Below the pieces are notes generated by a model, which searched no databases, had not been told where the DNA came from, and saw nothing but the letters and a program-made list of their open reading frames with translations. Of a DNA stretch of 64,000 nucleotides, positions 1 to 64,000 are shown one piece after another (the first letter of the stretch is position 1; each line of letters starts with the position of its first letter). Origin of the DNA: Microbacterium croceum (GTDB lineage Bacteria > Actinomycetota > Actinomycetes > Actinomycetales > Microbacteriaceae); the NCBI RefSeq assembly GCF_023091245.1, contig NZ_JAHWXN010000001.1, forward strand, positions 310,001 through 374,000, given 5' to 3'. A program made the position numbers and the translations under genes.

Positions 1-492
1 GCCCTGGACGTCATGACTGACGCGGTGACACTCGCGCAGGATCTGGTGCGCGATGAGCCGGCAGACCAGCGCGTACGACACCTGCTCGCGCTCTCGCTGT
101 ACCTGCAGGGAACCCTCCGCCTCAGCCTCGACCGTGATGTAGAGGCCATCGAATCGATGTCGAGTGCGGTGACGCAATTCGAGCGGCTCTCCTCGGAGAT
201 GGGCATCGGCCAGGCTGCACATCTGGTAGCGGGACCCGATGAGATGCACGTCACCGCGCTCTTCGTTCAAGGCGCGCTCCTCGCAGACCTGGGAGAGCAC
301 CGACGCGCGGAATCCGCTCTGCTCCGAGCGGTGGGGCTGCTGGACGGCGCCGTCGACCGCGAGAGGCGAGACCGACTCGTCCTCGCTCTCGAAGCGCTCG
401 GGGAGATGTATCGAGAGCAGGGGCGCGACGCCGATGCCGCGTACGCCGAGTACCGCGCGGCCCACGCTCGAGGCGATGTCGGACCCCTCTGA
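1..492 (+). CDS. TPR-like helical repeat protein, possibly cut at its 5' end
   Basis: The reading frame is open from base 1 and its first ATG is at 13, so the gene may begin before the window. The 159 visible residues are alpha-helical with tetratricopeptide-like periodicity: small/large residue patterns around LLALSLYLQG, VQGALLADLGEH and LEALGEMYREQGRDADA. Such repeats usually serve protein-protein contacts. No signal peptide, membrane helix or catalytic motif is visible, so the partner and role are unknown. A long hairpin follows at 652-707. Confidence 0.55.
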   Translation, partial: ALDVMTDAVTLAQDLVRDEPADQRVRHLLALSLYLQGTLRLSLDRDVEAIESMSSAVTQFERLSSEMGIGQAAHLVAGPDEMHVTALFVQGALLADLGEHRRAESALLRAVGLLDGAVDRERRDRLVLALEALGEMYREQGRDADAAYAEYRAAHARGDVGPL

Positions 493-796
493 GATCCTGC
501 TCGACTGCCTTCTACCCGGCAGATCTCTTCAGCGACGCAGAAGCCCTCGGCATCGTCAGCATCCTTCGGGATGTGCGTCAGCGCGCCGTCCCGGCCTGAT
601 CGCGCCGTCCTGGCGGGGCAGCCCTACGTTGCCCCCCGCCCCCGCGATGCCGAGGGGTCAAGAAACGCCGCGACCCGCGGTGTGGGCGCGGCGTGTCGTG
701 ACCCCTCACGGCGTGCGAGAATCTCGGGCCGCGGTCGAGCAGCACGACGACCACATCACGTCGTGGGAGTGCGATGCCGCGCGGAGAGACCGCACG
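493..796. other. Intergenic region between convergent genes
   Basis: About 300 bases between the stop of the TPR-like gene and the stop of the membrane protein gene on the other strand. The only structure I can support is the nested hairpin at 652-707. Short open frames here have no ribosome-binding site or recognisable product. Confidence 0.5.
652..707. terminator. Bidirectional nested hairpin
   Basis: Outer arms GAGGGGTCA (652-660) and TGACCCCTC (699-707) pair perfectly over 9 bp; inner arms ACGCCGCG (665-672) and CGCGGCGT (687-694) pair over 8 bp, with 4-nt internal loops on both sides. It lies between two convergent genes, so it could terminate both. There is no clear T tract. Confidence 0.6.
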
Positions 797-1258
797 TCAC
801 TCTGACGCAGCCAAGCCGATCGCGCGTCGGGTGAGGAGCGCGACCGGGATATGGCCGGCGGCGAGCACGACGGCGGCGAGCGCGATCCACGGATTGCCGA
901 GCCACGCTGCGGCGCTGAGGAAGACGACGACCGGCGTGACCGCCATCGGCACCGGAACACGCCAGAGCGAGGCGTAGAGCAGAGCCTGATCGCGACCGGC
1001 GAGGAGGTACCGCCCCCACAGTCCGTAATAGGTCGCCAGCGCGACAGCGGCGGGTGCCACCCACCACCACACGATCGCACCGGGCTGCGTGATCGCCGGC
1101 ACCACGAGGCACAGCGCCTGACCCGCCCGCTCGACCCATCCGAGGGGTTGCGGCACCGGCGCGACGATGTTCCGCCCGCGCGGGGGGAACCGCAGCAGCA
1201 GCAGGTTGGGAGCGAGCACGACGATGCTCACGATCAGTCCGAACACCGAGAATCCCAC
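797..1258 (-). CDS. Small integral membrane protein of unknown function
   Basis: 153 residues with four to five hydrophobic segments: an N-terminal helix (FGLIVSIVVLAPNLLLL), then segments near residues 45-60, 62-80, 100-120 and 125-145. No domain name can be assigned with confidence. The GTG start at 1258 is preceded at exactly 6 nt by TAGCCT (1265-1270), a leaderless-type -10 element, which supports this start. It is divergent from nothing close by and reads towards the shared hairpin at 652-707. Confidence 0.7.
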   Translation of the reverse strand: MGFSVFGLIVSIVVLAPNLLLLRFPPRGRNIVAPVPQPLGWVERAGQALCLVVPAITQPGAIVWWWVAPAAVALATYYGLWGRYLLAGRDQALLYASLWRVPVPMAVTPVVVFLSAAAWLGNPWIALAAVVLAAGHIPVALLTRRAIGLAASE

Positions 1259-1264
1259 GCTCGA

Positions 1265-1270
1265 AGGCTA
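1265..1270 (-). promoter_or_regulatory. -10 element TAGCCT for leaderless transcript
   Basis: TAGCCT on the minus strand, then 6 nt (TCGAGC), then the GTG start at 1258. The geometry places the transcription start on the start codon. Confidence 0.5.
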
Positions 1271-1309
1271 CCGAGGCTCACCGGTCGCCGGCGACCCGCC
1301 ACGGTGCGC

Positions 1310-1987
1310 TCAGAGGGAGCCGATGCCCTTGCCGACCATGATCACGGCGATCACGACGAGCAGCACGGTCGTGATCACCACGTTCTCGCGGGCGAGCCAG
1401 CCGTGGAACCTCTCCATCGGCGCGCGGAGCTGGTCGGCGGCGAACAGGAAGGCCACGACAGGGATCACGACCGTCGAGACCGCGCATCCGATGAAGACGG
1501 CGGCCGCGATGGCCTGCGACGACGGAGACAGTCCGGCCCCTCCGATCAGCATGCCCGCGCTGGCGGCGACCAGGAGGTTCTTCGGGCGAGGGGCCGAGAG
1601 CAGCAGCCCGAGTCCGAGAGCGCGCCCGAACGTGAAGGAGTCGATCGCCGCCATCCACTTCGGAAGAGCCGGGTCCTCCCCCGGGGCCGGTCGCCCCCGC
1701 CACTGCTTCACGGCGAGCAGGAGCAGCAGCGCCGCGAGCACGAACTGCACGATCGCACGCACGACGTCAGGGCCACCGGACTCGCCCCCGGCCGGAAGAG
1801 ACCCGGCGATGAACACGAACACGACCACCGGGACGCTGATCCCGACAACCCATCCGATCAGGAACCCCGGGCCGGTGCGGCGCGCGTTCGGGGACAGCAG
1901 CATGAGGATGATCGCGACGATCGTCAGCGGACTGATGGCGATGGCGAGCGTGAGGGGAAGCGTCTCCCCGATGACCGAACCCGGAAT
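1310..1987 (-). CDS. GAP-family (Sap/LysE-like) integral membrane protein
   Basis: About 225 residues with six hydrophobic segments and the family-typical N-terminal block LPLTLAIAISPLTIVAIILM followed by LLSPNARRTGPGFLIGW. GAP/Sap proteins are small transporters or lipid-export partners (the mycobacterial member affects sulfolipid export); the substrate here is unknown. The conserved block begins just after residue 9 if translation starts at ATT 1987, which has an AGAGAGGA Shine-Dalgarno sequence ending 8 nt upstream (1996-2003). The only standard upstream start in frame is ATG at 2110, which would add 41 low-complexity residues not typical of the family. The start is therefore uncertain; the gene itself is not. 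Confidence 0.75.
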   Translation of the reverse strand: MPGSVIGETLPLTLAIAISPLTIVAIILMLLSPNARRTGPGFLIGWVVGISVPVVVFVFIAGSLPAGGESGGPDVVRAIVQFVLAALLLLLAVKQWRGRPAPGEDPALPKWMAAIDSFTFGRALGLGLLLSAPRPKNLLVAASAGMLIGGAGLSPSSQAIAAAVFIGCAVSTVVIPVVAFLFAADQLRAPMERFHGWLARENVVITTVLLVVIAVIMVGKGIGSL

Positions 1988-2137
1988 GGTCTCGTTCCTC
2001 TCTGACGCAGCGCCGCGGCAGGCCGCGAGCTCTCGGTGACGAAGGGCCGCGGTTCGGCATCCTCCACCGCCATGCTCACCGATCGCGCGCCCGAGGAGCG
2101 CGGCTCTCATCCTCCGCGGATGATCTGCGGAGCCTCC

Positions 2138-3310
2138 TCACGCCCGCCGGCGAGCGAGCGCGTCCGCCATCCGATCGACCGCTTGCTCGATGATCGGCCG
2201 CGGGGTCGCGAACACGAAGCGCAGGAATCCCACGCCCACGAGGCCGGTCGCCGCCCCGTCGGTCATCGCGACGCCCGCGTGCTCACGGAAGAAGTCGGCG
2301 GGCTGTGCGCCGAGGTCGAGGGCGCGCGCGTCGAGCCAGCCGATGTAGGTGCCCTCGGGTGCGCGATAGGCGATCTCGGGGATCCGGGCGGCGAGGGCGT
2401 CGCCGAGGAACCGACGATTGCCGTCGAGGTACTGCACGACCTCGGCGAGCCACTCCCGGTCGTCACGATAGGCGGCGGTGTTGGCGATCACGCCCAGGTT
2501 GCTCGCTCCGTGGGACGCCATCATGCCGATGCGCTCCCAGACCTCGCGGTCCGCGTCGTTCGTGATGACGATCTGCGCGGTCTTCAGACCGGGCAGGTTC
2601 CACGCCTTGGAGGCCGACATCGCCGTGACGGTGTGGGAGGCGGCGGCATCCGAGATCGAGGCGTACGGGATGTGGGCGGCCGGCGCATAGACCAGCGGGG
2701 CGTGGATCTCGTCGGAGAACACGCGTCCGCCGTGCCGCTCCACGACCTCGCTGACGGCGAGCAGCTCATCGCGATCGAACACCCGGCCGACCGGGTTGTA
2801 CGGGTTGCAGAGCACGAGCAGGTTCGCACCCGCCCGGAAGGCGGCGTCGATGCCGTCGAGGTCGAGCGAGTACCGACCGTCGACCACGGTCATCGGCACC
2901 TGGATGACCTCCCGTCCTGCCGCCGGCGGCACCGAGAGGAAGGGCATGTACGCGGGCGTCGGAACGATGACGGGGCTCCCGGCACGGGAGAAGTGGGTCA
3001 TCGCCAGTTCGAGCGCGTGGATGACGTCGGCGATCGGATGCACATCGGATGCCGGCACTCCCCAGCCGTACGCATCGCGCAGCCATCCGGATGCCGCCTC
3101 GGACATCTCTGCGGAGACGGAGGCGGGGAGATAGCCGAAGGCACCCCGGTCCACGGCCTCGTGCAGGGCGCGGGAGATGCCCGGCGCCACCCCGAAGTCC
3201 ATCTCGGCGACGAACGCACCCAGGGTGTCGGGGAAGGCCGACCACTTCAGGCCGCCGAGCCGGCGGAGATGGTCGACCTCGATCGCGTCGAAGGTGGCGG
3301 CGAGAGACAT
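2138..3310 (-). CDS. MalY/PatB-type PLP-dependent aminotransferase or C-S lyase
   Basis: 390 residues of fold type I aminotransferase. The PLP lysine lies in SASKAWNLPGLK, with the upstream asparagine/proline block NPYNPVGRVF and the aspartate in FSDEIHAPLVY. This arrangement is characteristic of the MalY/PatB group, whose members cleave cystathionine or other C-S bonds, sometimes with regulatory side roles. The ATG at 3310 is preceded by AGGAG at 5 nt spacing; longer upstream frames lack such a site. It is divergent from the SGNH lipoprotein gene. Substrate cannot be set from sequence alone; an ordinary aminotransferase is the alternative. Confidence 0.85.
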   Translation of the reverse strand: MSLAATFDAIEVDHLRRLGGLKWSAFPDTLGAFVAEMDFGVAPGISRALHEAVDRGAFGYLPASVSAEMSEAASGWLRDAYGWGVPASDVHPIADVIHALELAMTHFSRAGSPVIVPTPAYMPFLSVPPAAGREVIQVPMTVVDGRYSLDLDGIDAAFRAGANLLVLCNPYNPVGRVFDRDELLAVSEVVERHGGRVFSDEIHAPLVYAPAAHIPYASISDAAASHTVTAMSASKAWNLPGLKTAQIVITNDADREVWERIGMMASHGASNLGVIANTAAYRDDREWLAEVVQYLDGNRRFLGDALAARIPEIAYRAPEGTYIGWLDARALDLGAQPADFFREHAGVAMTDGAATGLVGVGFLRFVFATPRPIIEQAVDRMADALARRRA

Positions 3311-3417
3311 CCGGGCTCCTGTCATCGGGGACTGCGGGGGCATCCCTCCATCATCACCCGGGATCACCCACCCCGGGGCGGTCCCATCCATCGCGGGGTC
3401 TGCATCGAACAAGCACC

Positions 3418-4101
3418 ATGCGCCGTCTCCGCTCTCTCGCGTCCGTGGTCGCCCTCGCCCTGGGGCTCACCGGCTGCAGCACCGCGCCCGCTCCCGACAC
3501 CGAGGCCACGCCGGGAGCCGGTCCGCTGGTCGCCTTCTACGGCGACTCCTACACGCTCGGCACGGGGGCCAGCGACCCGTCGTTGCGCTGGTCCACCCTC
3601 ATCAGCGAAGAGCGAGGCTGGAACGAGTTCAACCCGAGCGTGAACGGACTCGGATTCGTGAATCACCGCGCCGACTTCGGCGAGAACGACCTCCCCGCAC
3701 TCGTCATCGCGCAACGCCCCGACATCGTCTTCGTGACGATGGGCCTGAACGACAACTTCAGCTTCCCCGGTCGCGCCGACCTGATCCACGAGACCATCAC
3801 GGCGGATCTCACCCGCCTCCGCGACGCTCTGCCCACCGCGCGGATCATCGTGGTCGAACCGTTCTGGTACACCGACGAGCGCCCCGACTCCGTCGCGACG
3901 ATCATCGACTGGACCGCGGATGCCGCCGCAGCGATCGATGCGGACTGGATACCCGGCGCGAGCCGCTGGCTCGACGGGCACTACGCCGGAGCCGACGAGA
4001 GCTGGATGGCAGCCGACGGCATCCACCCCTCCGACATCGGGTACCGGCACCTGGCCGCGCAGATGGATGCCGCGCTCGCACGCCTCGATCCGGCGCTGTG
4101 A
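3418..4101 (+). CDS. SGNH-hydrolase lipoprotein
   Basis: 227 residues. The N-terminus has two arginines, a hydrophobic stretch and a lipobox ending LTGC (Cys20), so the mature protein should be lipid-anchored outside the membrane. The SGNH hydrolase blocks are present in order: GDSYT (block I serine), GLNDN (block III Gly/Asn) and DGIHP near the C-terminus (block V Asp/His). Such enzymes are esterases or lipases on small esters, acetylated polysaccharides or lipids; the true substrate is unknown. Its 3' end is 12 nt from the convergent DUF11 surface-protein gene. Confidence 0.85.
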   Translation: MRRLRSLASVVALALGLTGCSTAPAPDTEATPGAGPLVAFYGDSYTLGTGASDPSLRWSTLISEERGWNEFNPSVNGLGFVNHRADFGENDLPALVIAQRPDIVFVTMGLNDNFSFPGRADLIHETITADLTRLRDALPTARIIVVEPFWYTDERPDSVATIIDWTADAAAAIDADWIPGASRWLDGHYAGADESWMAADGIHPSDIGYRHLAAQMDAALARLDPAL

Positions 4102-4113
4102 CCGGCGCTCGCT

Positions 4114-6639
4114 CTAGCCCTGCCGCACGGCGCGGCGGCGGACGGTGAACCACAGCCCCGCTCCGAGAAGCACCGCGCCGAGCACGCCACCTCCGATCCA
4201 CGCGGCGCCTCCTGTCGCGGCGAGACCCGAGGGGAACACCGTGGTCACGGCTACACAATCCTCGTCGAGCGAGCCCGCCGGGCAGTTCGCCCCGGCTCCC
4301 TTCGGAGTCGTCACGACGTTGCGGAGCTCCCCGGCTCGCTCCACGGTCACCGCGTACGTCACGGTCGCCGTCTCGCCCACGTCCAATGCGCCCGCCCAGG
4401 ACAGCACCGGCTCGTCGTAGTCGGCACCCCCGCTGGCGAAGCCGTCGTACGTGCCGAGGCGGAGCACACCGGTCAGGTCGTCGGTGAACGACGCGGGCGT
4501 GTCCGCCGTGTAGGGCACGTCGCCGGTGTTCGTCACGGTGATCGTGAAGCGCACGGTGTCGCCGACGGCGGCGCGCTCGACCGACGCCTGTTTGCGCACC
4601 TCGTAGCTCGCCACCGACGTCTCGGTGCGGCAGGCGCCGGGCTCCGCGCACGTGCCACCGGGCCCATCGGCGACGACGGTGTTCCGCAGGATCCGATCGC
4701 CGTTCTCCGACCGGTCGACGGTCACGGAGTACGTCACCGTGACGGATTCACCGATGCCGAGCGCCCCGCTCCACGACAGCTCGTCTCCGATCACGACAGC
4801 ACCGGCGGAGGCATCGCCGTTGTAGGTCGCGTCATCCAAGACCCCGGAGAGATCGTCGATGAATGACGCCGGCGCGTCCGCGGTGTACGGGACCTGCCCG
4901 ATGTTGGTCACCGTGACCTCGTAGCCGACCTCTCCTCCGCCCACCACATCCTGCACGTCCGCCGTCTTCTCGACCGAGTACGCCGCAACCGCGGTATCGG
5001 TGCCGCACCCGTCATCGACGCACGCCCCGCCGACCGCCGCGGGAGTGACCACGTTGCGCAGCGAGAAGTCGCCGCCGACGGGGTCGTCCACCGTCACCGA
5101 GTAGGTCACCTGAAGCGTCTCGCCCACGTCGAGCGGTCCGGCCCACGTGAGCAGGTCGCCATCGACCGCCCCACCCGCGGAGACATCGTCGTTGTACACG
5201 GCGTCATCGAGCACATCGGAGAGGTCGTCGGCGAAAGACGCAGGATCATCGTCGGTGTAGGCGACCTCCCCGGTGTTCTCGACCGTGATGTTGTAGGTCA
5301 CGACATCGCCGGGGCGTGCCACCTCGGGCTCGACCGACTTCTCGATGGCGAACGACGCGACCGGCAGCGCAGGCACGCATGTGACGGCCGTCGCCGCGTC
5401 GTTGCCCGCCACGGGATCCTGCTCGTTGCCGAGGACCGTCGCGGTGTTCGACAGGCAGGAACCGACGGGCGCGGCGGAGTCGGCCTCGATCTGGAAGGAG
5501 GTCGACTCCCCCGGGTCGAGACGACCACCGCTGACGGTCACCGTGTTCCCGCTCACGTCGACCGTGAAGCCGCCGACCACCGCGGGGTTGCTGAGCCCGG
5601 CGGGGAGTGTGTCGGACACCGTCCAGCCACTCGATTCCCCCGCACCGTTGTTGGTGACCGTGATCTCATAGCTGATGCGCTCGCCCGATTCATGCGTCGC
5701 CGGGACCTCCTTGGCGATCGCGAGATCGGTGGGCAGTCCCGGAATGGCCGTACCGTCGTTGAAGTCGGATCCGGGGCCCGGCACGGTCGAGATGATCTGG
5801 AAGCCGGGCGTCGTGGTGGCGCCGTCGGTGATCTCGAGCTGGGTGACATCGCCCGTCGCATTCGCGGAGAAGCCCAGATTGCCGTTTCCGAAGTTCCACA
5901 CCCCGCCGTACCCGTCGGTCGCGGCCGGCATCACCCCGGGAAAGACCGTGATGCTGCCCGTCGCCACGTCGATGCGGCGCAGATCGCCGGCGTTGTTCGC
6001 GCCCCACGCGAACCCGTCCTTGAAGGCGAAGTCCTGCACGCCCGGCTGCACGCCGAGGTCGATGGTGCTCACGACGGCCCCGGTGGCCACGTCCAGTGCG
6101 TGCACCGTGGTGTTGGGGCCGAAATCGGAGATGTAGAACAAGCCGTCGGCGGGGTTGAACGCCCCGGAGAAGAAGCGGGTCGAGCCGGTCGCCGGATGCG
6201 TGTACACCGCCGTGCCGACACGCGTGACGGTGCCCCCCTGCCCGACACGGACCAGCGATCCGAGCGGGATACCCGGGGTCGCATTGCCGGTGACCATCGC
6301 GTAGATGAAGTTGTCCGCCTCGTTGAAGCCGATCGCGTTGTAGCCGACCGGAGCCGTCCCGCCCTCATCGCTGAACACGAAGGAACCGTCCTCGAGCGTC
6401 TGCGAACGCTGAAGCTGCGATGGGCTGTTCTGCGCGATGAAGATCGCAGGGGCGGTCGGATCGAATGCGTCGCCCGGAGCGGCCGACGCGGGAACCGGCC
6501 CCGCCACGGGATTCACCGCCGTCAAGAGTCCGGCGGCGACGGCCAGCACTGCGCCGAAGGTCGCGGCCGGTCGCGGCCGCCTGCCGCGCTGAGCGTGAGA
6601 ACGGAACCCTCGGGGAAACAGTTCGGTGATCCGCGTCAC
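4114..6639 (-). CDS. Cell-wall-anchored DUF11-repeat protein with LAATG sorting signal
   Basis: 841 residues from the GTG at 6639. A signal peptide (VLAVAAGLL..., cut near ASA-AP) leads into a beta-propeller-like region (DUF6923-like, FNEADNFIYAMV), then one DUF11 domain (IAKEVPATHESGERISYEI) and three tandem DUF11-like repeats of about 115 residues, each with NTGxVxYT and PASFxDDL blocks. The C-terminus has LAATG (about 806-810), a membrane helix and RRR, the classic sortase substrate layout. LAxTG is the motif favoured by class E sortases, so it is probably anchored by an enzyme outside this window. It may be a stalk or adhesin. The start is uncertain because no strong ribosome-binding site is seen; upstream frames run to 6834. 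Confidence 0.8.
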   Translation of the reverse strand: MTRITELFPRGFRSHAQRGRRPRPAATFGAVLAVAAGLLTAVNPVAGPVPASAAPGDAFDPTAPAIFIAQNSPSQLQRSQTLEDGSFVFSDEGGTAPVGYNAIGFNEADNFIYAMVTGNATPGIPLGSLVRVGQGGTVTRVGTAVYTHPATGSTRFFSGAFNPADGLFYISDFGPNTTVHALDVATGAVVSTIDLGVQPGVQDFAFKDGFAWGANNAGDLRRIDVATGSITVFPGVMPAATDGYGGVWNFGNGNLGFSANATGDVTQLEITDGATTTPGFQIISTVPGPGSDFNDGTAIPGLPTDLAIAKEVPATHESGERISYEITVTNNGAGESSGWTVSDTLPAGLSNPAVVGGFTVDVSGNTVTVSGGRLDPGESTSFQIEADSAAPVGSCLSNTATVLGNEQDPVAGNDAATAVTCVPALPVASFAIEKSVEPEVARPGDVVTYNITVENTGEVAYTDDDPASFADDLSDVLDDAVYNDDVSAGGAVDGDLLTWAGPLDVGETLQVTYSVTVDDPVGGDFSLRNVVTPAAVGGACVDDGCGTDTAVAAYSVEKTADVQDVVGGGEVGYEVTVTNIGQVPYTADAPASFIDDLSGVLDDATYNGDASAGAVVIGDELSWSGALGIGESVTVTYSVTVDRSENGDRILRNTVVADGPGGTCAEPGACRTETSVASYEVRKQASVERAAVGDTVRFTITVTNTGDVPYTADTPASFTDDLTGVLRLGTYDGFASGGADYDEPVLSWAGALDVGETATVTYAVTVERAGELRNVVTTPKGAGANCPAGSLDEDCVAVTTVFPSGLAATGGAAWIGGGVLGAVLLGAGLWFTVRRRAVRQG

Positions 6640-6770
6640 GAAAGCGCTACGCCGGAGTCCTGATGTGTACAGGTTCCCCACCACCTGACCGACCCAGGTC
6701 GGATGCTCCCGGTCTCCCCAGGCCGGGAGGGGGGACGGGCCGCGAACGCCGCCCTCCCCCGATTCCCCAC

Positions 6771-6802
6771 CTCCGGCCCGCGCATCGCAGCGCGGGCCGG
6801 AG
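6771..6802 (-). terminator. 12-bp GC hairpin after the sigma factor gene
   Basis: CTCCGGCCCGCG (6771-6782) and CGCGGGCCGGAG (6791-6802) pair perfectly around an 8-nt loop, immediately beyond the sigma-factor stop at 6804. A second, weaker hairpin (GGGAGGG/CCCTCCC, near 6725-6759) follows. Confidence 0.65.
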
Positions 6803-6803
6803 T

Positions 6804-8519
6804 TCATTCCGCGGTGAAGTTCCATGTCGTCCACGGCCCGTAATCTCCCGTCGCCGGGTTCGCGTAGCGGAGGCGTATCGAGTGCGAGCCTGGCGCCACT
6901 GAGAGGTATTCATTCCATGCGCCGCTGCGCGGTACTCGGATGGTCTGGATGGGCGTCGCGCCGACGATCTGCCGCTGGAGGACCGTGCCCGCCTCCGCCG
7001 TGAACGCGAAGCGGAACCGGGTGGCGGTCACCGTCGTGCCGGATACCGGCGTCGCCGCGGGCGGCGGTGACGACAGGGTGTAGGTGAGCGGTGCACTCGC
7101 GGGCGAGGTCCGGCCCGAGACGATCTGTCGCGCGGTGACGGATCGCGTGCCGGCGTCGGCGGACGTCAGATGCGCGGTCCAGGTACCGTCCGCTCCGGCG
7201 ACTGTGTTCGCGATCGTCGCACCCCCGCTGTCGAGGATCTCGACCACCGCGCGCGGCGCCGCATCATCGCCCGAGACCTTCGGATACATCCGGGAGTCGA
7301 GCTGAGCGATCGCGGCTCCGGGCGCCGCCGGAGTCGACGGGGTCTCGCCCTGCCCTGGCGGACCCTGGTCGGGACGTCCTGCTCCGCCCGCTCCGGGAGC
7401 CGCGGAGGGCTCTGCACCCGGCAGGAACGGGAGAGACGAGACCTGCGGCGATGGGAGCGGCGACGGGGTCGCGCCCGGAGACGGGGAAGCCGGCGGGGTG
7501 GAGCCTGCCGGTCCGGGCGAGGGTGCCGGTTGCGCGGTCGACGGCTGCGCCCCGGCATCCGACGGCGACGGCGAGGTGAGCGCGGCATAGGCGCCGAACG
7601 CCCCGAGGGCGAGCAGGAGCAGCAGCAGAGCGAGGAGGACGAGCCTGCGCCGCCGCGACGACGCGTTCGTGCCCGCGGGCGCGTCCGAGACCAGGGCTTC
7701 GGCCCCCGATGCCATCGCCACCGAGAGCGGAGGCGGCCCGAGGGTGGAGACGTAGCCCGCAGCACCCGAGACCCCCGCCACTGCGGGGAGCACCGACATG
7801 GTCAGGTTCGAGAGGTTCTTCGCCTCCTCCAGCGCCTGAGGACACGTGGGGCACGAAGACAGGTGCGACTCGAGCGTGGCGCGCGCCCGTGCGGACAGCC
7901 CATCACGCGTGTGCGCTCCCATGCCCTTCAGCGCTTCGCGGCACTCCGGCGTCCTCGCCCCGGAGAGCTGTGCGGTGATCCATCCATCGCGCAGACCCCG
8001 CTTCGCACGCACGATCAGAGCCGACACGGCGTTGGGGGCCATCCCCAGGAGCACACTGATGTCGCGCGGCTTCATGCCGTCGACCTCGCTGTACCAGAGC
8101 ACCTCCTGCCAACGGGTCGGCAGCCCGCGGAAGGCCTCCAGCGCCGCCCCTCCTTCGAAGCTCTCCACCGCGGAGAGCTCTCCCTCGGGAGCGGCCGGGT
8201 CGATGACGTACTCGAAATCGTCCACCGCGATGGAGGTCTCCTGCACGTACCACCGCCGCCCGACGTTGCGCACCGCCATGATGAGGTACGGACGGAACCC
8301 GGTCGTGGGGCCGCCGCCGGCCTTGATCGACCGCAGGACACGAGCGAATGCCTCCGAGACGATGTCATCGGCGTCGAGGTAGTCGAAGGTCCGCGCCACG
8401 GAGTACGCGGGACCGGCGTGACGCCGCCACAGCTCTGCGTAGGCCCCGGAGTCCTGCTCACGGACGCGCTGAACGAGGTCTTGATCAGAGAGGGAGTCGG
8501 GAGTCTCCCCTGCGCTCAT
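6804..8519 (-). CDS. ECF sigma factor fused to zinc-finger anti-sigma, membrane helix and extracellular domain
   Basis: 571 residues. Sigma region 2 (about 25-90, with DADDIVSEAFARVL) and sigma region 4 (about 125-178, with LPTRWQEVLWYSEVDGMKPRDIS) form a complete ECF sigma factor. Behind them is a zinc-binding anti-sigma motif (Cys193, then HLSSCPTC with His219, Cys223, Cys226), a basic RRRR and one membrane helix (about 293-314), a 100-residue Pro/Ser/Gly linker, and a C-terminal beta-rich Ig-like region (about 420-571). ECF groups with C-terminal anti-sigma and membrane extensions are known in actinobacteria. The layout implies a membrane-tethered sigma factor that must be freed or opened by a signal outside. 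It sits inside the pilus locus, the likely target. ATG 8519 has GAGAAGGGAA upstream. Confidence 0.85.
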   Translation of the reverse strand: MSAGETPDSLSDQDLVQRVREQDSGAYAELWRRHAGPAYSVARTFDYLDADDIVSEAFARVLRSIKAGGGPTTGFRPYLIMAVRNVGRRWYVQETSIAVDDFEYVIDPAAPEGELSAVESFEGGAALEAFRGLPTRWQEVLWYSEVDGMKPRDISVLLGMAPNAVSALIVRAKRGLRDGWITAQLSGARTPECREALKGMGAHTRDGLSARARATLESHLSSCPTCPQALEEAKNLSNLTMSVLPAVAGVSGAAGYVSTLGPPPLSVAMASGAEALVSDAPAGTNASSRRRRLVLLALLLLLLALGAFGAYAALTSPSPSDAGAQPSTAQPAPSPGPAGSTPPASPSPGATPSPLPSPQVSSLPFLPGAEPSAAPGAGGAGRPDQGPPGQGETPSTPAAPGAAIAQLDSRMYPKVSGDDAAPRAVVEILDSGGATIANTVAGADGTWTAHLTSADAGTRSVTARQIVSGRTSPASAPLTYTLSSPPPAATPVSGTTVTATRFRFAFTAEAGTVLQRQIVGATPIQTIRVPRSGAWNEYLSVAPGSHSIRLRYANPATGDYGPWTTWNFTAE

Positions 8520-8599
8520 CGTCGGCTTCCCTTCTCCGTGCGCCGCGGCCGCTCCACCCCCCGGAGAGCGTCATTTGATCGAGCATATTGGAATACTGT

Positions 8600-8654
8600 C
8601 TGCCCGACGAAGGGGTGCCGCTCGCCGCTGCGGCGAGTGGCACCCCTCGGGCAG
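8600..8654 (-). terminator. Strong multi-part hairpin downstream of the large surface protein
   Basis: CTGCCCG (8600-8606) pairs with CGGGCAG (8648-8654), AGGGGTGCC (8611-8619) with GGCACCCCT (8639-8647), and GCTCGCC with GGCGAGT inside. It begins 7 nt after the stop of the IPFTG protein gene (8661), so the sigma gene downstream should have its own promoter in 8520-8599. Confidence 0.7.
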
Positions 8655-8660
8655 CGGGGC

Positions 8661-11600
8661 TCAGCCGAGCACCCTCCGCCGCCGCTGCCACAGCAGACCC
8701 GCGCTCATCAGCGCGAGAAGCGCCCCGGAACCGACCCAGAAGCTGAAGCTTCCGACACCTCCGGTGAACGGTATCGACGGCACCTCGGAGAGCTCGTTCT
8801 CGATCGCCTCCGACAGAGCCGTCACACCCTGCACATCGACGAATCGCGGTGTCGGGTCGAGCTGGAAGCCCGCGGGAGCCCGTGTCTCCACCAGGCGGTA
8901 GCGGCCGTCCTCGAGCGGCTCCACTCGGATCAGACCCGCCTCGGGGTCCACGTCCGGTCCGGTGCACTCCGCAGGGTCACCCGCGACGCAGTCGACGACC
9001 GCGACGGATGCTCCGACGGGCTGGTCATCCGCGTCGACGGGGGTGAGCTCCCACTCGGAACCTTCGAGTCGAGTGCCGTTCTCGACGCTGACCTTCTCCC
9101 ATGACAGGCTCGACGGCAGCACCTCGATACCGGCGGGGTCGCACGACTCCTCGACCGGTGCGGGCTCGCCCGGTGCCGGCGCCGGCGCATCCTCAGGGGC
9201 GACGCACGCGGTGTTGACGAGGTACCCGCCATCGGGCCGGTCGGTGAGGTCGACCTGGTACTCGATGGTCACCGCGTTCGCCTCACCCGGCAGCAGCTCG
9301 GGGAGCACCGCTCCCGCGGCGAGGCCGGCCGGAAGGGGATCGAGGGCGGCCAGATCGACACGGTCATCCGTGATCACGAGGTCGCGCAGCGTCTGGTCAC
9401 CGGTGTTGGTGACCACCAGACGGTACGTGAGCGTCGATCCCGTATGGAACCGGGGGTAGTCGTCGACGTCGTTCGCGTCATGCCACTCCCCCTCCGCGTC
9501 CTGCACGTACTTCTTCAGCGCGACGGAGTTCACCGCGCCGATCTCGAAGCGACTCGAGGTGCGCATGGCCAGTTTCGTGCGATCGGATCGCGCCTCGGCC
9601 CGGTTGACGTAGACGTCCTCGAAGGTCGCGCCGCTCGTGACGACGGCGATCGTGAACTCCTGCATCGCCGACGGGGCGAGGGCGGGCCCGATCACGCGCA
9701 CGGCCGTGGCGTTCGCCGCGAACGTCGTGGACCATCCGACCGTGTTCCCCGTGACGGTGCCGGCCGCGCCGTTCGACGCGTCCGCAGGATCGTCGACGAG
9801 GGTCGCAGGGTCAGCGGTCGTGTAGTACACCGTGGCTCCGGCGGCTGCCTGCACCGGTGCGCTCAGGACGTAGTCGCCGGTGAAGTCCGTGCCGCGTCCA
9901 TCGCCGTTGTACGGGAGGATGTCGACGGTGTCGGTGAACGCCTGCGGGCGGGTGTCCTTCGACGAGATGCGCACGGTCCACGAGTCCTGGGCCACACCGT
10001 GGTCATGGGGGACCTTCGCCTGCGCGGCGGTCTTGGTGAGCATGGTGTAGCCGCCGTCGCGGATCTGCGTCGAGGCGCTCGAATCGACCGTGACGCCCCC
10101 GACCGACGCCGTTGCCGTGTTCGCGAACACGTCTCCGGGCTTCGCATCGGCGGGGATGCGTGCGCTGAACGTGATGACGAACTCCGTGTTCGTCGGCACG
10201 TTGCTCAAGGCCCACTCGATGTTCTGCCCGGTGATCGATGTCGGTGCGGTCGAGGCGCTGCCGGCCACGTACTCCATGCCCGCCGGCAGCAGATCTCGCA
10301 CGGTCATCTGGCCGATGACCGCGTTCGACGGCGCCTCGGCACGATAGGTGAGCGTGTAGTTCACCGTCGCGCCGGGAATCGTCTCCTGCTGATCGACCAC
10401 CTTCTGGATCGTCGGCGTCGCGGCGATGATGCGGAGCACATCGCGCCCACCGGCGGTGAAGGGATACCGCGAGTTCGGAGTCAGAACGCCGACTGCCGAT
10501 ACGTCCGCAGGGTTCATGGAACGGGTCTGGTTGGACCACGTCGTTCCACCGTCCAGCGTGTAGGAGGTCCACGTCCAGATGTCCTGGCCGACGGCCACGG
10601 TGGGCTTGATCACGGACTTCACGAACAGACGCGGGATCGCCTCGGAAATGGTCAGACCCACCGCCGGCGTGATGATCGCCTTCACGGCACGCACGGTGCT
10701 CATGTTGGCGGGACGTGTAGTCGTCCACCCCGTACCGTCGCACGTGAAGGTGTTGGGGTTGTAGTTGGCGTGCAGCGGGTTCATGTTGTTCGACGTTCCG
10801 TTGCCCGTGTAGTACTGGTACTGCACACCCGGGTAGGCAGTGACCTGCCCCGCCGATATGGTTCCCATCGCCGCGTCGGTGACGTCGATGTAGCGCGAAT
10901 CGACGATCGTGCAGACCTGGGTGCTCCGCGTCGCCCCGGCCAGGGGAGGGCGCACTCCTGAGCTGGAGAGCGCCGGCTGACCGGCGAGCGTGCGGAAGGT
11001 GTCCGTCCAGACCGACCCCTTCGCCGGTGGGTCGAGGTTTCCCAGGCTCCACCCGCCCGTCCAGACTCCTCGCGTCGAGGCGACGCTGTTGGTGTTGTTC
11101 GACGCGTCGTCGACCGATGTCGTCCCGAGCTGGGACGTGTACGTGGGCACGCTCGCCTGGAACGAGGTCGACGTCGGGTCCGTGTAGGTGAACTGGATCT
11201 TGATGAGACCGGCGGCGACCACATCCCACTCAGCGGGAAGAGCCGTGCCGCCCGAGTCGAGACTCGGGCGCAGGGTCTTGGAGTAGTCGATACCCGTCAG
11301 GGTGAGACGCAAGCGGTTGGTGCTGAGAGCGGTGAGCGTGCACGTCGCAGGGAACGGCGCCGTCTCGGCCGCCGGGTGTCCCGTGCCCGAATACGGGTGC
11401 CCCGCCTGGGTGGAGCTCTGAACGACGCACCCCGGCGTCATCGCAGTGATCGTGTTGCCGGCGGTCGACGAGAAGGTGAGGTCGTAGCTGACGCTGTTCG
11501 GACCTGCCGCCGAACCAGGGGCGTGGCGCAGCGACCAGGGGAAGGAGAGTTCCTGCCGAGCGCCTGCCCCTGTGCTCGAGGGGCGGCCGGCATCGAACTT

Positions 11601-12155
11601 CATGTCCATCGCGAACGCGTTCAGGATGGGAATCTCCGGGAGTGCCGCCTGCACGCCGCCGACCGATCCGGAGATCGTCACGCCAGAGCCGGTGGCGCCA
11701 TCGACTTTCAGCCCGGCCAGCATGAGCTCCGCGGTCCCCTGCTCGCGCGTCCCCAGGTTGCAGACGAGCGTGTGACCGTCGGCCGAGATCGACGAGATCG
11801 GATCCACGCCCTCGGTCAGACAGACGGACGGCAACGCGGTGAACTTCGCGTTCTGCGCGGTGAAGGTGACCGTGACGTTGTCCACGGGATCGTTCGTGGG
11901 CGCGGCCGAGTCATCGTTGATGTTGAACCGCCACTCGGAGACGAGCGCGTCCCCTGAAGAGACCTGTGCGGGCACCGGTTTCTGCCACTGCCCCTCGATC
12001 TCGTACACGGTCGCCGCCTGCGCAGCATCGCCGTACACGATGCCGAGGCTTCCGACGACAGCCAGAGTGGCCATGACCGCTCCGGCTCTCCGCGCCCATC
12101 CTCCGAACGCACGGCGCGAACGCCGCCGCCGCCCGAACATGCTCTTCTCCCGCAT
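8661..12155 (-). CDS. Large LPXTG-like surface protein (pilus tip or adhesin candidate), IPFTG sorting signal
   Basis: 1164 residues from ATG 12155 (an ATG at 12140 with GGAG 6 nt upstream is an alternative). The basic N-terminus and hydrophobic stretch end at AQA-AT, a signal peptide. The body is beta-rich with DUF11-like modules (VDQQETIPGATVNYTLTYR; LRDLVITDDRVDL), then a SpaA-type prealbumin-like domain carrying the E-box segment LVETRAPAGF. The C-terminus is IPFTG (about 1128-1132), a membrane helix and QRRRR. Size, position directly after the pilin sortase gene and the E-box suggest a tip or minor pilin that the class C sortase joins to the shaft; this is inferred. A strong terminator follows the gene. 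Confidence 0.85.
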   Translation of the reverse strand: MREKSMFGRRRRSRRAFGGWARRAGAVMATLAVVGSLGIVYGDAAQAATVYEIEGQWQKPVPAQVSSGDALVSEWRFNINDDSAAPTNDPVDNVTVTFTAQNAKFTALPSVCLTEGVDPISSISADGHTLVCNLGTREQGTAELMLAGLKVDGATGSGVTISGSVGGVQAALPEIPILNAFAMDMKFDAGRPSSTGAGARQELSFPWSLRHAPGSAAGPNSVSYDLTFSSTAGNTITAMTPGCVVQSSTQAGHPYSGTGHPAAETAPFPATCTLTALSTNRLRLTLTGIDYSKTLRPSLDSGGTALPAEWDVVAAGLIKIQFTYTDPTSTSFQASVPTYTSQLGTTSVDDASNNTNSVASTRGVWTGGWSLGNLDPPAKGSVWTDTFRTLAGQPALSSSGVRPPLAGATRSTQVCTIVDSRYIDVTDAAMGTISAGQVTAYPGVQYQYYTGNGTSNNMNPLHANYNPNTFTCDGTGWTTTRPANMSTVRAVKAIITPAVGLTISEAIPRLFVKSVIKPTVAVGQDIWTWTSYTLDGGTTWSNQTRSMNPADVSAVGVLTPNSRYPFTAGGRDVLRIIAATPTIQKVVDQQETIPGATVNYTLTYRAEAPSNAVIGQMTVRDLLPAGMEYVAGSASTAPTSITGQNIEWALSNVPTNTEFVITFSARIPADAKPGDVFANTATASVGGVTVDSSASTQIRDGGYTMLTKTAAQAKVPHDHGVAQDSWTVRISSKDTRPQAFTDTVDILPYNGDGRGTDFTGDYVLSAPVQAAAGATVYYTTADPATLVDDPADASNGAAGTVTGNTVGWSTTFAANATAVRVIGPALAPSAMQEFTIAVVTSGATFEDVYVNRAEARSDRTKLAMRTSSRFEIGAVNSVALKKYVQDAEGEWHDANDVDDYPRFHTGSTLTYRLVVTNTGDQTLRDLVITDDRVDLAALDPLPAGLAAGAVLPELLPGEANAVTIEYQVDLTDRPDGGYLVNTACVAPEDAPAPAPGEPAPVEESCDPAGIEVLPSSLSWEKVSVENGTRLEGSEWELTPVDADDQPVGASVAVVDCVAGDPAECTGPDVDPEAGLIRVEPLEDGRYRLVETRAPAGFQLDPTPRFVDVQGVTALSEAIENELSEVPSIPFTGGVGSFSFWVGSGALLALMSAGLLWQRRRRVLG

Positions 12156-12201
12156 CTCTCCCCCTGTGGTGTGTGTCGTCATTGCGTCGTCTTCGCTGGA
12201 C

Positions 12202-13194
12202 TCAGGCGCCATCGCCGTGAGTCTCCTTCGTGGTCTCATGTGTTGCCGTGTCGCGTGGCATCCGCATCCGCGCATCGGCGAAGCCCTGCCGGGCCACGTA
12301 CGCCGCGACGAGAAGGGCCCCTCCGCCGCCGAGCACCGCCCACCAGGGGAAGCCCGGAATCACCGGGGCCTGTCCGGCTGCCGAGAGGTCGGCCTCCGGT
12401 GTGGGCGTGATCCGCTCCCCGGTGACGAGGATGCGGTGCGTGTTGATCCCCAACGGCGTGCAGGTGATCAGCGTCACCAGGTCTTCGCCCGGCTCGGCAC
12501 GCAAGGTGTCGGTCTGGTCGGGCTCGATCACCTTGGTCTCCCTGACCCGATAGGTCAGCACCCGCCCGAAGGTCTCCACGGTGATGGTGTCGCCAACCTC
12601 GACCCGGTCGAGGTCGGTGAACATCGTCGCGTTGGCGAGACCGCGGTGCGCCGTGATCACCGAGCGCGTCCCGATCCCGCCGACGGGCAGGTGCGACCCT
12701 TCGAGGTGGCCGGCACCGCGGGCGAGGACGGCGTCGCTGGTGCCGTGGTAGACCGGCAGGTCCACATCGATACGAGGGATCTTCACCCGCGCCATCAGAC
12801 CGGCCGCGTTCGCGCTGAGGATCTTGGTGTAGTCCAGCGAGTCGTCCGAGAGCGTGCCGTCACCGACCGGGATGTTCGCATTCTCGCCGAGCACGACTCC
12901 GGCGCTCAGGGCGTCGTTGTATTCCCGCGCCTGCCGCAGCTGCTCCTCTGCGCTGGGCTCGACATCGGCGATCGCCGTCTCGTAGCCGACCAGCACCCGC
13001 GACTGGTTGTAGGACGTGATCCATGCCGCCGTCATCGGGTAGAGTCCGGCGCCGAGCCCGCCGAGGGCGAGCACGGCGATGACGATGGTCAGCCCGCCGG
13101 GCCTCCACCGCCGGGCAGCCACTGCGCGGCGGTCGCCGCGCAGCGCGGTGCCGATGGCCGGCTCCGCCATCTCCGGCGCTTCCCGTGTCTGCAT
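12202..13194 (-). CDS. Class C (pilin-polymerising) sortase
   Basis: 330 residues. An N-terminal membrane helix (LTIVIAVLALGGLGAGLYP), the sortase beta-barrel with the catalytic His in TAHRGL, Cys in TLITCTPLG and Arg in HRILVTGER, then a second membrane helix (WWAVLGGGGALLVAAYV) and a charged tail. Two membrane segments and the TLITCTP/GxNTHR form mark class C, the enzymes that link pilin lysines to LPXTG threonines. The canonical lid DPF/W is not obvious. It lies between the major pilin and the large IPFTG protein, the standard pilus-operon order. ATG 13194 follows a GGGGAGAG sequence. Confidence 0.92.
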   Translation of the reverse strand: MQTREAPEMAEPAIGTALRGDRRAVAARRWRPGGLTIVIAVLALGGLGAGLYPMTAAWITSYNQSRVLVGYETAIADVEPSAEEQLRQAREYNDALSAGVVLGENANIPVGDGTLSDDSLDYTKILSANAAGLMARVKIPRIDVDLPVYHGTSDAVLARGAGHLEGSHLPVGGIGTRSVITAHRGLANATMFTDLDRVEVGDTITVETFGRVLTYRVRETKVIEPDQTDTLRAEPGEDLVTLITCTPLGINTHRILVTGERITPTPEADLSAAGQAPVIPGFPWWAVLGGGGALLVAAYVARQGFADARMRMPRDTATHETTKETHGDGA

Positions 13195-13223
13195 GCCGCT
13201 CTCTCCCCTTCTGTGCGCGAAGG

Positions 13224-13264
13224 TGTTCCGGGCTGAGGGCCTGAGTGCCCCTCAGCCCGGAACA
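13224..13264 (-). terminator. 16-bp intercistronic hairpin after the pilin gene
   Basis: Arms 13224-13239 and 13249-13264 pair perfectly over 16 bp around a 9-nt loop, starting 9 nt beyond the pilin stop and before the sortase start. No T run follows. It is well placed for partial termination or mRNA 3'-end protection, giving more pilin than sortase. Confidence 0.65.
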
Positions 13265-13272
13265 GCTCGGTG

Positions 13273-14793
13273 TTACTCGCCGGCGACCACGCGACGGCGG
13301 TGCTTCATCAGCAGCAGTCCGACGGCCACGATGAGCGCACCCGCACCAGCGGTGATCAGGATGAGCTGACCGTTCGCACCCGTCAGAGGCAGCGGCGGCA
13401 CCTCCTGCTGGGTGTTCACGATCTCGACGTTGTCGGAGGTGGTGGTCGCTCCGACCAGCACCGCCACCGAGGTGAACGGGTCAGCGGGCAGCACGTACCC
13501 GGACGGCGCGGCGATCTCCTTGAGCACGTAGCAGCGCTGCGTGGCGTCGATCGCCGGGTTGACGCTGTCGCTCACGAAGAGCCCGGCGATGGAGACGACT
13601 CCGGTGCCTGCCGAGGTGAACTCGGTCTGGCCGTTGACGGCGACGGGGTCACCGGCAGCCACGGCGGCCGAGCAGTCCTCGGCGTACGGGTCCGCGGCGT
13701 TGTACACCTCGAACGTCGCTCCGTTCAGGCGGCCCTCAGAGCCGGTGGTCCCGGCGCTGCGCTTCTGCACCTCGAGGTTTCCCCAGTAGGTCTGCACCTC
13801 GTTGGAGGGCACGGGCGGCTGACCGTCGGGGTCGAAGCCGGGGTTGTTCGGCCAGAGCTCGGCCTGGTTGGTGATCGCGCCGTCGCCGACCGCGACGACG
13901 GTTCCCGCGAACACGACCTTGATGGCGGTGCCGACGTGGGCGTTCGGGCCCTCGTTCAGCCAGGCGATGCCGGCCGCGGTGAAGTTCATCGTCACCTGCT
14001 GACCGACGACCGTGACCTCGTAGAACGACGGGTCGAGCGCCGCGCCACCCGCGGTGACCTCCACGTCAGCGGCGGCGATCGGCTCGAGACGGTCGTCCAG
14101 CGTGTCGCGGATCGCGAAGCCGGTCCACGTCTGCTGCATCGTGGGCACGGGCACCGTCACGGGGAAGCGGATCACCGCTCCGAGTCCGGTGTCCTGCTGC
14201 GGCTCGACCGTCTTCTCGACGACGCCCTCGCCGTTCTTCGGGTAGGCGTGCACGTCGTACACCCAGCCGCTCTCGTGCGGCATCGGAACGGTGAGGATGA
14301 ACGGCGTCGCCCGATCGACGATGATCGCCGGAGCCGACGTCTCGCACACCTGGTAGACACCGACCGCGAGATCGATGCTCGCCGCGCCCTGGGCGTCCGT
14401 CGCGGGGAGCGTGATCGGCGCGCCGAGCGTGTAGCCCGCGGGCGCCGCGCACGCGGCACCGGCGGCGAGGTCGCTCAGATCGTTCCAGTTCTCCGGAACG
14501 CTCAGGTCGATCGGGGTGCCGCTCTCGAGCAGCGGGTACGCGGTGAAGACCACGCCCGCCACCGGGTCGGTGAAGTCACCCGCGGCCGGGGCCTGACTGA
14601 TATCGCCCTCGACATCCCCGTCCTGGTGCAGATACTTGTGCACCGTGAGCGAACCCGTGCGATCGGGGTCGATGTTGCCGTAGTCCTGCGGAGCCGCGTA
14701 TGCGGCCGTGCCTGCGCCCATCACTGCGCCCAGGCCGAGCGCCGTCACCCCCATGAGCGACAGCACCCGCCGTGTCTTGTTGCGTTCAGCCAC
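13273..14793 (-). CDS. Major pilin subunit, SpaH/EbpB type, LPLTG sorting signal
   Basis: 506 residues. The signal peptide ends near AYA-AP (33). The pilin motif WVYDVHAYPK places the cross-linking lysine at about 186. Two Cna-B/SpaA-like beta domains follow: one near 190-340 and one starting LEVQKRSA, with the E-box YVLKEIAAPSGY. The C-terminus carries LPLTG (about 468-472), a membrane helix and KHRRR. These are the hallmarks of a covalent Gram-positive pilus shaft. The GTG at 14793 has GGGAGGGAG about 9 nt upstream; the frame continues further up but without a signal-peptide-compatible start. It is the first gene of the pilus cluster. Confidence 0.93.
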   Translation of the reverse strand: MAERNKTRRVLSLMGVTALGLGAVMGAGTAAYAAPQDYGNIDPDRTGSLTVHKYLHQDGDVEGDISQAPAAGDFTDPVAGVVFTAYPLLESGTPIDLSVPENWNDLSDLAAGAACAAPAGYTLGAPITLPATDAQGAASIDLAVGVYQVCETSAPAIIVDRATPFILTVPMPHESGWVYDVHAYPKNGEGVVEKTVEPQQDTGLGAVIRFPVTVPVPTMQQTWTGFAIRDTLDDRLEPIAAADVEVTAGGAALDPSFYEVTVVGQQVTMNFTAAGIAWLNEGPNAHVGTAIKVVFAGTVVAVGDGAITNQAELWPNNPGFDPDGQPPVPSNEVQTYWGNLEVQKRSAGTTGSEGRLNGATFEVYNAADPYAEDCSAAVAAGDPVAVNGQTEFTSAGTGVVSIAGLFVSDSVNPAIDATQRCYVLKEIAAPSGYVLPADPFTSVAVLVGATTTSDNVEIVNTQQEVPPLPLTGANGQLILITAGAGALIVAVGLLLMKHRRRVVAGE

Positions 14794-15105
14794 CTGAACG
14801 TCTCCCTCCCTGTATGGCCGTGTGGCCCCCAATGGCACACCGGGGTTCTCGCCCACAGTGACCTCTTCGCCATACCGGACTCATGCCGACGGAGATCGTG
14901 ACGCGGATTGCAGAAATACTTTTCGCGGCGCTGTCGACCCCGCTGATCGGCGCCGACTCGGACGATTCACGTCACGTTCTGGTCGCGAAGGGGTCATGCA
15001 TGTGACGAGCGTCCTCCCCAGTCGCTCGTCGGGATGCGCGTGCATCCGCGGTGGGATCGGGGGCGCTATTCCCTCCCCGAAGAGGTTCCCGATCCCCCGT
15101 GTCGT
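14794..15105. other. Upstream region of the pilus operon
   Basis: Holds the presumed pilin promoter (minus strand) and, at 15053-15096, the terminator of the BLUF gene. A relatively A/T-rich patch lies at 14911-14925 (AGTATTTCTG on the minus strand). No promoter can be placed with confidence and no gene is evident. Confidence 0.4.
15053..15096 (-). terminator. Hairpin downstream of the BLUF gene
   Basis: GGGATCGGG (15053-15061) and CCCGATCCC (15088-15096) pair perfectly over 9 bp around a 26-nt loop, 10 nt past the BLUF stop. Confidence 0.45.
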
Positions 15106-15552
15106 TCAGCGGCGGGCGCGCACGCGGAACCAGAGCGACAGCTCGGAGAGCGCGCGCACCGTGCGGGAGCGGTCGGAGTCGACGTCGAGATCGGCGAACG
15201 AGTCCCGATACCCGTCCGGCCGCGGTTCCGTGAGTCGCGAGAGGCTCTGGTAGCCCATGGTCCAGTCCGGGAACTGGCGCGCCGAGATGCCCTCCAGCAG
15301 CAGGATCCTCATGCCGCGATGACGGCCGTCACGGGCGATCACAGCGGCGAGCGCGGTGACGACGCCCCGTGCCCCCTCCAGCACCTGGATGAAGCGGCCG
15401 TCGCGGTAGAGCAGCATCCCCGTCACGGCGCGGGCTCCGTTGGCGTCTCGCGACTGGGCGAGCAGGCCGGACAACGCGTCATCATCGAGGGGGCGCACCG
15501 CCGTGCTCGTGTAGACGAGGGAGACCAGGTCGTCTGCGGACACGGCGGTCAC
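15106..15552 (-). CDS. BLUF-domain blue-light photoreceptor
   Basis: 148 residues. The BLUF fold (residues about 8-100) binds FAD and senses blue light through a Tyr-Gln-flavin hydrogen-bond switch. The key residues are in place: Tyr14 in LVYTS, Asn38 in SRDANGARAVTG, Gln56 in GRFIQVLEG, and the late Trp/Met block DWTMGYQSL. There is no fused output domain, only a short basic tail, so it is a short BLUF protein that must act on a partner. The GTG start overlaps the stop of the upstream 86-aa gene by 4 nt (GTGA), suggesting co-translation with that protein. Confidence 0.88.
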   Translation of the reverse strand: MTAVSADDLVSLVYTSTAVRPLDDDALSGLLAQSRDANGARAVTGMLLYRDGRFIQVLEGARGVVTALAAVIARDGRHRGMRILLLEGISARQFPDWTMGYQSLSRLTEPRPDGYRDSFADLDVDSDRSRTVRALSELSLWFRVRARR

Positions 15553-15809
15553 AGGACGACACCGTCCTTCTGGTCGCGCGCATCACCCGGCTGTGCGGGC
15601 GCGAAGTCGGACGAGCCGACGGCCGAGGTGGCGTCGTGCAGAGTGTCGAAGCGGCCGATGTTCTGCGCACGGGCGTCGAATGCCGCGTAGGAGCCGTCGG
15701 GCTGACGATCGACGTAGCCGAGGAACTCGCCGACGCGGCTTCCGACATGGAAGCCGTCTTCGACGCAGGCCCACAGCACATCAGGATGACGGTCGGAGGA
15801 GTCGTTCAC
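15549..15809 (-). CDS. Small acidic protein co-translated with the BLUF receptor
   Basis: 86 residues from GTG 15809, no recognisable family. The sequence is acidic, mostly soluble, with a central aromatic region (VEDGFHVGSRVGEFLGYVDRQPDGSYAAFDA). The start is supported by TACGCT (15816-15821) exactly 6 nt upstream, a leaderless -10 geometry. Its stop overlaps the BLUF start, so the two are one transcript and may be functional partners; that is inference from coupling only. Confidence 0.6.
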   Translation of the reverse strand: MNDSSDRHPDVLWACVEDGFHVGSRVGEFLGYVDRQPDGSYAAFDARAQNIGRFDTLHDATSAVGSSDFAPAQPGDARDQKDGVVL

Positions 15810-15815
15810 GTGTGC

Positions 15816-15821
15816 AGCGTA
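15816..15821 (-). promoter_or_regulatory. -10 element TACGCT for the BLUF operon
   Basis: TACGCT, 6 nt, then GTG 15809 on the minus strand. It lies back to back with the plus-strand element at 15897-15902. Confidence 0.5.
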
Positions 15822-15896
15822 GGGCGCGGATCGCGTTCCGTCTCGGGGCTTGCGCCGGTGAGGTCCGGTGCGCAAGAGGGCGGAGCGGAACCGGCG

Positions 15897-15902
15897 TACT
15901 GT
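15897..15902 (+). promoter_or_regulatory. -10 element TACTGT for leaderless SDR transcript
   Basis: TACTGT, 6 nt (GCTCTC), then ATG 15909. Confidence 0.5.
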
Positions 15903-15908
15903 GCTCTC

Positions 15909-16739
15909 ATGACTGAAGTCGCACTGATCACCGGAACCTCCTCTGGCATGGGGCTGCACGCTGCCGTCGAACTCGCCCGCCACGGGCTGCATGTCGTCGC
16001 CACGATGCGCGACGTCGCCCGCGCCGACCGTCTGCACGCGGCCGCCTCCGCCGCGGGGGTGACGATCGATGTCCGCGCCCTCGACGTGGTGGACCACCCG
16101 GCAGCCGCCACCCTGGTCGCCGAGATCGAGGCCGAACTCGGCGGCATCGACGTGCTGCTGAACAACGCCGGGCGCGGGAGCGTGGCGACCGCGGAGCAGG
16201 CGAGCATGCAGCAGGTGCGCGATCAGCTCGAGGTCAACTACCTGGCGCCGGTCAACCTCGCCAAGCTCGTGCTGCCCGGCATGCGCGAGCGCGGCAGCGG
16301 GCAGATCCTCACGATCACGAGCGTGGGCGGCGCGGTCGGCCAGCCCTTCGCCGACACCTACTGCGGAGCGAAGTTCGCGGTCGAGGGATTCATGCAGTCG
16401 CTCGCCCCCGTCGCCGAGCGCTTCGGCATCCGCGTCAGCGTGATCGAGCCCGCCGCGGTCGCGAGCGACTTCGTCAGCAACGCCGAGCGCCCCGAGGCCG
16501 ACGGCCCCTACGCCGCGCTGCTCGACGCGTACATCGCCCGCACCGCCGGGGCGTTCGCGAACGCGCAGACGGCGGAGTCCGCGGGAGCGGCCATCGCCGC
16601 GGCCGTGCTCTCGGACGAGTACCGGTTCCGGTGGCAGACCTCCGAAGGCGCCACCGCCTTCGTCAGCGCCTCACTCGCCGACACCGACGGCAGCCGTGTT
16701 CTCGGCTTCACACGGGGGTGGATCGCGGCGGGCTCGTGA
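15909..16739 (+). CDS. Short-chain dehydrogenase/reductase (SDR)
   Basis: 276 residues of classical SDR. The dinucleotide motif TGTSSGMG is at the N-terminus, NNAG stabilises the core, and the catalytic Ser...Tyr-x3-Lys is present as SVGGAVGQPFADTYCGAK. It should oxidise or reduce a carbonyl/alcohol with NAD(P)H; substrate unknown. The ATG at 15909 is supported by TACTGT 6 nt upstream. It is divergent from the BLUF pair and its 3' end overlaps the convergent epimerase gene by 32 nt. Confidence 0.88.
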   Translation: MTEVALITGTSSGMGLHAAVELARHGLHVVATMRDVARADRLHAAASAAGVTIDVRALDVVDHPAAATLVAEIEAELGGIDVLLNNAGRGSVATAEQASMQQVRDQLEVNYLAPVNLAKLVLPGMRERGSGQILTITSVGGAVGQPFADTYCGAKFAVEGFMQSLAPVAERFGIRVSVIEPAAVASDFVSNAERPEADGPYAALLDAYIARTAGAFANAQTAESAGAAIAAAVLSDEYRFRWQTSEGATAFVSASLADTDGSRVLGFTRGWIAAGS

Positions 16740-17541
16740 GCATCGCGGCATACCCCGCCTCGTAGGTCGGGTACTCCAGCTCGCCCAGCACCGCACGCAG
16801 CAGCGAGCCGTCGAGCACCGTGCCGGTCGCCGCAGCCGAGGCGTCGTCCGGCGGCGCCTCGACGCCGAGGGTCTGCGCGATGAAGCCGACCACATCGCCG
16901 AGAGGAGCCGGTGCGGCGTCGACCGCGTGCAGCACGCGCGGCGGCTCCGGCATCCGCAGCAGCAGGTCGAGTGTGCGCACGAGGTCGGCGTCGTGGATGC
17001 GGTTCGTGCGACGGCGGTGGTTCACGGTCGCGTGCTCCCGCACCTGCCGGATCAGGAACTCGCGCCCCGGGCCGTAGATACCCGCCGGGCGCACGATGAC
17101 GGCGTCGAAGAGCTCGACGGCCGCGCGCTCGCCGTCACGCAGCTCGCGCGCACGCTCGCTCGAGGGCGCGGGGTCGTCCTGTTCCGTGATCGGCCGTTCG
17201 GCTCCCCACCCCTCGAACACCCCGGTCGACGAGACGAAGACCGTGCGGGCGGGAACCGCAGGCAGCGCAGCGGCCAGGTGCGTCAACGCGGTGCGGTAGC
17301 CGGAGGGGCCGCGCGGCGGCAGCGTCACCACCATCGCCTCCACCGGCGGCAGCGGTTCGGGCAGCGGCGCCGAGAGATCGGCCCGGACTCCGGTGACGCC
17401 GGCGGGCAGCGCACCGTCGCTCCGCCGCAGCGCGAGGACCTCCCCGCCGCCGGCGTGCAGCCGCGGCGCCAGGAGCGCGCCGAGCTTGCCGTAGCCGACG
17501 AGGAGCGTGCGGGCGGGGGCGAGAGAGTGGGACGAAGTCAT
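16708..17541 (-). CDS. NAD(P)-binding sugar-epimerase-like protein (extended SDR)
   Basis: 277 residues. The N-terminal Rossmann motif is VGYGKLGALLAPRL (GxGxxG variant), followed by the FVSSTGVF strand, an extended-SDR tyrosine region replaced by the IVRPAGIYGPG block, and DLVRTLDLLL. It resembles YeeZ-type proteins of the NAD-dependent epimerase/dehydratase superfamily. The usual YxxxK pair is not obvious, so catalysis is uncertain. The ATG at 17541 is chosen over TTG 17550. Its 3' end overlaps the SDR gene on the other strand. Confidence 0.8.
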   Translation of the reverse strand: MTSSHSLAPARTLLVGYGKLGALLAPRLHAGGGEVLALRRSDGALPAGVTGVRADLSAPLPEPLPPVEAMVVTLPPRGPSGYRTALTHLAAALPAVPARTVFVSSTGVFEGWGAERPITEQDDPAPSSERARELRDGERAAVELFDAVIVRPAGIYGPGREFLIRQVREHATVNHRRRTNRIHDADLVRTLDLLLRMPEPPRVLHAVDAAPAPLGDVVGFIAQTLGVEAPPDDASAAATGTVLDGSLLRAVLGELEYPTYEAGYAAMLTSPPRSTPV

Positions 17542-17610
17542 CCGTCCCAATCTCTCACGTCCGCCCGTGGGATGCGGCCTCGCCGCTCGCGCGACGGCGA
17601 GGCCCTCCCC

Positions 17611-18390
17611 TCACGCGCCCCGGGTCGAGCTCGCGATGAACTGCCTCGTTCGCTCGTGCTGCGGGTTCTCGAAGAAGTCCTTCGCGGACGCGTCCTCCAC
17701 GATCTCGCCGCCGTGCATGAGTACGACGCGGTCTGCGACGTCGCGCGCGAAGTTCATCTCGTGCGTCACCACGATCATCGTCATCCCCTGGCGCGCGAGC
17801 TCGGTCATGACCTTCAGCACCTCGCCGACGAGTTCCGGATCCAGAGCGCTGGTCGGCTCGTCGAACAGCATGAGTTGCGGTTTCATCGCCAACGCTCTGG
17901 CGATCGCGACACGTTGCTGCTGTCCCCCCGACAGTTGCGCGGGATGATGGTCCAACTTGTCGCCGAGGCCGACGCTCACCAGCAATTCACGGGCTTCCTG
18001 CTTCGCCACCGCACTCGGCAGGTGCCGCACTGCGCGCGGCGCTTCCATCACGTTCTGCAGCGCCGTCATGTGCGGGAACAGGTTGAAGCGCTGGAAGACC
18101 ATGCCGATGTGCGCGCGCTGGGTCGCCATCCCGCGTTCGGTGAGCTCCCGGACGCCGTCACGATAGGCCCCGAAGCCGACGAGCATGTCGTCGACCCAGA
18201 TCTGTCCGGCATCGATCTTCTCCAGACGATTGATCGCTCGCAGCAGAGTGCTCTTGCCGGCGCCCGACGAGCCGAGGAGGCAGACGACTTCCCCCGCATG
18301 CACGTCCATCGTGATGTCACGGAGCACCGTGTTGTCCCCGAAGGACTTCTTGACCTGCCTGATGCGCACGAGCGCCGTGTTGTCATTCAT
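17611..18390 (-). CDS. Polar amino-acid ABC transporter, ATP-binding subunit (GlnQ-like)
   Basis: 259 residues. Walker A GSSGAGKST, Q-loop FQRFNLFPHM, signature LSGGQQQR, Walker B LMLFDEPTSALDP and the switch histidine in VVTHEMNFA are all intact. The FNLFPHM segment is typical of polar amino-acid importers. The ATG at 18390 has GAGG 5 nt upstream and overlaps the permease stop by 8 nt. Last gene of the aminotransferase-SBP-permease-ATPase operon. Confidence 0.93.
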   Translation of the reverse strand: MNDNTALVRIRQVKKSFGDNTVLRDITMDVHAGEVVCLLGSSGAGKSTLLRAINRLEKIDAGQIWVDDMLVGFGAYRDGVRELTERGMATQRAHIGMVFQRFNLFPHMTALQNVMEAPRAVRHLPSAVAKQEARELLVSVGLGDKLDHHPAQLSGGQQQRVAIARALAMKPQLMLFDEPTSALDPELVGEVLKVMTELARQGMTMIVVTHEMNFARDVADRVVLMHGGEIVEDASAKDFFENPQHERTRQFIASSTRGA

Positions 18391-19327
18391 CGATACCTCG
18401 TCGGGAGAAGGGCGGACGCACGAGGGCGTTGCGGATGGCCACTCGCAGAGTGCGCGGGCGTCCACGTCGGTTGCTGCCATCGAAGGCCCGCTCCAGATAG
18501 AACTGTCCGATGCTCGCGATCGTGACGATGATCATGTACCAGACCGCCGCGGCGAACAGGGTCTCCATCACTTCGAGGTTGCGGCTGGAGATGTTGGCAG
18601 CGGCCTTCACGAGCTCGAAGTACGTCACCACGGATGCCAGCGATGTCGTCTTCAGCATGTTGATGAAGTTGTTGCCGGTGGGCGGGATGATGATGCGCAT
18701 CGCCTGCGGCAGGATGATCCGCGCCAGGGTGTGCATGGGGCTCATGCCGAGGGCGTGCGCCGCCTCGGTCTGCCCCGCGTCGACGCCCTTGAGCCCCCCA
18801 CGGATGATCTCTGCCATGTACGCGCTCTCGTTGAGGGCGAGGCCGAGAAGCGCCGCGGTGAATGCGGTCATGATCGCGTTGGTCGGCTGGTCGATCAACG
18901 TCCAGTCGGTGAAGGGGACCCCGATCACGATGCGATCGATCACCAGGGCGAGGTTGTACCAGACGAGGATCTGCACCAGTACGGGGACTCCGCGGAAGAT
19001 CCAGATGTATCCGGTCGCCACCGAGGTGGCCACCGGATTGCGGGAGATGCGCATGATCGCGATGATGACGCCGATGACGACGGCCACAAGCTGCGCGGCG
19101 ACCGCGAGGACCACGGTGTTCCATGCAGCCTGGGCCATGGTGTCGAGGACCACGTACTGGAGCACGTGCGGCCACCGGATGCGCGCGCCGGCGAGGACGA
19201 CGATGATTCCGGCGACCGCGCCGAGCACGACGAGAGCGCTGACCCATCGCCAGAAGTGGAGGCGTCGGTAGATTCTGGGTGCCGCCAGCGGAGTGCTGAT
19301 CCGGGCGGTCGGGGGTGATGTCTTCAC
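18383..19327 (-). CDS. Polar amino-acid ABC transporter permease
   Basis: 314 residues from GTG 19327 (AAAGGA 4 nt upstream). Five or so membrane helices and the EAA loop (EIIRGGLKGVDAGQTEAAHALGMSPMHT) identify the HisM/GlnP type permease. An N-terminal cytoplasmic region of about 40 residues precedes the first helix (WRWVSALVVLGAVAGII). It is likely to act as a homodimer because the operon has a single permease. Downstream of the binding-protein gene and a strong hairpin. Confidence 0.92.
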   Translation of the reverse strand: MKTSPPTARISTPLAAPRIYRRLHFWRWVSALVVLGAVAGIIVVLAGARIRWPHVLQYVVLDTMAQAAWNTVVLAVAAQLVAVVIGVIIAIMRISRNPVATSVATGYIWIFRGVPVLVQILVWYNLALVIDRIVIGVPFTDWTLIDQPTNAIMTAFTAALLGLALNESAYMAEIIRGGLKGVDAGQTEAAHALGMSPMHTLARIILPQAMRIIIPPTGNNFINMLKTTSLASVVTYFELVKAAANISSRNLEVMETLFAAAVWYMIIVTIASIGQFYLERAFDGSNRRGRPRTLRVAIRNALVRPPFSRRGIDE

Positions 19328-19354
19328 GGCTTCCTTTCGGGGAGGAGGAGCAGA

Positions 19355-19384
19355 AGCGGGGGACGGCCGGGACCGTCCCCCGCT
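19355..19384 (-). terminator. 12-bp hairpin between binding-protein and permease genes
   Basis: AGCGGGGGACGG (19355-19366) and CCGTCCCCCGCT (19373-19384) pair perfectly around a 6-nt loop, 4 nt past the binding-protein stop. This kind of intercistronic structure usually lets the binding protein be made in excess over the membrane subunits. Confidence 0.7.
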
Positions 19385-19388
19385 CTCA

Positions 19389-20327
19389 CTACTGCCCCGC
19401 GTTGATCTCGACCGTCTCGATGGCGCCGGCCTGGAGCCCCCAGGCCGCGAGGATCTCGCCGTAGGTGCCGTCATCGATGAGCGACTGCAGCGATGCGGCG
19501 AGCGCTGCGCGCAGCTCCGGCGTCTCCTTGTTGACCCCGATGCCGTACAGCGCACCTTCGAGCGGAGGCAGGTCGACGACCTCGAAGTCCTCCCCCGCGT
19601 TGGCGGTCTGCGCGACGTAGACCAGGTTGGCCAGGTCGTTGAGCTCGGCAGTCACTCGACCCGTCTTCACCGAGTTCAGACGCTGCTGGTCGCTGTTCAC
19701 CGTGACGACGTCGATCGGCTCGGCCCCATCGGCGACGCACTCGTCACTCAGCGCGAGCGCCCAGGCCTCCTGTGAGCTGCCGACTCCCGCGGTCACTCCG
19801 TGCCCGCACAGATCGGCCGGCTCGGCGATGTCGTCGGGATTGCCCTTCGCGACGAGGATGCCGATGCCGGTCTTGAAGTAGTCGACGAAGTCGACCATCT
19901 CCTGTCGGTCAGGTCGATCGTTCATCCCCGCCATCGTGAAGTCGACCCGCTGCGACTGCAGGCTCGTGATGAGGTTCTCGAAAGGAGAGTCGTTGTATGC
20001 GACCTCGACTCCGAGCCGCTTCGCCATCGCGGTGGCGAGGTCGACCTCGTATCCGATGGGCGTGGTGCCGTCGGCCGCGTAGAAGTTGGCCGGAGGGAAC
20101 TGCAGGTTCGAGCCGACCTGCAGCACACCGGCATCCGCGTACTGCGCAGGGAGCAACGCCTCGATCTCGACATCTGCCTCGACCGCCGCGACGATTGCCG
20201 CCGCCGGCTGATCCTCGGCGGCGGGCGCCGACGATTCCTCCGTATCGGTGGGGAGGGTCGACGTGCAGGCGGAGAGCGCGACGATGCCGACGAGCGAGAG
20301 GGCGAGGAGGGAAAGACGTGACTTCAT
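19389..20327 (-). CDS. Amino-acid ABC transporter substrate-binding lipoprotein
   Basis: 312 residues. Lipobox LSAC puts the lipidated cysteine at 21. The mature part is a family 3 solute-binding protein (VGSNLQFPPANFYAADGTTPIGYEVDLATAMAKRLG; later SLQSQRVDFTMAGM). A 50-residue Ala/Glu-rich spacer separates the lipid anchor from the domain. The ligand should be a polar amino acid or derivative. ATG 20327 has AAAGGA 6 nt upstream, 30 nt after the class V aminotransferase gene. Confidence 0.9.
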   Translation of the reverse strand: MKSRLSLLALSLVGIVALSACTSTLPTDTEESSAPAAEDQPAAAIVAAVEADVEIEALLPAQYADAGVLQVGSNLQFPPANFYAADGTTPIGYEVDLATAMAKRLGVEVAYNDSPFENLITSLQSQRVDFTMAGMNDRPDRQEMVDFVDYFKTGIGILVAKGNPDDIAEPADLCGHGVTAGVGSSQEAWALALSDECVADGAEPIDVVTVNSDQQRLNSVKTGRVTAELNDLANLVYVAQTANAGEDFEVVDLPPLEGALYGIGVNKETPELRAALAASLQSLIDDGTYGEILAAWGLQAGAIETVEINAGQ

Positions 20328-20357
20328 TGTGTGTCCTTTCGGGTAGGGGTGGAACGT

Positions 20358-21560
20358 TCAGAAGGTGAGTGCGCGCACGGCGGCGAGAAGACGGTCGACG
20401 TCCTCGGACGAGGTGTACGGAGCGATGCCGGCGCGCACGGCGCCTTCGCCGAGATCGGCCCAGTCCTCGGCCTCGATCGCGTAGAAGGTGCCGCCCATCA
20501 CTGCGACGTCTTCACGTCCGAGTGCGGCGCAGACATCCGCCGTGGTGCGACCTGCGACACGGAAGAGCACGGTAGGCACATGCGAGCGGGGAGAGCCGAC
20601 GCGCTCGACCCCGTCGATCGCGGCGAGTCCGGTGACCAGGCGTTCGAAGAGGGCATCCTCGTGCGCGACGACCGCCGCGTAGGAGCGCGCCAGCCGCTCG
20701 CGACGTGTGCCGTCGCCGGGGATGATGTCGGCCAGGAACTCCACGGTCTCGGTCACACCCGCGAGGAACTCATAGGGCAGGGTGCCCAACTCGAATCGCT
20801 CGGGGATCTGCATGGTCGATGGGCGCAACTTATCGGGCACGAGCGCCTCCAGCTTCTCGATGCTGGAGGCGAGCACGCCGATGTGCGGACCACAGAACTT
20901 GTACGGCGAGCACACGATGTAGTCGGCCCCGAGGGCGGCGGCGTCGACGAGCGCGTGCGCGGTGTACGCCACGGCGTCGACGTAGATCTCGGCGCCGACG
21001 GCGTGCACGGCCTCCGCGATCGCCGCGATGTCGGGGGCGGTGCCGTAGAGGTTCGACGCCGCGGTCACCGCGACGAAGCGCGTGCGATCGCTCAGCACAC
21101 GCTGCACGTCATCCACCAGGAGGTCCCCGGTCGCGCGGTCGAAGTCGATCCACTTCAGGGTCGCGCCCGAGAGCTCGGCGGCGAGAACCCAGGGCCGCAC
21201 GTTCGCGTCGTGATCGAGACGGCTGGCCACGATCTCATCGCCGGGACCGAGGCGACGGGCGACGGCCCTGGCGACGTCGAAGGTGATCTGCGTCGCGCTG
21301 CGGCCGAAGAAGACCGCCCGCGGGTCGACGTTCAGCAGGTCGCCCATCGCGGCGCGGGCGCCGCGGACGATGCGGTCGGCGTTCTGCTCGCTGTAGTTGT
21401 TGCGTCCACGCTGCGAGACGGGGCTCAACATCGCGTCGCGGATGGCCTCAGCGACGCGGGTCGGCGTCTGGGTGCCACCTGGTGAGTCGAACAGGGCACT
21501 CCCTGTTCGCAGCGCGGGGAACTGCCGGCGGATACGGGAGAGGGGGTAGGTCGAGGGCAT
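20358..21560 (-). CDS. Class V PLP enzyme, cysteine-desulfurase-like
   Basis: 400 residues of the SufS/IscS-like fold: PGGTQTP near the N-terminus, SRLDHDANVRPW, the aspartate in VDAVAYTAHALVD and the PLP lysine in CSPYKFCGPHIG. The lysine histidine context of true group I/II desulfurases and a mobile active cysteine are not apparent, so another lyase or transaminase reaction is possible. It heads an operon with a polar amino-acid importer, suggesting it acts on the imported compound. ATG 21560 has GGAG 7 nt upstream. Confidence 0.85.
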   Translation of the reverse strand: MPSTYPLSRIRRQFPALRTGSALFDSPGGTQTPTRVAEAIRDAMLSPVSQRGRNNYSEQNADRIVRGARAAMGDLLNVDPRAVFFGRSATQITFDVARAVARRLGPGDEIVASRLDHDANVRPWVLAAELSGATLKWIDFDRATGDLLVDDVQRVLSDRTRFVAVTAASNLYGTAPDIAAIAEAVHAVGAEIYVDAVAYTAHALVDAAALGADYIVCSPYKFCGPHIGVLASSIEKLEALVPDKLRPSTMQIPERFELGTLPYEFLAGVTETVEFLADIIPGDGTRRERLARSYAAVVAHEDALFERLVTGLAAIDGVERVGSPRSHVPTVLFRVAGRTTADVCAALGREDVAVMGGTFYAIEAEDWADLGEGAVRAGIAPYTSSEDVDRLLAAVRALTF

Positions 21561-21998
21561 GATCGAACTCCAGGCAGAGACCGAGGCGGCGCGTCTACGC
21601 TCCGCGCGCTCCGGTCACTCCAGGAGCACGCGTATCACCTCAGTGATGACGGATGGGAGAGACGTCGGTGCACCGATTCATCGGCAGGATCGACAGAATC
21701 GCAGTCGCGATCGATCCGTTTTCTATAGCACCGTCGTACGGCGGGCGCATGATCCTCCGATGCGCCCATTGCGCCGCTGGCGGTTCTCGCCGTGCGCTCC
21801 GTACATGTGTTTCTCCATTGAATCATCGAGAGCGTTCACACTCTCTCCGGCACATGTTAGCACCGGAACGCTCATTCTGAAATCGGTTTCCCCGTCCCTG
21901 CCGCTCCCCCGCGCCGAAGCACGCAGAAACCCCGGACTCCCGGCGAGATCAACCGGGGTCCGGGGAGTCACAGCGAGCCCGCAGCGCGCCTCGACGGG
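21561..21998. other. Promoter region of the aminotransferase/ABC operon
   Basis: 438 bases with clearly lower GC around 21710-21890. On the minus strand a TATAGA hexamer (21722-21727) is a possible -10, without a convincing -35. An inverted repeat ATCAC-CTCA-GTGAT at 21634-21647 lies in the presumed 5' leader and could be a repressor site. The 3' part holds the terminator of the dehydrogenase gene. No coding region is supported and I see no SAM-type riboswitch motif. Confidence 0.4.
21930..21965 (-). terminator. Hairpin downstream of the alcohol dehydrogenase gene
   Basis: CCCCGGAC (21930-21937) and GTCCGGGG (21958-21965) pair perfectly, 34 nt beyond the stop at 21999, with further G/C pairing inside. 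Confidence 0.5.
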
Positions 21999-23087
21999 TC
22001 AGAACGAGGTGATGACCACGCGCGTGATGTTCGGGTCTCGCAGCGAGTCGTAGCCCTCGTTCACCTCGTCGAGGGCGATCTCCTTCGACAGCAGCGAGTC
22101 GAGCTCGAAGCGACCCTCGAGGTAGAGCTTCGCGTACATCGGGATGTCGCGCTTGGCCGTGGTCGAGCCCATGTAGACGCCCTGGATGCGCTTCTGCGAT
22201 CCGATCAGGCCGACCTGGTGCACGTCGATGTGCGATGTCGGGTCGATCACCCCGATCAGGTACAGCCCGCCACCGGGTGCCGCCATCTCGAGGCCCTGCT
22301 CGGCGACGGCCTTGGTGCCGACGAAATCGAACACGGCATCCGCACCGCGTCCGGTGATCTCGAGCACCGCGGCGACCGGGTCGACCTCCTTCGAGTTGAC
22401 GACGTGGGTGGCGCCGAACTCCCGGGCCTTGTCGAGCTTGTCGTCGGCGATGTCGACCGCGATGATCGTGGTGGCCCCCGCGACGAGGGCGCCGTTGATG
22501 GCGTTGAGTCCCACACCGCCCGCACCGATCACGACGATCGCGTCGCCGGCCTGCACGTCGGCGGTGTTGAGCACCGAGCCCGCACCGGTGACGACACCGC
22601 AGCCGAGCAGCGCGGCCTGTGCGAACGGCACCTCGTCGGGCACCTTCACCAGCTGGTTCTCGTGCACCAGGGCCTGCTGCGCGAAGCCGCCCAGCCCGAA
22701 GGCCTGACCGACAGGGGCGCCTTTCTCGCTGAGGCGAGGAGCATCGCCCTCGGCACGCAGCGTCGTCTCCGGGTGCAGGCACTGGAACACCTTGCCCGAC
22801 AGGCACTTCTCACAGGCGCCGCAGTACTGCACCAGGCAACCGACGACATGGTCGCCCACGGCGATCTCCGTCACGGCGGGTCCCACCTGCGTCACGACGC
22901 CGGCGAGCTCATGCCCGAAGACGCCGGGAAGGGCGTTGCCCAGGTCGTACTTCGACATCGTGAGGTCGGTGTGGCACAGGCCGGAGGCCTTGACATCGAC
23001 GAGCACCTCGCGGCCGATCGGCGCGGCGATGTCGATGTCTGCGCTGACGAATCCTGCACCGATCTCGCGGACGAGCGTTGCCTTCAT
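21999..23087 (-). CDS. Zinc-dependent alcohol dehydrogenase (class III-like MDR)
   Basis: 362 residues of the medium-chain dehydrogenase family. Catalytic-zinc ligands lie in SGLCHTDL and FGHELAGVV, the structural-zinc cysteines in CGACEKCLSGKVFQC, and the NAD motif is VIGAGGVGLNAI. It should oxidise primary alcohols or a related aldehyde/thiol adduct with NAD. The last base group overlaps: the TetR gene upstream ends at 23084, 4 nt into this gene (ATGA), so the regulator and enzyme are co-translated. ATG 23087 has GGAGAG upstream. Confidence 0.92.
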   Translation of the reverse strand: MKATLVREIGAGFVSADIDIAAPIGREVLVDVKASGLCHTDLTMSKYDLGNALPGVFGHELAGVVTQVGPAVTEIAVGDHVVGCLVQYCGACEKCLSGKVFQCLHPETTLRAEGDAPRLSEKGAPVGQAFGLGGFAQQALVHENQLVKVPDEVPFAQAALLGCGVVTGAGSVLNTADVQAGDAIVVIGAGGVGLNAINGALVAGATTIIAVDIADDKLDKAREFGATHVVNSKEVDPVAAVLEITGRGADAVFDFVGTKAVAEQGLEMAAPGGGLYLIGVIDPTSHIDVHQVGLIGSQKRIQGVYMGSTTAKRDIPMYAKLYLEGRFELDSLLSKEIALDEVNEGYDSLRDPNITRVVITSF

Positions 23088-23752
23088 TGCTTCTCTCCTT
23101 CAGGACGTCGGCCATCGGCATCTCCGGTGACCGCGGGGATGCCGGTGTGCATCCAGCGGGGCATGAGCTGCGTCAGGTGGCGCGCGAGCTCATCCTCCGT
23201 CGCTTCGATCTCTCCCAGCACCCACGAGGCGATGACCCCGGTGGCAGCGTGGGCGATGTAGGTCGCGGCGATGTCGGTATCGATCCCCACGGGCGGCTGC
23301 GCGAAGCCGCGCAGGTGTGTGAGGATCTCGACCTTCATCAGCTCGGCGACGCGGGACTCGGCGCCGCGCGGCACCGCAACCGCGAAAGCCGCGGCGTAGA
23401 GAGAGCGGTAGGTGGCGTAGTGCGCGATCAGCGCACGCTGGGACCGTTCCATGAGAGTCGCATCGAGGGCGGCGCCATCCCTCGGCCTGGACTCCTCCGC
23501 GATGTCGTGGAACGCCTGCTCCTGCAGGTGCAGGGCGAGGTCGTCGATGCCGGAGAAATGCGTGTAGAAGGTGGCGCGGCTGACCCCTGCGCGCTCGGTG
23601 ACACTGCGGACCGTGATCTCCGCGCCCTCCGCGGCGAGATCGCGGACCGCATCGAACAGGCGGCTGCGCGTGGCCGTCACACGGCGGTCGGACGAGGACC
23701 GGATCCCGTCGCGCACGGTCGCGAGGTCGGGGGTCGCGTCAGCGCGGGTCAT
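23084..23752 (-). CDS. TetR-family repressor, probably of the adjacent dehydrogenase
   Basis: 222 residues. The N-terminal helix-turn-helix is about residues 27-72 (ITVRSVTERAGVSRATFYTHFSG), followed by a helical ligand-binding domain. It is the first gene of a two-gene operon with the alcohol dehydrogenase and overlaps it by 4 nt. Its own promoter carries a 22-bp imperfect palindrome over the -35, so negative autoregulation is likely. The ATG at 23752 is fixed by TAGGAT 6 nt upstream (leaderless). Confidence 0.92.
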   Translation of the reverse strand: MTRADATPDLATVRDGIRSSSDRRVTATRSRLFDAVRDLAAEGAEITVRSVTERAGVSRATFYTHFSGIDDLALHLQEQAFHDIAEESRPRDGAALDATLMERSQRALIAHYATYRSLYAAAFAVAVPRGAESRVAELMKVEILTHLRGFAQPPVGIDTDIAATYIAHAATGVIASWVLGEIEATEDELARHLTQLMPRWMHTGIPAVTGDADGRRPEGEKQ

Positions 23753-23758
23753 GGTTCG

Positions 23759-23792
23759 ATCCTACGCCCGTTTCTAGACAGGTGTCCAGAAA
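23759..23792 (-). promoter_or_regulatory. TetR operon promoter with overlapping operator
   Basis: On the minus strand: -35 TGGACA (23783-23788), 18-nt spacer, -10 TAGGAT (23759-23764), 6 nt, ATG. The segment 23771-23792 is an imperfect palindrome (18 of 22 positions symmetric) centred on GACAGGTGTC, a common form of TetR operator. Confidence 0.7.
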
Positions 23793-23820
23793 TAGGCAGG
23801 CGCGCAGTGCCTCCCGGCTC

Positions 23821-24096
23821 TCAGCGGAGCTCGAGCCGCGCGAGGGCGCCGATCACGAGCTGCTCCCCGTCGCCTGAGCGCAGGCAGGTCAGCAGCATGC
23901 GGGAGCATCCACGGCAGAGCAGGATCACACCCGCGTCGTCCACCTCGGCGATCGCATCGGCGAGCTCCGCCACCCGGTCGCACTGCCCGCACTGCGCCCG
24001 GGCGGTCGTCATGTCACGACCGAACAGCTCCCACAGACGACCGCCCGCGGCGTTGCCGTCGACACGGGCGCGTCGACCAGGATGGATGCCGCTCAT
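23821..24096 (-). CDS. DUF6510-type zinc-ribbon protein
   Basis: 91 residues. The segment VDGNAAGGRLWELFGRDMTTARAQCGQCDRV with a second cysteine pair CRGC (residues about 61-64) forms a four-cysteine zinc ribbon typical of DUF6510. Function is unknown. It is encoded last in a tightly overlapped set with an FNR-type reductase and a molybdopterin enzyme, so an accessory or regulatory role for that redox pair is likely. Its ATG overlaps the reductase stop by 1 nt (TGATG). Confidence 0.75.
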   Translation of the reverse strand: MSGIHPGRRARVDGNAAGGRLWELFGRDMTTARAQCGQCDRVAELADAIAEVDDAGVILLCRGCSRMLLTCLRSGDGEQLVIGALARLELR

Positions 24097-24821
24097 CAGG
24101 TTCCTCCGAAGCGCTCGGTGCGGATCCGCTCCGGCGGATGTCCCGCCGCCACGAGCAGATCCGCCACGGTCTCGACGAACCCCGTCGGGCCGCAGACGAA
24201 CACCGTCGGCCGCTCGGCAGGGGCGATGGTCGACGCCGCGATGGTTGCGGCGTCGACCCTGCCCGCCGCACGCGAGAAGCCTTCGGGCGCCGTGCGCGTG
24301 TAGGCCCAGTCCAGCGTGAAGGCGTCGCCGGCCAGAGCGTCGAGCTCATCGGCGTAGAACGCATCCGCGGGGGCGCGCACCGAGTAGAGCAATCGCATCG
24401 GCACCGCGCTCGCAGAGCGCGCGTGGACTCTGGCCATGGCGATGAGGGGGACGATGCCGGAGCCGCCCGCGATCAGCTGCACCGGCCCCTCGCGCTCCGG
24501 AGTCCACACGAAGTAGCCCCCGATCGGTCCGCGCACCTCCAGCTGGTCGCCGGGGCGCACGTCTTCGACGAGGTAGGGCGACACCTCCCCGTCTGGCACC
24601 TCATCCACGGCGAGCTCGAGCGTGGTCGCGGTCCCCGCAGACGCCAGCGAATAGGAGCGAACAGCCTGATAGCCGTCCTCGGCGGTCAGGCGCACGTCGA
24701 CATGCTGGCCGGCGAGGTTCCCCGGCCACTCCGAGACACGCAGGTGGAGTATCCGGCCGTGCGAGCCGGCCGGTCGCACCTCCACCACGGTGGCGGTCCG
24801 CCACGACGACCCGTCGGTCAC
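24096..24821 (-). CDS. FAD-binding ferredoxin-NADP-reductase-like oxidoreductase
   Basis: 241 residues. FAD binding through RSYSLAS, the NAD(P) site GGSGIVPLIAM and the C-terminal VCGPTGFVE motif mark the FNR superfamily. There is no attached 2Fe-2S domain. It probably passes electrons between NAD(P)H and the neighbouring molybdopterin protein. The GTG start at 24821 overlaps the upstream stop by 4 nt (GTGA); longer frames upstream belong to the neighbour. Confidence 0.88.
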   Translation of the reverse strand: MTDGSSWRTATVVEVRPAGSHGRILHLRVSEWPGNLAGQHVDVRLTAEDGYQAVRSYSLASAGTATTLELAVDEVPDGEVSPYLVEDVRPGDQLEVRGPIGGYFVWTPEREGPVQLIAGGSGIVPLIAMARVHARSASAVPMRLLYSVRAPADAFYADELDALAGDAFTLDWAYTRTAPEGFSRAAGRVDAATIAASTIAPAERPTVFVCGPTGFVETVADLLVAAGHPPERIRTERFGGT

Positions 24822-25411
24822 CAGTACCGCTGCTCTTTCCACGGATCGCCGTACATGTTGTAGCCGTTCTGCTCCCAGAAGCCCGGCTCGTCGGTGGCCA
24901 GCAGGGTCAGCCCGCGCACCCACTTCGCGGACTTCCAGAAGTACAGGTGCGGGACCAGGAGCCGGGCAGGGCCACCATGCTCGGCGGCGAGAGGCTGCCC
25001 ATCGAACTCGAACGCGATCCAGGCCTTCCCTCCCGTGAGGTCGGCCCTGGGCACGTTGGTCGTGTAGCCGCCGTACGAGTGCACCTGGGTGAAGGCGCCG
25101 TCCGCACCGACGCGTTCCAGCAGGTGGTCCACCGCGACGCCGCGCCACTGCGTGCCCAGCTTGGACCAGCGGGTGACGCAGTGGATGTCGGTGGTGATGG
25201 CGTCGACGGGGAGCGCCCGCAGTTCGTCCCACGACCAGGTGTACCGCTGGCCGTCGAGCCCGACGACCGCGAACTCCCAGTCGTCCGTCGACACGTGCGG
25301 CGTCGGCCCCGCCGACAGCACGGGGAAGTCCTCGGTGAGGTACTGGCCGGGAGGAAGCCGGTCGTTCGACTCTCTTCTGCGTGCGCCGAAACCGCGGGAG
25401 ATCACACTCAT
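24818..25411 (-). CDS. Molybdopterin-dependent oxidoreductase, sulfite-oxidase-like fold
   Basis: 197 residues. The oxidoreductase molybdopterin-binding domain is recognised by GQYLTEDFPVLSAGPTP, the Moco cysteine in DIHCVTRWSKLG, the YGGYTTNVP strand and GGPARLLVPHLYFWKSAKW. No Tat signal is visible, so it should be cytoplasmic, as are other actinobacterial members paired with an FNR-type reductase. The substrate is unknown (YedY/sulfite-oxidase relatives reduce sulfoxides or oxidise sulfite). ATG 25411 is chosen because the conserved part begins soon after. Confidence 0.88.
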   Translation of the reverse strand: MSVISRGFGARRRESNDRLPPGQYLTEDFPVLSAGPTPHVSTDDWEFAVVGLDGQRYTWSWDELRALPVDAITTDIHCVTRWSKLGTQWRGVAVDHLLERVGADGAFTQVHSYGGYTTNVPRADLTGGKAWIAFEFDGQPLAAEHGGPARLLVPHLYFWKSAKWVRGLTLLATDEPGFWEQNGYNMYGDPWKEQRYW

Positions 25412-25520
25412 GGGCGTCTTCTTTCGCTCGTCGAGCCCATTCCACCACATCGCCTTCGCGGGCGCTGCAGGAAGATCGTGCGCGGCGGGGTGACGACGAC
25501 AGGCGCCCGGCGTCGACCGC

Positions 25521-26192
25521 TCAGGTGATGGTCGTCGCCACGATGACCGGGGTCATGACCGCCATCATGGTCGCGGCGATCGCCGAAGTCACGGCCAGCG
25601 ACACGGCGTCGCCCGCGGGTGATCCGGTCGTGAGCGCTTCGATCCGCCTGCGCAGCTGACCGGCCGAGAGCTCTCCGACGTCGTGGCGGAGAAGCGGGTG
25701 GGCGGCATTGAGTCCCTGCAGGATGGCGAGCAGCGTGAGGTCGGCAGCAGTGGGCGCGGCCGTGCCGGCGATCACCGCGGCGAGCCGAGAGCGCAGCAGC
25801 GCCTCGGGGCCGGGATCGGACTCCGGAGTGCGCTGCGCACCCCAGCCGAAGAAGCCCCGTTCGCCGCGAGCGAGAACGCCCTGCGCGACCAGTGAGGCGA
25901 CGACCTCGTCGAGCGGGTCGAGCTTCGAGGAGTGGACCAGCGATTGCAGGCGCTTGCCGCTCAGCGGGACCAATCGGGCGAGCACGGCGTCGAGCACGGG
26001 ATGCCCGGTCGGGTCGGCCGAGACGACCTGCACCACGGACTTCTTCCCCTCGGTCACGATCACCCGACCGTGCAGCGTGAGGTCGACGAGCACAGCGGCG
26101 ACCTCGCCGAACAGACGGTACGACGCCGCGGAGGTCTCCAGGCGACCGTCCGGGCGCAGCAGCAGCAGGTGGAGCTCTTCGACGATCAGCAT
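25521..26192 (-). CDS. GOLPH3/VPS74-like (GPP34) protein
   Basis: 223 residues beginning MLIVEELHLLLLRPDGRLE, the GPP34 N-terminal signature, then LVDLTLHGRVIV and PLDEVVASLVAQGVLARGERGFFGWG. The eukaryotic relatives bind phosphoinositides; the role of the many actinobacterial members is unknown, perhaps membrane association. The C-terminus has a hydrophobic stretch (AVTSAIAATMMAVMTPVIVAT). ATG 26192 is supported by TACCGT exactly 6 nt upstream (26199-26204), which excludes the longer upstream frames. Confidence 0.85.
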   Translation of the reverse strand: MLIVEELHLLLLRPDGRLETSAASYRLFGEVAAVLVDLTLHGRVIVTEGKKSVVQVVSADPTGHPVLDAVLARLVPLSGKRLQSLVHSSKLDPLDEVVASLVAQGVLARGERGFFGWGAQRTPESDPGPEALLRSRLAAVIAGTAAPTAADLTLLAILQGLNAAHPLLRHDVGELSAGQLRRRIEALTTGSPAGDAVSLAVTSAIAATMMAVMTPVIVATTIT

Positions 26193-26198
26193 GTCGCC

Positions 26199-26204
26199 AC
26201 GGTA
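26199..26204 (-). promoter_or_regulatory. -10 element TACCGT for leaderless GPP34 transcript
   Basis: TACCGT, 6 nt (GGCGAC), then ATG 26192 on the minus strand. Confidence 0.45.
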
Positions 26205-26268
26205 CGACGCCGGGAACGCCAGGCGCATCCCCCGCAGGACGGACGCCGGATCCGCCCCGCAGACGCGA

Positions 26269-26304
26269 GAACGCCGCGCACCCCGGGTGGGATACGCGGC
26301 GTTC
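26269..26304 (-). terminator. Hairpin downstream of the aquaporin gene
   Basis: GAACGCCGCG (26269-26278) and CGCGGCGTTC (26295-26304) pair perfectly over 10 bp, 14 nt past the stop. Confidence 0.6.
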
Positions 26305-26317
26305 CGGAGAGAAGGAG

Positions 26318-26980
26318 TTACTCGCCGGCGGCGATCTTCTTCGCGTCCTCGGTGTTGAGCACGCGGAACAGGATCGCGGCGATCACGGCGCCGACGATCG
26401 GGGCGGCGAAGTAGAGCCACAGCGAGCTCCAGGCGAAGTGACCGCTGACGGAGAGGCCGAGCGCGACGGCCGGGTTGAAGCCACCGCCCGAGATCGAGCC
26501 GACCGTGGTCGCACCGACGAACACGACGCCACCGATCGCGAGACCGTAGAAGGAGTTGCCCGCGGTGTCCTTCGAGGTGGCGACGTTGAGCACGACGTAC
26601 ACGAGGATCAGGGTGAACAACGCCTCGACGAGGAAGGCAGGGCCGACCTCGATGACCATGGCCTTCTCACCGGCCGGCCACACGGTCAGGCTCACGAGAG
26701 CCGCGAGCACGCCACCGACGAGCTGGGCGATGAGATAGGCGATGAAGTCGGCGACGCTGAGGCCGCCGCGCAGGAAGACACCCACCGAGACGGCGGGGTT
26801 CAGGTGTGCACCCGAGATGTGGCCCGTCGCGTAGACGAGGACGGCGAGCGTGAAACCGATGGCCAGCGGGGTCAGCGGGTTGCCGCTGTTGACCGCGGCG
26901 ATGATCGCGAGGACGAACAGGAAGGTCGCGAGCGCTTCGGCGAGCGCCTTGCGTGCGGTACCGGTCATGAGTGGGCTCAT
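26318..26980 (-). CDS. MIP-family channel (aquaporin or glycerol facilitator)
   Basis: 220 residues with six membrane helices. Both half-helix NPA motifs are present: SGAHLNPAVSVG and SGGGFNPAVALG. It should conduct water and perhaps small neutral solutes; the selectivity residues cannot be judged here. Start choice is between ATG 26980 and ATG 26968, neither with a strong ribosome-binding site. It is transcribed alone and ended by the hairpin at 26269-26304. Confidence 0.9.
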   Translation of the reverse strand: MSPLMTGTARKALAEALATFLFVLAIIAAVNSGNPLTPLAIGFTLAVLVYATGHISGAHLNPAVSVGVFLRGGLSVADFIAYLIAQLVGGVLAALVSLTVWPAGEKAMVIEVGPAFLVEALFTLILVYVVLNVATSKDTAGNSFYGLAIGGVVFVGATTVGSISGGGFNPAVALGLSVSGHFAWSSLWLYFAAPIVGAVIAAILFRVLNTEDAKKIAAGE

Positions 26981-27182
26981 TTCTTGTGAGGTTGTGGAGC
27001 GATCCGCGTGATCGCCCGCGCACTCGGCCGGCTCTGCCGCCTCTCGCGCGACCACAATCTATCGACTCGGGGCCTCCTCCACGCGGGGGGCGCGCGGGGT
27101 TTCTGTGAGAATGCTGAACGTCGCGGATCGGAGAGAACCGCCCGAGGATCGAGGCGGAGATCACCGCTGCCACCGTGCGGAG

Positions 27183-28199
27183 CTAGAGCCAGCCCTTCCG
27201 CTTGAACGCGGCGTACAGCCCGAGACCCATCGCGAGCATCATCGCGATCGCCATCGGGTACCCCAGCACCCAGTGCAGCTCCGGCATGTGGTCGAAGTTC
27301 ATGCCGTAGATCGTTCCGACCAGGGTGGGCGCGAACAGGATCGCCGCCCAGCCGGAGATCTTCTTGACCTCGTCGTTCTGGCGGATGCTCAGCTCGGTCA
27401 TCCGCCGCATCTCCTCGTTCTGGCGGCGGGCGACGATCGTCGACTCCACCGTCAGGGCGTTGTCGAGCACCGTGCGGAAAGTGTTCGCCCGGTCGGCGAC
27501 GCGCAGCGTGTGGTCGAGCACGTCACGCAGGTAGCGCTGCAACTCCTCGTCGACCAGGTACTTCTCGGAGCCGCGCAACAACGCCTCCAGCATCCCCGAC
27601 AGCGGCTGCGTCGCGCGCTGGAAGTCGATGACCTCGCGACCGAGCTCGTAGATGCGCTGCGTCGCGTCCACGTCATCCTCGAACAGCTGACTCTCGATCT
27701 CGTCGATGTCGTTCTCGAGCCCCGCCAGCACGGGAGAGTACTCGTCGACCACCTCGTCGAGAATCGCGTACAGCACGGCCTCCGGCCCGCGCGCGAGCAG
27801 TGTCGGGTCGTCCTCGAGGCGGCGACGCACGCGTCCGAGATCCGGCGACTCGGCGTGACGGATCGTCACGACGAAGTCGGGTCCGACCACGACGTGCACT
27901 TCGCCGAACTCGACCTCCTCGGCCTCATCGAGATACCGCGCCGGTCGCAGCACCATGAAGAGCACATCGCCATAACGCTCGAGCTTGGAGCGCTGATGCC
28001 CGGCGAGCGCATCCTCCACGACGAGCGCGTGGATGCCGAACTCGTCCGCGACCTCACGGATCTCCTCTTCGCTGGGGCGGTACAGTCCGATCCAGCTCAT
28101 GCCCTGCCGCTCGCGCATCCGCTCGAACGTCTCACTGAGACTCTGCGGGTTCTCCGTGCGGATGCCGTCGACGTAGATCGCGTTGTCGATGATCGTCAT
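27183..28199 (-). CDS. corA: CorA-family magnesium/cobalt transporter
   Basis: 338 residues. A cytoplasmic alpha/beta N-terminal domain, long helical coiled region (EYSPVLAGLENDIDEIESQLF...), then two membrane helices at the C-terminus with the signature YGMNFDHMPEL between them. It forms a pentameric divalent-cation channel. ATG 28199 has GAAGGGAGC 4-5 nt upstream. The C-terminal KRKGWL basic tail is usual. A serine-hydrolase-like lipoprotein gene is 40 nt upstream on the same strand. Confidence 0.93.
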   Translation of the reverse strand: MTIIDNAIYVDGIRTENPQSLSETFERMRERQGMSWIGLYRPSEEEIREVADEFGIHALVVEDALAGHQRSKLERYGDVLFMVLRPARYLDEAEEVEFGEVHVVVGPDFVVTIRHAESPDLGRVRRRLEDDPTLLARGPEAVLYAILDEVVDEYSPVLAGLENDIDEIESQLFEDDVDATQRIYELGREVIDFQRATQPLSGMLEALLRGSEKYLVDEELQRYLRDVLDHTLRVADRANTFRTVLDNALTVESTIVARRQNEEMRRMTELSIRQNDEVKKISGWAAILFAPTLVGTIYGMNFDHMPELHWVLGYPMAIAMMLAMGLGLYAAFKRKGWL

Positions 28200-28238
28200 C
28201 GACGCTCCCTTCGGATGTCGCCGCAGGTCAGACCGGGA

Positions 28239-29519
28239 TCACTCCGCGGGCGGGGGGACGCAGGTGAGGGCTGCTGCGCCGATCGCCTCGTGGTACTGCT
28301 CCGCGGTGAACGGCAGACCGAACTCGGGCGCCGTCTGGCCCTCGGCGGCGGGGGCCTTCGACGCGATCGCCGCGAGCTCCCAGGAGAGGTAGGCGGCGAT
28401 GTTGCCGGCAGCGGTGGAGTCGTTGAGGACCACGGCCACCGTGAAGCCGGTCGTCGGGTCGGAGTAGGCGGCTGTGGCGTATCCGGGTGTCCACCCGTGC
28501 TGCCCGACGAGGGAGCCGACGAGGTAGGCACCTCCCGTGGCCTGGTACCACGATGGCGCGGAAGCGCTGACCGGGAGCGGGGAACCGAAGCGGTCCGGCT
28601 CCTCCTTGGTACGCAGTACCTGCTTCGCCTCCGCCTGGATGTACCGGCCGAGGTCGGTGATGGTCGAGACGGCGCCCGAATCCGTGAAGCCGCTGCTGGC
28701 GGACAGCGTGGTGATGTCTACGGGCGCTGCACAGGTGTAGCCACCCTCGACCGCGGGAAGATAGTGCCCGTTCAGCACGGCTCCGGTCGACGGCGGAGCC
28801 GCAGCGTCGCCCGGCAGCGATGTGTCGGCCAGCCCCAGGGGCTGCGTGACGTATTCCGCGATCAGCTCTGACGCCGACATCCCCGAGGCGCGCTCCAGCG
28901 CGAGGCCCAGGAGCAGGTATCCGGCGTCGGAATCGCGGTAGGTGGTGTGCGGCGCGATCCGCTCCCGCCCCAGGCCGTACCCGGCCAGTTCGAGCGGGGA
29001 CCAGATCCGGCCCGGCGTGTTCATCCACGCAGACTTCACGGTCGCCTCGGACGAGCCGGCGCCGCTGGTGCCGTTGCAGAGGTCGAGGAGGGTGATGTCC
29101 TTCATGTCTGCCACGCCGGAGACGTACTCGGGGACGGGAGCGTCGAGCTCGACGGTGCCCTCATCGGCCAGCGCGTAGAGCACGTCGCAGGTCATCAGGC
29201 GCGTCACATCCGCGATCCGGAAGGACATGTCGGTGTCGACGGGAGCGCCGTCCTTCTCGGTCGTGCCGACACCGGTCACCCAGGATCCGGCCCAGGGCAC
29301 CCAGACGCCGACGACCGCGCCGGTGGCACCGGATGCGACCAGAGCGTTGTCGACGGCCTCTTGCATCGCGGCGACCGTGTCGTCGGGGAGCGCCCCGTCG
29401 ACCTGAGCGGGCGGCGTGTACGTGAAGGTGTCCTCCGCAGTACAACCGGTGAGGACGAGACCGAGCACGACCGCACTGGCCGCGGCGGCGCGCCACCGGC
29501 GCGACGAGAGAAGCTGCAT
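28239..29519 (-). CDS. Beta-lactamase/PBP-like lipoprotein with degenerate active site
   Basis: 426 residues. Lipobox LTGC (Cys26) anchors it to the outer face of the membrane. The fold is that of class C beta-lactamase/serine hydrolases (FRIADVTRLMTCDVLYALADEGTVELDAPV; YLLLGLALERASGMSASELI; HGWTPGY). However, the catalytic SxxK tetrad reads D104-V-T-R107 and the YxN motif reads D-S-D near 196-198, so nucleophile, general base and tyrosine are all replaced. It is likely a non-enzymatic binding protein for peptidoglycan or a regulator; neighbours (CorA) give no clue. No clear ribosome-binding site precedes the ATG at 29519. Confidence 0.82.
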   Translation of the reverse strand: MQLLSSRRWRAAAASAVVLGLVLTGCTAEDTFTYTPPAQVDGALPDDTVAAMQEAVDNALVASGATGAVVGVWVPWAGSWVTGVGTTEKDGAPVDTDMSFRIADVTRLMTCDVLYALADEGTVELDAPVPEYVSGVADMKDITLLDLCNGTSGAGSSEATVKSAWMNTPGRIWSPLELAGYGLGRERIAPHTTYRDSDAGYLLLGLALERASGMSASELIAEYVTQPLGLADTSLPGDAAAPPSTGAVLNGHYLPAVEGGYTCAAPVDITTLSASSGFTDSGAVSTITDLGRYIQAEAKQVLRTKEEPDRFGSPLPVSASAPSWYQATGGAYLVGSLVGQHGWTPGYATAAYSDPTTGFTVAVVLNDSTAAGNIAAYLSWELAAIASKAPAAEGQTAPEFGLPFTAEQYHEAIGAAALTCVPPPAE

Positions 29520-29594
29520 GGAAGGAAACCCCCGAGATGATGTCTCCCGAGTCTAGAACGCGGATGCTGAAAGACCACCCCGCGCGACGCGGCA

Positions 29595-29600
29595 TAGGGT
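29595..29600 (+). promoter_or_regulatory. -10 element TAGGGT for leaderless DUF2470 transcript
   Basis: TAGGGT, 6 nt, then GTG 29607; an earlier in-frame GTG at 29601 would sit directly on the element and is unlikely. Confidence 0.45.
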
Positions 29601-29606
29601 GTGAAT

Positions 29607-29921
29607 GTGCCCCACACCTTCGATGCCGACGTGATCGCCGCCGTGCTGCGTCACATGAACGGCGACCACACCGACGACAACCTCCTCATCGCCCGGGCGT
29701 TCTCCCCGGTCGACGGCGACGCGATCACGGCATCGGTGATGACCGGCTTCGATGGTGACGGCGGGGCGTGGGACGTCACCCGCCATGGCGTCACGACCGA
29801 GCTGAGAGTGGCGTGGCCCGGCGGCCCCATCACCGACCGCCCCGCGGTGCGCCGCGAAGTCGTCGCGATCTACGACGCCGCGTGCGAGCGCCTGGGCATC
29901 GAGCCGCGCCCGCACGACTGA
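29607..29921 (+). CDS. DUF2470 (HugZ C-terminal-like) heme-associated protein
   Basis: 104 residues with the DUF2470 signature FDADVIAAVLRHMNGDHTDDNLLIARAF and TRHGVTTELRVAWPGGPITDRPAVRREVVAIY. In HugZ-type heme-degrading proteins this domain follows a split-barrel domain; here it stands alone, 75 nt upstream of a heme oxygenase gene. A heme-binding or heme-handover role is inferred. The GTG 29607 start fits a leaderless promoter. Confidence 0.85.
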   Translation: MPHTFDADVIAAVLRHMNGDHTDDNLLIARAFSPVDGDAITASVMTGFDGDGGAWDVTRHGVTTELRVAWPGGPITDRPAVRREVVAIYDAACERLGIEPRPHD

Positions 29922-29971
29922 TCCCCAGGATACGCATCGGAGATTCATGCGCCTCCGGGTTTCGTGACGAC

Positions 29972-29990
29972 TTAGGTAACCCTTACACTG
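29972..29990 (+). promoter_or_regulatory. DtxR/IdeR-like iron box over the hmuO promoter
   Basis: TTAGGTAACCCTTACACTG matches the 19-bp DtxR/IdeR consensus best in its left half (TTAGGT.A.CCT). It overlaps the -10 candidate TACACT (29984-29989), which lies 6 nt before ATG 29996. Repression by iron is expected for heme oxygenase genes in related actinobacteria. Confidence 0.5.
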
Positions 29991-29995
29991 AGGTC

Positions 29996-30643
29996 ATGTC
30001 CGAGATCCTGTCCTTCTCCGCCGCCCTCCGGGAGCGCTCCTCCGGGTCGCACTCGCGCAGCGAGACCGCCGGCTTCATGTCCGACCTTCTCAAGGGAGAG
30101 GGCTCTCGCGAGGACTACATCGCCCTCGTCGCGCAGCACTACTTCATCTACGACGCGCTCGAAGGTGCCGGCGAGCGCCTGCGTCACGACCCGGTGGTCT
30201 CCGTGTTCCTCAGCGACAAGCTCACGCGCCTTCCCGCGCTCGAGGCCGACCTGGAGTTCCTGCTGGGTGCCGACTGGCGCGAGCAGATCGTCGCCCTGCC
30301 GACGACCCAGCGCTACGTGGAGCGCATCCGTCAGGTCGGCGCGACCTGGCCAGGCGGATTCGTCGCGCACCACTACACGCGCTACCTCGGCGACCTGTCC
30401 GGCGGTATCTTCATCGGCCGCGTGATGGCGCGTCGCTTCGGCTTCGAGACGAACGGGATCGGTTTCTACCTGTTCGACGACATCGCCGACCCCGCCGCGT
30501 TCAAGGACGTCTACCGCGAGCAGCTCGACTCCGCCCCGTGGGACGACGCCGAGCGCGAGCGCGTGATCGACGAGGTCCTGCTCGCCTACCGCTTCAACAC
30601 CGAGCTGTTCGAGGACCTCGACCGGGCACGCGCCGCCGCCTGA
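29996..30643 (+). CDS. hmuO: Heme oxygenase (biliverdin-producing)
   Basis: 215 residues of the all-helical HO family. The proximal heme histidine lies in SGSHSRSETAGFM and the distal glycine-rich kink in GDLSGGIFIGRVM. It opens heme to biliverdin, CO and iron, here most likely for iron acquisition. Directly downstream of the DUF2470 gene and behind an iron-box-like site. The ATG at 29996 coincides with the expected transcription start of TACACT. Confidence 0.92.
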   Translation: MSEILSFSAALRERSSGSHSRSETAGFMSDLLKGEGSREDYIALVAQHYFIYDALEGAGERLRHDPVVSVFLSDKLTRLPALEADLEFLLGADWREQIVALPTTQRYVERIRQVGATWPGGFVAHHYTRYLGDLSGGIFIGRVMARRFGFETNGIGFYLFDDIADPAAFKDVYREQLDSAPWDDAERERVIDEVLLAYRFNTELFEDLDRARAAA

Positions 30644-30660
30644 GCTGTCGACCCCTGGGG

Positions 30661-30684
30661 GCCTTTCGACAGGCTCAGGGACCC
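30661..30684 (-). repeat. Interspersed GGTCCCTGAGC-type repeat, copy 1
   Basis: On the minus strand it reads GGGTCCCTGAGCC then TGTCGAAAGGC. It lies between the convergent hmuO and helicase genes. Related copies are at 44645-44667 and 53229-53252, and a decayed one at 42325-42341. Confidence 0.7.
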
Positions 30685-30704
30685 GACCGCGTGGGGTCGC
30701 TGCG

Positions 30705-32099
30705 TCAGCTCTTCGGGATCTCCGGAGTAGATGCCGCCAGCCAGGAATCGCGCATGAACCGACGCACATCCTCGTCGACACGGATGTCCCGGGGCCGCAG
30801 CGCGCGTGACAGGTACAGCCCTTCCAGCGAGGTCAGCCGGCTCAACGCGACATAGGTCTGACCCGGCGCGAAGGCCCCCGACCCGAGGTCGATGATCGCG
30901 CGCTCGTACGTCTTGCCCTGCGACTTGTGGATCGTCACGGCCCACGCCAACCGCAACGGGAACTGCGTGAACTCGGCGACCACGTCACGACTGAGCTTCT
31001 TGGTGTTCTGGTCGTACGCGTAGCGGAATCGCTCCCAGACAGCCGGTTCGACGTCGACCTCCTCGCCGTCGATGTCCACGCGCACAGAGCTGCCGAGGAT
31101 GCGCACCACCGTGCCGATCGTGCCGTTCACCCAGCGCGGGGGCTCGCCCGTCATCGCGGTGTCGTTGCGAAGGAACATCACCTGCGCCCCGACCTTGAGC
31201 TTGAGCTCCGCCTCGGCGGGCAGCGAGGCCTCGCCACGGCCGAAGTCGCCGCTCACCTCGGCGCGCGCCGTCTGCTCCTTGCCTGCGAGCGCGGCGAGGT
31301 GACGGCTGTTGATGCCGTTGACGATGTCGTTGCGCGTGGCCAGGGTGATCATCGGCACCTCGCCCGGTTCCGGCTCCGGAGGCTTTCGCGCCCCCTGGGC
31401 GTTGAGCACTCCGGCGATCTCGGCCGTGACCCGCCCGTAGCGCACGGCATTGAGCATGGCCTTGAAGCCGTCATCCGATTGGCGGTGGATCTGCACCAGC
31501 TCTCGCACGTGCAGCTTCGCCCTGGTGTCGACCTCGAAGAGCCCCTGCTGGTCGGACGAGCCCGTCCCCCCGGAGCCGCCCGCCCACACCTTCGCGTCGA
31601 AGAACCAGAACGAGCGGTAGTGGTCCTGCACATAGCGCGCTTCGTCGCCGCGCGGAGGCACGGGCGCCAGCTGATACGGGTCGCCGAACATCACGACCTG
31701 CACCCCGCCGAACGGTTCTCCCCGCCGGCCCCGCGCCTGGCGGAGCGACCGGTCGATCGCATCCATGAGATCGGCGTTGACCATCGAGATCTCGTCGATG
31801 ACCAGGGTCTCGATGGCGTTCAGGATGCGGCGGGTGGCGTCGTTCTGATCGATGTCGCCATCACCGATCAGGCCGATCGGCAGACGGAACAGCGAGTGGA
31901 TCGTCTGTCCTTCGACATTGAGCGCTGCGACCCCGGTGGGTGCGCAGATCGCGATCTGCTTCTTGGTGTTCCACGCGAAGTACTGCAGCAGGGTCGACTT
32001 TCCCGTGCCGGCACGTCCGGTGATGAACACGTGCTCGCTGGTGTCCTCGATGAGACGGAACAGCTCGTGCTGCTCGTCGGACAGGGCGGGATGGGACAC
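30705..32099 (-). CDS. PIF1-like superfamily 1B DNA helicase
   Basis: 464 residues. Walker A GRAGTGKST, Walker B VIDEISMV, GDPYQLAPV (motif III), and near the C-terminus AVTIHKSQGKTYERAIIDL and YVALSRLTSLEGLYL identify the PIF1/RecD2-type 5'-3' helicases. These resolve G-quadruplexes, R-loops or stalled forks; the cellular role here is not set by context. The GTG at 32099 starts at MSHPALS-; upstream Shine-Dalgarno is weak. Confidence 0.88.
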   Translation of the reverse strand: MSHPALSDEQHELFRLIEDTSEHVFITGRAGTGKSTLLQYFAWNTKKQIAICAPTGVAALNVEGQTIHSLFRLPIGLIGDGDIDQNDATRRILNAIETLVIDEISMVNADLMDAIDRSLRQARGRRGEPFGGVQVVMFGDPYQLAPVPPRGDEARYVQDHYRSFWFFDAKVWAGGSGGTGSSDQQGLFEVDTRAKLHVRELVQIHRQSDDGFKAMLNAVRYGRVTAEIAGVLNAQGARKPPEPEPGEVPMITLATRNDIVNGINSRHLAALAGKEQTARAEVSGDFGRGEASLPAEAELKLKVGAQVMFLRNDTAMTGEPPRWVNGTIGTVVRILGSSVRVDIDGEEVDVEPAVWERFRYAYDQNTKKLSRDVVAEFTQFPLRLAWAVTIHKSQGKTYERAIIDLGSGAFAPGQTYVALSRLTSLEGLYLSRALRPRDIRVDEDVRRFMRDSWLAASTPEIPKS

Positions 32100-32202
32100 G
32101 GATCTCTCACGGGGAAGCGGATGGATGCAGAGGCTCCCCCATGCTACGGCCAGGTTCCAGCCGGCACCTCGTGGCGCTCGGCATCGTCTCAGGACGCACT
32201 CC

Positions 32203-32208
32203 TAGACT
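32203..32208 (+). promoter_or_regulatory. -10 element TAGACT for leaderless transcript
   Basis: TAGACT, 6 nt (GGCGCC), then ATG 32215. Confidence 0.5.
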
Positions 32209-32214
32209 GGCGCC

Positions 32215-33285
32215 ATGAACCAGGTGGAGACGACGGCGCCTCGGCGCGCCCGTCTCGCCGTCGATCTCGCGATGCTGACGGTCGTCGGACTGCTCCTGGT
32301 CGCGGCCATCGGCGCCGGCGCCTCCACGCTGTACCAGCAGTTCTATGGCCCGTCCGCGTTCGTCACCCGCTACCTCGACCTGCTCTCCGCGGGGCGGGCG
32401 GCCGACGCGCTGCGCATCCCCGGAGTCGCCGTCGACCGGGAGACCCTCGCTCAGGCGGGCGTCGCCCCTGGAGCCTCCGAGGCGATGCTCCGCCATGCCG
32501 CGCTGGCACCGCTGACCGACGTGCATATCGATGCCGAGGAACCTGTCGACGGCGGGACCGCCGTGACCGTCAGCTACCAGGCCGGCGGCCACGAGGGCAC
32601 CACCACCTTCCTCGTCGCCCAGGACGGCTGGGTCGGCGTCACCCCCAACTGGCGATTCACGACCAGTCCGCTCGCCGTTGTCGATCTCACCCTCCGTGGT
32701 GCCGACCAGTTCGCCGTCAACGGGTTCGAGGTGGACCGCCGGCAGATCTCGACGGACGGCGCCGAGGCCGGCGCTCTCGATCCGCTCTCCCTCCTCGTGT
32801 TCACACCGGGCCTCTACTCGGTGACGGTCGACACCGCGATCGCCGAGGCGACCGGCATCGGCGTGCTCGCCGACACCCCTCTCGCCATCACTCCCCTCGA
32901 CGTGCAGACGACCCCGACGAAGGAGTTCGTCGAGGTCGTGCAGGAGCGTGTCGAGGAGTTCCTCACACAGTGCACGTCGCAGGAGGTCCTTCAACCCACG
33001 GCCTGCCCGTTCGGACTTCAGGTCAGCAACCGCATCGCCTCCCTGCCGAAGTGGTCGATCGCTCAGCAGCCCCGAGTGACCGTGGCTCCGGATGGCGGGC
33101 ACTGGCAGATTCCCCCTGCGGACGCCGTGGCGCACGTCGAGGTCGAGATCCAGTCGCTGTTCGATGGCTCGATCGAGCCCGTCTCGGAAGACGTCCCCTT
33201 CCAGGTCAACGGATCCATCGTGATCCTGCCCAACGGCTCGGCGTCGATCCGCGTCGGCTCACCCGGCGAGCCCGAAGGGGACTGA
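32215..33285 (+). CDS. Membrane-anchored extracytoplasmic protein of unknown function
   Basis: 356 residues. One N-terminal membrane helix (LAMLTVVGLLLVAAIGAGAS) is followed by a long soluble part with NTF2-like beginnings (FVTRYLDLLSAGRAADALRIPG) and repeated beta-rich segments (VSYQAGGHEGTTTFLVAQDGW; VAHVEVEIQSLFDG). Two cysteines (QCTSQEVLQPTACPF) could form a disulfide outside. I cannot assign a family. The ATG start is fixed by TAGACT at 6 nt. Convergent with the CopD-CtaG gene, 15 nt apart. Confidence 0.7.
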   Translation: MNQVETTAPRRARLAVDLAMLTVVGLLLVAAIGAGASTLYQQFYGPSAFVTRYLDLLSAGRAADALRIPGVAVDRETLAQAGVAPGASEAMLRHAALAPLTDVHIDAEEPVDGGTAVTVSYQAGGHEGTTTFLVAQDGWVGVTPNWRFTTSPLAVVDLTLRGADQFAVNGFEVDRRQISTDGAEAGALDPLSLLVFTPGLYSVTVDTAIAEATGIGVLADTPLAITPLDVQTTPTKEFVEVVQERVEEFLTQCTSQEVLQPTACPFGLQVSNRIASLPKWSIAQQPRVTVAPDGGHWQIPPADAVAHVEVEIQSLFDGSIEPVSEDVPFQVNGSIVILPNGSASIRVGSPGEPEGD

Positions 33286-33300
33286 CCTCCGCGCCCGCCG

Positions 33301-35301
33301 TCAGGCGCGCTCGCCCTGACGACGGTCGCGTTCGGCGAGCGCCGCGAGCTTCGCGTTGTACTCCTCGAGCTCGGCGTCGCCCGTGCGATCGGCATGCCGG
33401 TCGCCGCGGCGCTGCACCTTGGTGTCGTCACGGCTCCACTGGATCGCGACGGTGATCGCGAGGATCAGCGTCGGGATCTCGCCGATCGACCAGGCGACGC
33501 CGCCGCCGATGTACTGATCGTCGATCGGCTCGGGGCCCCAGGTGCGCCCCATGGAGCCGAACCAGTCGGCGACCATCAGCCCCTCCTGCATCATGATCGC
33601 CATGCCGAAGAAGGCGTGCATCGCCATCACCGCGATCAGGGTGATCAGGCGGCCGGCGTAGGGCAGGCGGTAGGGCACGGGGTCCGCGCCGATCAGGCTC
33701 AACACGAAGAGGTAGCCCGAGATCAGGAAGTGCGCGACCATCCACTCGTGACCGAGGTGCTCGTACATCGACCAGCGCACGAGGTCGGTGAAGTAGAAGG
33801 CCCACAGCGACAGGATGAAGATCCCCGCCGCGACGAACGGATGCGTGACCACGCGGGAGAACGGGGAGTGCACCGCCCACATGATCCACTCGCGGCCACC
33901 ACGGGTGTCGTCGTCGCGCTTGTGGATGGCACGCAGGGCGAGCGTGACCGGCGCCCCGCTCACGAGCAGCAGCGGGATCGCCATCGACAGCATCATGTGC
34001 CCGAGCATGTGCACGCTGAACAGGTACTCCTGATACGCGTTGATCGGGCCTCCGGTGACCCAGACCAGCATCAGCATGCCCAGCACCCAGAAGATGGTGC
34101 GATAGATCGGCCAGCGGTCGCCGCGACGATGCAGGCGGATGACGCCGGCGAGGTAGAAGAACAGCCCGAACCCGGCAGCGACCAGCCACAGGATGTCGAG
34201 GTCCCATGCCGTGAACCAGCGGTCGATGGTGAACTCCGGCGGCAGCGCGCTGCGGGTCAGCACCTCGGCGGGTGTCTGAGCGAACGCCACCTCACCGGTC
34301 GGCGGAGGGGTGCGCGCGAGCGCGGCCGCGGCGCCCGACGCCAGGCCCATGAGCGCGACCTCGCACAGCACCAGCATCCAGAACCAACGGGAGGCGCGTT
34401 CCCCTGCCAGCTTCGGGATCAGCCGCGTACGGTACCAGGCGCCCAGCAGGCCCATGCCGCCCAGCAGCACGACCTTCGCGATCAGGATGGTGCCGTACGG
34501 CGTCCACAGGGCACTCCAGTCGCCGAGCGCGACGACCGAGCGCGCGACGCCCGAGACGGCGACCACGATGAACGCGACGATCGCGAGCGTGGAGTACCGG
34601 GCCACGAGGCGCGGAAGGTCGACGTCCGGGCGACCGCGGAGCACCACGAGCAGCAGCAGTCCGCCGAGCCAGACCGCAGCGCCGATGGTGTGCAGCAGGA
34701 TCGAGTTGACCGCGACGTTGTGACCGGCGAGATCGCCCGCGTGGCCCTGCGTGGCCAGGGGCAGGAACGAGGCGGCCGCGAGGATCGCGGTGAGCAGAGT
34801 CGTGGTCCAGCTGCGCCACGCGAAGGCGAGCACCGTGATGACCGCGCCGAACACGGTCGTGATGAGCCACGACTGGCCCAGCGGCAGCGTGAGCAGGAAG
34901 CGGCCGAGCTGCGCACCGAACTCCCGCTCGAGGCTGAGCTTCGGTGCGAATGCGACCATGAAGGCGAGGAAGCCGGCGAGACCCGCGGCGACGGTGAAGA
35001 CCGCGGCTCCGATGGAGGCGACGTTGAGGGCGCTGTCGAACGACTTGTCACCGCTGCGCAGCGCGAACAGCGCGAGCACCAGGGAGCCGAGCATCGCGGC
35101 GCCGGCCATGTTCATGATCAGCTTCGCGATCGGTGTGCCCCAGAGCACGAACGGGCCCGGATCCTGCAGCAGCGGCGTCTTGGCCCCACCGCCGATGAGG
35201 AGGGCGATGACCACGGCCACGAGCGCAGCGGCGATCAGGATCGCCACGCCGGCGACGCGATACGCCGAACTCCGGCTGGTCGTAGCGGCGCGGGAACTCA
35301 C
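33301..35301 (-). CDS. CopD-CtaG fusion: copper-handling and cytochrome c oxidase assembly membrane protein
   Basis: 666 residues with about 13-14 membrane helices. The N-terminal half (to about 340) has CopD features (HNVAVNSILLHTIGAAVWLGGLLLL), the C-terminal half the caa3-type CtaG block (FSVHMLGHMMLSMAIPLLLVSGAPV; HPFVAAGIFILSLWAFYFT; HFLISGYLFVLSLIGADP). Such fusions are common in actinobacteria and are thought to supply copper to the aa3 oxidase; copper resistance is an alternative. The GTG 35301 start has TAGGCT exactly 6 nt upstream. A charged cytoplasmic tail ends the protein. Confidence 0.9.
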   Translation of the reverse strand: MSSRAATTSRSSAYRVAGVAILIAAALVAVVIALLIGGGAKTPLLQDPGPFVLWGTPIAKLIMNMAGAAMLGSLVLALFALRSGDKSFDSALNVASIGAAVFTVAAGLAGFLAFMVAFAPKLSLEREFGAQLGRFLLTLPLGQSWLITTVFGAVITVLAFAWRSWTTTLLTAILAAASFLPLATQGHAGDLAGHNVAVNSILLHTIGAAVWLGGLLLLVVLRGRPDVDLPRLVARYSTLAIVAFIVVAVSGVARSVVALGDWSALWTPYGTILIAKVVLLGGMGLLGAWYRTRLIPKLAGERASRWFWMLVLCEVALMGLASGAAAALARTPPPTGEVAFAQTPAEVLTRSALPPEFTIDRWFTAWDLDILWLVAAGFGLFFYLAGVIRLHRRGDRWPIYRTIFWVLGMLMLVWVTGGPINAYQEYLFSVHMLGHMMLSMAIPLLLVSGAPVTLALRAIHKRDDDTRGGREWIMWAVHSPFSRVVTHPFVAAGIFILSLWAFYFTDLVRWSMYEHLGHEWMVAHFLISGYLFVLSLIGADPVPYRLPYAGRLITLIAVMAMHAFFGMAIMMQEGLMVADWFGSMGRTWGPEPIDDQYIGGGVAWSIGEIPTLILAITVAIQWSRDDTKVQRRGDRHADRTGDAELEEYNAKLAALAERDRRQGERA

Positions 35302-35307
35302 CCCTCC

Positions 35308-35313
35308 AGCCTA
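35308..35313 (-). promoter_or_regulatory. -10 element TAGGCT for leaderless CopD-CtaG transcript
   Basis: TAGGCT, 6 nt (GGAGGG), then GTG 35301. The 6 nt is purine-rich and could also act as a very closely spaced Shine-Dalgarno. Confidence 0.4.
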
Positions 35314-35366
35314 AGCCGCGGATCCACGGCGTCCGACCTGCCCGGCGGTATCCGTCCGGACATGCA

Positions 35367-35400
35367 CGAAGGCCGCCGCCCACACGGGCGACGGCCTTCG
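35367..35400 (-). terminator. Terminator of the HU gene
   Basis: CGAAGGCCG (35367-35375) and CGGCCTTCG (35392-35400) pair perfectly, with an inner CGCCC/GGGCG stem and an ACAC loop, 17 nt past the HU stop. Confidence 0.7.
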
Positions 35401-35416
35401 ACGAGGTGCGGTCGAA

Positions 35417-35704
35417 TTACTTGACGGCAGCCTTCAGCTTGGAGCCAGCGGTGACCTTGACGCGCTTGCCGGCCGGGATCTTGATCTCGGCGCCGGTCTG
35501 CGGGTTGCGACCGGTGCGGGCAGCGGTGTCGACCTGCTCGAACGAGATCCAGCCCGGGATCGAGACCTTGCTGCCCTTGGCAACAGCGTCGGAGACCGTG
35601 GCGAACAGCGAGTCGAGGACACCGGAGACGGTGGCCTGGCTCTGGCCCGTGGCGCTTGCGATGCTCGCGACGAGCTCGGTCTTGGTGATGGACTTGTCAG
35701 CCAT
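35417..35704 (-). CDS. hup: HU-family DNA-binding protein
   Basis: 95 residues. The HU/IHF fold with N-terminal helices (TKTELVASIASATGQSQATVSGVLDSLFATV), the body GSKVSIPGWISFEQ, and the DNA-binding arm RTGRNPQTGAEIKIPAGKRVKV. It compacts and bends chromosomal DNA. The long lysine-rich tail of mycobacterial HU is absent; it ends GSKLKAAVK. ATG 35704 has GGAGG at 5 nt spacing. Transcribed alone, ended by the hairpin at 35367-35400. Confidence 0.95.
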   Translation of the reverse strand: MADKSITKTELVASIASATGQSQATVSGVLDSLFATVSDAVAKGSKVSIPGWISFEQVDTAARTGRNPQTGAEIKIPAGKRVKVTAGSKLKAAVK

Positions 35705-35942
35705 GTCATCCTCCAGCGACGAGATCCCGTCGCATCGTTGTAGGTGTCGGAGCGGATGCTCCTGGTCGAGTGACCGCCTTGAATGTACCAACCACCACCC
35801 TCATTCCCGCGTCATTTCGCGGGTTTTGGCAATATCCAGGGCGTGTCGCGCCACTTTTGTCACTCTGTTCACAGGTTCGAGGCCCTCAGAGCGGCCGATG
35901 AGCGTCGCCGGGGGCGACCAATGTGCGCGCGAGGACACCCGG

Positions 35943-36767
35943 TCAGGCGAGGTGCTTGCCCTGGGCAACCGCCTCCATGATCACGGCCTGTACCTCATGC
36001 CAGCGCTCCATGACCTGCTCATAGCTGAACCGTAGGGGATGGTAGCCGCGAAGAACCAGCTGTGCGTCATGGGCGATGTCACGAGTACGTTGCGCACCGG
36101 TGTGCGTCGCACCATCGATCTGGACGACGAGCCGCTCTCCGATCAGCAGGTCGACCCGCCGGTCGAGGATCCACGCCTGCGGCAGCATCCGCAGTCCCAT
36201 CCAGCGCAGGCGGGAGATGAAGATCGTCTCCCGCCCGGAGTCGGCGAACGGCCGCGCCCTCATCAGGAGTTCGCGAGCCGGTGGCGGCAGATCCACACCG
36301 CGCAGCCGCGCCGCGTCGATGAGCCCCTTGTTCATCGCCGACTCCCAGATCACCAGCGCCGACTCGAACGGCTGGCATTGTGCGATCACGGAGAGCGTGT
36401 TCACCAGCTCATCGACCGTCGCATCCGGCGGACGCGGCACGATGGGCTTGGCCCAATGGACGACGACCTGCGACGGCACCGAGATTCTCGCGGCATGCGG
36501 CGAGGCGGCGACGTGCAGCGGCGACTTCTCCGGCACCCACAGTCCCTGCCTCCTCGCCGCCGTGACGCAGCTGAGGATCACCCCGTGCGCCACTGCTCCG
36601 ACCACCTCCGGGTCGGCGTCCGGCAGTGCAACCCACCCCTGGCGCACCGTGCGGAGTTCACCCCGCTCCTTCGAGCGACGAAGAGCGTACGCGCTCACTC
36701 CGGCCGCTCGAAGGGCGCTCACGCGCGTGACTCCGCCACGATGCTGCAGTTCTCCGACGGGGTCCAT
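35943..36767 (-). CDS. AbiEi-type winged-helix protein with DUF559/Vsr-like nuclease domain
   Basis: 274 residues from ATG 36767. The N-terminal part (LQHRGGVTRVSALRAAGVSAYALRRSKERGELRTVRQGWVAL) is the winged helix found in AbiEi antitoxins; the C-terminal part (RETIFISRLRWMGL..., DRRVDLLIGERLVVQIDG, HPLRFSYEQVM) is DUF559, a PD-(D/E)XK nuclease relative. Such stand-alone proteins are frequent in actinobacteria and not proven toxin-antitoxin parts; no AbiEii partner is next to it. The frame stays open upstream through a 28-base homopolymer (G on this strand), but the ATG at 36767 starts the conserved domain. No strong ribosome-binding site is seen. Confidence 0.72.
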   Translation of the reverse strand: MDPVGELQHRGGVTRVSALRAAGVSAYALRRSKERGELRTVRQGWVALPDADPEVVGAVAHGVILSCVTAARRQGLWVPEKSPLHVAASPHAARISVPSQVVVHWAKPIVPRPPDATVDELVNTLSVIAQCQPFESALVIWESAMNKGLIDAARLRGVDLPPPARELLMRARPFADSGRETIFISRLRWMGLRMLPQAWILDRRVDLLIGERLVVQIDGATHTGAQRTRDIAHDAQLVLRGYHPLRFSYEQVMERWHEVQAVIMEAVAQGKHLA

Positions 36768-36867
36768 CGAACGATGATGGCGCGCCGGCGAGGCTCGACA
36801 GCGCCTCGGTACGGTCACTGTGCAGAGCTCCTCTCCTCGCTCCGATGTGCAGAGGAAGTGCCATCCG

Positions 36868-36895
36868 CCCCCCCCCCCCCCCCCCCCCCCCCCCC
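36868..36895. repeat. 28-nt homopolymeric C tract (G on the minus strand)
   Basis: An uninterrupted run of 28 C from 36868 to 36895, about 100 bases upstream of the AbiEi/DUF559 start and 120 bases downstream of the rpsN terminator. Runs this long are very rare in bacterial genomes. Confidence 0.95.
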
Positions 36896-37011
36896 GCACG
36901 GCATGACGGAGAACGCGCGACATGAAGGAGCGAATCCCCGGATGCGTCCTGCATCCCCAGAGATCTCCTTCGCGCCGTGCGGCCAACCGCCACACCCCAG
37001 GCACGCAAAAA

Positions 37012-37037
37012 GGGCGAGGATCCGAAGATCCTCGCCC
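37012..37037 (-). terminator. Rho-independent terminator of the rpmB-rpmG-rpsN operon
   Basis: GGGCGAGGATC (37012-37022) and GATCCTCGCCC (37027-37037) pair perfectly over 11 bp around a CGAA tetraloop, and in the minus direction are followed by TTTTTGCGTG. It lies 17 nt past the rpsN stop. Confidence 0.88.
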
Positions 37038-37054
37038 CTCTCGTCTGCTGAGAC

Positions 37055-37360
37055 TTACCAGCTGGACTTGGTCACGCCGGGCAGCTCGCCGCGGTGTGCC
37101 ATGTCACGGAAGCGGACACGCGAGATGCCGAACTTTGTGAGGACACCGCGGGGGCGGCCGTCGATGACGTCGCGCGAACGCACGCGAGCCGGCGACGCGT
37201 TGCGCGGCAGCTTCTGCAGGCCGACGCGTGCGGCCTCGCGGGCCTCGTCGGTGGCGTTCGGGTCGACCAGGGTCTTCTTCAGCTCTGCGCGACGCTCTGC
37301 GTAACGCTCGACGATGACCTTGCGCTGCTCGTTGCGAGCGATCTTGCTCTTCTTAGCCAT
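37055..37360 (-). CDS. rpsN: 30S ribosomal protein S14, long zinc-free form
   Basis: 101 residues, [14 protein letters not shown]... to PGVTKSSW, the full-length S14 without the CxxC pairs of the short zinc-binding form. It sits in the head of the small subunit. Third gene of rpmB-rpmG-rpsN, starting 4 nt after the rpmG stop with GGAG upstream. The zinc-free form is typical of proteins made under zinc shortage in some actinobacteria, but can also be the housekeeping copy. Confidence 0.97.
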
Positions 37361-37363
37361 TGA

Positions 37364-37534
37364 TCAACGCTCCTCTCGGAATTCGACGTGCTGACGGATG
37401 ACCGGGTCGTACTTCTTGAGCACGAGGCGGTCGGGGGTGTTGCGGCGGTTCTTCTTGGTCACGTACGTGTATCCCGTACCTGCCGTGGAACGCAGCTTGA
37501 TGATCGGACGTACGTCCTGAGCCTTCTTGGCCAT
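37364..37534 (-). CDS. rpmG: 50S ribosomal protein L33, cysteine-free form
   Basis: 56 residues, read directly from the sequence: it begins [20 protein letters not shown] and ends [14 protein letters not shown]. There is no cysteine, so no zinc ribbon. Its ATG overlaps the rpmB stop by one base (TAATG), giving translational coupling. Confidence 0.96.
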
Positions 37535-37770
37535 TAGAGCTTCACACCCTTCGCCTGGAGGTCCTTGACCACGTTCTCGATGCCGCGGACGTCGATCACC
37601 TTGATGCCCTTGGCGGACACGTTGAGCGTGATCTTACGACCGAGCGACGGAACGAAATAGGTCTTCTTCTGCACGTTCGGGTCGAAGCGGCGCTTCGTCC
37701 GGCGGTGCGAGTGCGAGACGTTGTGACCGAAGCCGGGAACAGCTCCTGTCACCTGGCACACTGCTGCCAT
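37534..37770 (-). CDS. rpmB: 50S ribosomal protein L28, zinc-free form
   Basis: 78 residues, [32 protein letters not shown]... with a single cysteine, hence not the four-cysteine zinc form. First gene of the three-gene ribosomal operon; ATG 37770 has GAAGGAG 5 nt upstream. The 140-base region upstream contains overlapping inverted repeats (37817-37907) that may control it or end the mpg transcript. Confidence 0.96.
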
Positions 37771-37816
37771 GATTACTCCTTCATTACCGTGAGACCGGAC
37801 GGCCTCACCCAAGATC

Positions 37817-37907
37817 CCTTGTCTGCGCGCGACCCTCCACCCGCCGATTCCTCGGCCGCAGAAGGGGGGAGCACACGAACTGCGCACAGGAGTGTGCGCA
37901 GACAAGG
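37817..37907. promoter_or_regulatory. Mutually exclusive inverted repeats between mpg and rpmB
   Basis: A short hairpin CTGCGCAC (37880-37887)/GTGCGCAG (37894-37901) starts 9 nt past the mpg stop and may be its terminator. Its right arm also belongs to GCGCAGACAAGG (37896-37907), which pairs perfectly over 12 bp with CCTTGTCTGCGC (37817-37828). The two cannot form together. Confidence 0.45.
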
Positions 37908-37909
37908 AG

Positions 37910-38659
37910 TCAGCTTAGCACGGATGCCGGGCCGGGCGCGTCGCCCGCCGAGAGGGACGCCGCCGCCTCCGCCGCACCCCGCCCCCACCGGAACGGCGAG
38001 ACCGTGCGGTCGCCGGGAATCCAGAAGCGCCAGGGGAAGGCATCCGTCCCGGCGATGCCCGCGACACCCACCCGAGGGCCGGTCGCCACCTCCGCCACGG
38101 GGTCGCCCAGCCAGAGCTCGGCGCGCGCTCCGCGCAACTCCTCCCCCGTGACCGCATCGATGCCGTCGTGGAGCGGATGCCGCAGCCCCACCGCCTGCCC
38201 CAGACGACCAGGTCCGCGGGCGAGGTCGCGGCGCGCGGTCGGCCCGAGGGGCAGCGTGCCTCCGCGGCGCCGAGCCGCAGCATCCTCGCCGAAGACCACC
38301 TCGCCCGCCCGCAGCAGCACGCCGTCACCCTGCCCCTCGGGCCCGCACACCACGTTGACGCAGGAGTGGATGCCGTGGCTGAGGTACACGTACAGATGCC
38401 CCGGCTCTCCCCACATCGTGGCGTTGCGGCTCGTGCGCCCCATGCGCGCATGCGAGCCGGGGTCGGCGCGCTCGCCCGTTCCCTGGCCGTGGTACGCCTC
38501 GACCTCGGTGATCCGCAGCCGCACCTCGAGCGCTCCGCCGCTCTGCGCGTCGACGACCGTGCGCAGCTCGGCGCCCAACAACCGCGGGGCGACCTCGACC
38601 GCGGATCCGCGCAGCTCCGTGCGGGCCGCTCGGCGCAGTGCACCGTCCGACGCGGCCAT
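37910..38659 (-). CDS. mpg: 3-methyladenine DNA glycosylase (AAG/Mpg type)
   Basis: 249 residues. The AAG fold is shown by [12 protein letters not shown], the catalytic glutamate in [45 protein letters not shown] and [10 protein letters not shown]. It removes alkylated purines in base excision repair. It is the last gene of a run beginning at the Fur-family regulator; its ATG is 1 nt after the stop of the propeller-protein gene. Confidence 0.93.
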
Positions 38660-38660
38660 G

Positions 38661-40526
38661 TCAGAACCGCGGAGCCGTCTGGCACCACGACAGGTCGAAG
38701 CCCGTCAGCGCGACGATCTCCTTGCCGGTGCGCAGGTCGAGCAGATGCGTCTCCATGTTCTGCGGGAGCGGCAGCAGCATCTCGTCGTAGGGGTTGTTCG
38801 CCAGATCCGGCGCGATCACGACCGCCGCGTACTGGCCGCTCGGCGACGCGCACGCCTGCAGGATCGAGTCGGTGGCTGCGACCTCGACGAGCGGTTCCGC
38901 CGCACCGTCGTCACCGACCCGGATGATCGCCTGACCGGTCGGGATGCCGTTCTCGTTGCGGGCGACGACGTGCCGCAGCGTGCCGCCGGGGAACGGCGTG
39001 ATGGTGGTCGCCGTGCCGTAGTCGGGATCGGATGCCGCGAGCGGCACCTCCGACCCGTCGGTGAGGTTGAGCTCGACGACGGTGCCATCCAACCGCTCGA
39101 CGATCGCGGTGTAGGTGCCGCGCGAGACGCCCTGGATGTTGGCCGCCAGCCCGAGGGACTGCACTCCGGCGTCGCTCGAACGGTCCACGAGCGACAGTGC
39201 GCCGTCGAAATCGAGGAACAGCACGGCGGCGCTGTCGGGCACGAACTGCCAGGCGAAGACGCTGGCCTCCTTGTCGGCGACCTCGATGACCTGCGGCTTG
39301 TCGTCGCCCTTGAGCGACTGCGTGACCAGCACACTCGCGCGGCCCTCGGTGTCGCTGAGTTGTCGGTCGGAGTAACTGTAGCCGACGAGCCCGCCGCGTT
39401 CGGAGACCTGGACTGCCCTCACATAACCGACTCCGGGCAGCTCGAGCTCACGCGGATCGGAGCCGTCGCGGTTCATCACCAACAGCTTCGATCCCTCGTC
39501 CTCTTCGACCGCGACCACGAGCTGGGTGGAGGTGGCCCGGAAGTCGTTGATCTTGTCGGCGGAGAAGACCACGCTCCCGTCACCGGTGAGGTCGGTGCGG
39601 AAGATCTTGTCCTCGCCGTCGACGTCACGGCGCAGCAGGAAGAAGCTCGACGGCGGCGTCGTGACGGTGGTGGTCAGGTCCGTCTTCGGCCCGCCTCCGG
39701 CGCCGACGACGTCGGACACCCGGATCGTGTACTCGGTGTCGTCGTCGAGCGGCACGGTGAAGCGGATGCCGATGCTGCGCCCTGAGGCGTCGACCGTGAA
39801 CGGAGCCGCCGGCTCGACCGTGACCTGCGCGGGATCGATCGCGGCGAGCGACTGGTTGGCGGTGAGGATGACCCGGCTGCCGGACGACTCGATCGCCTGG
39901 GCGGCATCGGACTGCACGTTCGTCACGCGCGGCCCCTGCATCAGGCTGACGATCCCGAACCCGGTGCCGACGAGGACCAGCACGCCGAGCACGGCGGCCA
40001 GCGTGAGCACGAAGCGGCGCGACGACGACGTGCGCGTCGGCGCGGCAGTGCGGGATTCCCGCACGGAAGCGGATGTGTCGTCGGACCCGGATCCCTCAGC
40101 AGCCCCGGTCTCGTCCTCCGCCGCCGGAGTCTGCGATCCCTCCGGCTCCGCCCCTGGAGTCTCCGGCTGGACGCCGACGATCACGGGCTCGGTGGCGAGG
40201 GGGATGGCGGGAAGGGCGGTCGACTCGACATCATCGCGCGCGGCAGCCTCGAAGGCGGCCATCTTCCGTGCAGCGGCCTCCTGCTCCGCGATCTCGCGGT
40301 CGCCCGCCCGGCGCACAGCCTCTTCGCGCGCCGCCGCGTCACGAGCAGCCGCGTCATCCGCACTGTCATCCGGCCGAGCGGCATCCGGCGCGGCCTGCTC
40401 CGTGTGCGCGACCGCGCGACTGATCCGCTCGGCCTCCGCTGCCTCCGCCGCTTCGCGGGCTGCCCGCATCTCGGCGCGCGTCCGCGGGACGGCGGGCACC
40501 TCGGGGCGCTCGTCGTCAGTACTCAT
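38661..40526 (-). CDS. Membrane-anchored beta-propeller-like protein
   Basis: 621 residues. The first 170 residues are charged, low-complexity and rich in Ala/Glu/Arg (likely cytoplasmic coil), then one membrane helix (FVLTLAAVLGVLVLVGTGFGIVSLM), an Ig/fibronectin-like segment (VTVEPAAPFTVDASGRSIGIRF) and a TolB-like propeller with repeated strands (KLLVMNRDGSDPRELELPG; AVLFLDFDGALSLVDRSSD). No catalytic motif. Function unknown; linked by 11-nt overlap to the TIGR03943 gene and by 1 nt to mpg. Confidence 0.75.
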   Translation of the reverse strand: MSTDDERPEVPAVPRTRAEMRAAREAAEAAEAERISRAVAHTEQAAPDAARPDDSADDAAARDAAAREEAVRRAGDREIAEQEAAARKMAAFEAAARDDVESTALPAIPLATEPVIVGVQPETPGAEPEGSQTPAAEDETGAAEGSGSDDTSASVRESRTAAPTRTSSSRRFVLTLAAVLGVLVLVGTGFGIVSLMQGPRVTNVQSDAAQAIESSGSRVILTANQSLAAIDPAQVTVEPAAPFTVDASGRSIGIRFTVPLDDDTEYTIRVSDVVGAGGGPKTDLTTTVTTPPSSFFLLRRDVDGEDKIFRTDLTGDGSVVFSADKINDFRATSTQLVVAVEEDEGSKLLVMNRDGSDPRELELPGVGYVRAVQVSERGGLVGYSYSDRQLSDTEGRASVLVTQSLKGDDKPQVIEVADKEASVFAWQFVPDSAAVLFLDFDGALSLVDRSSDAGVQSLGLAANIQGVSRGTYTAIVERLDGTVVELNLTDGSEVPLAASDPDYGTATTITPFPGGTLRHVVARNENGIPTGQAIIRVGDDGAAEPLVEVAATDSILQACASPSGQYAAVVIAPDLANNPYDEMLLPLPQNMETHLLDLRTGKEIVALTGFDLSWCQTAPRF

Positions 40527-41307
40527 ACGGGTCTCCCGGCTCGTCGATCGCGACGACGTCGCTCGGCTCGATGTGCAGGGCGCCGTCGGCATCCGCGCGC
40601 ACGGTTCCGGTGATCTCGACCCACTGGCCGGTCTTGTACTCGCCGGGGTCGACCTCGACCGGGAGCGTGGCGGTCTGCGCGTCGATCACGCAGTGCGTGA
40701 TGACCAGGCGCGTCAGATTCACGCCATCCGACCCCGAGCCGGGCGTCACGAAGCCGGTGAGCGTGACATCGGCGCCGTCGTAGGCCGCGGTGTTGGTCGC
40801 GGTGGCGAACACGCTGGCCCAGTCGCCGATGCCGAAGGTCGTGGTGTCGGCGACGCCGAGCGAGACCGTGTCGGCGCCGGCGAACAGCGCGGTCGATTCC
40901 CCCGCGCGCGACATCGCCAGCTCCACCGACAGTGATGCAGGGGGCAGCACGAGAGCCGCGGCGACGACGCCCGTGGCGACGACCCCGCCGGCCACCGCGC
41001 CGACCGTCGCGAGAGTGCGTCGTCTCGACGCGGCAGGGGCCTTGTCGCTCTCGGCGTCCGCGGCAACCCCGTGGTCATGACCGTGATCGCCCTCCGCCCC
41101 GATGGGCAGCGTGCACGACCAGATCGCGCCCGCAAGGGTCACGACGGCGGCGGCGCAGGCGAACCAGATCGACTCGGGGCTGATGTAGAGCGTGAGCCGA
41201 CCGGTGACCGCGAGACCGAGGGTGACGACCGCGACGACCGAGGCCAGACCGACGCCCAGCCACCGGGTACCGAGCGCACGAGCGCGCGAGGGAGCCTGCT
41301 CAGACAA
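40516..41307 (-). CDS. TIGR03943/DUF1980 family putative permease-associated protein
   Basis: 263 residues, start TTG 41307. Two membrane helices at the N-terminus (WLGVGLASVVAVVTLGL; FACAAAVVTLAGAIWSC) and a third near residue 105-125, a His-rich loop (GDHGHDHG), then an OB-like extracytoplasmic part (VTLTGFVTPGSGSDGVNLTRLVITHCVIDAQTATLPVE; WVEITGTV). This family is nearly always paired with the YraQ/DUF318 permease, as here (8-nt overlap). The transported species is unknown; histidine richness and the regulator upstream suggest a metal. Confidence 0.85.
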   Translation of the reverse strand: MSEQAPSRARALGTRWLGVGLASVVAVVTLGLAVTGRLTLYISPESIWFACAAAVVTLAGAIWSCTLPIGAEGDHGHDHGVAADAESDKAPAASRRRTLATVGAVAGGVVATGVVAAALVLPPASLSVELAMSRAGESTALFAGADTVSLGVADTTTFGIGDWASVFATATNTAAYDGADVTLTGFVTPGSGSDGVNLTRLVITHCVIDAQTATLPVEVDPGEYKTGQWVEITGTVRADADGALHIEPSDVVAIDEPGDPYEY

Positions 41308-42352
41308 GGACGTTCACCCCGATCCCGATCACGAAGGCCGCGGTGAGCACGATGCCCACGATGCCGGCGAGGGTCCGGGCCGTGAAGGTGGTGCGCAGGA
41401 GCGCGAGCATCTTGATGTCGACCAGCGGCCCGACCAGCAGGAAGGCCACCAGCGCCCCCGAAGAGAACGTCGAGGCGAACGACAGCGCGAAGAAGGCGTC
41501 CACGTTCGAGCAGATGGCGACCGTCATCGCGAGCACCATCATGGTGACGATCGAGAGCACGGGGTTCGAGCCGATCGCCAGCAGCATGTCGCGCGGGATG
41601 AGCACCTGCACGGCTCCGGCGAGCGCGGAGCCGATCACCAGCGCCGGCATCACGGCCCGCAGCTCGACGAGGAACTGCGTCAGGCTGCGCTTCACGGGGG
41701 TGCCGTGCTCGTGCGTGACGCGGTCGCATGTCTCGACGAAGCGCTGGGTGAGCAGCGCATCGGGCGCGGGGTGACGGCTGTAGATCCAGCCGATGAGGTT
41801 CGCGATGAGGTAGCCGCCGACCAGGCGCGCGACCAGGATGCCGCCGTCCCACCCGAACGCCGCGTGCGTGGTGAGGATCACGATCGGGTTCACGATCGGC
41901 GCCGCGATCAGGAACGTGAGCGCCTCGGCCGGGGCGAGTCCGCGCATCATGAGGCCGCGGGCGAACGGCACGTTTCCGCACTCGCACACCGGGATCAGCA
42001 TGCCCAGCAGCGACAGCACGGCTCGTCGCGCCCAGGCCCGCTTCGGCAGCCAGCGCTGGATCGCATCCGGCGGCAGCCACACCTGCACGACGATCGACAG
42101 GATCACGCCCAGGATCACGAACGGCAGCGCCTCGATCAGCACGCTGAGCGCGAGGGTCAGACCGTCCTGCGCGCGCGTGGGGAGCGATGCGGGGAAGAGC
42201 GTGGGGAGGAACCGGTCGATCAGGAACAGCGCCGCGATGACGACGGCCCCGAGCGCGACGCCGATCCACGGCGAACGCGGGGAGGAGGGGCGATGAGAAT
42301 GACCTGCACGCGACACCCCAGGCCGGGTCCCTGAGTCTGCCCGGAGGATCAC
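41300..42352 (-). CDS. YraQ/DUF318-type permease
   Basis: 350 residues, GTG start overlapping the Fur-family stop by 4 nt (GTGA). About eight membrane helices, with the family motifs LIPVCECGNVPFARGLM, FLIAAPIVNPIVI and ICSNVDAFFALSFAS. Such permeases are used for unknown substrates, often encoded with metal- or thiol-related genes. The first 25 residues (RADSGTRPGVSRAGHSH) are not part of the family and are encoded by a decayed copy of the interspersed repeat at 42325-42341. An internal start may be used instead. Confidence 0.88.
   Translation of the reverse strand: MILRADSGTRPGVSRAGHSHRPSSPRSPWIGVALGAVVIAALFLIDRFLPTLFPASLPTRAQDGLTLALSVLIEALPFVILGVILSIVVQVWLPPDAIQRWLPKRAWARRAVLSLLGMLIPVCECGNVPFARGLMMRGLAPAEALTFLIAAPIVNPIVILTTHAAFGWDGGILVARLVGGYLIANLIGWIYSRHPAPDALLTQRFVETCDRVTHEHGTPVKRSLTQFLVELRAVMPALVIGSALAGAVQVLIPRDMLLAIGSNPVLSIVTMMVLAMTVAICSNVDAFFALSFASTFSSGALVAFLLVGPLVDIKMLALLRTTFTARTLAGIVGIVLTAAFVIGIGVNVLV
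42325..42341 (-). repeat. Interspersed repeat, decayed copy in the permease N-terminus
   Basis: Plus-strand GGGTCCCTGAGTCTGCC matches the first half of the GGTCCCTGAGC-type repeat (copies at 30661, 44645, 53229) and loses identity after that. Confidence 0.4.
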
Positions 42353-42765
42353 GCCGACGCAGCCCTCTCGGCGTCACGCTTGTTGGCGCAGGGCGTGCAC
42401 AGTCCGAAGATGTCGACCACGTGCGCGGCATCCGTGAATCCGTGCAGGGCCGCCGTGCGGTGGGCCCACTGCTCGACGTCCTTCGCCTCGATCTCGACCG
42501 TCAGACCGCACGAGCGGCAGATCAGATGATGGTGGTGGCCCTGCGTGGTGCAGGCGCGATACAGCGCCTCACCCTCAGGACTCTGCAGCGAATCGGCGTC
42601 ACCGGCGGCCGCGAGTCCGGCCAGGGCGCGGTACACCGTCGCCAGTCCGATACCGGTGTTGTCATCGCGCAGCGCGGCGTGCAGACTCTGCGCGCTCACG
42701 AAACCGCGCGCGTCGGCGAGTGCTTCGCGCACGCGTTCGCGCTGCCAGGTGTTCCGCTGAGCCAT
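42349..42765 (-). CDS. zur: Fur-family metalloregulator, probably Zur
   Basis: 138 residues. The N-terminal winged helix (FVSAQSLHAALRDDNTGIGLATVYRALAGL), then HHHHLICRSCGLTVEIE and CTPCANK, giving the histidine site and a structural four-cysteine zinc site. Assignment to zinc rather than iron rests on context: znuABC upstream on the same strand, a Zur-like palindrome in the znuA promoter and zinc-free ribosomal proteins nearby. ATG 42765 is preceded at 6 nt by TAGACT, indicating a leaderless mRNA and its own promoter. It leads the permease-TIGR03943-propeller-mpg operon. Confidence 0.85.
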   Translation of the reverse strand: MAQRNTWQRERVREALADARGFVSAQSLHAALRDDNTGIGLATVYRALAGLAAAGDADSLQSPEGEALYRACTTQGHHHHLICRSCGLTVEIEAKDVEQWAHRTAALHGFTDAAHVVDIFGLCTPCANKRDAERAASA

Positions 42766-42771
42766 ACCGAG

Positions 42772-42777
42772 AGTCTA
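42772..42777 (-). promoter_or_regulatory. -10 element TAGACT for leaderless zur transcript
   Basis: TAGACT, 6 nt (CTCGGT), then ATG 42765 on the minus strand. Confidence 0.5.
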
Positions 42778-42835
42778 TGCGGCGGGCATTGCCGAGGGCT
42801 GGGAACGGATGGGGCGACGGCGGGCCGCTCCGTGC

Positions 42836-42917
42836 GACGGATCACGGAGTTCATGACGAATCGCGGAACGGATGCCGCAGAAAGCCCCGTGATCCGTCCG
42901 AAGCTCCGCGATCCGTC
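42836..42917. repeat. Three-arm inverted repeat between znuB and zur
   Basis: The left arm GACGGATCACGG (42836-42847) pairs perfectly with CCGTGATCCGTC (42887-42898); extended to GACGGATCACGGAG it also pairs at 13 of 14 positions with CTCCGCGATCCGTC (42904-42917). It lies 10-90 nt past the znuB stop and may end the znu transcript. Confidence 0.5.
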
Positions 42918-42926
42918 GGGTCGAGG

Positions 42927-43805
42927 TCACGCCGGCACGCGCCGCACCCGTGCTCGCGACCGCTGCACGAGCCAGCACACCACGTAGATCGTGAACGACA
43001 GGGTCGTGATGTAGGGGCTGACGGGGAGGGTGCCGGCGAGGGCGAGCAGGATGCCGCCGACGGCCGAGACGAACCCGAAGAGCGCGGCCAGCAGCGGCAC
43101 CGCGACCGGACCGGCGGTGACCCGCATGGCCGCGGCGGCCGGGGTCACCAGCAGCGCCATCACCAGCAGTGCGCCGATGATGTGCACGCTGACCGCGACG
43201 ATGAGTCCGAGCAGCACCATGAACAGCAGGCTCACCGCGCGGGTCGGCACACCGCGCGCGGCGGCGGACTCCGGATCGAGCGAGTCGAACCGCAACGGGT
43301 TCCACATCACCAGCAGCCCGACCAGCACCACGCCGCTGATGCCGATCAGCCAGCCGAGATCCGGGCTCGACACCGAGACGATCTGGCCGGTGAGCAGGCT
43401 GAAGCGGTTCGCGCTGCGTCCGTCGTAGAGCGAGAGGAACAGGATGCCGAGGCCGAGGCCGAACGGCATGAGCACGCCCACGATCGAGTTGCGGTCGCGG
43501 GCCTTCGCCCCGAGCAGTCCGATCAGGATCGCGGCGACCAGGGCACCGCCGAGCGATCCGATCACCACGCTGCCCCCGAACAGGAGCGCGGCCGCGGCAC
43601 CGGCGAACGACAGCTCGCTCACGCCGTGCACCGCGAACGCGAGGTCGCGCTGCATCACGAAGACGCCGATCAGTCCGCCGACGATACCGAGCACCGCGCC
43701 GGCGACGATCGAGTTCGCGAGCAGGGCGACGAGCTCGCCGTAGTCCTGGAAGGAGAAGACGTCGCTCCAGTCGACCATCGGCGCGATGCCGGCGAGGGCG
43801 TTCAT
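42927..43805 (-). CDS. znuB: Zinc/manganese ABC transporter permease
   Basis: 292 residues with eight or nine membrane helices and the ABC-3 family blocks GLIGVFVMQRDLAFAVHGVSELSFAGAA and HIIGALLVMALLVTPAAAAM. It forms the membrane channel of the metal importer. It overlaps the ATPase gene by 4 nt (ATGA). A short basic tail ends the protein. Confidence 0.92.
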   Translation of the reverse strand: MNALAGIAPMVDWSDVFSFQDYGELVALLANSIVAGAVLGIVGGLIGVFVMQRDLAFAVHGVSELSFAGAAAALLFGGSVVIGSLGGALVAAILIGLLGAKARDRNSIVGVLMPFGLGLGILFLSLYDGRSANRFSLLTGQIVSVSSPDLGWLIGISGVVLVGLLVMWNPLRFDSLDPESAAARGVPTRAVSLLFMVLLGLIVAVSVHIIGALLVMALLVTPAAAAMRVTAGPVAVPLLAALFGFVSAVGGILLALAGTLPVSPYITTLSFTIYVVCWLVQRSRARVRRVPA

Positions 43806-44677
43806 GCGGCACCCCCATGGTCGTGGTCGTCGTCATGGAAGTGGTGGGGCTCGGCATCCGGCACGCCCACGACCACCAGGCGGTCGCCGGCGCGCAGCAC
43901 GAAGACCGGGGTGCCGTACAGCTCGGTGAGCACCCGCGTCTGCAGCACCTCGTCGGGAGTGCCCAGCAGGAAGCGCCCGCCCGCGATGTAGAGGATGCGG
44001 TCGACGCGACCGAGGATCGGGTTGATGTCGTGCGTCACGAACAGCACCGCGGCTCCTCGCTCGCGGCGCTGGCGGTCGATGATGTCGGTCACTCCGACCT
44101 GGTTGGCGAGGTCGAGGTTCGACAGGGGTTCATCGCACAGCAGCAGCGAGGGCTCATCGGCGAGGGCCTGTCCGACCCGCAGCCGCTGCTGCTCGCCGCC
44201 GGACAGCATCCCGACCCGGCGATCGGCATAGTGCGCGGCGCCGACGGCCTCGAGCAGCCGATCGACCTTGGCGCGGTCGCCGCGGTGCGGGATCGGGAAG
44301 CCGAAGCGGCTGCCCTGCACGCCGAGAGCCACCAGGTCGCGCGCGCGCATGCTGGTGTCGGGGGCGAGGGAGCGCTGCTGCGGGATGTACCCGATGCGCG
44401 CGTTGCCCCGGTGCACAGGCTCGCCGGCGACGCGGATCGTGCCGGACGACAGCGGCTGCAGGCCCAGGATGCTGCGCAGCAGCGTGGTCTTGCCGGAGCC
44501 GGACGGCCCGAGCACGGCGATGAACTCGCCGGGCTGCACCGTGAGGTCGAGCCCCGACCAGAGCTCGCGGTCGCCCCGGTGCAGCGACGCGTTCGCGATC
44601 TCGAGCACGGGGCTCGCCGTGGATCCTTCGCCGCGACCCTCGCTGGGTCCCTGAGCGTGTCGAAGGGCCCCGCTCAC
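43802..44677 (-). CDS. znuC: Zinc ABC transporter ATP-binding subunit
   Basis: 291 residues. Walker A GPSGSGKTT, Q-loop IPQQRSLAPDTS, signature LSGGEQQRL, Walker B LLLCDEPLSNLD, and VTHDIN. The C-terminal tail PHHFHDDDHDHGG is histidine-rich, suiting metal sensing or buffering. The first about 20 residues (ALRHAQGPSEGRG) precede the conserved domain and are encoded by an interspersed-repeat copy (44645-44667). Its ATG overlaps the znuA stop by 4 nt. Confidence 0.93.
   Translation of the reverse strand: MSGALRHAQGPSEGRGEGSTASPVLEIANASLHRGDRELWSGLDLTVQPGEFIAVLGPSGSGKTTLLRSILGLQPLSSGTIRVAGEPVHRGNARIGYIPQQRSLAPDTSMRARDLVALGVQGSRFGFPIPHRGDRAKVDRLLEAVGAAHYADRRVGMLSGGEQQRLRVGQALADEPSLLLCDEPLSNLDLANQVGVTDIIDRQRRERGAAVLFVTHDINPILGRVDRILYIAGGRFLLGTPDEVLQTRVLTELYGTPVFVLRAGDRLVVVGVPDAEPHHFHDDDHDHGGAA
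44645..44667 (-). repeat. Interspersed repeat, copy inside the znuC 5' coding end
   Basis: Plus-strand GGGTCCCTGAGCG then TGTCGAAGGG. It is translated on the minus strand as part of LRHAQGPSE, ahead of the ATPase domain. Confidence 0.7.
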
Positions 44678-45660
44678 GACTGGATCGCGGCGGCGAGGCT
44701 CTGGATCGCGTCACTCATCCACTCAGAGTACGACGATCCGTCCTCGAGCAGCTCCGTGAAGGCGACGACGGGGATGCCGGCATCCTTCGCGGCGGCCTCG
44801 ACGCGCTCGGTCTCGGAGCCGCCGGTCTGGGCGTTGGTGAGCAGCGCGCCGACCTTTCCGCTGTCGATCACGTTGAGCGCCTCGAGCAGCACGGCGGGGG
44901 CGACATCCGTTCCTTCTTCGACCGACTCGGCGAAGCCCTCAGGGGTGACGTCCGTGAGGCCGGCCGCGGCGGCGAGGTAACCGGGAAGGGGCTCGGTGAT
45001 GAAGACGTTCATGCCCTCGGCATCCGCCTGTAGACCGGCGAGGTCGGCCTCGAAGCCCTCCAGATCGGCGGTGAGCTTCGCGGCGTTGGCTTCGAAGTCG
45101 GCCTTGCCGTCTGGGTCGATCTCGGTCAGCTCCGCAGCGATCGCCTCGACGACGTGGATCATCGTGTGCGGATCGAACCAGACATGCTCGTTGAAGCCCT
45201 CGATGTGGTTGTGACCCTCGTGGCCTTCGGCACCTTCGGCATGATCATGGTCGTGCTCGGTTTCGTCGCCCTCCGCTTCGTGGCCCTCGTTGCCGGGGAA
45301 GTCGTGCGAGTACTCGACCGCGGTCACCAGGTGAGGGTCCTTCGCGTCTTCGAGCAAGGTGTCGATGAAGGCGTCGTAGCCGCCGCCGTTCTCGATCACG
45401 AGGTCGGCCTTCTGCACGGTGAGCCGGTCGCGTGCGGTGGCCTCGTACGAGTGCGGATCCTGGCTCGCCGAGGAGATGATCGACGTCACGTCGACCCGGT
45501 CTCCGCCGATCGTCGCGGCGATGTCGCCGTAGACGTTGGTGCTCGCGACCACCGTGATCGTGCCGTCATCGCCCTCTCCCGCAGCGGGAGTGGTGGAACA
45601 TCCGGCCAGCGTCAGGGCGGCGACGGATGCGAGGGCGAGGGCGATCACGGACTTCTTCAT
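44674..45660 (-). CDS. znuA: Zinc ABC transporter substrate-binding lipoprotein
   Basis: 328 residues. Lipobox LAGC (Cys21). Cluster A-1 metal-binding fold: VVASTNVYGDIAATIGGDRVDV, the first ligand in SQDPHSYEA, a His/Glu/Asp-rich loop (GNEGHEAEGDETEHDHDHAEG, then GHEGHNH), HVWFDPHTM, and a late Glu/Asp region. The histidine loop is typical of zinc-specific ZnuA. First gene of znuA-znuC-znuB, all overlapping by 4 nt. Promoter and Zur-like site at 45667-45696. Confidence 0.93.
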   Translation of the reverse strand: MKKSVIALALASVAALTLAGCSTTPAAGEGDDGTITVVASTNVYGDIAATIGGDRVDVTSIISSASQDPHSYEATARDRLTVQKADLVIENGGGYDAFIDTLLEDAKDPHLVTAVEYSHDFPGNEGHEAEGDETEHDHDHAEGAEGHEGHNHIEGFNEHVWFDPHTMIHVVEAIAAELTEIDPDGKADFEANAAKLTADLEGFEADLAGLQADAEGMNVFITEPLPGYLAAAAGLTDVTPEGFAESVEEGTDVAPAVLLEALNVIDSGKVGALLTNAQTGGSETERVEAAAKDAGIPVVAFTELLEDGSSYSEWMSDAIQSLAAAIQS

Positions 45661-45666
45661 GCCCTC

Positions 45667-45696
45667 ACTCTAAACGCTAATGAGAACCATTATCAA
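45667..45696 (-). promoter_or_regulatory. znuA promoter with internal Zur-like palindrome
   Basis: On the minus strand: -35 TTGATA (45691-45696), 18-nt spacer, -10 TAGAGT (45667-45672), 6 nt (GAGGGC), ATG 45660. The spacer and -35 contain TAATG-GTTCT-CATTA (45678-45692), an inverted repeat of the Fur/Zur type. Zinc-loaded Zur would block the polymerase here. Confidence 0.72.
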
Positions 45697-45736
45697 ATCC
45701 GTGCTGTGCTCTTTGTTCGGAGGCAGGAGATGATGC

Positions 45737-45790
45737 GGAGGTAGGCCGATCCCACCCAGATCGGCCTACGCCCGCTCCATCACCTACGCT
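45737..45790 (-). terminator. Palindromic element and terminator at the left edge of the sugar locus
   Basis: GTAGGCCGAT (45741-45750) and ATCGGCCTAC (45760-45769) pair perfectly around a 9-nt loop, 15 nt past the GH13 stop. The whole stretch, starting GGAGGTAGGC and ending CATCACCTACGCT, resembles 52044-52115 on the other side of the locus and includes the GH13 stop codon. Confidence 0.6.
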
Positions 45791-47463
45791 CGCGCGAGCC
45801 AGACCGTGGCGTCGCCCGGCAGCGCAGAACCTTCGAGTGCGCTGCTGGAGAGCACCGCGTCGGCGGCATCCGCGCCGAGATCGAACGGCTCGGTCCCGAA
45901 GTTCGTCACGATCTGCCAGCCCTTCGGCCGCGCGAACCGCAGCACGTCCGCCCGCCCGGTCTCGATCCACTCCAGCTTCTCCTCCGCCTGCAGCAGGTGG
46001 CGGAGGCGCAGCGCCTCGCGATACAGCGACAGCGTCGACGAGGGGTCGGCCGCCTCGACGTCGACCGCGGCCGAGGCGAACCAGTCCGGCTGCGGCAGGT
46101 GGGCCTCGGCGTCACCGAATCCGAACGAGACGCCCTCCGCGGTCCAGGGCAGCGGCACGCGGCATCCGTCCCGCCCGAATCCGTCGAACTCCGCCTGGCG
46201 GAAGAACCCGGGGTCCTGGCGCTGCTCGGCGGTGATCTCGGCCACCTCATGGAGCCCGAGCTCCTCGCCCTGATACAGGTAGGCGCTGCCGGGGAGGCCG
46301 AAGAGCAGCAGCGAGGCCGCCCGCGCGCGACGCAGCCCCTGTTCACGGTCGAGCTCATCCGCCGGACCACCGGCGATGACCCACTCCGTCCCCTGCTTGA
46401 CCGGGCGTCCGTTCAGCGGTGCGAGCCCGTAGCGCGTCGCGTGCCGGGTGACGTCGTGGTTCGACAGCACCCACGTGGTCGACGAGCCGGTGCGCGCCGA
46501 CTGCTGCAGGTTGTCGTCGATGATGCTCCGGAACTGCGCGGCGTCGAAGTCGGCCACCAGCAGGTCGAAGTTGAACGCCTGCCCGAGACCCTCCGCCGAG
46601 GCGTAGCGGGCACGGCGCTCCGGCGTCTCGACCCACGCCTCCGCCACGGCGGTGCGCGGAGGATCGTAGGAGTTGAACACCTCACGCCACTCGGCATAGA
46701 TCTCGTGCACGTCGTCGCGGTCGAGCAGCGGATGCGTGCCCGAGGTGCGGTCCATCGCGTCAAGCTCTGCGCGCGAAGGCAGCGGCTCGCTGAGGTCCTT
46801 GGTGAGCATGTGGGCCACGTCGATGCGGAACCCGTCGACGCCGCGGTCCGACCAGAAGCGCAGGGTCTTCAGGAAGTCCGCGCGCACCTCGGGGTGGTCC
46901 CAGTTCAGGTCCGGCTGCTCGACGGCGAAGTTGTGGAAGTACCACTGGCCGTCGTCGACGCGCTCCCAGGCGCTGCCGCCGAAGACCGAGACCCAGTCCG
47001 TGGGCGGCTCCGCGCCATCCGGCCCCGTCCCCTCGCGGAAGATGTACCGCTCCCGTGCGGCCGAGCCGCGTCCGGCGGCGAGCGCCTCCTGGAACCACTC
47101 GTGCAGGTCCGAGGTGTGGTTCGGCACGATGTCGACCACGACGTTGATGCCCTTCGCGTGCAACGCCGTCACCATCGCATCGAAGTCGTCGAGGGTGCCC
47201 AGTCGCGGATCCACGTTGCGGTAGTCGGCCACGTCGTACCCGCCGTCGGCGAGCGCCGAGGGGTAGAACGGGCTGAGCCAGACCGCATCGATCCCGAGCT
47301 CGGCGAGATAGTCGACGCGGGAGAGGATGCCGGGGATGTCGCCCAGTCCATCGCCGTTCGCATCGGCGAAGCTGCGGGGGTAGATCTGGTACACGGCGGC
47401 CTGACGCCACCATGCCGCCGTCTTCTCGTCTTCGCGGGACTCCGTGAGAAGCGCATCGGTCAT
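45784..47463 (-). CDS. GH13 alpha-glucosidase (oligo-1,6/maltose-type)
   Basis: 559 residues. The (beta/alpha)8 barrel of family GH13 carries region I DIVPNH, region II GFRIDVAH (nucleophile Asp), region III VAEAWV (acid/base Glu) and region IV LSNHDV. The subfamily of intracellular alpha-glucosidases fits: no signal peptide, N-terminus WWRQAAVYQIYPRSFADANGDGLGDIPGI. It should cleave alpha-glucosides brought in by the preceding importer. It is the last gene of SBP-permease-permease-GH13, 45 nt after the second permease. Confidence 0.93.
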   Translation of the reverse strand: MTDALLTESREDEKTAAWWRQAAVYQIYPRSFADANGDGLGDIPGILSRVDYLAELGIDAVWLSPFYPSALADGGYDVADYRNVDPRLGTLDDFDAMVTALHAKGINVVVDIVPNHTSDLHEWFQEALAAGRGSAARERYIFREGTGPDGAEPPTDWVSVFGGSAWERVDDGQWYFHNFAVEQPDLNWDHPEVRADFLKTLRFWSDRGVDGFRIDVAHMLTKDLSEPLPSRAELDAMDRTSGTHPLLDRDDVHEIYAEWREVFNSYDPPRTAVAEAWVETPERRARYASAEGLGQAFNFDLLVADFDAAQFRSIIDDNLQQSARTGSSTTWVLSNHDVTRHATRYGLAPLNGRPVKQGTEWVIAGGPADELDREQGLRRARAASLLLFGLPGSAYLYQGEELGLHEVAEITAEQRQDPGFFRQAEFDGFGRDGCRVPLPWTAEGVSFGFGDAEAHLPQPDWFASAAVDVEAADPSSTLSLYREALRLRHLLQAEEKLEWIETGRADVLRFARPKGWQIVTNFGTEPFDLGADAADAVLSSSALEGSALPGDATVWLARA

Positions 47464-47508
47464 GAGGGGTGGTGCTCCTATTCTTGTTGCGGTCTTGTGC
47501 GTGTGGGG

Positions 47509-48387
47509 TCAGCCCTTGACGGCGCCCTGCGTGACACCCTCCATGACGAAGCGCTGCGTGAACAGATACGCCAGGATCGCCGGGGCCATCGCCATGAGGT
47601 ACGAGGCGAACGACACGTTGTAGTTGTTGCTGAACTGGTTCTGGAACAGGTTCTGCCGCACCGGGAGCGTCTGCAGCGCCGGATCCGAGATGATCAGCGA
47701 CGGCATCATGAAGTCGTTCCAGGCGTAGAGGAACGCGAAGATGCCGACCGTGGCGCTCATCGGCGCGAGCAGCGGGAAGATCAGCTGCCAGAACGTCTGC
47801 CAGGTCGTGGCGCCGTCGATGCGGGCGCTCTCCTCGAGCTCCAGCGGGATCGAGCGCAGGAACGCGGTGAACAGCAGCACGCTGAAGCTGAGCTGGAACA
47901 TGGTGGCGAGGATGATCACGCCGAAGGGGTTGTCGAGTCCGACGCGTCCGGTGAGCTGGATCTGCGGCAGCGCCACCACCGGGAACGGGATGAACATCGC
48001 CGCTAACAGGTAGAAGAAGGAGTAGCGGAACAGCTTGCGGTCCCAGTTGCGCACGATCGCATACGAGGCGAACGCGGCGAGCACGATGGTCGCGATCACG
48101 GTGCCGGCGGTGACCAGCAGCGAGATACCCGCGCCGACCGGGAACTTGGTGAGGTTCCAGGCTTCGACGAATCCGTCCAGGCTGAACGGTGCGGGGAGCG
48201 AGAAGGCGTTGCCGTCGACGGCCTGCGCCGTGGTCTTGAACGCCATCGAGATCGTCACGTAGAGCGGGAGCAGCACCGTGACGGCGCACAGGATCAGGAT
48301 GATGGTGCCCGACCAGTTCACGCGCTCCATGCGGATGCGCGGCTTCTTTCCGGAGGCGGTGACGGTGGTGATGGTCTGCGTCGACAT
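47509..48387 (-). CDS. Carbohydrate ABC transporter permease (MalG type)
   Basis: 292 residues from ATG 48387. Six membrane helices and the EAA loop ELEESARIDGATTWQTFWQLIFPLL. The cytoplasmic N-terminus is about 25 residues. Its start overlaps the stop of the MalF-type gene by one base (TGATG). Together with that subunit it forms the channel of a CUT1 sugar importer. Confidence 0.93.
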   Translation of the reverse strand: MSTQTITTVTASGKKPRIRMERVNWSGTIILILCAVTVLLPLYVTISMAFKTTAQAVDGNAFSLPAPFSLDGFVEAWNLTKFPVGAGISLLVTAGTVIATIVLAAFASYAIVRNWDRKLFRYSFFYLLAAMFIPFPVVALPQIQLTGRVGLDNPFGVIILATMFQLSFSVLLFTAFLRSIPLELEESARIDGATTWQTFWQLIFPLLAPMSATVGIFAFLYAWNDFMMPSLIISDPALQTLPVRQNLFQNQFSNNYNVSFASYLMAMAPAILAYLFTQRFVMEGVTQGAVKG

Positions 48388-49358
48388 CAGAGTGCGTTCC
48401 TTCCGCGGGTCAGCGAGAGCTGCAGCAGGGAGATGAGCACGGCGACGATGAAGAAGATCGTCGCATTGGCCATCTGGTAGGCGTAGTCGCCGCCGTTGAA
48501 GCCCGCGATGATCGTCATCGCGACGCTGCGGGTGGAGGTGCCAGGACCGCCGTTCGTGAGTCCGACGATGATGTCGTAGGCGTTGAGGAACCCCTTGAAC
48601 CCGAGGATGACGTTGATCACCACGTAGCCGGCGACCAGCGGGAGCGTGATGCGCGTCAGCTGCTGCGTCTTGCTCGCCCCGTCGATGCTCGCGGCCTCGT
48701 AGACCTCCCCTGGCACCGAGAGCAGGCCGGCGATGTAGATCAGCAGCGTGCCGGGCACGGCCTGCCACGCGGTCACGATCACGATCGCGATCCACGCCAG
48801 ATCCGGGTTCGCGAGCAGGCTCGTCGACAGCCACGGGATCCCGGTGGCGGCACCCGCAGCGGGGATCGAGTTCGAGAACAGGAAGTTGAAGACGTAGGCG
48901 ATGATGATGCCCGAGATGACCATCGGGATCACGAAGATGGTGCGCAGCCCGGTCTTGAAGCGGATGCGGGACGTCAGCCCGACCGCGAGCAGGAACGCGA
49001 CCACGTTCACGACGATCACCGTGGCGATCGAGAAGCCGAACGTGAACAGATAGCTCTGCAGGATGGCCGGATCGCTGAACATCGCGATGTAGTTCGTGAG
49101 GCCGTTGAAGTTCCACTCGCCGATGCCGATCGAGTCGGTGAAGCTGAAGAAGATGCCCACGACGCCGGGCACCGTGATCGCGAGCGTGAAGAGCACGAGC
49201 GTGGGCAGCAGGAACAGGTAGTAGATCGGCTCGACCCGGCGTGTGCGTCGACCGAGCGTGCGCTTCCCGCCCGTGACGATCGCCGTGGTGTCGGTCGTCG
49301 GGGCGCTCGGCTTCGTGATGCGGGAGGCTGCCGGGTTCGGCAGTGCGGTGTTCGTCAT
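48387..49358 (-). CDS. Carbohydrate ABC transporter permease (MalF type)
   Basis: 323 residues from ATG 49358. Six membrane helices, EAA loop VYEAASIDGASKTQQLTRITLPL. The first 40 residues are Thr/Pro-rich cytoplasmic sequence. The start overlaps the stop of the binding-protein gene by 4 nt (ATGA); longer upstream frames lie in the neighbour. Confidence 0.93.
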   Translation of the reverse strand: MTNTALPNPAASRITKPSAPTTDTTAIVTGGKRTLGRRTRRVEPIYYLFLLPTLVLFTLAITVPGVVGIFFSFTDSIGIGEWNFNGLTNYIAMFSDPAILQSYLFTFGFSIATVIVVNVVAFLLAVGLTSRIRFKTGLRTIFVIPMVISGIIIAYVFNFLFSNSIPAAGAATGIPWLSTSLLANPDLAWIAIVIVTAWQAVPGTLLIYIAGLLSVPGEVYEAASIDGASKTQQLTRITLPLVAGYVVINVILGFKGFLNAYDIIVGLTNGGPGTSTRSVAMTIIAGFNGGDYAYQMANATIFFIVAVLISLLQLSLTRGRNAL

Positions 49359-50686
49359 GGCGCGGACTCCTCTGTCTCGCCGGATGCTGATGCGGTGTCC
49401 TGGGTCGACGGGAGGGGTGCGCGGAACGCGATCCTGGCCCAGTCGGCATCCATGGTGCGCAGCGTGGAGGTGGTGGACGCGCCGAGCACCATGGCCTGCG
49501 CGTAGTTGAAGATCGGGAGGGTCTTGGGCACCAGCACCGACGGGCCCTGATAGATCTGCCCGTTGTCGTAGTACTCGATCATCCCCTCGATGCGGGGGTC
49601 GTCGGGCGCGGGGGCATCCTTCGTCGGGGTGAAGCCGAGCTGGGAGGCGTTGTACTCCTGGATCCGCTCCGGCTGGTACAGGAACTCCAGGAAGTCGCGG
49701 GCGGCCTCCTGGTGGCGCGAACCCTCGGGGATCATCGCGGCGAGGTCCATGTTGACGCGCACGCCGAGGTCGGCGGGGTCGTCGGTCATCGGCATCGGGA
49801 AGGTGCCGAGCTCGAGGTCGGGTGCGGTCTTGGCGATCTCGCTGAACGCCCACGGACCCTGCAGATACATGGCCGCCTCGCCCTTCGCGAAGGCGAGGTT
49901 GCCGTCGCCGTAGCCGCGGCTCGCGGCATCCGCATTCGTGTACTCGTCGGCGAGCAGCATCATCCGGTCCATCGGCTCGGCGAAGTCCTTCTGGAACGAG
50001 ACCTCGGAGTCGGGGCCGACCTCTGTCCCCTCCTGGGCGAGCGCATCGAAGAAGTCGATCACGTCGACGGAGCCGCCGGCCGTGTAGTCGTACCAGCCCT
50101 GACCCACGGTCCAGTCGTCCTTGAACGTGCCGTAGAACGGGTCGATGCCGGCTTCCTTCAGCTGGTCGCAGACCGCGATCAGCTCGTCCCAGGTCTGCGG
50201 CACCTCGAGCCCCTGGGCGTCGAAGATCTCCTTGTTGTAGATGACGGATGCCGCCATCACCGAGTACGGCAGCGCACTCGTGCGGCCAGCGCAGGAGCCG
50301 TACTGATCCATGAGCGGCTGCAGATCATCGCGGATGGTGGCCGCCGCATCCGTCTCGGAGAGGTCGGTGAGCGCGCAGCGCTGCACGAACCGGGCGATCT
50401 CGTAGTTGTAGTTGGCGAGCATGATGTCAGGCGGGTTCCCCCGCACGAAGCTCGCCGAGACGACGTCGACACCCGAGGTGTCGATCACGACCTCCACGTC
50501 GTCCTGGGAGGCGTTGTACTCGGCGACCAGATCGGTCATGAACCCGATCGCCTCGCGCTTGCTGAAGGTGAAGCGGATGGTCTCCGCTCCGGAGCCGGCT
50601 GCGCAGCTCGTGAGGGCGGCCCCGACCAGCGTGAGCCCCAGAGCCCCGGCGACCAGTCGCACCGCGCGTACTCGATTCACAGACAC
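49355..50686 (-). CDS. Carbohydrate ABC transporter substrate-binding lipoprotein
   Basis: 443 residues, GTG start. Lipobox LTSC with Cys28. The mature part is a family 1 solute-binding protein (FTFSKREAIGFMTDLVAEYNASQDDVEVVID; AFAKGEAAMYLQGPWAFSEI). The sugar is inferred as an alpha-glucoside from the GH13 gene in the operon. Only 78 nt of promoter separates it from the divergent ROK regulator. No ATPase gene is present, as usual for CUT1 systems that share MsiK. Confidence 0.92.
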   Translation of the reverse strand: MSVNRVRAVRLVAGALGLTLVGAALTSCAAGSGAETIRFTFSKREAIGFMTDLVAEYNASQDDVEVVIDTSGVDVVSASFVRGNPPDIMLANYNYEIARFVQRCALTDLSETDAAATIRDDLQPLMDQYGSCAGRTSALPYSVMAASVIYNKEIFDAQGLEVPQTWDELIAVCDQLKEAGIDPFYGTFKDDWTVGQGWYDYTAGGSVDVIDFFDALAQEGTEVGPDSEVSFQKDFAEPMDRMMLLADEYTNADAASRGYGDGNLAFAKGEAAMYLQGPWAFSEIAKTAPDLELGTFPMPMTDDPADLGVRVNMDLAAMIPEGSRHQEAARDFLEFLYQPERIQEYNASQLGFTPTKDAPAPDDPRIEGMIEYYDNGQIYQGPSVLVPKTLPIFNYAQAMVLGASTTSTLRTMDADWARIAFRAPLPSTQDTASASGETEESAP

Positions 50687-50717
50687 CGTCGTCCTTTCGA
50701 TATGTAGATCCGCGTAC

Positions 50718-50738
50718 TAAATCTAGTGAGCGAATTTA
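50718..50738. promoter_or_regulatory. Inverted repeat operator candidate between sugar operon and ROK gene
   Basis: TAAAT (50718-50722) and ATTTA (50734-50738) form an inverted repeat in an AT-rich patch of the 100-base divergent intergenic region. Position fits an operator for the adjacent ROK repressor. Confidence 0.45.
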
Positions 50739-50786
50739 CTCTGTCGAACGGTACTCTCTCATTGGATGACAGGGAGGTCAAGTGCT

Positions 50787-52007
50787 GTGACAGAAGTCTC
50801 CGCAGACCTGGGCACCGGACGCGCGAGCGTCGGCGCCGTCCTCGACTTCGCCTGGACGGCCGGCGAGTTCACCGCGACCGAGGCGATGGCGAGCACCTCG
50901 CTGACCCGTTCCACCGCGATCGACGCGATCGACACCCTGCTCGGCGCCGCGATCCTGCGCGAGCTCCCGAACGCGCGCGCGGTCGGCAGCTACCGCTCCG
51001 GACGCCCCTCCCGACGCTTCGTGCTGTCGTCGGATCTCGGGGTGGTCGTCGGCATCGACGCCGGTGACACCCACCTCGCCGTGACCGTCGCCGACCCGCT
51101 CGACCGCACGCTCGTCCACCACCGCACCGACCTCGACCCCGACCAGTCGGCGGCTGCACGCCGCGCCACGATCCTCGAGCGGTTGAACGCCGCTCTGGCC
51201 GAAGCCGACGTCACGCGGGACGACGTCCTGGCGCTGTGCGTCGGCGTGGCAGCCCCCGTGAACCGCAACGGCATCTCTCCCCCGCACCCCGAGGGCTTCT
51301 GGGAGCGCACCAACCCCGGTCTCGCCGACGCCCTGCAGGGATGGGCCCCGGTCGTGCAGATCAAGAACGACGCACAGCTCGCCGCCATCGCGGAGGGCGC
51401 GGAGGGCGCCGCGATCGGATGCCGAGACTACGTCGCCCTGCTCGCGAGCGAGCGCTTCGGTGGCGGCGTGGTGGTCGACGGCCACGTGCTGCACGGCGCG
51501 CACGGCGGCGTCGGCGAGGGCGTGGTGTTCGACCACATCGTCGGCGTCGGCTCTGCGTTCGGCCTCCGCTACGCCGTGCAGGACCAGGTGCGGCTGGCCG
51601 TGGATGCCGGCGAGATCGCCTCCGACAGCGCGGTCGGGCTGCTCGCCGAGAGCGACCGCATCGACCCGCGCCTCGTGCTGACGCTGGCCACGTCCGGCGA
51701 CCCGGACGCCCTGCTCGTCACGTCCCGCGTCGGCGCGACCGTTGCCCGCATCGTCGGCGTGCTCGGCAGCATGTACGACCCCGCCCGCGTGATCGTATGC
51801 GGAGCCGTGGCCGAGAGCATCGAGCCGGTACTGGCCGCCGCGCGGCGCATCCTGCCGGACGAGCTGCACCTGCCCGCTCCGGAGATCCTCGCCTCGAGCC
51901 TCGGCGCGGAGGTCGTCTCCCGCGGAGCCGTCGCCACCGCACGCCAGGCCGCCCGCGACCACGCCGTGCCCCTGCTGGCGGAGCGGCGGTTGCGGGCGAC
52001 CGCATAG
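50787..52007 (+). CDS. ROK-family transcriptional regulator
   Basis: 406 residues. An N-terminal winged helix (about 12-70, FAWTAGEFTATEAMASTSLTRSTAIDAIDTLL) precedes the ROK sugar-kinase-like fold with VVVGIDAGDTHLAVTV and the KNDAQLAAIAEG block. The usual CGCGR-type zinc motif is not present in the glycine-rich region FDHIVGVGSAFGL, so it is a diverged regulator. It is divergent from the alpha-glucoside operon and probably its repressor. The GTG at 50787 follows GGGAGG by 9 nt; the ATG at 50766 would contain that site. Confidence 0.88.
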   Translation: MTEVSADLGTGRASVGAVLDFAWTAGEFTATEAMASTSLTRSTAIDAIDTLLGAAILRELPNARAVGSYRSGRPSRRFVLSSDLGVVVGIDAGDTHLAVTVADPLDRTLVHHRTDLDPDQSAAARRATILERLNAALAEADVTRDDVLALCVGVAAPVNRNGISPPHPEGFWERTNPGLADALQGWAPVVQIKNDAQLAAIAEGAEGAAIGCRDYVALLASERFGGGVVVDGHVLHGAHGGVGEGVVFDHIVGVGSAFGLRYAVQDQVRLAVDAGEIASDSAVGLLAESDRIDPRLVLTLATSGDPDALLVTSRVGATVARIVGVLGSMYDPARVIVCGAVAESIEPVLAAARRILPDELHLPAPEILASSLGAEVVSRGAVATARQAARDHAVPLLAERRLRATA

Positions 52008-52043
52008 CCCGCTCCTCCCGGCATCCCCGCATCCCCGGCATCC

Positions 52044-52115
52044 GGAGGTAGGCGATCACCCGGGCGTAGGCCGATGCCTCCCCCGACGACCTACGCCGGG
52101 GTCATCGCCTACGCT
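52044..52115. terminator. Palindromic element and terminator at the right edge of the sugar locus
   Basis: GTAGGCGAT (52048-52056) pairs with ATCGCCTAC (52104-52112), and GGCGTAGG (52063-52070) with CCTACGCC (52090-52097). It lies between convergent ROK and E2 genes. Start GGAGGTAGGC and end CATCGCCTACGCT match the element at 45737-45790. Confidence 0.65.
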
Positions 52116-52139
52116 GCGAAGCACCTTCGACCGCGCGTC

Positions 52140-53489
52140 TCAGTCGACGAGCAGCGCGGGCTCCTCGAGCACGGATGCGACGTCGGCGATGAAGCGGCTC
52201 ATGCCGTCGCCGTCGATCACGCGGTGGTCGAAAGATCCGGCGACCGTGGTCACCCAGCGCGGACGCACCTCGCCGTCGACGACCCACGGCTTCTGGCTGA
52301 TCGTGCCCATGGCCACGATGCCCGCCTCACCGGGATTGATGATCGGCGTGCCGGCATCCATCCCGAACACACCGATGTTGGTGATCGTGATGGTGCCGCC
52401 CTGCTGATCGGCCGGGCTGGTCTTGCCCTCGCGCGCGGTCAGCGTGAGACGGTTGAGCGCGCGGGCGAGCTCCTTCATGCCGAGGTCCTGCGCGTCCTTG
52501 ATGTTCGGCACGAGCAGACCGCGGGGCGTGGCCGCCGCGATGCCGAGGTTCACGTAGTGGCGCACGGCGATCTCGGCGCCGGCATCCGTCTCGATCCAGG
52601 CGGCGTTGACCATCGGCGTGCGGCGCGCAGCCCAGATCACGGCGCGGGCCATGATCAGCAGCGGGGAGACGCGGATGTCGGCGTAGTCCGGCGAGGCCTT
52701 GAGGCGCTTCACGAGCTCCATGGTGCGGCTCGCGTCGATCTCCTTCCACACCGTCACGTGCGGCGCCGAGTACGCGCTCTGCACCATGGCCGAAGACGTG
52801 GCCTTGCGCACACCCTTGACCGGGATCGACTCGGTGCGGCTGTCGTCGCCTGCCACGGCGGCCGGGGCGGCGATCCCGCGCGCGAGACCGACCGGGGCGC
52901 TCTGCGGCGCCGGCACGGTCTCCTCACGGACGGCACCCCACTCGGGCGTCTCGATGTTGCGGAACACGCTCGCCTGCGACGCGTGCTTCATGACGTCATC
53001 CCGAGTGACCTCGCCGTCGGCGCCCGTGGGCGTGACGGTCGTGAGGTCGACACCGAGGTCGCGAGCGAGCTTGCGGATCGGCGGCTTCGCGATCACACCG
53101 ACCGAGGAGCGCACCGGGCGCGCGGCCGCGCGCTTGCGGCGCGAGGTCGCCCCACCGCCTGTGCCGTAGCCGACGAGCACCGAGCCACCGCCCTCTTCCG
53201 GGGCGGGTGCCACAGCCACCGCCGAATCGGTTCCTGAGCCTGACGAAGGGGCGGTGACGAAGGTGATGATCGGGGTGCCGACCTCGACCGTGGTCCCCTC
53301 GGCGACCAGCAGCTCACCCACGACGCCGGCGTGCGGCGACGGCAGCTCCACGAGCGACTTCGCGGTCTCGATCTCGCAGATCACGTCGTTGATGGCGACG
53401 TTGTCACCGGGCGCGACCTTCCAGGTCACGACCTCGGCCTCGGTCAGACCCTCGCCGACGTCGGGGAGGCTGAAGTTCTGCGTGCTCAT
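52140..53489 (-). CDS. 2-oxoacid dehydrogenase E2 (dihydrolipoamide acyltransferase)
   Basis: 449 residues. One lipoyl domain with the lipoylated lysine in [10 protein letters not shown], a linker, the E1/E3-binding domain ([18 protein letters not shown]), another linker and the catalytic domain ending with [15 protein letters not shown]. Paired with heterodimeric E1, as in branched-chain 2-oxoacid complexes (actinobacterial pyruvate complexes use AceE). No E3 gene is in the window. The first linker contains an interspersed-repeat copy (53229-53252). ATG 53489 has AAAGGA 6 nt upstream. Confidence 0.92.
53229..53252 (-). repeat. Interspersed repeat, copy inside the E2 linker
   Basis: Plus-strand GGTTCCTGAGCC then TGACGAAGGGGC, differing at two positions from the others. 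It is translated as part of the Ser/Gly linker (APSSGSGTD). Confidence 0.6.
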
Positions 53490-53514
53490 GAGCGGTCCTT
53501 TCGGAAGGTGCCTC

Positions 53515-53600
53515 GTTCATAACTCCTCAGAAATGCGGGGCGAACCCCACTCTGACGCAGATTCAGCTTTTCTGCGGCCCGGGTTTGAGGAGTTGTGAAC
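53515..53600. repeat. 86-bp element with 15-bp inverted ends between E1 beta and E2 genes
   Basis: GTTCATAACTCCTCA (53515-53529) and TGAGGAGTTGTGAAC (53586-53600) pair at 14 of 15 positions, the remaining one a G-T pair. The 56-nt core has small stems (GGGG/CCCC near 53537-53548; GCAGA/TCTGC near 53558-53575). It fills most of the E1 beta-E2 intergenic gap. Confidence 0.65.
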
Positions 53601-53614
53601 ATGGAACGGCGGTG

Positions 53615-54595
53615 TCAGTAGGCCAGCGAGCGATCGACGGCTTCGAGGATGCGGTCGGCATCCGGCAGATACGCGCCCTCGAGCTTCGCGGGTGGGAACG
53701 GAGTGTCGTAGCCGGAGACGCGCAGCACGGGAGCCTCGAGCGCGTAGAACGCGCGCTCCATCACGGTCGCCGCGACCTCGCTGCCGATGCTGGTGAAGCC
53801 CGGGGCCTCCTGCGCGTAGACCATGTGCCCGGTCTTGCGCACCGAGTCGAGGATCGGCGCGTAGTCGATAGGCGACAGCGAGCGCACGTCGACGACCTCG
53901 CAGCTGGTGCCTTCGGCCTCGGCGAGCGCGGCCGCCTGCAGCAGCACGGTGACCATGGCCCCGTGTCCGACGAGCGTGACGTCGGTGCCGGTGCGCACGA
54001 CGCGAGAGGCATGCAGCGGCGCCGCGGACGCGTCGAGCTCGACCTCGCCCTTCTGCCAGTAGCGGCTCTTCGGCTCCATGAAGATGACCGGGTCCTTCGA
54101 CGCGATCGCTTCCTGGATCATCCAGTACGCGTCGTTCGGGGTCGACGGCGACACCACGCGCAGACCCGGGGTGTGCGCGAAGTACGCCTCCGGGCTCTCC
54201 TGGTGGTGCTCGACCGCGCCGATGTGTCCGCCGTAGGGGATGCGGATCACGATCGGGAGGCTCAGCGCACCCTCGTGCCGGTTGGTGAGCTTGGCGAGCT
54301 GGGTGGTGATCTGGTCGAACGCAGGGAACACGAAGCCGTCGAACTGGATCTCGATGACCGGACGGAAACCTGTCATGGCCAGTCCGATCGCGGTGCCGAC
54401 GATGCCGGACTCCGCCAGCGGGGTGTCGAGCACACGGCGGTCGCCGAAGTCGCGCTGCAGGTGCTCGGTCACGCGGAAGACCCCGCCGAGCTTGCCGATG
54501 TCCTCACCCATGAGGAGCACCTTCGGGTCATCCTCCATGGCCTTGCGCATACCGGCGTTCAGCGCGCGGCTGAACGGCATCGTCTCGAGGGTCAT
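53615..54595 (-). CDS. 2-oxoacid dehydrogenase E1 beta subunit
   Basis: 326 residues from ATG 54595. Transketolase pyrimidine-binding fold: LLMGEDIGKLGGVFRVTEHL, DTPLAESGIVGTAIGLAMTGFRPVIEIQFDGF, then the C-terminal transketolase domain (VVDVRSLSPIDYAPILDSV). It pairs with E1 alpha to decarboxylate 2-oxoacids. Its start overlaps the E1 alpha stop by 4 nt (ATGA). Confidence 0.94.
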   Translation of the reverse strand: MTLETMPFSRALNAGMRKAMEDDPKVLLMGEDIGKLGGVFRVTEHLQRDFGDRRVLDTPLAESGIVGTAIGLAMTGFRPVIEIQFDGFVFPAFDQITTQLAKLTNRHEGALSLPIVIRIPYGGHIGAVEHHQESPEAYFAHTPGLRVVSPSTPNDAYWMIQEAIASKDPVIFMEPKSRYWQKGEVELDASAAPLHASRVVRTGTDVTLVGHGAMVTVLLQAAALAEAEGTSCEVVDVRSLSPIDYAPILDSVRKTGHMVYAQEAPGFTSIGSEVAATVMERAFYALEAPVLRVSGYDTPFPPAKLEGAYLPDADRILEAVDRSLAY

Positions 54596-55719
54596 GCCTG
54601 GTCTCCTTCGAACGATGCCTCGTACTGCGCGCGCCATGCCTTCTGCTCGTCGATCAGCGGATGCGGTTCGCTGTAGACGTGGTCGAAGATCTTGCCTGCG
54701 GGCGGCGGGCCGAGCGCGACGGTGCGGGCACGCAGGTCCTCCGCGGCATCCGCCGCCTCGGTCTCGACGTCCGCGAAGAAGGATGCCGCGGCGCCCTTGC
54801 CCTCGAGGAACGCGCGCATGCGGACGATCGGGTCGCGCAGCGCCCAGGACTCCTCCTCGTCGCTGCCGCGGTACTTGGTGGGGTCGTCGCTGGTGGTGTG
54901 CGCGCCGAGCCGGTAGGTGACCGCCTCGATCGCCCGCGGACCCTTGCCGCTGCGGGCCTCGTCGAGTGCGACGCGCGACACGGCGTAGCTGGCGAGCACG
55001 TCGTTGCCGTCGACGCGGACGCTCGGGATGCCGTAGCCGGCGCTGCGCTGCACGAGCGGCACGCGCGACTGGGTCGCGACCGGCACGGAGATGGCCCACT
55101 GGTTGTTCTGCAGGAAGAAGACGGTCGGCGCCTGGTAGCTCGCGGCGAAGACCATCGCCTCGTGCACGTCGCCCTGGCTGGAAGCACCGTCGCCGTAGTA
55201 GACGATGACGGCCTCGTCACGGTCGAGGTCGCCGGTGCCGGACCTGCCGTCGAACGCGAGGCCCATGGCGTAGCCGGTGGCGTGCAGAGCCTGCGAGCCG
55301 AGAACCAGCGTGTACAACCGGGTGTTGCCGTTCTTGGGATCGCTGGGGTCCCACCCGCCGTGAGAGACGCCGCGCATCAGCTTGATGATGTCGACGGGGT
55401 CGACGCCGCGGATGCGCGTCACCACGTGCTCGCGGTACGACGGGAAGATCGTGTCCTGGGCACGGGCGGCACGGCCGGAGCCGACCTGAGCCGCCTCCTG
55501 CCCGCGGCTCGGCGGCCACAGGGCGAGCTGCCCCTGACGCTGCAGGTTGGTCGCCTGGGTGTCGATGGCGCGGATGACGACCATGTCCCGGTAGAACTGC
55601 TCGAGCTCTGCGTCGCTGATCGCGTCGATCAACGGCAGGTACTGTTCGGCAGCCGGACTGGGCGCGAAGCGGCCATCCGCCTCGAGGACGCGGACGAGTT
55701 CAGTCTCTGACGAGGTCAC
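54592..55719 (-). CDS. 2-oxoacid dehydrogenase E1 alpha subunit
   Basis: 375 residues. The thiamine-diphosphate motif GDGASSQGDVHEAMVFAA...NNQ is complete, and the phosphorylation-loop-like YRLGAHTTSDDPTKYR follows. An N-terminal extension resembles branched-chain E1 alpha rather than pyruvate E1. First gene of E1 alpha-E1 beta-E2. The GTG start at 55719 has TAGCGT exactly 6 nt upstream (55726-55731), so a leaderless transcript is expected. Confidence 0.93.
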   Translation of the reverse strand: MTSSETELVRVLEADGRFAPSPAAEQYLPLIDAISDAELEQFYRDMVVIRAIDTQATNLQRQGQLALWPPSRGQEAAQVGSGRAARAQDTIFPSYREHVVTRIRGVDPVDIIKLMRGVSHGGWDPSDPKNGNTRLYTLVLGSQALHATGYAMGLAFDGRSGTGDLDRDEAVIVYYGDGASSQGDVHEAMVFAASYQAPTVFFLQNNQWAISVPVATQSRVPLVQRSAGYGIPSVRVDGNDVLASYAVSRVALDEARSGKGPRAIEAVTYRLGAHTTSDDPTKYRGSDEEESWALRDPIVRMRAFLEGKGAAASFFADVETEAADAAEDLRARTVALGPPPAGKIFDHVYSEPHPLIDEQKAWRAQYEASFEGDQA

Positions 55720-55725
55720 CGTTCC

Positions 55726-55731
55726 ACGCTA
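55726..55731 (-). promoter_or_regulatory. -10 element TAGCGT for leaderless E1 alpha transcript
   Basis: TAGCGT, 6 nt (GGAACG), then GTG 55719 on the minus strand. Confidence 0.5.
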
Positions 55732-55746
55732 TCCGAGGAACCGGTC

Positions 55747-56829
55747 CTAGGGCTGGAGGGTCCGCACAATGGATTCCGAAACCTGTAGGACCTTCTCCAC
55801 CGACTCATGCTCTCCGACGGATATGCGGATGCCGTCGCCCGAGAACGGACGAACGATCAGGTCCGCCGCGACGAAGGCCGCAGCCGCATCGTCCGTGCCC
55901 GCTCCGGTCGGCAGCCAGACGAAGTTCGCCTGGGCATCGGGCACGTCCCAGCCCTGCGCCCGGAGGCCGTCGACCAGGAGTGTGCGCCGCTCGACGATCA
56001 CCGCGACGCGTTCGAGGAGTTCGGCTTCGGCATCGAGGCTCGCGATCGCGGCGTTCTCGGCGGCGGAGGTGACCGACAGCGGGATGCCGGTGGTGCGAGC
56101 AGCGTCGAGCACCTTCTCGTTGCCGATCGCGTAGCCGATGCGGAGGCCGGCCAGCCCGTAAGCCTTGGAGAAGGTTCGCAGTACGACCACGTTCGGGTGG
56201 CGCTCGAACACGCGCTCCGCCAGACCGTCGACCGCGTCCGCGGCCGTCACGAACTCGGCATATGCCTCATCGAGAATGATCAGGATGTCGGACGGCACGC
56301 GCTCGGCGAAGGCCGCGAACTCGGCGCTCGTGATGATCGGGCCGGTGGGGTTGTTGGGCGTGCAGAGGATGATCGCGCGCGTGCGGTCGGTCACGGCATC
56401 CGCCATCGCGTCGAGGTCGTGGCGTGATCCGGTTGTGAGGGGCACCGGCACCCCGGTCGCCCCCGCCACGAGCGGGAGGCTGGGGTATGCCTCGAAGGAG
56501 CGCCACGCGTAGATGACCTCGTCGCCGACCGAGGCGGTCGCGAGGATCAGCTGATGCAGGATCGACACGCTGCCCGCGGCGACATGCACCTGGTCGGGCT
56601 CGACGCCGTAGCGCGCGCCGAGACGTTCGCGCAGACGGGTGGCGGTGGCATCCGGATAGCGGTTGATCGGCGTCGTGTGCTGCAGCGCCGAGACCACAGA
56701 GGGCAGCGGATCGAACGGGTTCTCATTGCTCGACAGCTTGAATGCGTCCGGTCCCGCCTGCTTGCCCTGCCGATACGGCGCGAGGGCGGCGATGGCAGGA
56801 CGGATGCGGGGCAGGATCGGCTCGGTCAC
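55747..56829 (-). CDS. hisC: Histidinol-phosphate or aromatic aminotransferase
   Basis: 360 residues from GTG 56829. Class II PLP enzyme: [14 protein letters not shown] at the substrate end, [18 protein letters not shown] and the PLP lysine in [16 protein letters not shown]. HisC and the aromatic aminotransferase (Pat/HisC2) are hard to tell apart; position outside a histidine operon leaves the aromatic role open. TAGACT lies 7 nt before the GTG (56837-56842), so the mRNA is probably leaderless or nearly so. The long in-frame extension upstream is not part of the family. Confidence 0.86.
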
Positions 56830-56864
56830 AGTCTCGAGTCTAGAAGCCCGGGCGGGGCCGGTGC

Positions 56865-56892
56865 CCCGAGGCCCGAGGCCCGAGGCCCGAGG
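56865..56892. repeat. Four tandem copies of CCCGAGG
   Basis: Perfect head-to-tail heptamers at 56865, 56872, 56879 and 56886 in the divergent gap between hisC and the holin-like gene. Slippage-prone. Confidence 0.85.
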
Positions 56893-56967
56893 GAGTACCG
56901 TCCTTCCCGGTCGAGCCCGGACCAAACCGCTGACATCGCACCGCGATCGTGGAAGACTGGACGGACC

Positions 56968-57372
56968 ATGCGCTTCATCATCCGAGTCGTCGTCAACGCG
57001 TTCGCCCTGTGGGTCGTGACGCTGATCCCCGCCCTGCAGGTGCAGATCACCGCGTTCCCACCTGCCGAGACGCTGCAGCTCGTGCTGACGCTGCTCTTGG
57101 TCGCCGCGATCTTCGCGCTCGTGAACACGATCATCGGCACCGTGGTGAAGATCGTCGCGTTCCCGCTCTACATCATCACCTTGGGTCTCATCGGTTTCGT
57201 GATCAACGGCTTCCTGCTGTGGCTCACGGCCTGGATCACGAGCGGTTTCGGCTGGGGCCTCACGGTCGGCGACTTCTGGTGGGGCGTCGTGGCGGCACTC
57301 ATCATCTCGGTGATCAACGGCATCTTCGGCTTCATCCTTCGTCCGCAGAGTAAGAAGCCCCGGCGCGACTGA
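56968..57372 (+). CDS. Holin-superfamily-like small membrane protein (YvlD type)
   Basis: 134 residues with four membrane helices ([72 protein letters not shown]) and a basic end. This matches the phage-holin-family-4/YvlD group that is widespread on bacterial chromosomes and not a sign of prophage here. Its last 41 nt overlap the 3' end of the alpha/beta-hydrolase gene on the other strand. Confidence 0.85.
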
Positions 57373-58687
57373 ATCGACTCCGCACGCCGCGGAGCTCGGC
57401 GCCGGAATCAGGGTCATCGCGCTCTGCGTGATACTCGGTCGCCGTGATCTCCACTGCTCCGTCGAGCTCGGACCAGTAGTCATCGAGCGCCTCAGCCCGA
57501 GGATCGTCTGAGGCATCGACCTGCTCTGCGGTCTCGACATACGCCTCGAGCTGGTGCGGTGCCAGCAACAGGTCCTGCGGCCCCCGCGCCGGGTCGCCCT
57601 CCCGCTGCGCGATGAAGCTGTCGGGCGACCCCGTTCCTTCCGGCGAGCCTCCTGCCGCCAGCGACGAGACGACGTCGTCGGTGTGGCGCAATTGGACGAT
57701 GAGCTGATGGTCGTCGAGCGTCGGCTCCACCGGACTGCCCGCGGTCAGCTGCACCCGCACGTCGTACCCGCTCTCCATCGCGAGGTGCGCCGCGATCATC
57801 CCGCCCTGCGAGTGCGCCACGACATCGACCCGGTCCCCCGGCTCCGCCCCTGCCGCCCGCAGCGCGTCGAGTGTCGCCTGATAAGACGCCGACTTCTCCC
57901 CCGCGTACAGCTGCGTGTTCGACCGCATGTCCCAGGGCTCCGCCCCTCCCATCGCCACGGACTGCGACCCCTTGACGTAGGCGATGTACCGCTTCGACCC
58001 GTCGGCCATCACGAGCCGCTCGACCTTCACCTGGGCCCCCGGGGCGGTGGGGAACCTCCGGAAGGCGTCGGCCAGGCTCTCGGGCGCACGGGTCGGAGTC
58101 GAGGTGCGCACCGCCGTGACGGTCACCGGGTCGGCGACGCCCTGCAACGTCATCCCTGGCCGCACCTTTCCGAGACCGAGCACGACGCCCGCGCGCGGCC
58201 CGCCCCAGAACAGCGGTGCCGCCAGGCCGCCGAGGTCGTACTGGTCGCCCATCCCCTCGAACCGATCGTCCTTCCACTCGGCGACGAGCCAGTCGGCGAT
58301 CTTCGCGACCCGGTCGTCGGATGCGATCAGATGCTCGATCCGTCGCTGCAGAGCCGCCGCATCCGCGGTGCCGCCCGCCCCCATCGCCTGCGCCTGCGCG
58401 CGCAGCTCGACCAGCTCGAAGGCGTCGGCCATGAGCGCCGTACGGGCCGCCGCATCCGCGCACTCCTCTCCCAGCGCTGCGGCGCGACCCCCGGCCGCTG
58501 ACAGCGCAACCGCATCGACCGTCGCGAGCTCCGGTTCAGCGATGACCGCCGCATGCGCCCTGGTGATCGCTGCATGCGCGTCGGCGAACCGCACTCCCAC
58601 GGCCGCGAGCCGCGTGCCGACATCCCGCATCGCCTCGGTGTCGACCGCGATCGCACCGCCGTGGCGGATGTCGAGGTCATCGCTCAC
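57332..58687 (-). CDS. Alpha/beta hydrolase with N-terminal helical (WXG-like) domain
   Basis: 451 residues from GTG 58687. The first about 170 residues are helical and Ala-rich ([26 protein letters not shown]...), of the kind in type VII secretion cargo. Then an alpha/beta hydrolase with nucleophile elbow [16 protein letters not shown], and an acid/His region after [10 protein letters not shown]. No signal peptide. Coupled by a 4-nt overlap (GTGA) to a WXG100-like gene, so secretion as a pair is conceivable; no secretion machinery is in the window. Lipase or esterase activity is inferred. Confidence 0.78.
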
Positions 58688-58947
58688 GATGCGCCCGCCC
58701 GCATGATCTCCCAGTCGCGCACATACAGCTCGGCCATCACTTCCTCCGCCCGGCTCTGGAACTCCGTGAGCAGCGCGTGCAAGGCGCGCACGCCCTGTGC
58801 ATGCCAGTCGGCGTCGACCGCGAGCTGTTGGAGGCTGGCCGCCGCCTCCTCGACCGCTTCCCATGCGGCACGGCTCTCCCGGCCGGCGACGAGCCGGGAC
58901 CAGAGGCCAGGAGAGGACCAGGATTCCGCAGTGATGAAGGAGTGCAT
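58684..58947 (-). CDS. WXG100-like small helical protein
   Basis: 87 residues from ATG 58947 (a longer start at 59019 is possible). Predicted helix-turn-helix hairpin with a central DADWHAQG, a loose WxG-type turn (W-H-A-Q-G), flanked by amphipathic helices. This is the size and shape of ESX/WXG100 proteins, which dimerise with secreted partners. It is translationally coupled to the hydrolase gene. Confidence 0.6.
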   Translation of the reverse strand: MHSFITAESWSSPGLWSRLVAGRESRAAWEAVEEAAASLQQLAVDADWHAQGVRALHALLTEFQSRAEEVMAELYVRDWEIMRAGAS

Positions 58948-59028
58948 GCGACCAGCATCCGCCTCTAGCGCACCCGGTGAACGACGGGTGCACGGCCACT
59001 GTGGAGCCTCCGCCGTCATTCTCTATCG

Positions 59029-59058
59029 TGCAGGAACAGTTCCCGGAACTGTGCAGGA
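59029..59058. promoter_or_regulatory. Perfect palindrome between direct repeats in a divergent promoter
   Basis: ACAGTTCC-C-GGAACTGT (59036-59052) is an 8-1-8 perfect inverted repeat. It is bordered by GTGCAGGA at 59029-59036 and 59051-59058 in direct orientation. It sits between the WXG-like gene (left) and the phosphatase gene (right). Confidence 0.7.
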
Positions 59059-59084
59059 TCGGCCGGTAGAGGCAGAATAGGCAA

Positions 59085-59597
59085 GTGACATCCCCGGATC
59101 CCTTCCGCGTGATCTTCGTCTGCACGGGGAACATCTGCCGCTCGCCCATGGCCGAGGTGGTGTTCCGCGATCTTGCCGAAAGGCAAGGACTCGGCTCGCG
59201 CATCGTCTCGCGCAGCGCCGGCACCGGCGACTGGCACCTCGGCGAGCGCGCCGACCACCGGACGATCGACTCCCTCTCACGTCGGGGTTACGACGGCTCC
59301 CAGCACCGCGCCAAGCAGTTCACGCTGGCGTCTTTCGCCGATAACGACCTGATCGTCGCGCTCGACCGGACGCATGAGCGCATCCTGCGCGAGTGGGCGA
59401 TGGACGACGACCAGGAGGGCAAGGTCACGCTCCTGCTCGCCTTCGACCCCGACGCATCGACGCACGACGTCCCCGACCCGTACTACGCCGGCACCGACAT
59501 GTTCGATTCGGTGCTCGGTATGATTGAGGCGGCGACGCGGGGCCTGTTCCGCCAGCTCGAACCCGCTCTTCGCCTCCCCCGCACGCCCCGCATCTGA
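59085..59597 (+). CDS. Low-molecular-weight protein tyrosine phosphatase
   Basis: 170 residues, GTG start. The active-site loop VCTGNICRS (Cys and Arg) is at the N-terminus and the general-acid aspartate in DVPDPYYAG near residue 130. Typical LMW-PTP length. In Gram-positive bacteria such enzymes act on tyrosine kinases of surface polysaccharide export or are secreted; no such kinase is nearby. It is 23 nt upstream of purB. Confidence 0.92.
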   Translation: MTSPDPFRVIFVCTGNICRSPMAEVVFRDLAERQGLGSRIVSRSAGTGDWHLGERADHRTIDSLSRRGYDGSQHRAKQFTLASFADNDLIVALDRTHERILREWAMDDDQEGKVTLLLAFDPDASTHDVPDPYYAGTDMFDSVLGMIEAATRGLFRQLEPALRLPRTPRI

Positions 59598-59608
59598 GGG
59601 GCCCGATC

Positions 59609-59614
59609 AGGAGG
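59609..59614 (+). promoter_or_regulatory. Shine-Dalgarno AGGAGG that sets the purB start at CTG
   Basis: AGGAGG followed by 6 nt (ACTCCC) and CTG 59621, the first codon before the conserved PLSPLDGRY block. Confidence 0.8.
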
Positions 59615-59620
59615 ACTCCC

Positions 59621-61003
59621 CTGACTTTCCAGCCTTCGCTTCCGCCGCAGCCCCTGAGCCCCCTCGACGGTCGCTACCGCGCCGCCGTGACCGGACTCGC
59701 CGACTTCCTCTCGGAGGCCGGACTCAACCGGGCCCGGGTCGAGGTGGAGGTCGAGTGGCTGATCGCCCTCACCGACCGGTCGCTGTTCGAGACATCGCCG
59801 CTGTCGGACTCCGACAAGGAGCGCCTGCGCGCGCTCTACCGCGACTTCGGCCAGGACGAGATCGACTGGCTCGCCGAGAAGGAAGCCGTCACCCGTCACG
59901 ACGTCAAGGCCATCGAGTACCTGGTGCGCGATCGCCTCTCGACGCTCGGGCTCGACGCGATCTCCGAGCTCACGCACTTCGCCTGCACCAGCGAAGACAT
60001 CAACTCCGTCTCGTACGCCCTCACCGTCAAGCGTGCGGTCGAGAGCGTCTGGCTGCCCGCGCTCGACGGCGTGATCGCCAAGCTGCGCGAACTCGCGGTG
60101 GAGCACGCTGATGCCGCCATGCTCTCGCGCACCCACGGACAGCCGGCGACGCCGTCGACCATGGGCAAGGAGATCGCCGTGTTCGCGTGGCGCCTCGAGC
60201 GTGTGCGCGACCAGATCGCTGCATCCGAGTACCTGGCCAAGTTCTCGGGCGCGACCGGCACCTGGTCTGCGCACCTGTCGGCAGACCCCGACGCCGACTG
60301 GCCGACCATCGCGCGCGAGTACGTCGAGGGGCTGGGGCTGGGCTTCAACATCCTCACCACCCAGATCGAGTCGCACGACTGGCAGGTCGAGCTCTACGAC
60401 CGCGTGCGCCATGCCGGCGGCATCCTGCACAACCTCGCCACCGACATCTGGACCTACATCTCGCTCGGATACTTCGCGCAGATCCCGGTCGCCGGTGCGA
60501 CCGGCTCGTCGACCATGCCGCACAAGATCAACCCGATCCGGTTCGAGAACGCCGAGGCGAACCTCGAGCTCTCCGGCGCCCTGCTCGGATCGCTGTCGCA
60601 GACGCTCGTGACGAGCCGCCTGCAGCGCGATCTGACCGACTCGACCACGCAGCGCAACATCGGCGTCGCGTTCGGGCACTCCCTGCTCGCGCTCGACAAC
60701 CTGCGCCGGGGCCTCACCGAGATCTCGCTCTCGCGCGATGTGCTGCTCGCGGATCTCGATGTGAACTGGGAGGTGCTCGCCGAAGCCATCCAGACCGTCA
60801 TCCGTGCCGAGGTCGTCGCCGGTCGCTCCACGATCACCGACCCGTACGCACTGCTCAAGGAGCTCACGCGCGGACACCGCGTGGGTGCGGCCGAGCTCGC
60901 CGAGTTCGTGCAGGGTCTGGAGATCGGCGACGCGGCCAAGCAGCGCCTGCTCGCCCTGACTCCCGCGACCTATACCGGTATCGCCGAGCGCCTGGCCCGT
61001 TAG
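59621..61003 (+). CDS. purB: Adenylosuccinate lyase
   Basis: 460 residues when started at CTG 59621. The conserved N-terminal block LPPQPLSPLDGRYRAAV lies upstream of the first standard start (GTG 59687), and no ATG, GTG or TTG occurs in frame between the phosphatase stop and 59687. CTG 59621 has AGGAGG at 6 nt. The fumarase/aspartase signature GSSTMPHKINPIRFENAE is present, as are SRTHGQPATPSTMGKE. It makes AMP from adenylosuccinate and AICAR from SAICAR. A terminator follows at 61021-61062. Confidence 0.95.
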   Translation: MTFQPSLPPQPLSPLDGRYRAAVTGLADFLSEAGLNRARVEVEVEWLIALTDRSLFETSPLSDSDKERLRALYRDFGQDEIDWLAEKEAVTRHDVKAIEYLVRDRLSTLGLDAISELTHFACTSEDINSVSYALTVKRAVESVWLPALDGVIAKLRELAVEHADAAMLSRTHGQPATPSTMGKEIAVFAWRLERVRDQIAASEYLAKFSGATGTWSAHLSADPDADWPTIAREYVEGLGLGFNILTTQIESHDWQVELYDRVRHAGGILHNLATDIWTYISLGYFAQIPVAGATGSSTMPHKINPIRFENAEANLELSGALLGSLSQTLVTSRLQRDLTDSTTQRNIGVAFGHSLLALDNLRRGLTEISLSRDVLLADLDVNWEVLAEAIQTVIRAEVVAGRSTITDPYALLKELTRGHRVGAAELAEFVQGLEIGDAAKQRLLALTPATYTGIAERLAR

Positions 61004-61020
61004 GGCGCAGCCCGGCAGAA

Positions 61021-61062
61021 CAGAATCGCACCTCGCGCCGACCGCGCAGGTGCGTTTTCTGT
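61021..61062 (+). terminator. Rho-independent terminator of purB
   Basis: CGCACCT (61027-61033) pairs with AGGTGCG (61048-61054), with further GC pairs inside, followed by TTTTCTGTGT. It lies 18 nt past the purB stop. Confidence 0.75.
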
Positions 61063-61219
61063 GTAGCTGAGGCCCCGGCACCGACGTCGGCCGTTCCTCA
61101 CTCAGGAGAATCGCCGGGGTTCGGACCCGCGGTCCGCGCAACCACGGAAAACCCGGGCGCGACAAGCGTCGGTGTTCCTGAGTCGTGAACGCCGGCCGCG
61201 ACTGACCGCGGCGTCGAAG

Positions 61220-61582
61220 TCAGTCTGTGCGACCGGTTCCGGCGTCACCGGAAGACGCCGTGCCCGCGTCGCCCTCGGGCTCGGGGTCGTAGAGCACCGG
61301 CCGGTCGACGGTCTTGGTCACGTCGGCCGGGTCGACGGCCAGGATCAGCATGGCCAGGATCAGCAGTGTCGCGATGAACGCCCCGCCACCGACCACGAGT
61401 CCGAGCACGATCGGGGTCAATCCGTCGTAGGTGCCGTTCGCGATCGCAGTGTTGACGCGTGATGTGAAGGCGCCAGTCGAGACCAGCGTCACGATCATCG
61501 CGAACACACCACACGCCAGGGCGATGCCCAGCAGGTGCAGCGGACGCAGGATGTCGCGCCGGGTCGGTTTCTCGTCGGTCAT
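61220..61582 (-). CDS. Two-helix membrane protein of unknown function
   Basis: 120 residues. Two membrane helices (LLGIALACGVFAMIVTLVS; PIVLGLVVGGGAFIATLLILAMLILAV) joined by a short extracytoplasmic loop, with an acidic tail. No family recognised. Its ATG overlaps the stop of the upstream membrane-protein gene by 4 nt, so the two are probably partners. A small GCCGCG/CGCGGC hairpin lies just downstream (61195-61212). Confidence 0.7.
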   Translation of the reverse strand: MTDEKPTRRDILRPLHLLGIALACGVFAMIVTLVSTGAFTSRVNTAIANGTYDGLTPIVLGLVVGGGAFIATLLILAMLILAVDPADVTKTVDRPVLYDPEPEGDAGTASSGDAGTGRTD

Positions 61583-62259
61583 CGGTCTCCTCCGAGCTCA
61601 GCCGACGTTGCGGTCGAGTGCTGTGCAGTATCTGGAGCGTCGTCAGCCGTCTCCGCGGCGGAGCTCGCCACGGCATCGGCGCGACGCGGGGTCAGGCCGG
61701 CGATGCCGAGGAAGACCGCGACGATCGCCACGTACCCTCCGAACAGGCCCACGCCGAGGATGATGCCGGACAGCACGAAGGTGCCGGCCTTGTCGATCGT
61801 GTACTCCTGCTGGAAGCCTGCCGGGATCAGCAGCAGCGCCACGGCGAGCAGGATGCCGAAGGCGCCGACCGTGATCGCATCGCGCGCCAGGGGGTCGGAC
61901 GTGCGACGAGCGCGGATGCCGGCGAGCACCTCGACGGCCCCGGTGAGCAGCGCCCACGTGACCACGACGATGAAGAAGAGGTCGTCCGTGCGCCACATCG
62001 GGATGCCGGTGACCATGCCCGCGATGAGACCGAACGCAGCCTGGAGGATCGAAGACCAGCGGGACCCGGCGGGAAGCACGAGCCAGGCGGCCAGAATCTG
62101 CACCAGCGAGGTCACGAACACGAAGCCGCTGAACACGGCCAGCCCGACCGGAGCCGAATGGTCGGACGAGAAGGTGATCATCAGCGCCGCGGCGGCTGCG
62201 ATCAGCGCGCGCAACAGCTGGATGTGACGCACGGTGAACGCGCGGGCAGGGGCAGACAT
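61579..62259 (-). CDS. Multi-pass membrane protein (DUF308/HdeD-like)
   Basis: 226 residues with about seven hydrophobic segments in pairs (LLRALIAAAAALMITF; GLAVFSGFVFVTSLVQILAAWLVL; ILQAAFGLIAGMVTGIPMW; LFFIVVVTWALLTGAVEVLAGI), resembling the paired-helix DUF308 layout. The tail is Ala/Thr-rich and cytoplasmic. Function unknown; HdeD relatives are linked to stress. ATG 62259 has AGGA about 12 nt upstream, somewhat far. Confidence 0.7.
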   Translation of the reverse strand: MSAPARAFTVRHIQLLRALIAAAAALMITFSSDHSAPVGLAVFSGFVFVTSLVQILAAWLVLPAGSRWSSILQAAFGLIAGMVTGIPMWRTDDLFFIVVVTWALLTGAVEVLAGIRARRTSDPLARDAITVGAFGILLAVALLLIPAGFQQEYTIDKAGTFVLSGIILGVGLFGGYVAIVAVFLGIAGLTPRRADAVASSAAETADDAPDTAQHSTATSAELGGDR

Positions 62260-62360
62260 GACGATGCAGAGTCCTCCGGGATGTTCCCCCCAGTCTACGC
62301 GGGGGCACAGGGCGCATCCGCCGGGTCCCGGGGCGGGGCGCAGAGTGCCACGCGGGTCTG

Positions 62361-62411
62361 TTCGTGAGGCCCGGCCGATCTCTCCCCAGACGGATCGCCG
62401 GGCCTCACGAA
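62361..62411. repeat. Orphan 14-bp hairpin in a divergent promoter region
   Basis: TTCGTGAGGCCCGG (62361-62374) and CCGGGCCTCACGAA (62398-62411) pair perfectly; the loop contains CGATC/GATCG. As both flanking genes start outward from here, it is not a terminator for either. Confidence 0.7.
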
Positions 62412-62550
62412 ATACGCAGCGAGGGGGGCGTCGCCGCGTCAGGCTGCTCGTTCGCAAGGTCGGGCACCCTGCCTGCGTCGAGTCAGCCGGCGACCCCACA
62501 CCTCACCCCGTCCCTTGAGGTGCACGCGTGCGGTCGTAAGCTCATTTTAG

Positions 62551-62561
62551 AGACGTCGTCT
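62551..62561. promoter_or_regulatory. Small palindrome upstream of the HTH gene
   Basis: AGACG-T-CGTCT, perfect 5-1-5 inverted repeat 24 nt before the HTH ATG; possible autoregulatory site. Confidence 0.35.
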
Positions 62562-62584
62562 TCACATACCGGAGGGGGTCTGTG

Positions 62585-63496
62585 ATGAGTATCGGAAGCG
62601 ACTCGAAGGAGACCGGCGCCGATCCCTTCGCCGGCGCGCTCCGAGACGCCATCAGCGCCAAGCAGATCACGCTGTCGAGGCTGCAGGAGAGGTTGCGCGC
62701 ACGAGGGAACCGGGTGTCGCTCGCGACGCTGAGCTACTGGCGCTCGGGCGCACGCCGTCCGGAGGGGGCGCAGTCGCTGGCGGCCGTGGCCGACCTCGAG
62801 AGCCTGCTCGATCTCGACCAGGGCTTCCTGACCAAGTTCCTCGGACCGACGAATCGCACGGGACCTCTCGGCCCGAGCCGGTTCCCGATCGATGAGCAGG
62901 CGATCGAACGCGCCGCACGAGACGCCTACGCGGCACTCGGCGCGCCATACCCCGACATGTCCCGAGAAGTCACCACCCACTCGGTGACGGATGTGGATGC
63001 CGATGGCAACGTGGCGTTCTGCAGCACGCGCAGCATCGTGCAGTCCACGAGCGGCACGATCACCGCGACGCCGTTCCTCGAGCTCACGCCCGGCGTGAAC
63101 ACCCCTGCGCCCCTCATCTCGGCGGTGTCGGGCGGAAGGATCTCGGCACGGTACTCGCACCCCAGCGGCGAGGTGCACGGCGTGCTGTTCGAGTTCGATG
63201 CTCCGGTGACCGCGCCGAAGACGACCGTGGTGGAGTGGTCGATCTCGTATCCGCCCGACTATCCGACGATGCGCGAGACGGGGCACGCCGTAGCGCGCCA
63301 GTGCCGCGAGCTGCTGGTGTGGACCCGCTTCCACCCCGACGCCCTGCCCGACTGGTGCGAGGAGCGCATCGAGACCCCGACGGGCACGACGGTCGCCGAG
63401 ATGACGCTCGATGGCGGCACCTCGGTGCACCAGGTACGACGAGCCTTCGGTCCCGGCGCGATCGAGCTGGCGTGGGGATACGGCCCGCGGGGCTGA
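62585..63496 (+). CDS. XRE-like helix-turn-helix protein with large C-terminal domain
   Basis: 303 residues from ATG 62585 (GGAGGGGG 6-7 nt upstream). The first 70 residues hold a helix-turn-helix of the XRE kind (LRDAISAKQITLSRLQERLRARG...LATLSYWRSGARRPEG). The remaining 200 residues are beta-rich (DVDADGNVAFCSTRSIVQS; HGVLFEFDAPVTAPKTTVVEWSISYP) with several Trp and two Cys near the end, probably ligand sensing. No family name for that part. Target genes unknown. Confidence 0.75.
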   Translation: MSIGSDSKETGADPFAGALRDAISAKQITLSRLQERLRARGNRVSLATLSYWRSGARRPEGAQSLAAVADLESLLDLDQGFLTKFLGPTNRTGPLGPSRFPIDEQAIERAARDAYAALGAPYPDMSREVTTHSVTDVDADGNVAFCSTRSIVQSTSGTITATPFLELTPGVNTPAPLISAVSGGRISARYSHPSGEVHGVLFEFDAPVTAPKTTVVEWSISYPPDYPTMRETGHAVARQCRELLVWTRFHPDALPDWCEERIETPTGTTVAEMTLDGGTSVHQVRRAFGPGAIELAWGYGPRG

Positions 63497-63509
63497 ACCC
63501 GACTGCCGC

Positions 63510-64000
63510 TCAGCCGGGCTGGTCGCCGGTCGCGATCGGGCGACCGGGCGTGTTCGACCACTGGCTCCACGATCCGGGGAAGACCTTCGCCTCGATGCCG
63601 ACCTCGTCGAGCACGAGCGCGGTGTGCGCGGCGGTGATGCCCGAGCCGCAGTACGCCGCAACCGAGGAACCGGGGGTCACCCCGACGCTCGCGAAGGTCT
63701 TCAGCACCGTGATGCGGTCGAGCACCTTGCCCTCCGGGTCCAGGTGCAGCCCTGTCGGCAGGTTCACCGCACCGGGGATGTGACCCGCCACCGGGTCGAG
63801 CGGCTCGGTGTCGCCGCGGTAGCGCTCAGGGGCGCGCACGTCGAGCAGCACACCGGATGCCGGGAACGCGGCGGCTTCGTCGATCGTCAGCGCCTGGCCG
63901 CCGATCTCGTCGAGGACGACGTCTCCGACTTCGGGGGTCACATCGTCGGTGGCGACCGGCAGTCCCGCCGCCGTCCACGAGCGGATGCCGCCCGCGAGCA
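63510..64000 (-). CDS. sseA: Thiosulfate/3-mercaptopyruvate sulfurtransferase, C-terminal part (cut by window end)
   Basis: About 163 residues are visible; the frame continues beyond base 64000, where LAGGIRSWTAAGLPVAT is the end of a first rhodanese domain. The visible second rhodanese domain has GVLLDVRAPERYRGDTEPLDPVAGHIPGAVNLP and the active-site loop with Cys in YCGSGITAAH. Two-domain rhodaneses move sulfur from thiosulfate or mercaptopyruvate to acceptors; CGSGxT loops are common in the mercaptopyruvate type. A GTG at 63941 would give a one-domain protein but is probably internal. Confidence 0.88.
   Translation of the reverse strand, partial: LAGGIRSWTAAGLPVATDDVTPEVGDVVLDEIGGQALTIDEAAAFPASGVLLDVRAPERYRGDTEPLDPVAGHIPGAVNLPTGLHLDPEGKVLDRITVLKTFASVGVTPGSSVAAYCGSGITAAHTALVLDEVGIEAKVFPGSWSQWSNTPGRPIATGDQPG

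Follow-up and report, generated by a model that had tools for sequence, protein, structure and literature searches.

A one-piece ECF sigma-receptor within a sortase pilus cluster of Microbacterium croceum and its probable control of that cluster

Sortase-assembled pili are usually viewed as being under the control of cytoplasmic transcription factors. ECF sigma factors with fused anti-sigma tails, for their part, are already known in actinobacteria, as the first-pass annotation of the DNA studied here had pointed out, and are described as groups ECF48, ECF52 and ECF53 (PMC8999054). In the actinobacterial ECF52 (SCO4117 of Streptomyces coelicolor), the sigma factor, a zinc finger, a membrane helix, a Pro-rich linker and an outside domain lie in one chain, and both positive autoregulation and proteolytic release have been proposed (PMC5826349; PMC8999054). 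According to the passages of PMC8999054 that describe them, ECF48 and ECF53 are C-terminal fusions with a zinc finger and one or two membrane helices, and are expected to be activated by proteolysis; those passages mention no link to pili. Similarly, IutY of Pseudomonas putida (ECF243) is a sigma factor fused to a membrane anti-sigma, and Prc and RseP bring about its release (PMC8999054). That the sigma part is freed in these relatives is supported by truncated forms of SCO4117 and IutY (PMC5826349; PMC8999054).

Here we describe a protein of this kind in a 64-kb stretch of the Microbacterium croceum genome (GCF_023091245.1, contig NZ_JAHWXN010000001.1), referred to below as the window. We consider it likely, with a probability of about 0.7, that this protein is a membrane-tethered ECF sigma factor, with a fused anti-sigma domain, a membrane helix and an outside sensor, built into the pilus operon that it would control. 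What the sequence shows directly is the order of the domains, the setting in the cluster, and a class of promoter common to receptor genes and pilus operons.

The pilus cluster and its receptor

The cluster lies on a single strand, in the order major pilin, class C sortase, SpaA/DUF11 protein, receptor and DUF6923/DUF7927/DUF11 protein. Its features, with the parts of the receptor and the promoter-like sites discussed below, are as follows (window coordinates).

14968..14995, plus strand: weaker divergent promoter-like site with one mismatch, from the genome motif scan
14878..14905, minus strand: ECF-type promoter-like site, CGCGTCACGA-N15-GTC, in front of the pilin gene (start 14793)
13273..14793, minus strand: major pilin, SpaH/EbpB type, LPLTG anchor (NCBIfam 354.4 bits, cut-off 95)
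12202..13194, minus strand: class C (pilus) sortase (NCBIfam 247.9 bits, cut-off 160)
8661..12275, minus strand: SpaA/DUF11 tip-like surface protein, IPFTG anchor, start uncertain
6804..8519, minus strand: one-piece sigma-receptor, a single open reading frame of 571 aa
8247..8432, minus strand: sigma region 2, residues 30-91 (Pfam PF04542)
7998..8141, minus strand: sigma region 4, residues 127-174 (Pfam PF08281)
7842..7943, minus strand: zinc anti-sigma motif C193...H219-x3-C223-x2-C226 (zf-HC2 below cut-off, four residues invariant in 28 of 28)
7578..7658, minus strand: membrane helix, residues 288-314 (AlphaFold2), with RRRR just before it
7329..7577, minus strand: disordered linker rich in Pro, Ser and Gly, residues 315-397 (sequence; pLDDT mostly <50)
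6807..7328, minus strand: ectodomain of two Ig-like domains, residues 398-571 (AlphaFold2, fold matches)
6632..6659, plus strand: second promoter-like site, between the DUF11 and receptor genes, antisense into the receptor 3' end
4114..6639, minus strand: DUF6923/DUF7927/DUF11 surface protein of 841 aa, LAATG anchor-like end, start uncertain

The class C sortase adjoins the LPXTG major pilin, which identifies a class C sortase pilus locus. The pilin start (GTG at 14793) was picked for the GGGAGGGAG that precedes it, in an ORF that is open from 14856. As the first-pass annotation had noticed, the receptor gene lies between genes for sortase substrates, since the IPFTG SpaA-type protein and the LAATG DUF6923/DUF11 protein adjoin it. 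Compared with a close relative in genome G117 (locus L032), similarity per 100 bases is 68-100% over about 4100-15100 and 28-64% in the flanks; as the similarity ends at about 4100 and 15100, the locus looks like an island. A BLUF blue-light sensor gene stands directly upstream of the pilus cluster (15106-15552, minus strand), probably outside the island because L032 has no DNA similarity there. A GC hairpin lies 3' of the SpaA-type gene, and a consensus scan of positions 6400-9000 found no classical sigma-70 promoter and no T-tailed terminator. Two Rfam matches at 4000-15700 were both far under their gathering scores, and we therefore make no riboswitch claim. A reading of the locus as a defence system was dropped, as a PADLOC scan gave no match.

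In the receptor, both sigma regions exceed their Pfam cut-offs (Sigma70_r2, 26.7 bits against 24; Sigma70_r4_2, 31.3 against 25.7), the NCBIfam sigma70-ECF model is also passed (48.8 against 42.9), and Pfam gives no match to region 3, which is the make-up of the ECF family. A sequence search of solved structures returned only ECF sigma factors (best E 1.9e-4), and the nine best structural matches to the sigma part include sigmaE-RseA, SigW-RsiW and BldN-RsbN. Behind it, an H-x3-C-x2-C motif with an upstream Cys has the form of a fused zinc anti-sigma (ZAS) domain. Although zf-HC2 itself scores under its Pfam cut-off at residues 193-226 (19.8 bits against 22.2), C193, H219, C223 and C226 are unchanged in all 28 aligned sequences (the query and 27 homologues), across which 65 alignment columns, the zinc ligands among them, are invariant. 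The membrane helix, first placed at 293-314, is found at 288-314 by AlphaFold2, and the N-terminus is predicted to be cytoplasmic because RRRR precedes the helix. The proposed Pro/Ser/Gly stalk likewise appears in AlphaFold2, as a low-confidence linker at about 316-392.

The outer end has the Ig-like fold that had been proposed for it, but comprises two beta domains rather than one (residues 398-571, pLDDT 93-97). Pfam gives the outside part only Ig-like matches below cut-off (Big_6 at residues 415-474, 21.4 bits against 27.6), and its fold matches are adhesin and FnIII/Ig domains, compatible with sugar binding. The terminal domain (487-571) matches 35 of 163 receptor ORFs, a total that includes repeats of the same loci, and none of the other ORFs of the fetched loci (E <= 1e-3); being confined to receptors, it looks like a dedicated sensor. 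The idea of sensing through shared domains was dropped: searches with the domain at 398-485 gave no match to the window's pilin, although they did reach six ORFs outside the called receptors, two of them lying in another frame over a receptor gene. The receptor ORF is not a chance read-through, because relatives keep the full architecture.

Distribution of receptors and their surface-protein partners

Within the genus Microbacterium, which holds the closest named homologues, 108 of 149 genomes have a match at E <= 1e-10, but the best match is <1e-100 in only seven; the remaining matches are mostly distant paralogues that align over the sigma and anti-sigma part. At the family level, matches at E <= 1e-40 were found in 21 of 60 genomes (60 genera, own genome counted). 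The same fusion does recur beside sortases in other genomes, a check that the first-pass annotation had proposed. Class C sortases gave 56 matches in 44 of the 149 genomes, and when all 56 surroundings were examined (three stretches ended at contig ends), receptor and pilin lay within 10 kb at ten; an eleventh receptor-bearing pilus locus, L102 of M. paraoxydans, comes from another genome collection. The M. croceum genome has four class C sortases, and a receptor is nearby only at the one in the window.

A quick maximum-likelihood tree was built from 106 sigma-plus-anti-sigma rows (103 inner branches, 33 of them weak); its proportions are biased, because the rows were partly chosen for pili. 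The window receptor groups with five others (SH-aLRT 98); all six stand at pilus loci with the gene order pilin-SrtC-SpaA-receptor, and this set is nested in a clade of 13 (SH-aLRT 99). That clade holds 12 full receptors, six at pilus loci and six elsewhere. Its thirteenth row (L048_9413), with 290 aa and no membrane helix, is left out of the 12; it lacks a DUF11-type neighbour within 3 kb, is attached to L034 by a long branch, and its placement may be wrong. No pilus was seen within 10 kb of any receptor in a large clade of 57, which includes the window genome's own paralogue (L042, C1:1649224-1650051), 41% identical to the receptor in an ORF of about 720 aa. Nine further rows, in two distant clades of 5 and 4 rows, stand at a second pilus type, with two receptors each at L047, L049, L050 and L079 and one at L083. 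On this tree the label 'pilus' needs three changes, two of them forced by well-supported branches, with gains and losses indistinguishable; the combination of receptor and pilus is seen in two distant lineages. A family living mostly away from sortase loci had been taken beforehand as an argument against a pilus role. Indeed, 91 of the 106 rows are away from a class C sortase with pilin, yet all six members of the closest set are beside one.

The partner found most constantly is another surface protein. A DUF11-type protein is encoded in the cluster of all 12 full clade receptors, directly beside the receptor in ten (838-1955 aa in the ten measured); in L035 and L036 its gene does not adjoin the receptor but comes first in the cluster, upstream of the pilin. 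In six clade members neither pilin nor class C sortase was detected in the surrounding 20 to 22 kb, and there a DUF11-type anchored protein is encoded directly upstream of the receptor. All 12 members, with or without pilus genes, have the same ectodomain. Furthermore, receptors of other lineages, some of them in other genera, lie by or near unrelated anchored proteins: SdrD_B (L113), DUF7507/SdrD_B (L169), a long Rib protein (L046), very large LAGTG proteins (L108 and L109) and those at L198, L200, L201, L213 and L215. It is thus possible, though on balance doubtful, that the receptor mainly serves its DUF11-type partner, sensing the export or anchoring of this protein and adjusting its synthesis, with the pilus genes as a later addition to a receptor-adhesin pair of older origin, an explanation that overlaps our own. 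However, the promoter-like site in the window faces the pilin, whereas the site near the DUF11 gene points away from that gene; no CGCGTCACGW occurs in the 6 kb around the start of the DUF11 gene in L035 and L036, where it is the first of the cluster; and in L034 the head domain of the partner is CshA_NR2 and not DUF6923, with the same receptor ectodomain. At L201 (9031-19234), a 1977-residue ORF with an LALTG anchor is flanked by two sigma-receptors, and in genome G151 the receptor L216 is divergent from another pilus locus.

These comparisons also bear on the signal. Unpolymerized pilin, which had been suggested for this role, is an unlikely candidate, because receptors without pilus genes keep the same ectodomain and their constant partner is the DUF11-type protein. 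Similarly, the pairing of one ectodomain with two different partner heads argues against the head of the partner as ligand. We would tentatively suggest that the likeliest signal is the condition of the DUF11-type partner or of the cell surface.

Promoter-like sites and rival regulators

Alignment of 24 sites, whose invariant core reflects how they were chosen, gave the consensus CGTCAC-N16-(C)RTC, in which A/T-rich positions precede the core and RT(C) at +25 to +27 forms a second element. This conserved motif has ECF-like spacing (about 16 bp) and stands at putative operon and receptor promoters. Its exact bipartite form occurs three times in the 3.68-Mb genome, two of them in this locus, at 14878-14905 (minus strand) and 6632-6659 (plus strand); with up to one mismatch there are 49 genome sites against 16 for the reversed control. 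The claim for the motif rests on its bipartite form and position, because in the window the 10-mer by itself, with one mismatch allowed, shows no enrichment (22 observed, 28.6 expected). A shared motif upstream of 14793, 8519 and 6639 had been predicted. It is present at 14793, but none was found at 8519, which would make the receptor gene part of the pilus transcript; the site near 6639 is on the opposite strand and faces away from the DUF11 gene.

This second site (6632-6659, plus strand) has an exact counterpart in L102 and a one-letter variant in L032 (16.7 bits, above that of the window), with no counterpart in L033, and could possibly act as an antisense brake. In the spacer beside it, positions 6701-6800 form the only 100-base block identical between the window and L032, other blocks of the locus being at 68-98%. 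The idea that this ECF-DUF11 spacer is a widespread RNA was rejected, as a full match was found only in the window's own genome and G117, while six others among the 149 genomes matched short pieces. Further motif-like sites, close to the start of an operon or partner gene but pointing the opposite way, were seen in L035 (1893, minus strand), L192 (3604, minus strand) and the window (14968-14995, plus strand).

The motif recurs at corresponding positions in related loci. Its exact form precedes the pilin in all six pilus loci of the window's clade (in L036, at 2533, it falls inside a presumed overlong ORF call). The upstream regions show CGCGTCACGA in front of the pilin; in the no-pilus loci it is the DUF11 gene that is preceded by CGCGTCACGA or CGCGTCACGT. 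In a scan that allowed N14-16, the CGCGTCACGW-type motif gave 23 matches, all with N15, in 17 of the 22 loci of class A and the sister clade (two of the 22 being second copies of a locus), against 2.2 expected under a Markov model, five matches in 83 other receptor loci and eight in 45 receptor-less pilus loci. In the sister loci L040, L041, L107, L108, L109 and L111 it precedes an adjacent LuxR-type (GerE) gene, and in L040, L041, L107 and L111 another site precedes the receptor ORF or lies at its start. Within the second pilus lineage, the variant CCGTCATAAAA-N15-GTC precedes the first pilus gene in all five loci (that of L050 lying in L196), and the form CCGTCACGATT precedes one receptor gene in L047, L049 and L050. 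The motif variant therefore goes by receptor lineage: CGCGTCACGW in class A and the sister clade, CCGTCATAAAA at the operon of the second pilus lineage, and mostly GCGT(C/A/G)ATGA or similar in the others. Related sites upstream of the receptor gene itself in other lineages form the pattern that an autoregulated sigma factor would give.

Because its pattern had been partly built on the same loci, an earlier enrichment (10 of 11 loci against 3 of 46 entries; Fisher 6.9e-8) was set aside in favour of a matrix trained on receptor-gene promoters outside class A, the sister clade and the second pilus lineage. The training set comprised the 31 of 76 receptor genes with a seed site within 200 bases; its sequences are independent of the tested loci, but the seed pattern was written after the motif had been seen, near-copies occur among the 31 sites, and L051 comes from the wider clade of the second lineage. 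With this matrix, the pilin site ranks first among 127,944 window positions on both strands (15.2 bits), followed by the 6632 site (11.9 bits) and then by a score of 7.2. The operon site ranks first or second in eight of the 11 receptor-bearing pilus loci (window 1, L032 2, L033 1, L035 9, L036 22 and L102 8; in the second lineage, L047 1, L049 1, L196 2, L079 1 and L083 1). When the spacer columns were omitted, this held for seven of the 11, with the site of the window in second place (L032 2, L033 3, L035 6, L036 40 and L102 6; L047 1, L049 1, L196 2, L079 1 and L083 1). Despite their lower ranks with the full matrix, L035, L036 and L102 each carry an exact CGCGTCACGW-N15-RTC. In the six no-pilus relatives the ranks were 10-137, with the -35 part before the DUF11 gene and the full motif only in L034. 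Among receptor-less pilus loci, where operon starts are rough estimates, a top-two site lay near the estimated start in two of 31, L089 (20.6 bits) and L093 (2.6 bits). These 31 were drawn from 46 entries; 15 were omitted (no upstream genes, most starts at the edge of the stretch, and the second L054 entry), and L053 and L054 were retained though at the edge of the stretch. Neither L074 nor L080, the receptor-less loci with the most similar pilins, has such a site at the pilin, and a pattern scan found no motif at the receptor-surface gene pairs of L198, L113, L169, L201, L213 and L216. In L055, also receptor-less, the class A motif stands at the start of the tip-gene ORF, and no receptor was found in the genome (86% complete). 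Thus, from the matrix ranks and the positions of the sites, sigma control of the pilus operon, the receptor's own gene included, is a well-supported prediction. The recurrent gene order and the promoter-like motif likewise support the proposal that the receptor is part of the surface locus and is probably its switch.

The tree and the motif together make it rather unlikely that the receptor is a general envelope or stress regulator that hitch-hikes in the pilus island, the pilin site serving another sigma factor such as the paralogue at C1:1649224. Such a role would suit a family whose rows are mostly away from pilus loci, as well as the 41%-identical paralogue, whose gene has a related promoter-like site in front of it. 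It would also suit the pilus operon L089 (genome G012), where the strong site has no receptor near it and receptor matches lie on another contig, so that this operon may be controlled in trans. Yet the motif variant tracks the receptor lineage, the class A form is concentrated in the 22 clade loci as counted above, and the receptor and pilus co-occur in two distant lineages. Separately, we observed that the paralogue adjoins genes for a GH20 hexosaminidase, an amidohydrolase and a FAD-oxidase. Finally, it is highly improbable that we are dealing with a surface protein, degenerate or locked, whose sigma part has become inactive in transcription: the zf-HC2 and Big_6 scores are under their cut-offs, but both sigma regions are over theirs, the invariant columns include the zinc ligands, and a matching promoter class is conserved.

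Proposed mechanism and comparison with known systems

If the receptor controls the pilus operon, as we prefer to think, its zinc anti-sigma domain and the membrane would restrain the sigma part at rest, by analogy with its relatives. The sigma part would then be freed when the two Ig-like domains outside the cell receive a signal, through regulated proteolysis or a conformational change, and the freed sigma factor would guide RNA polymerase to the putative CGTCAC-N16-(C)RTC promoter before the pilin. Going by the gene order, pilin, sortase, tip protein and more receptor would be made together, giving positive feedback. We infer both that this sigma factor binds the pilin promoter and that the receptor gene is transcribed from there. 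A bolder proposal, which we consider speculative and not very probable, is that the pilus island is a self-contained, transferable switch, with its own sigma factor, an adhesin-like sensor that reads the fibre layer, feedback through the pilin promoter and an antisense brake at 6632-6659 (plus strand), present in two distant Microbacterium pilus lineages.

The fibre cluster seems to bring its own membrane receptor, which is a sigma factor with a recognizable promoter, and one protein would couple surface sensing to fibre production. For an orphan one-piece sigma-receptor, both a target gene and a promoter can thereby be clearly predicted, which makes the question of what its outside domains sense directly testable.

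Like other SpaA/SpaH-type sortase pili, the system described here has a class C sortase, an LPXTG major pilin and a SpaA-domain protein in one cluster, but its operon also carries an on-board sigma-receptor. In SigI/RsgI of cellulosome clostridia, a membrane anti-sigma carries outside domains similar to the surface apparatus that it controls; these are two separate proteins with a sigma factor of another class, whereas the window has a single chain, and pili. The promoter-like site resembles the BldN promoter (CGTAAC, CGTTGA). It differs from the motif given for ECF52, CSGYN-17bp-SRHA (PMC5826349). Unlike ECF52, furthermore, the receptor has two Ig-like domains outside, with no carbohydrate-binding domain recognized, and its locus is a pilus operon, while IutY belongs to a Gram-negative iron-siderophore system with another signal and another locus. 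In Bacillus cereus, the ECF sigma factor bc2794 is tied to genes for surface filaments (matrix filaments) and biofilm, but those filaments are sortase-independent, and the account of them in PMC13082335, as far as it was available, names neither a fused receptor nor a shared operon. Our literature search found no paper that ties one-piece sigma-receptors to sortase pili, the available text of PMC13082335 and PMC13251363 included. The fusion architecture is thus already known, and it is the link to surface fibres that is new.
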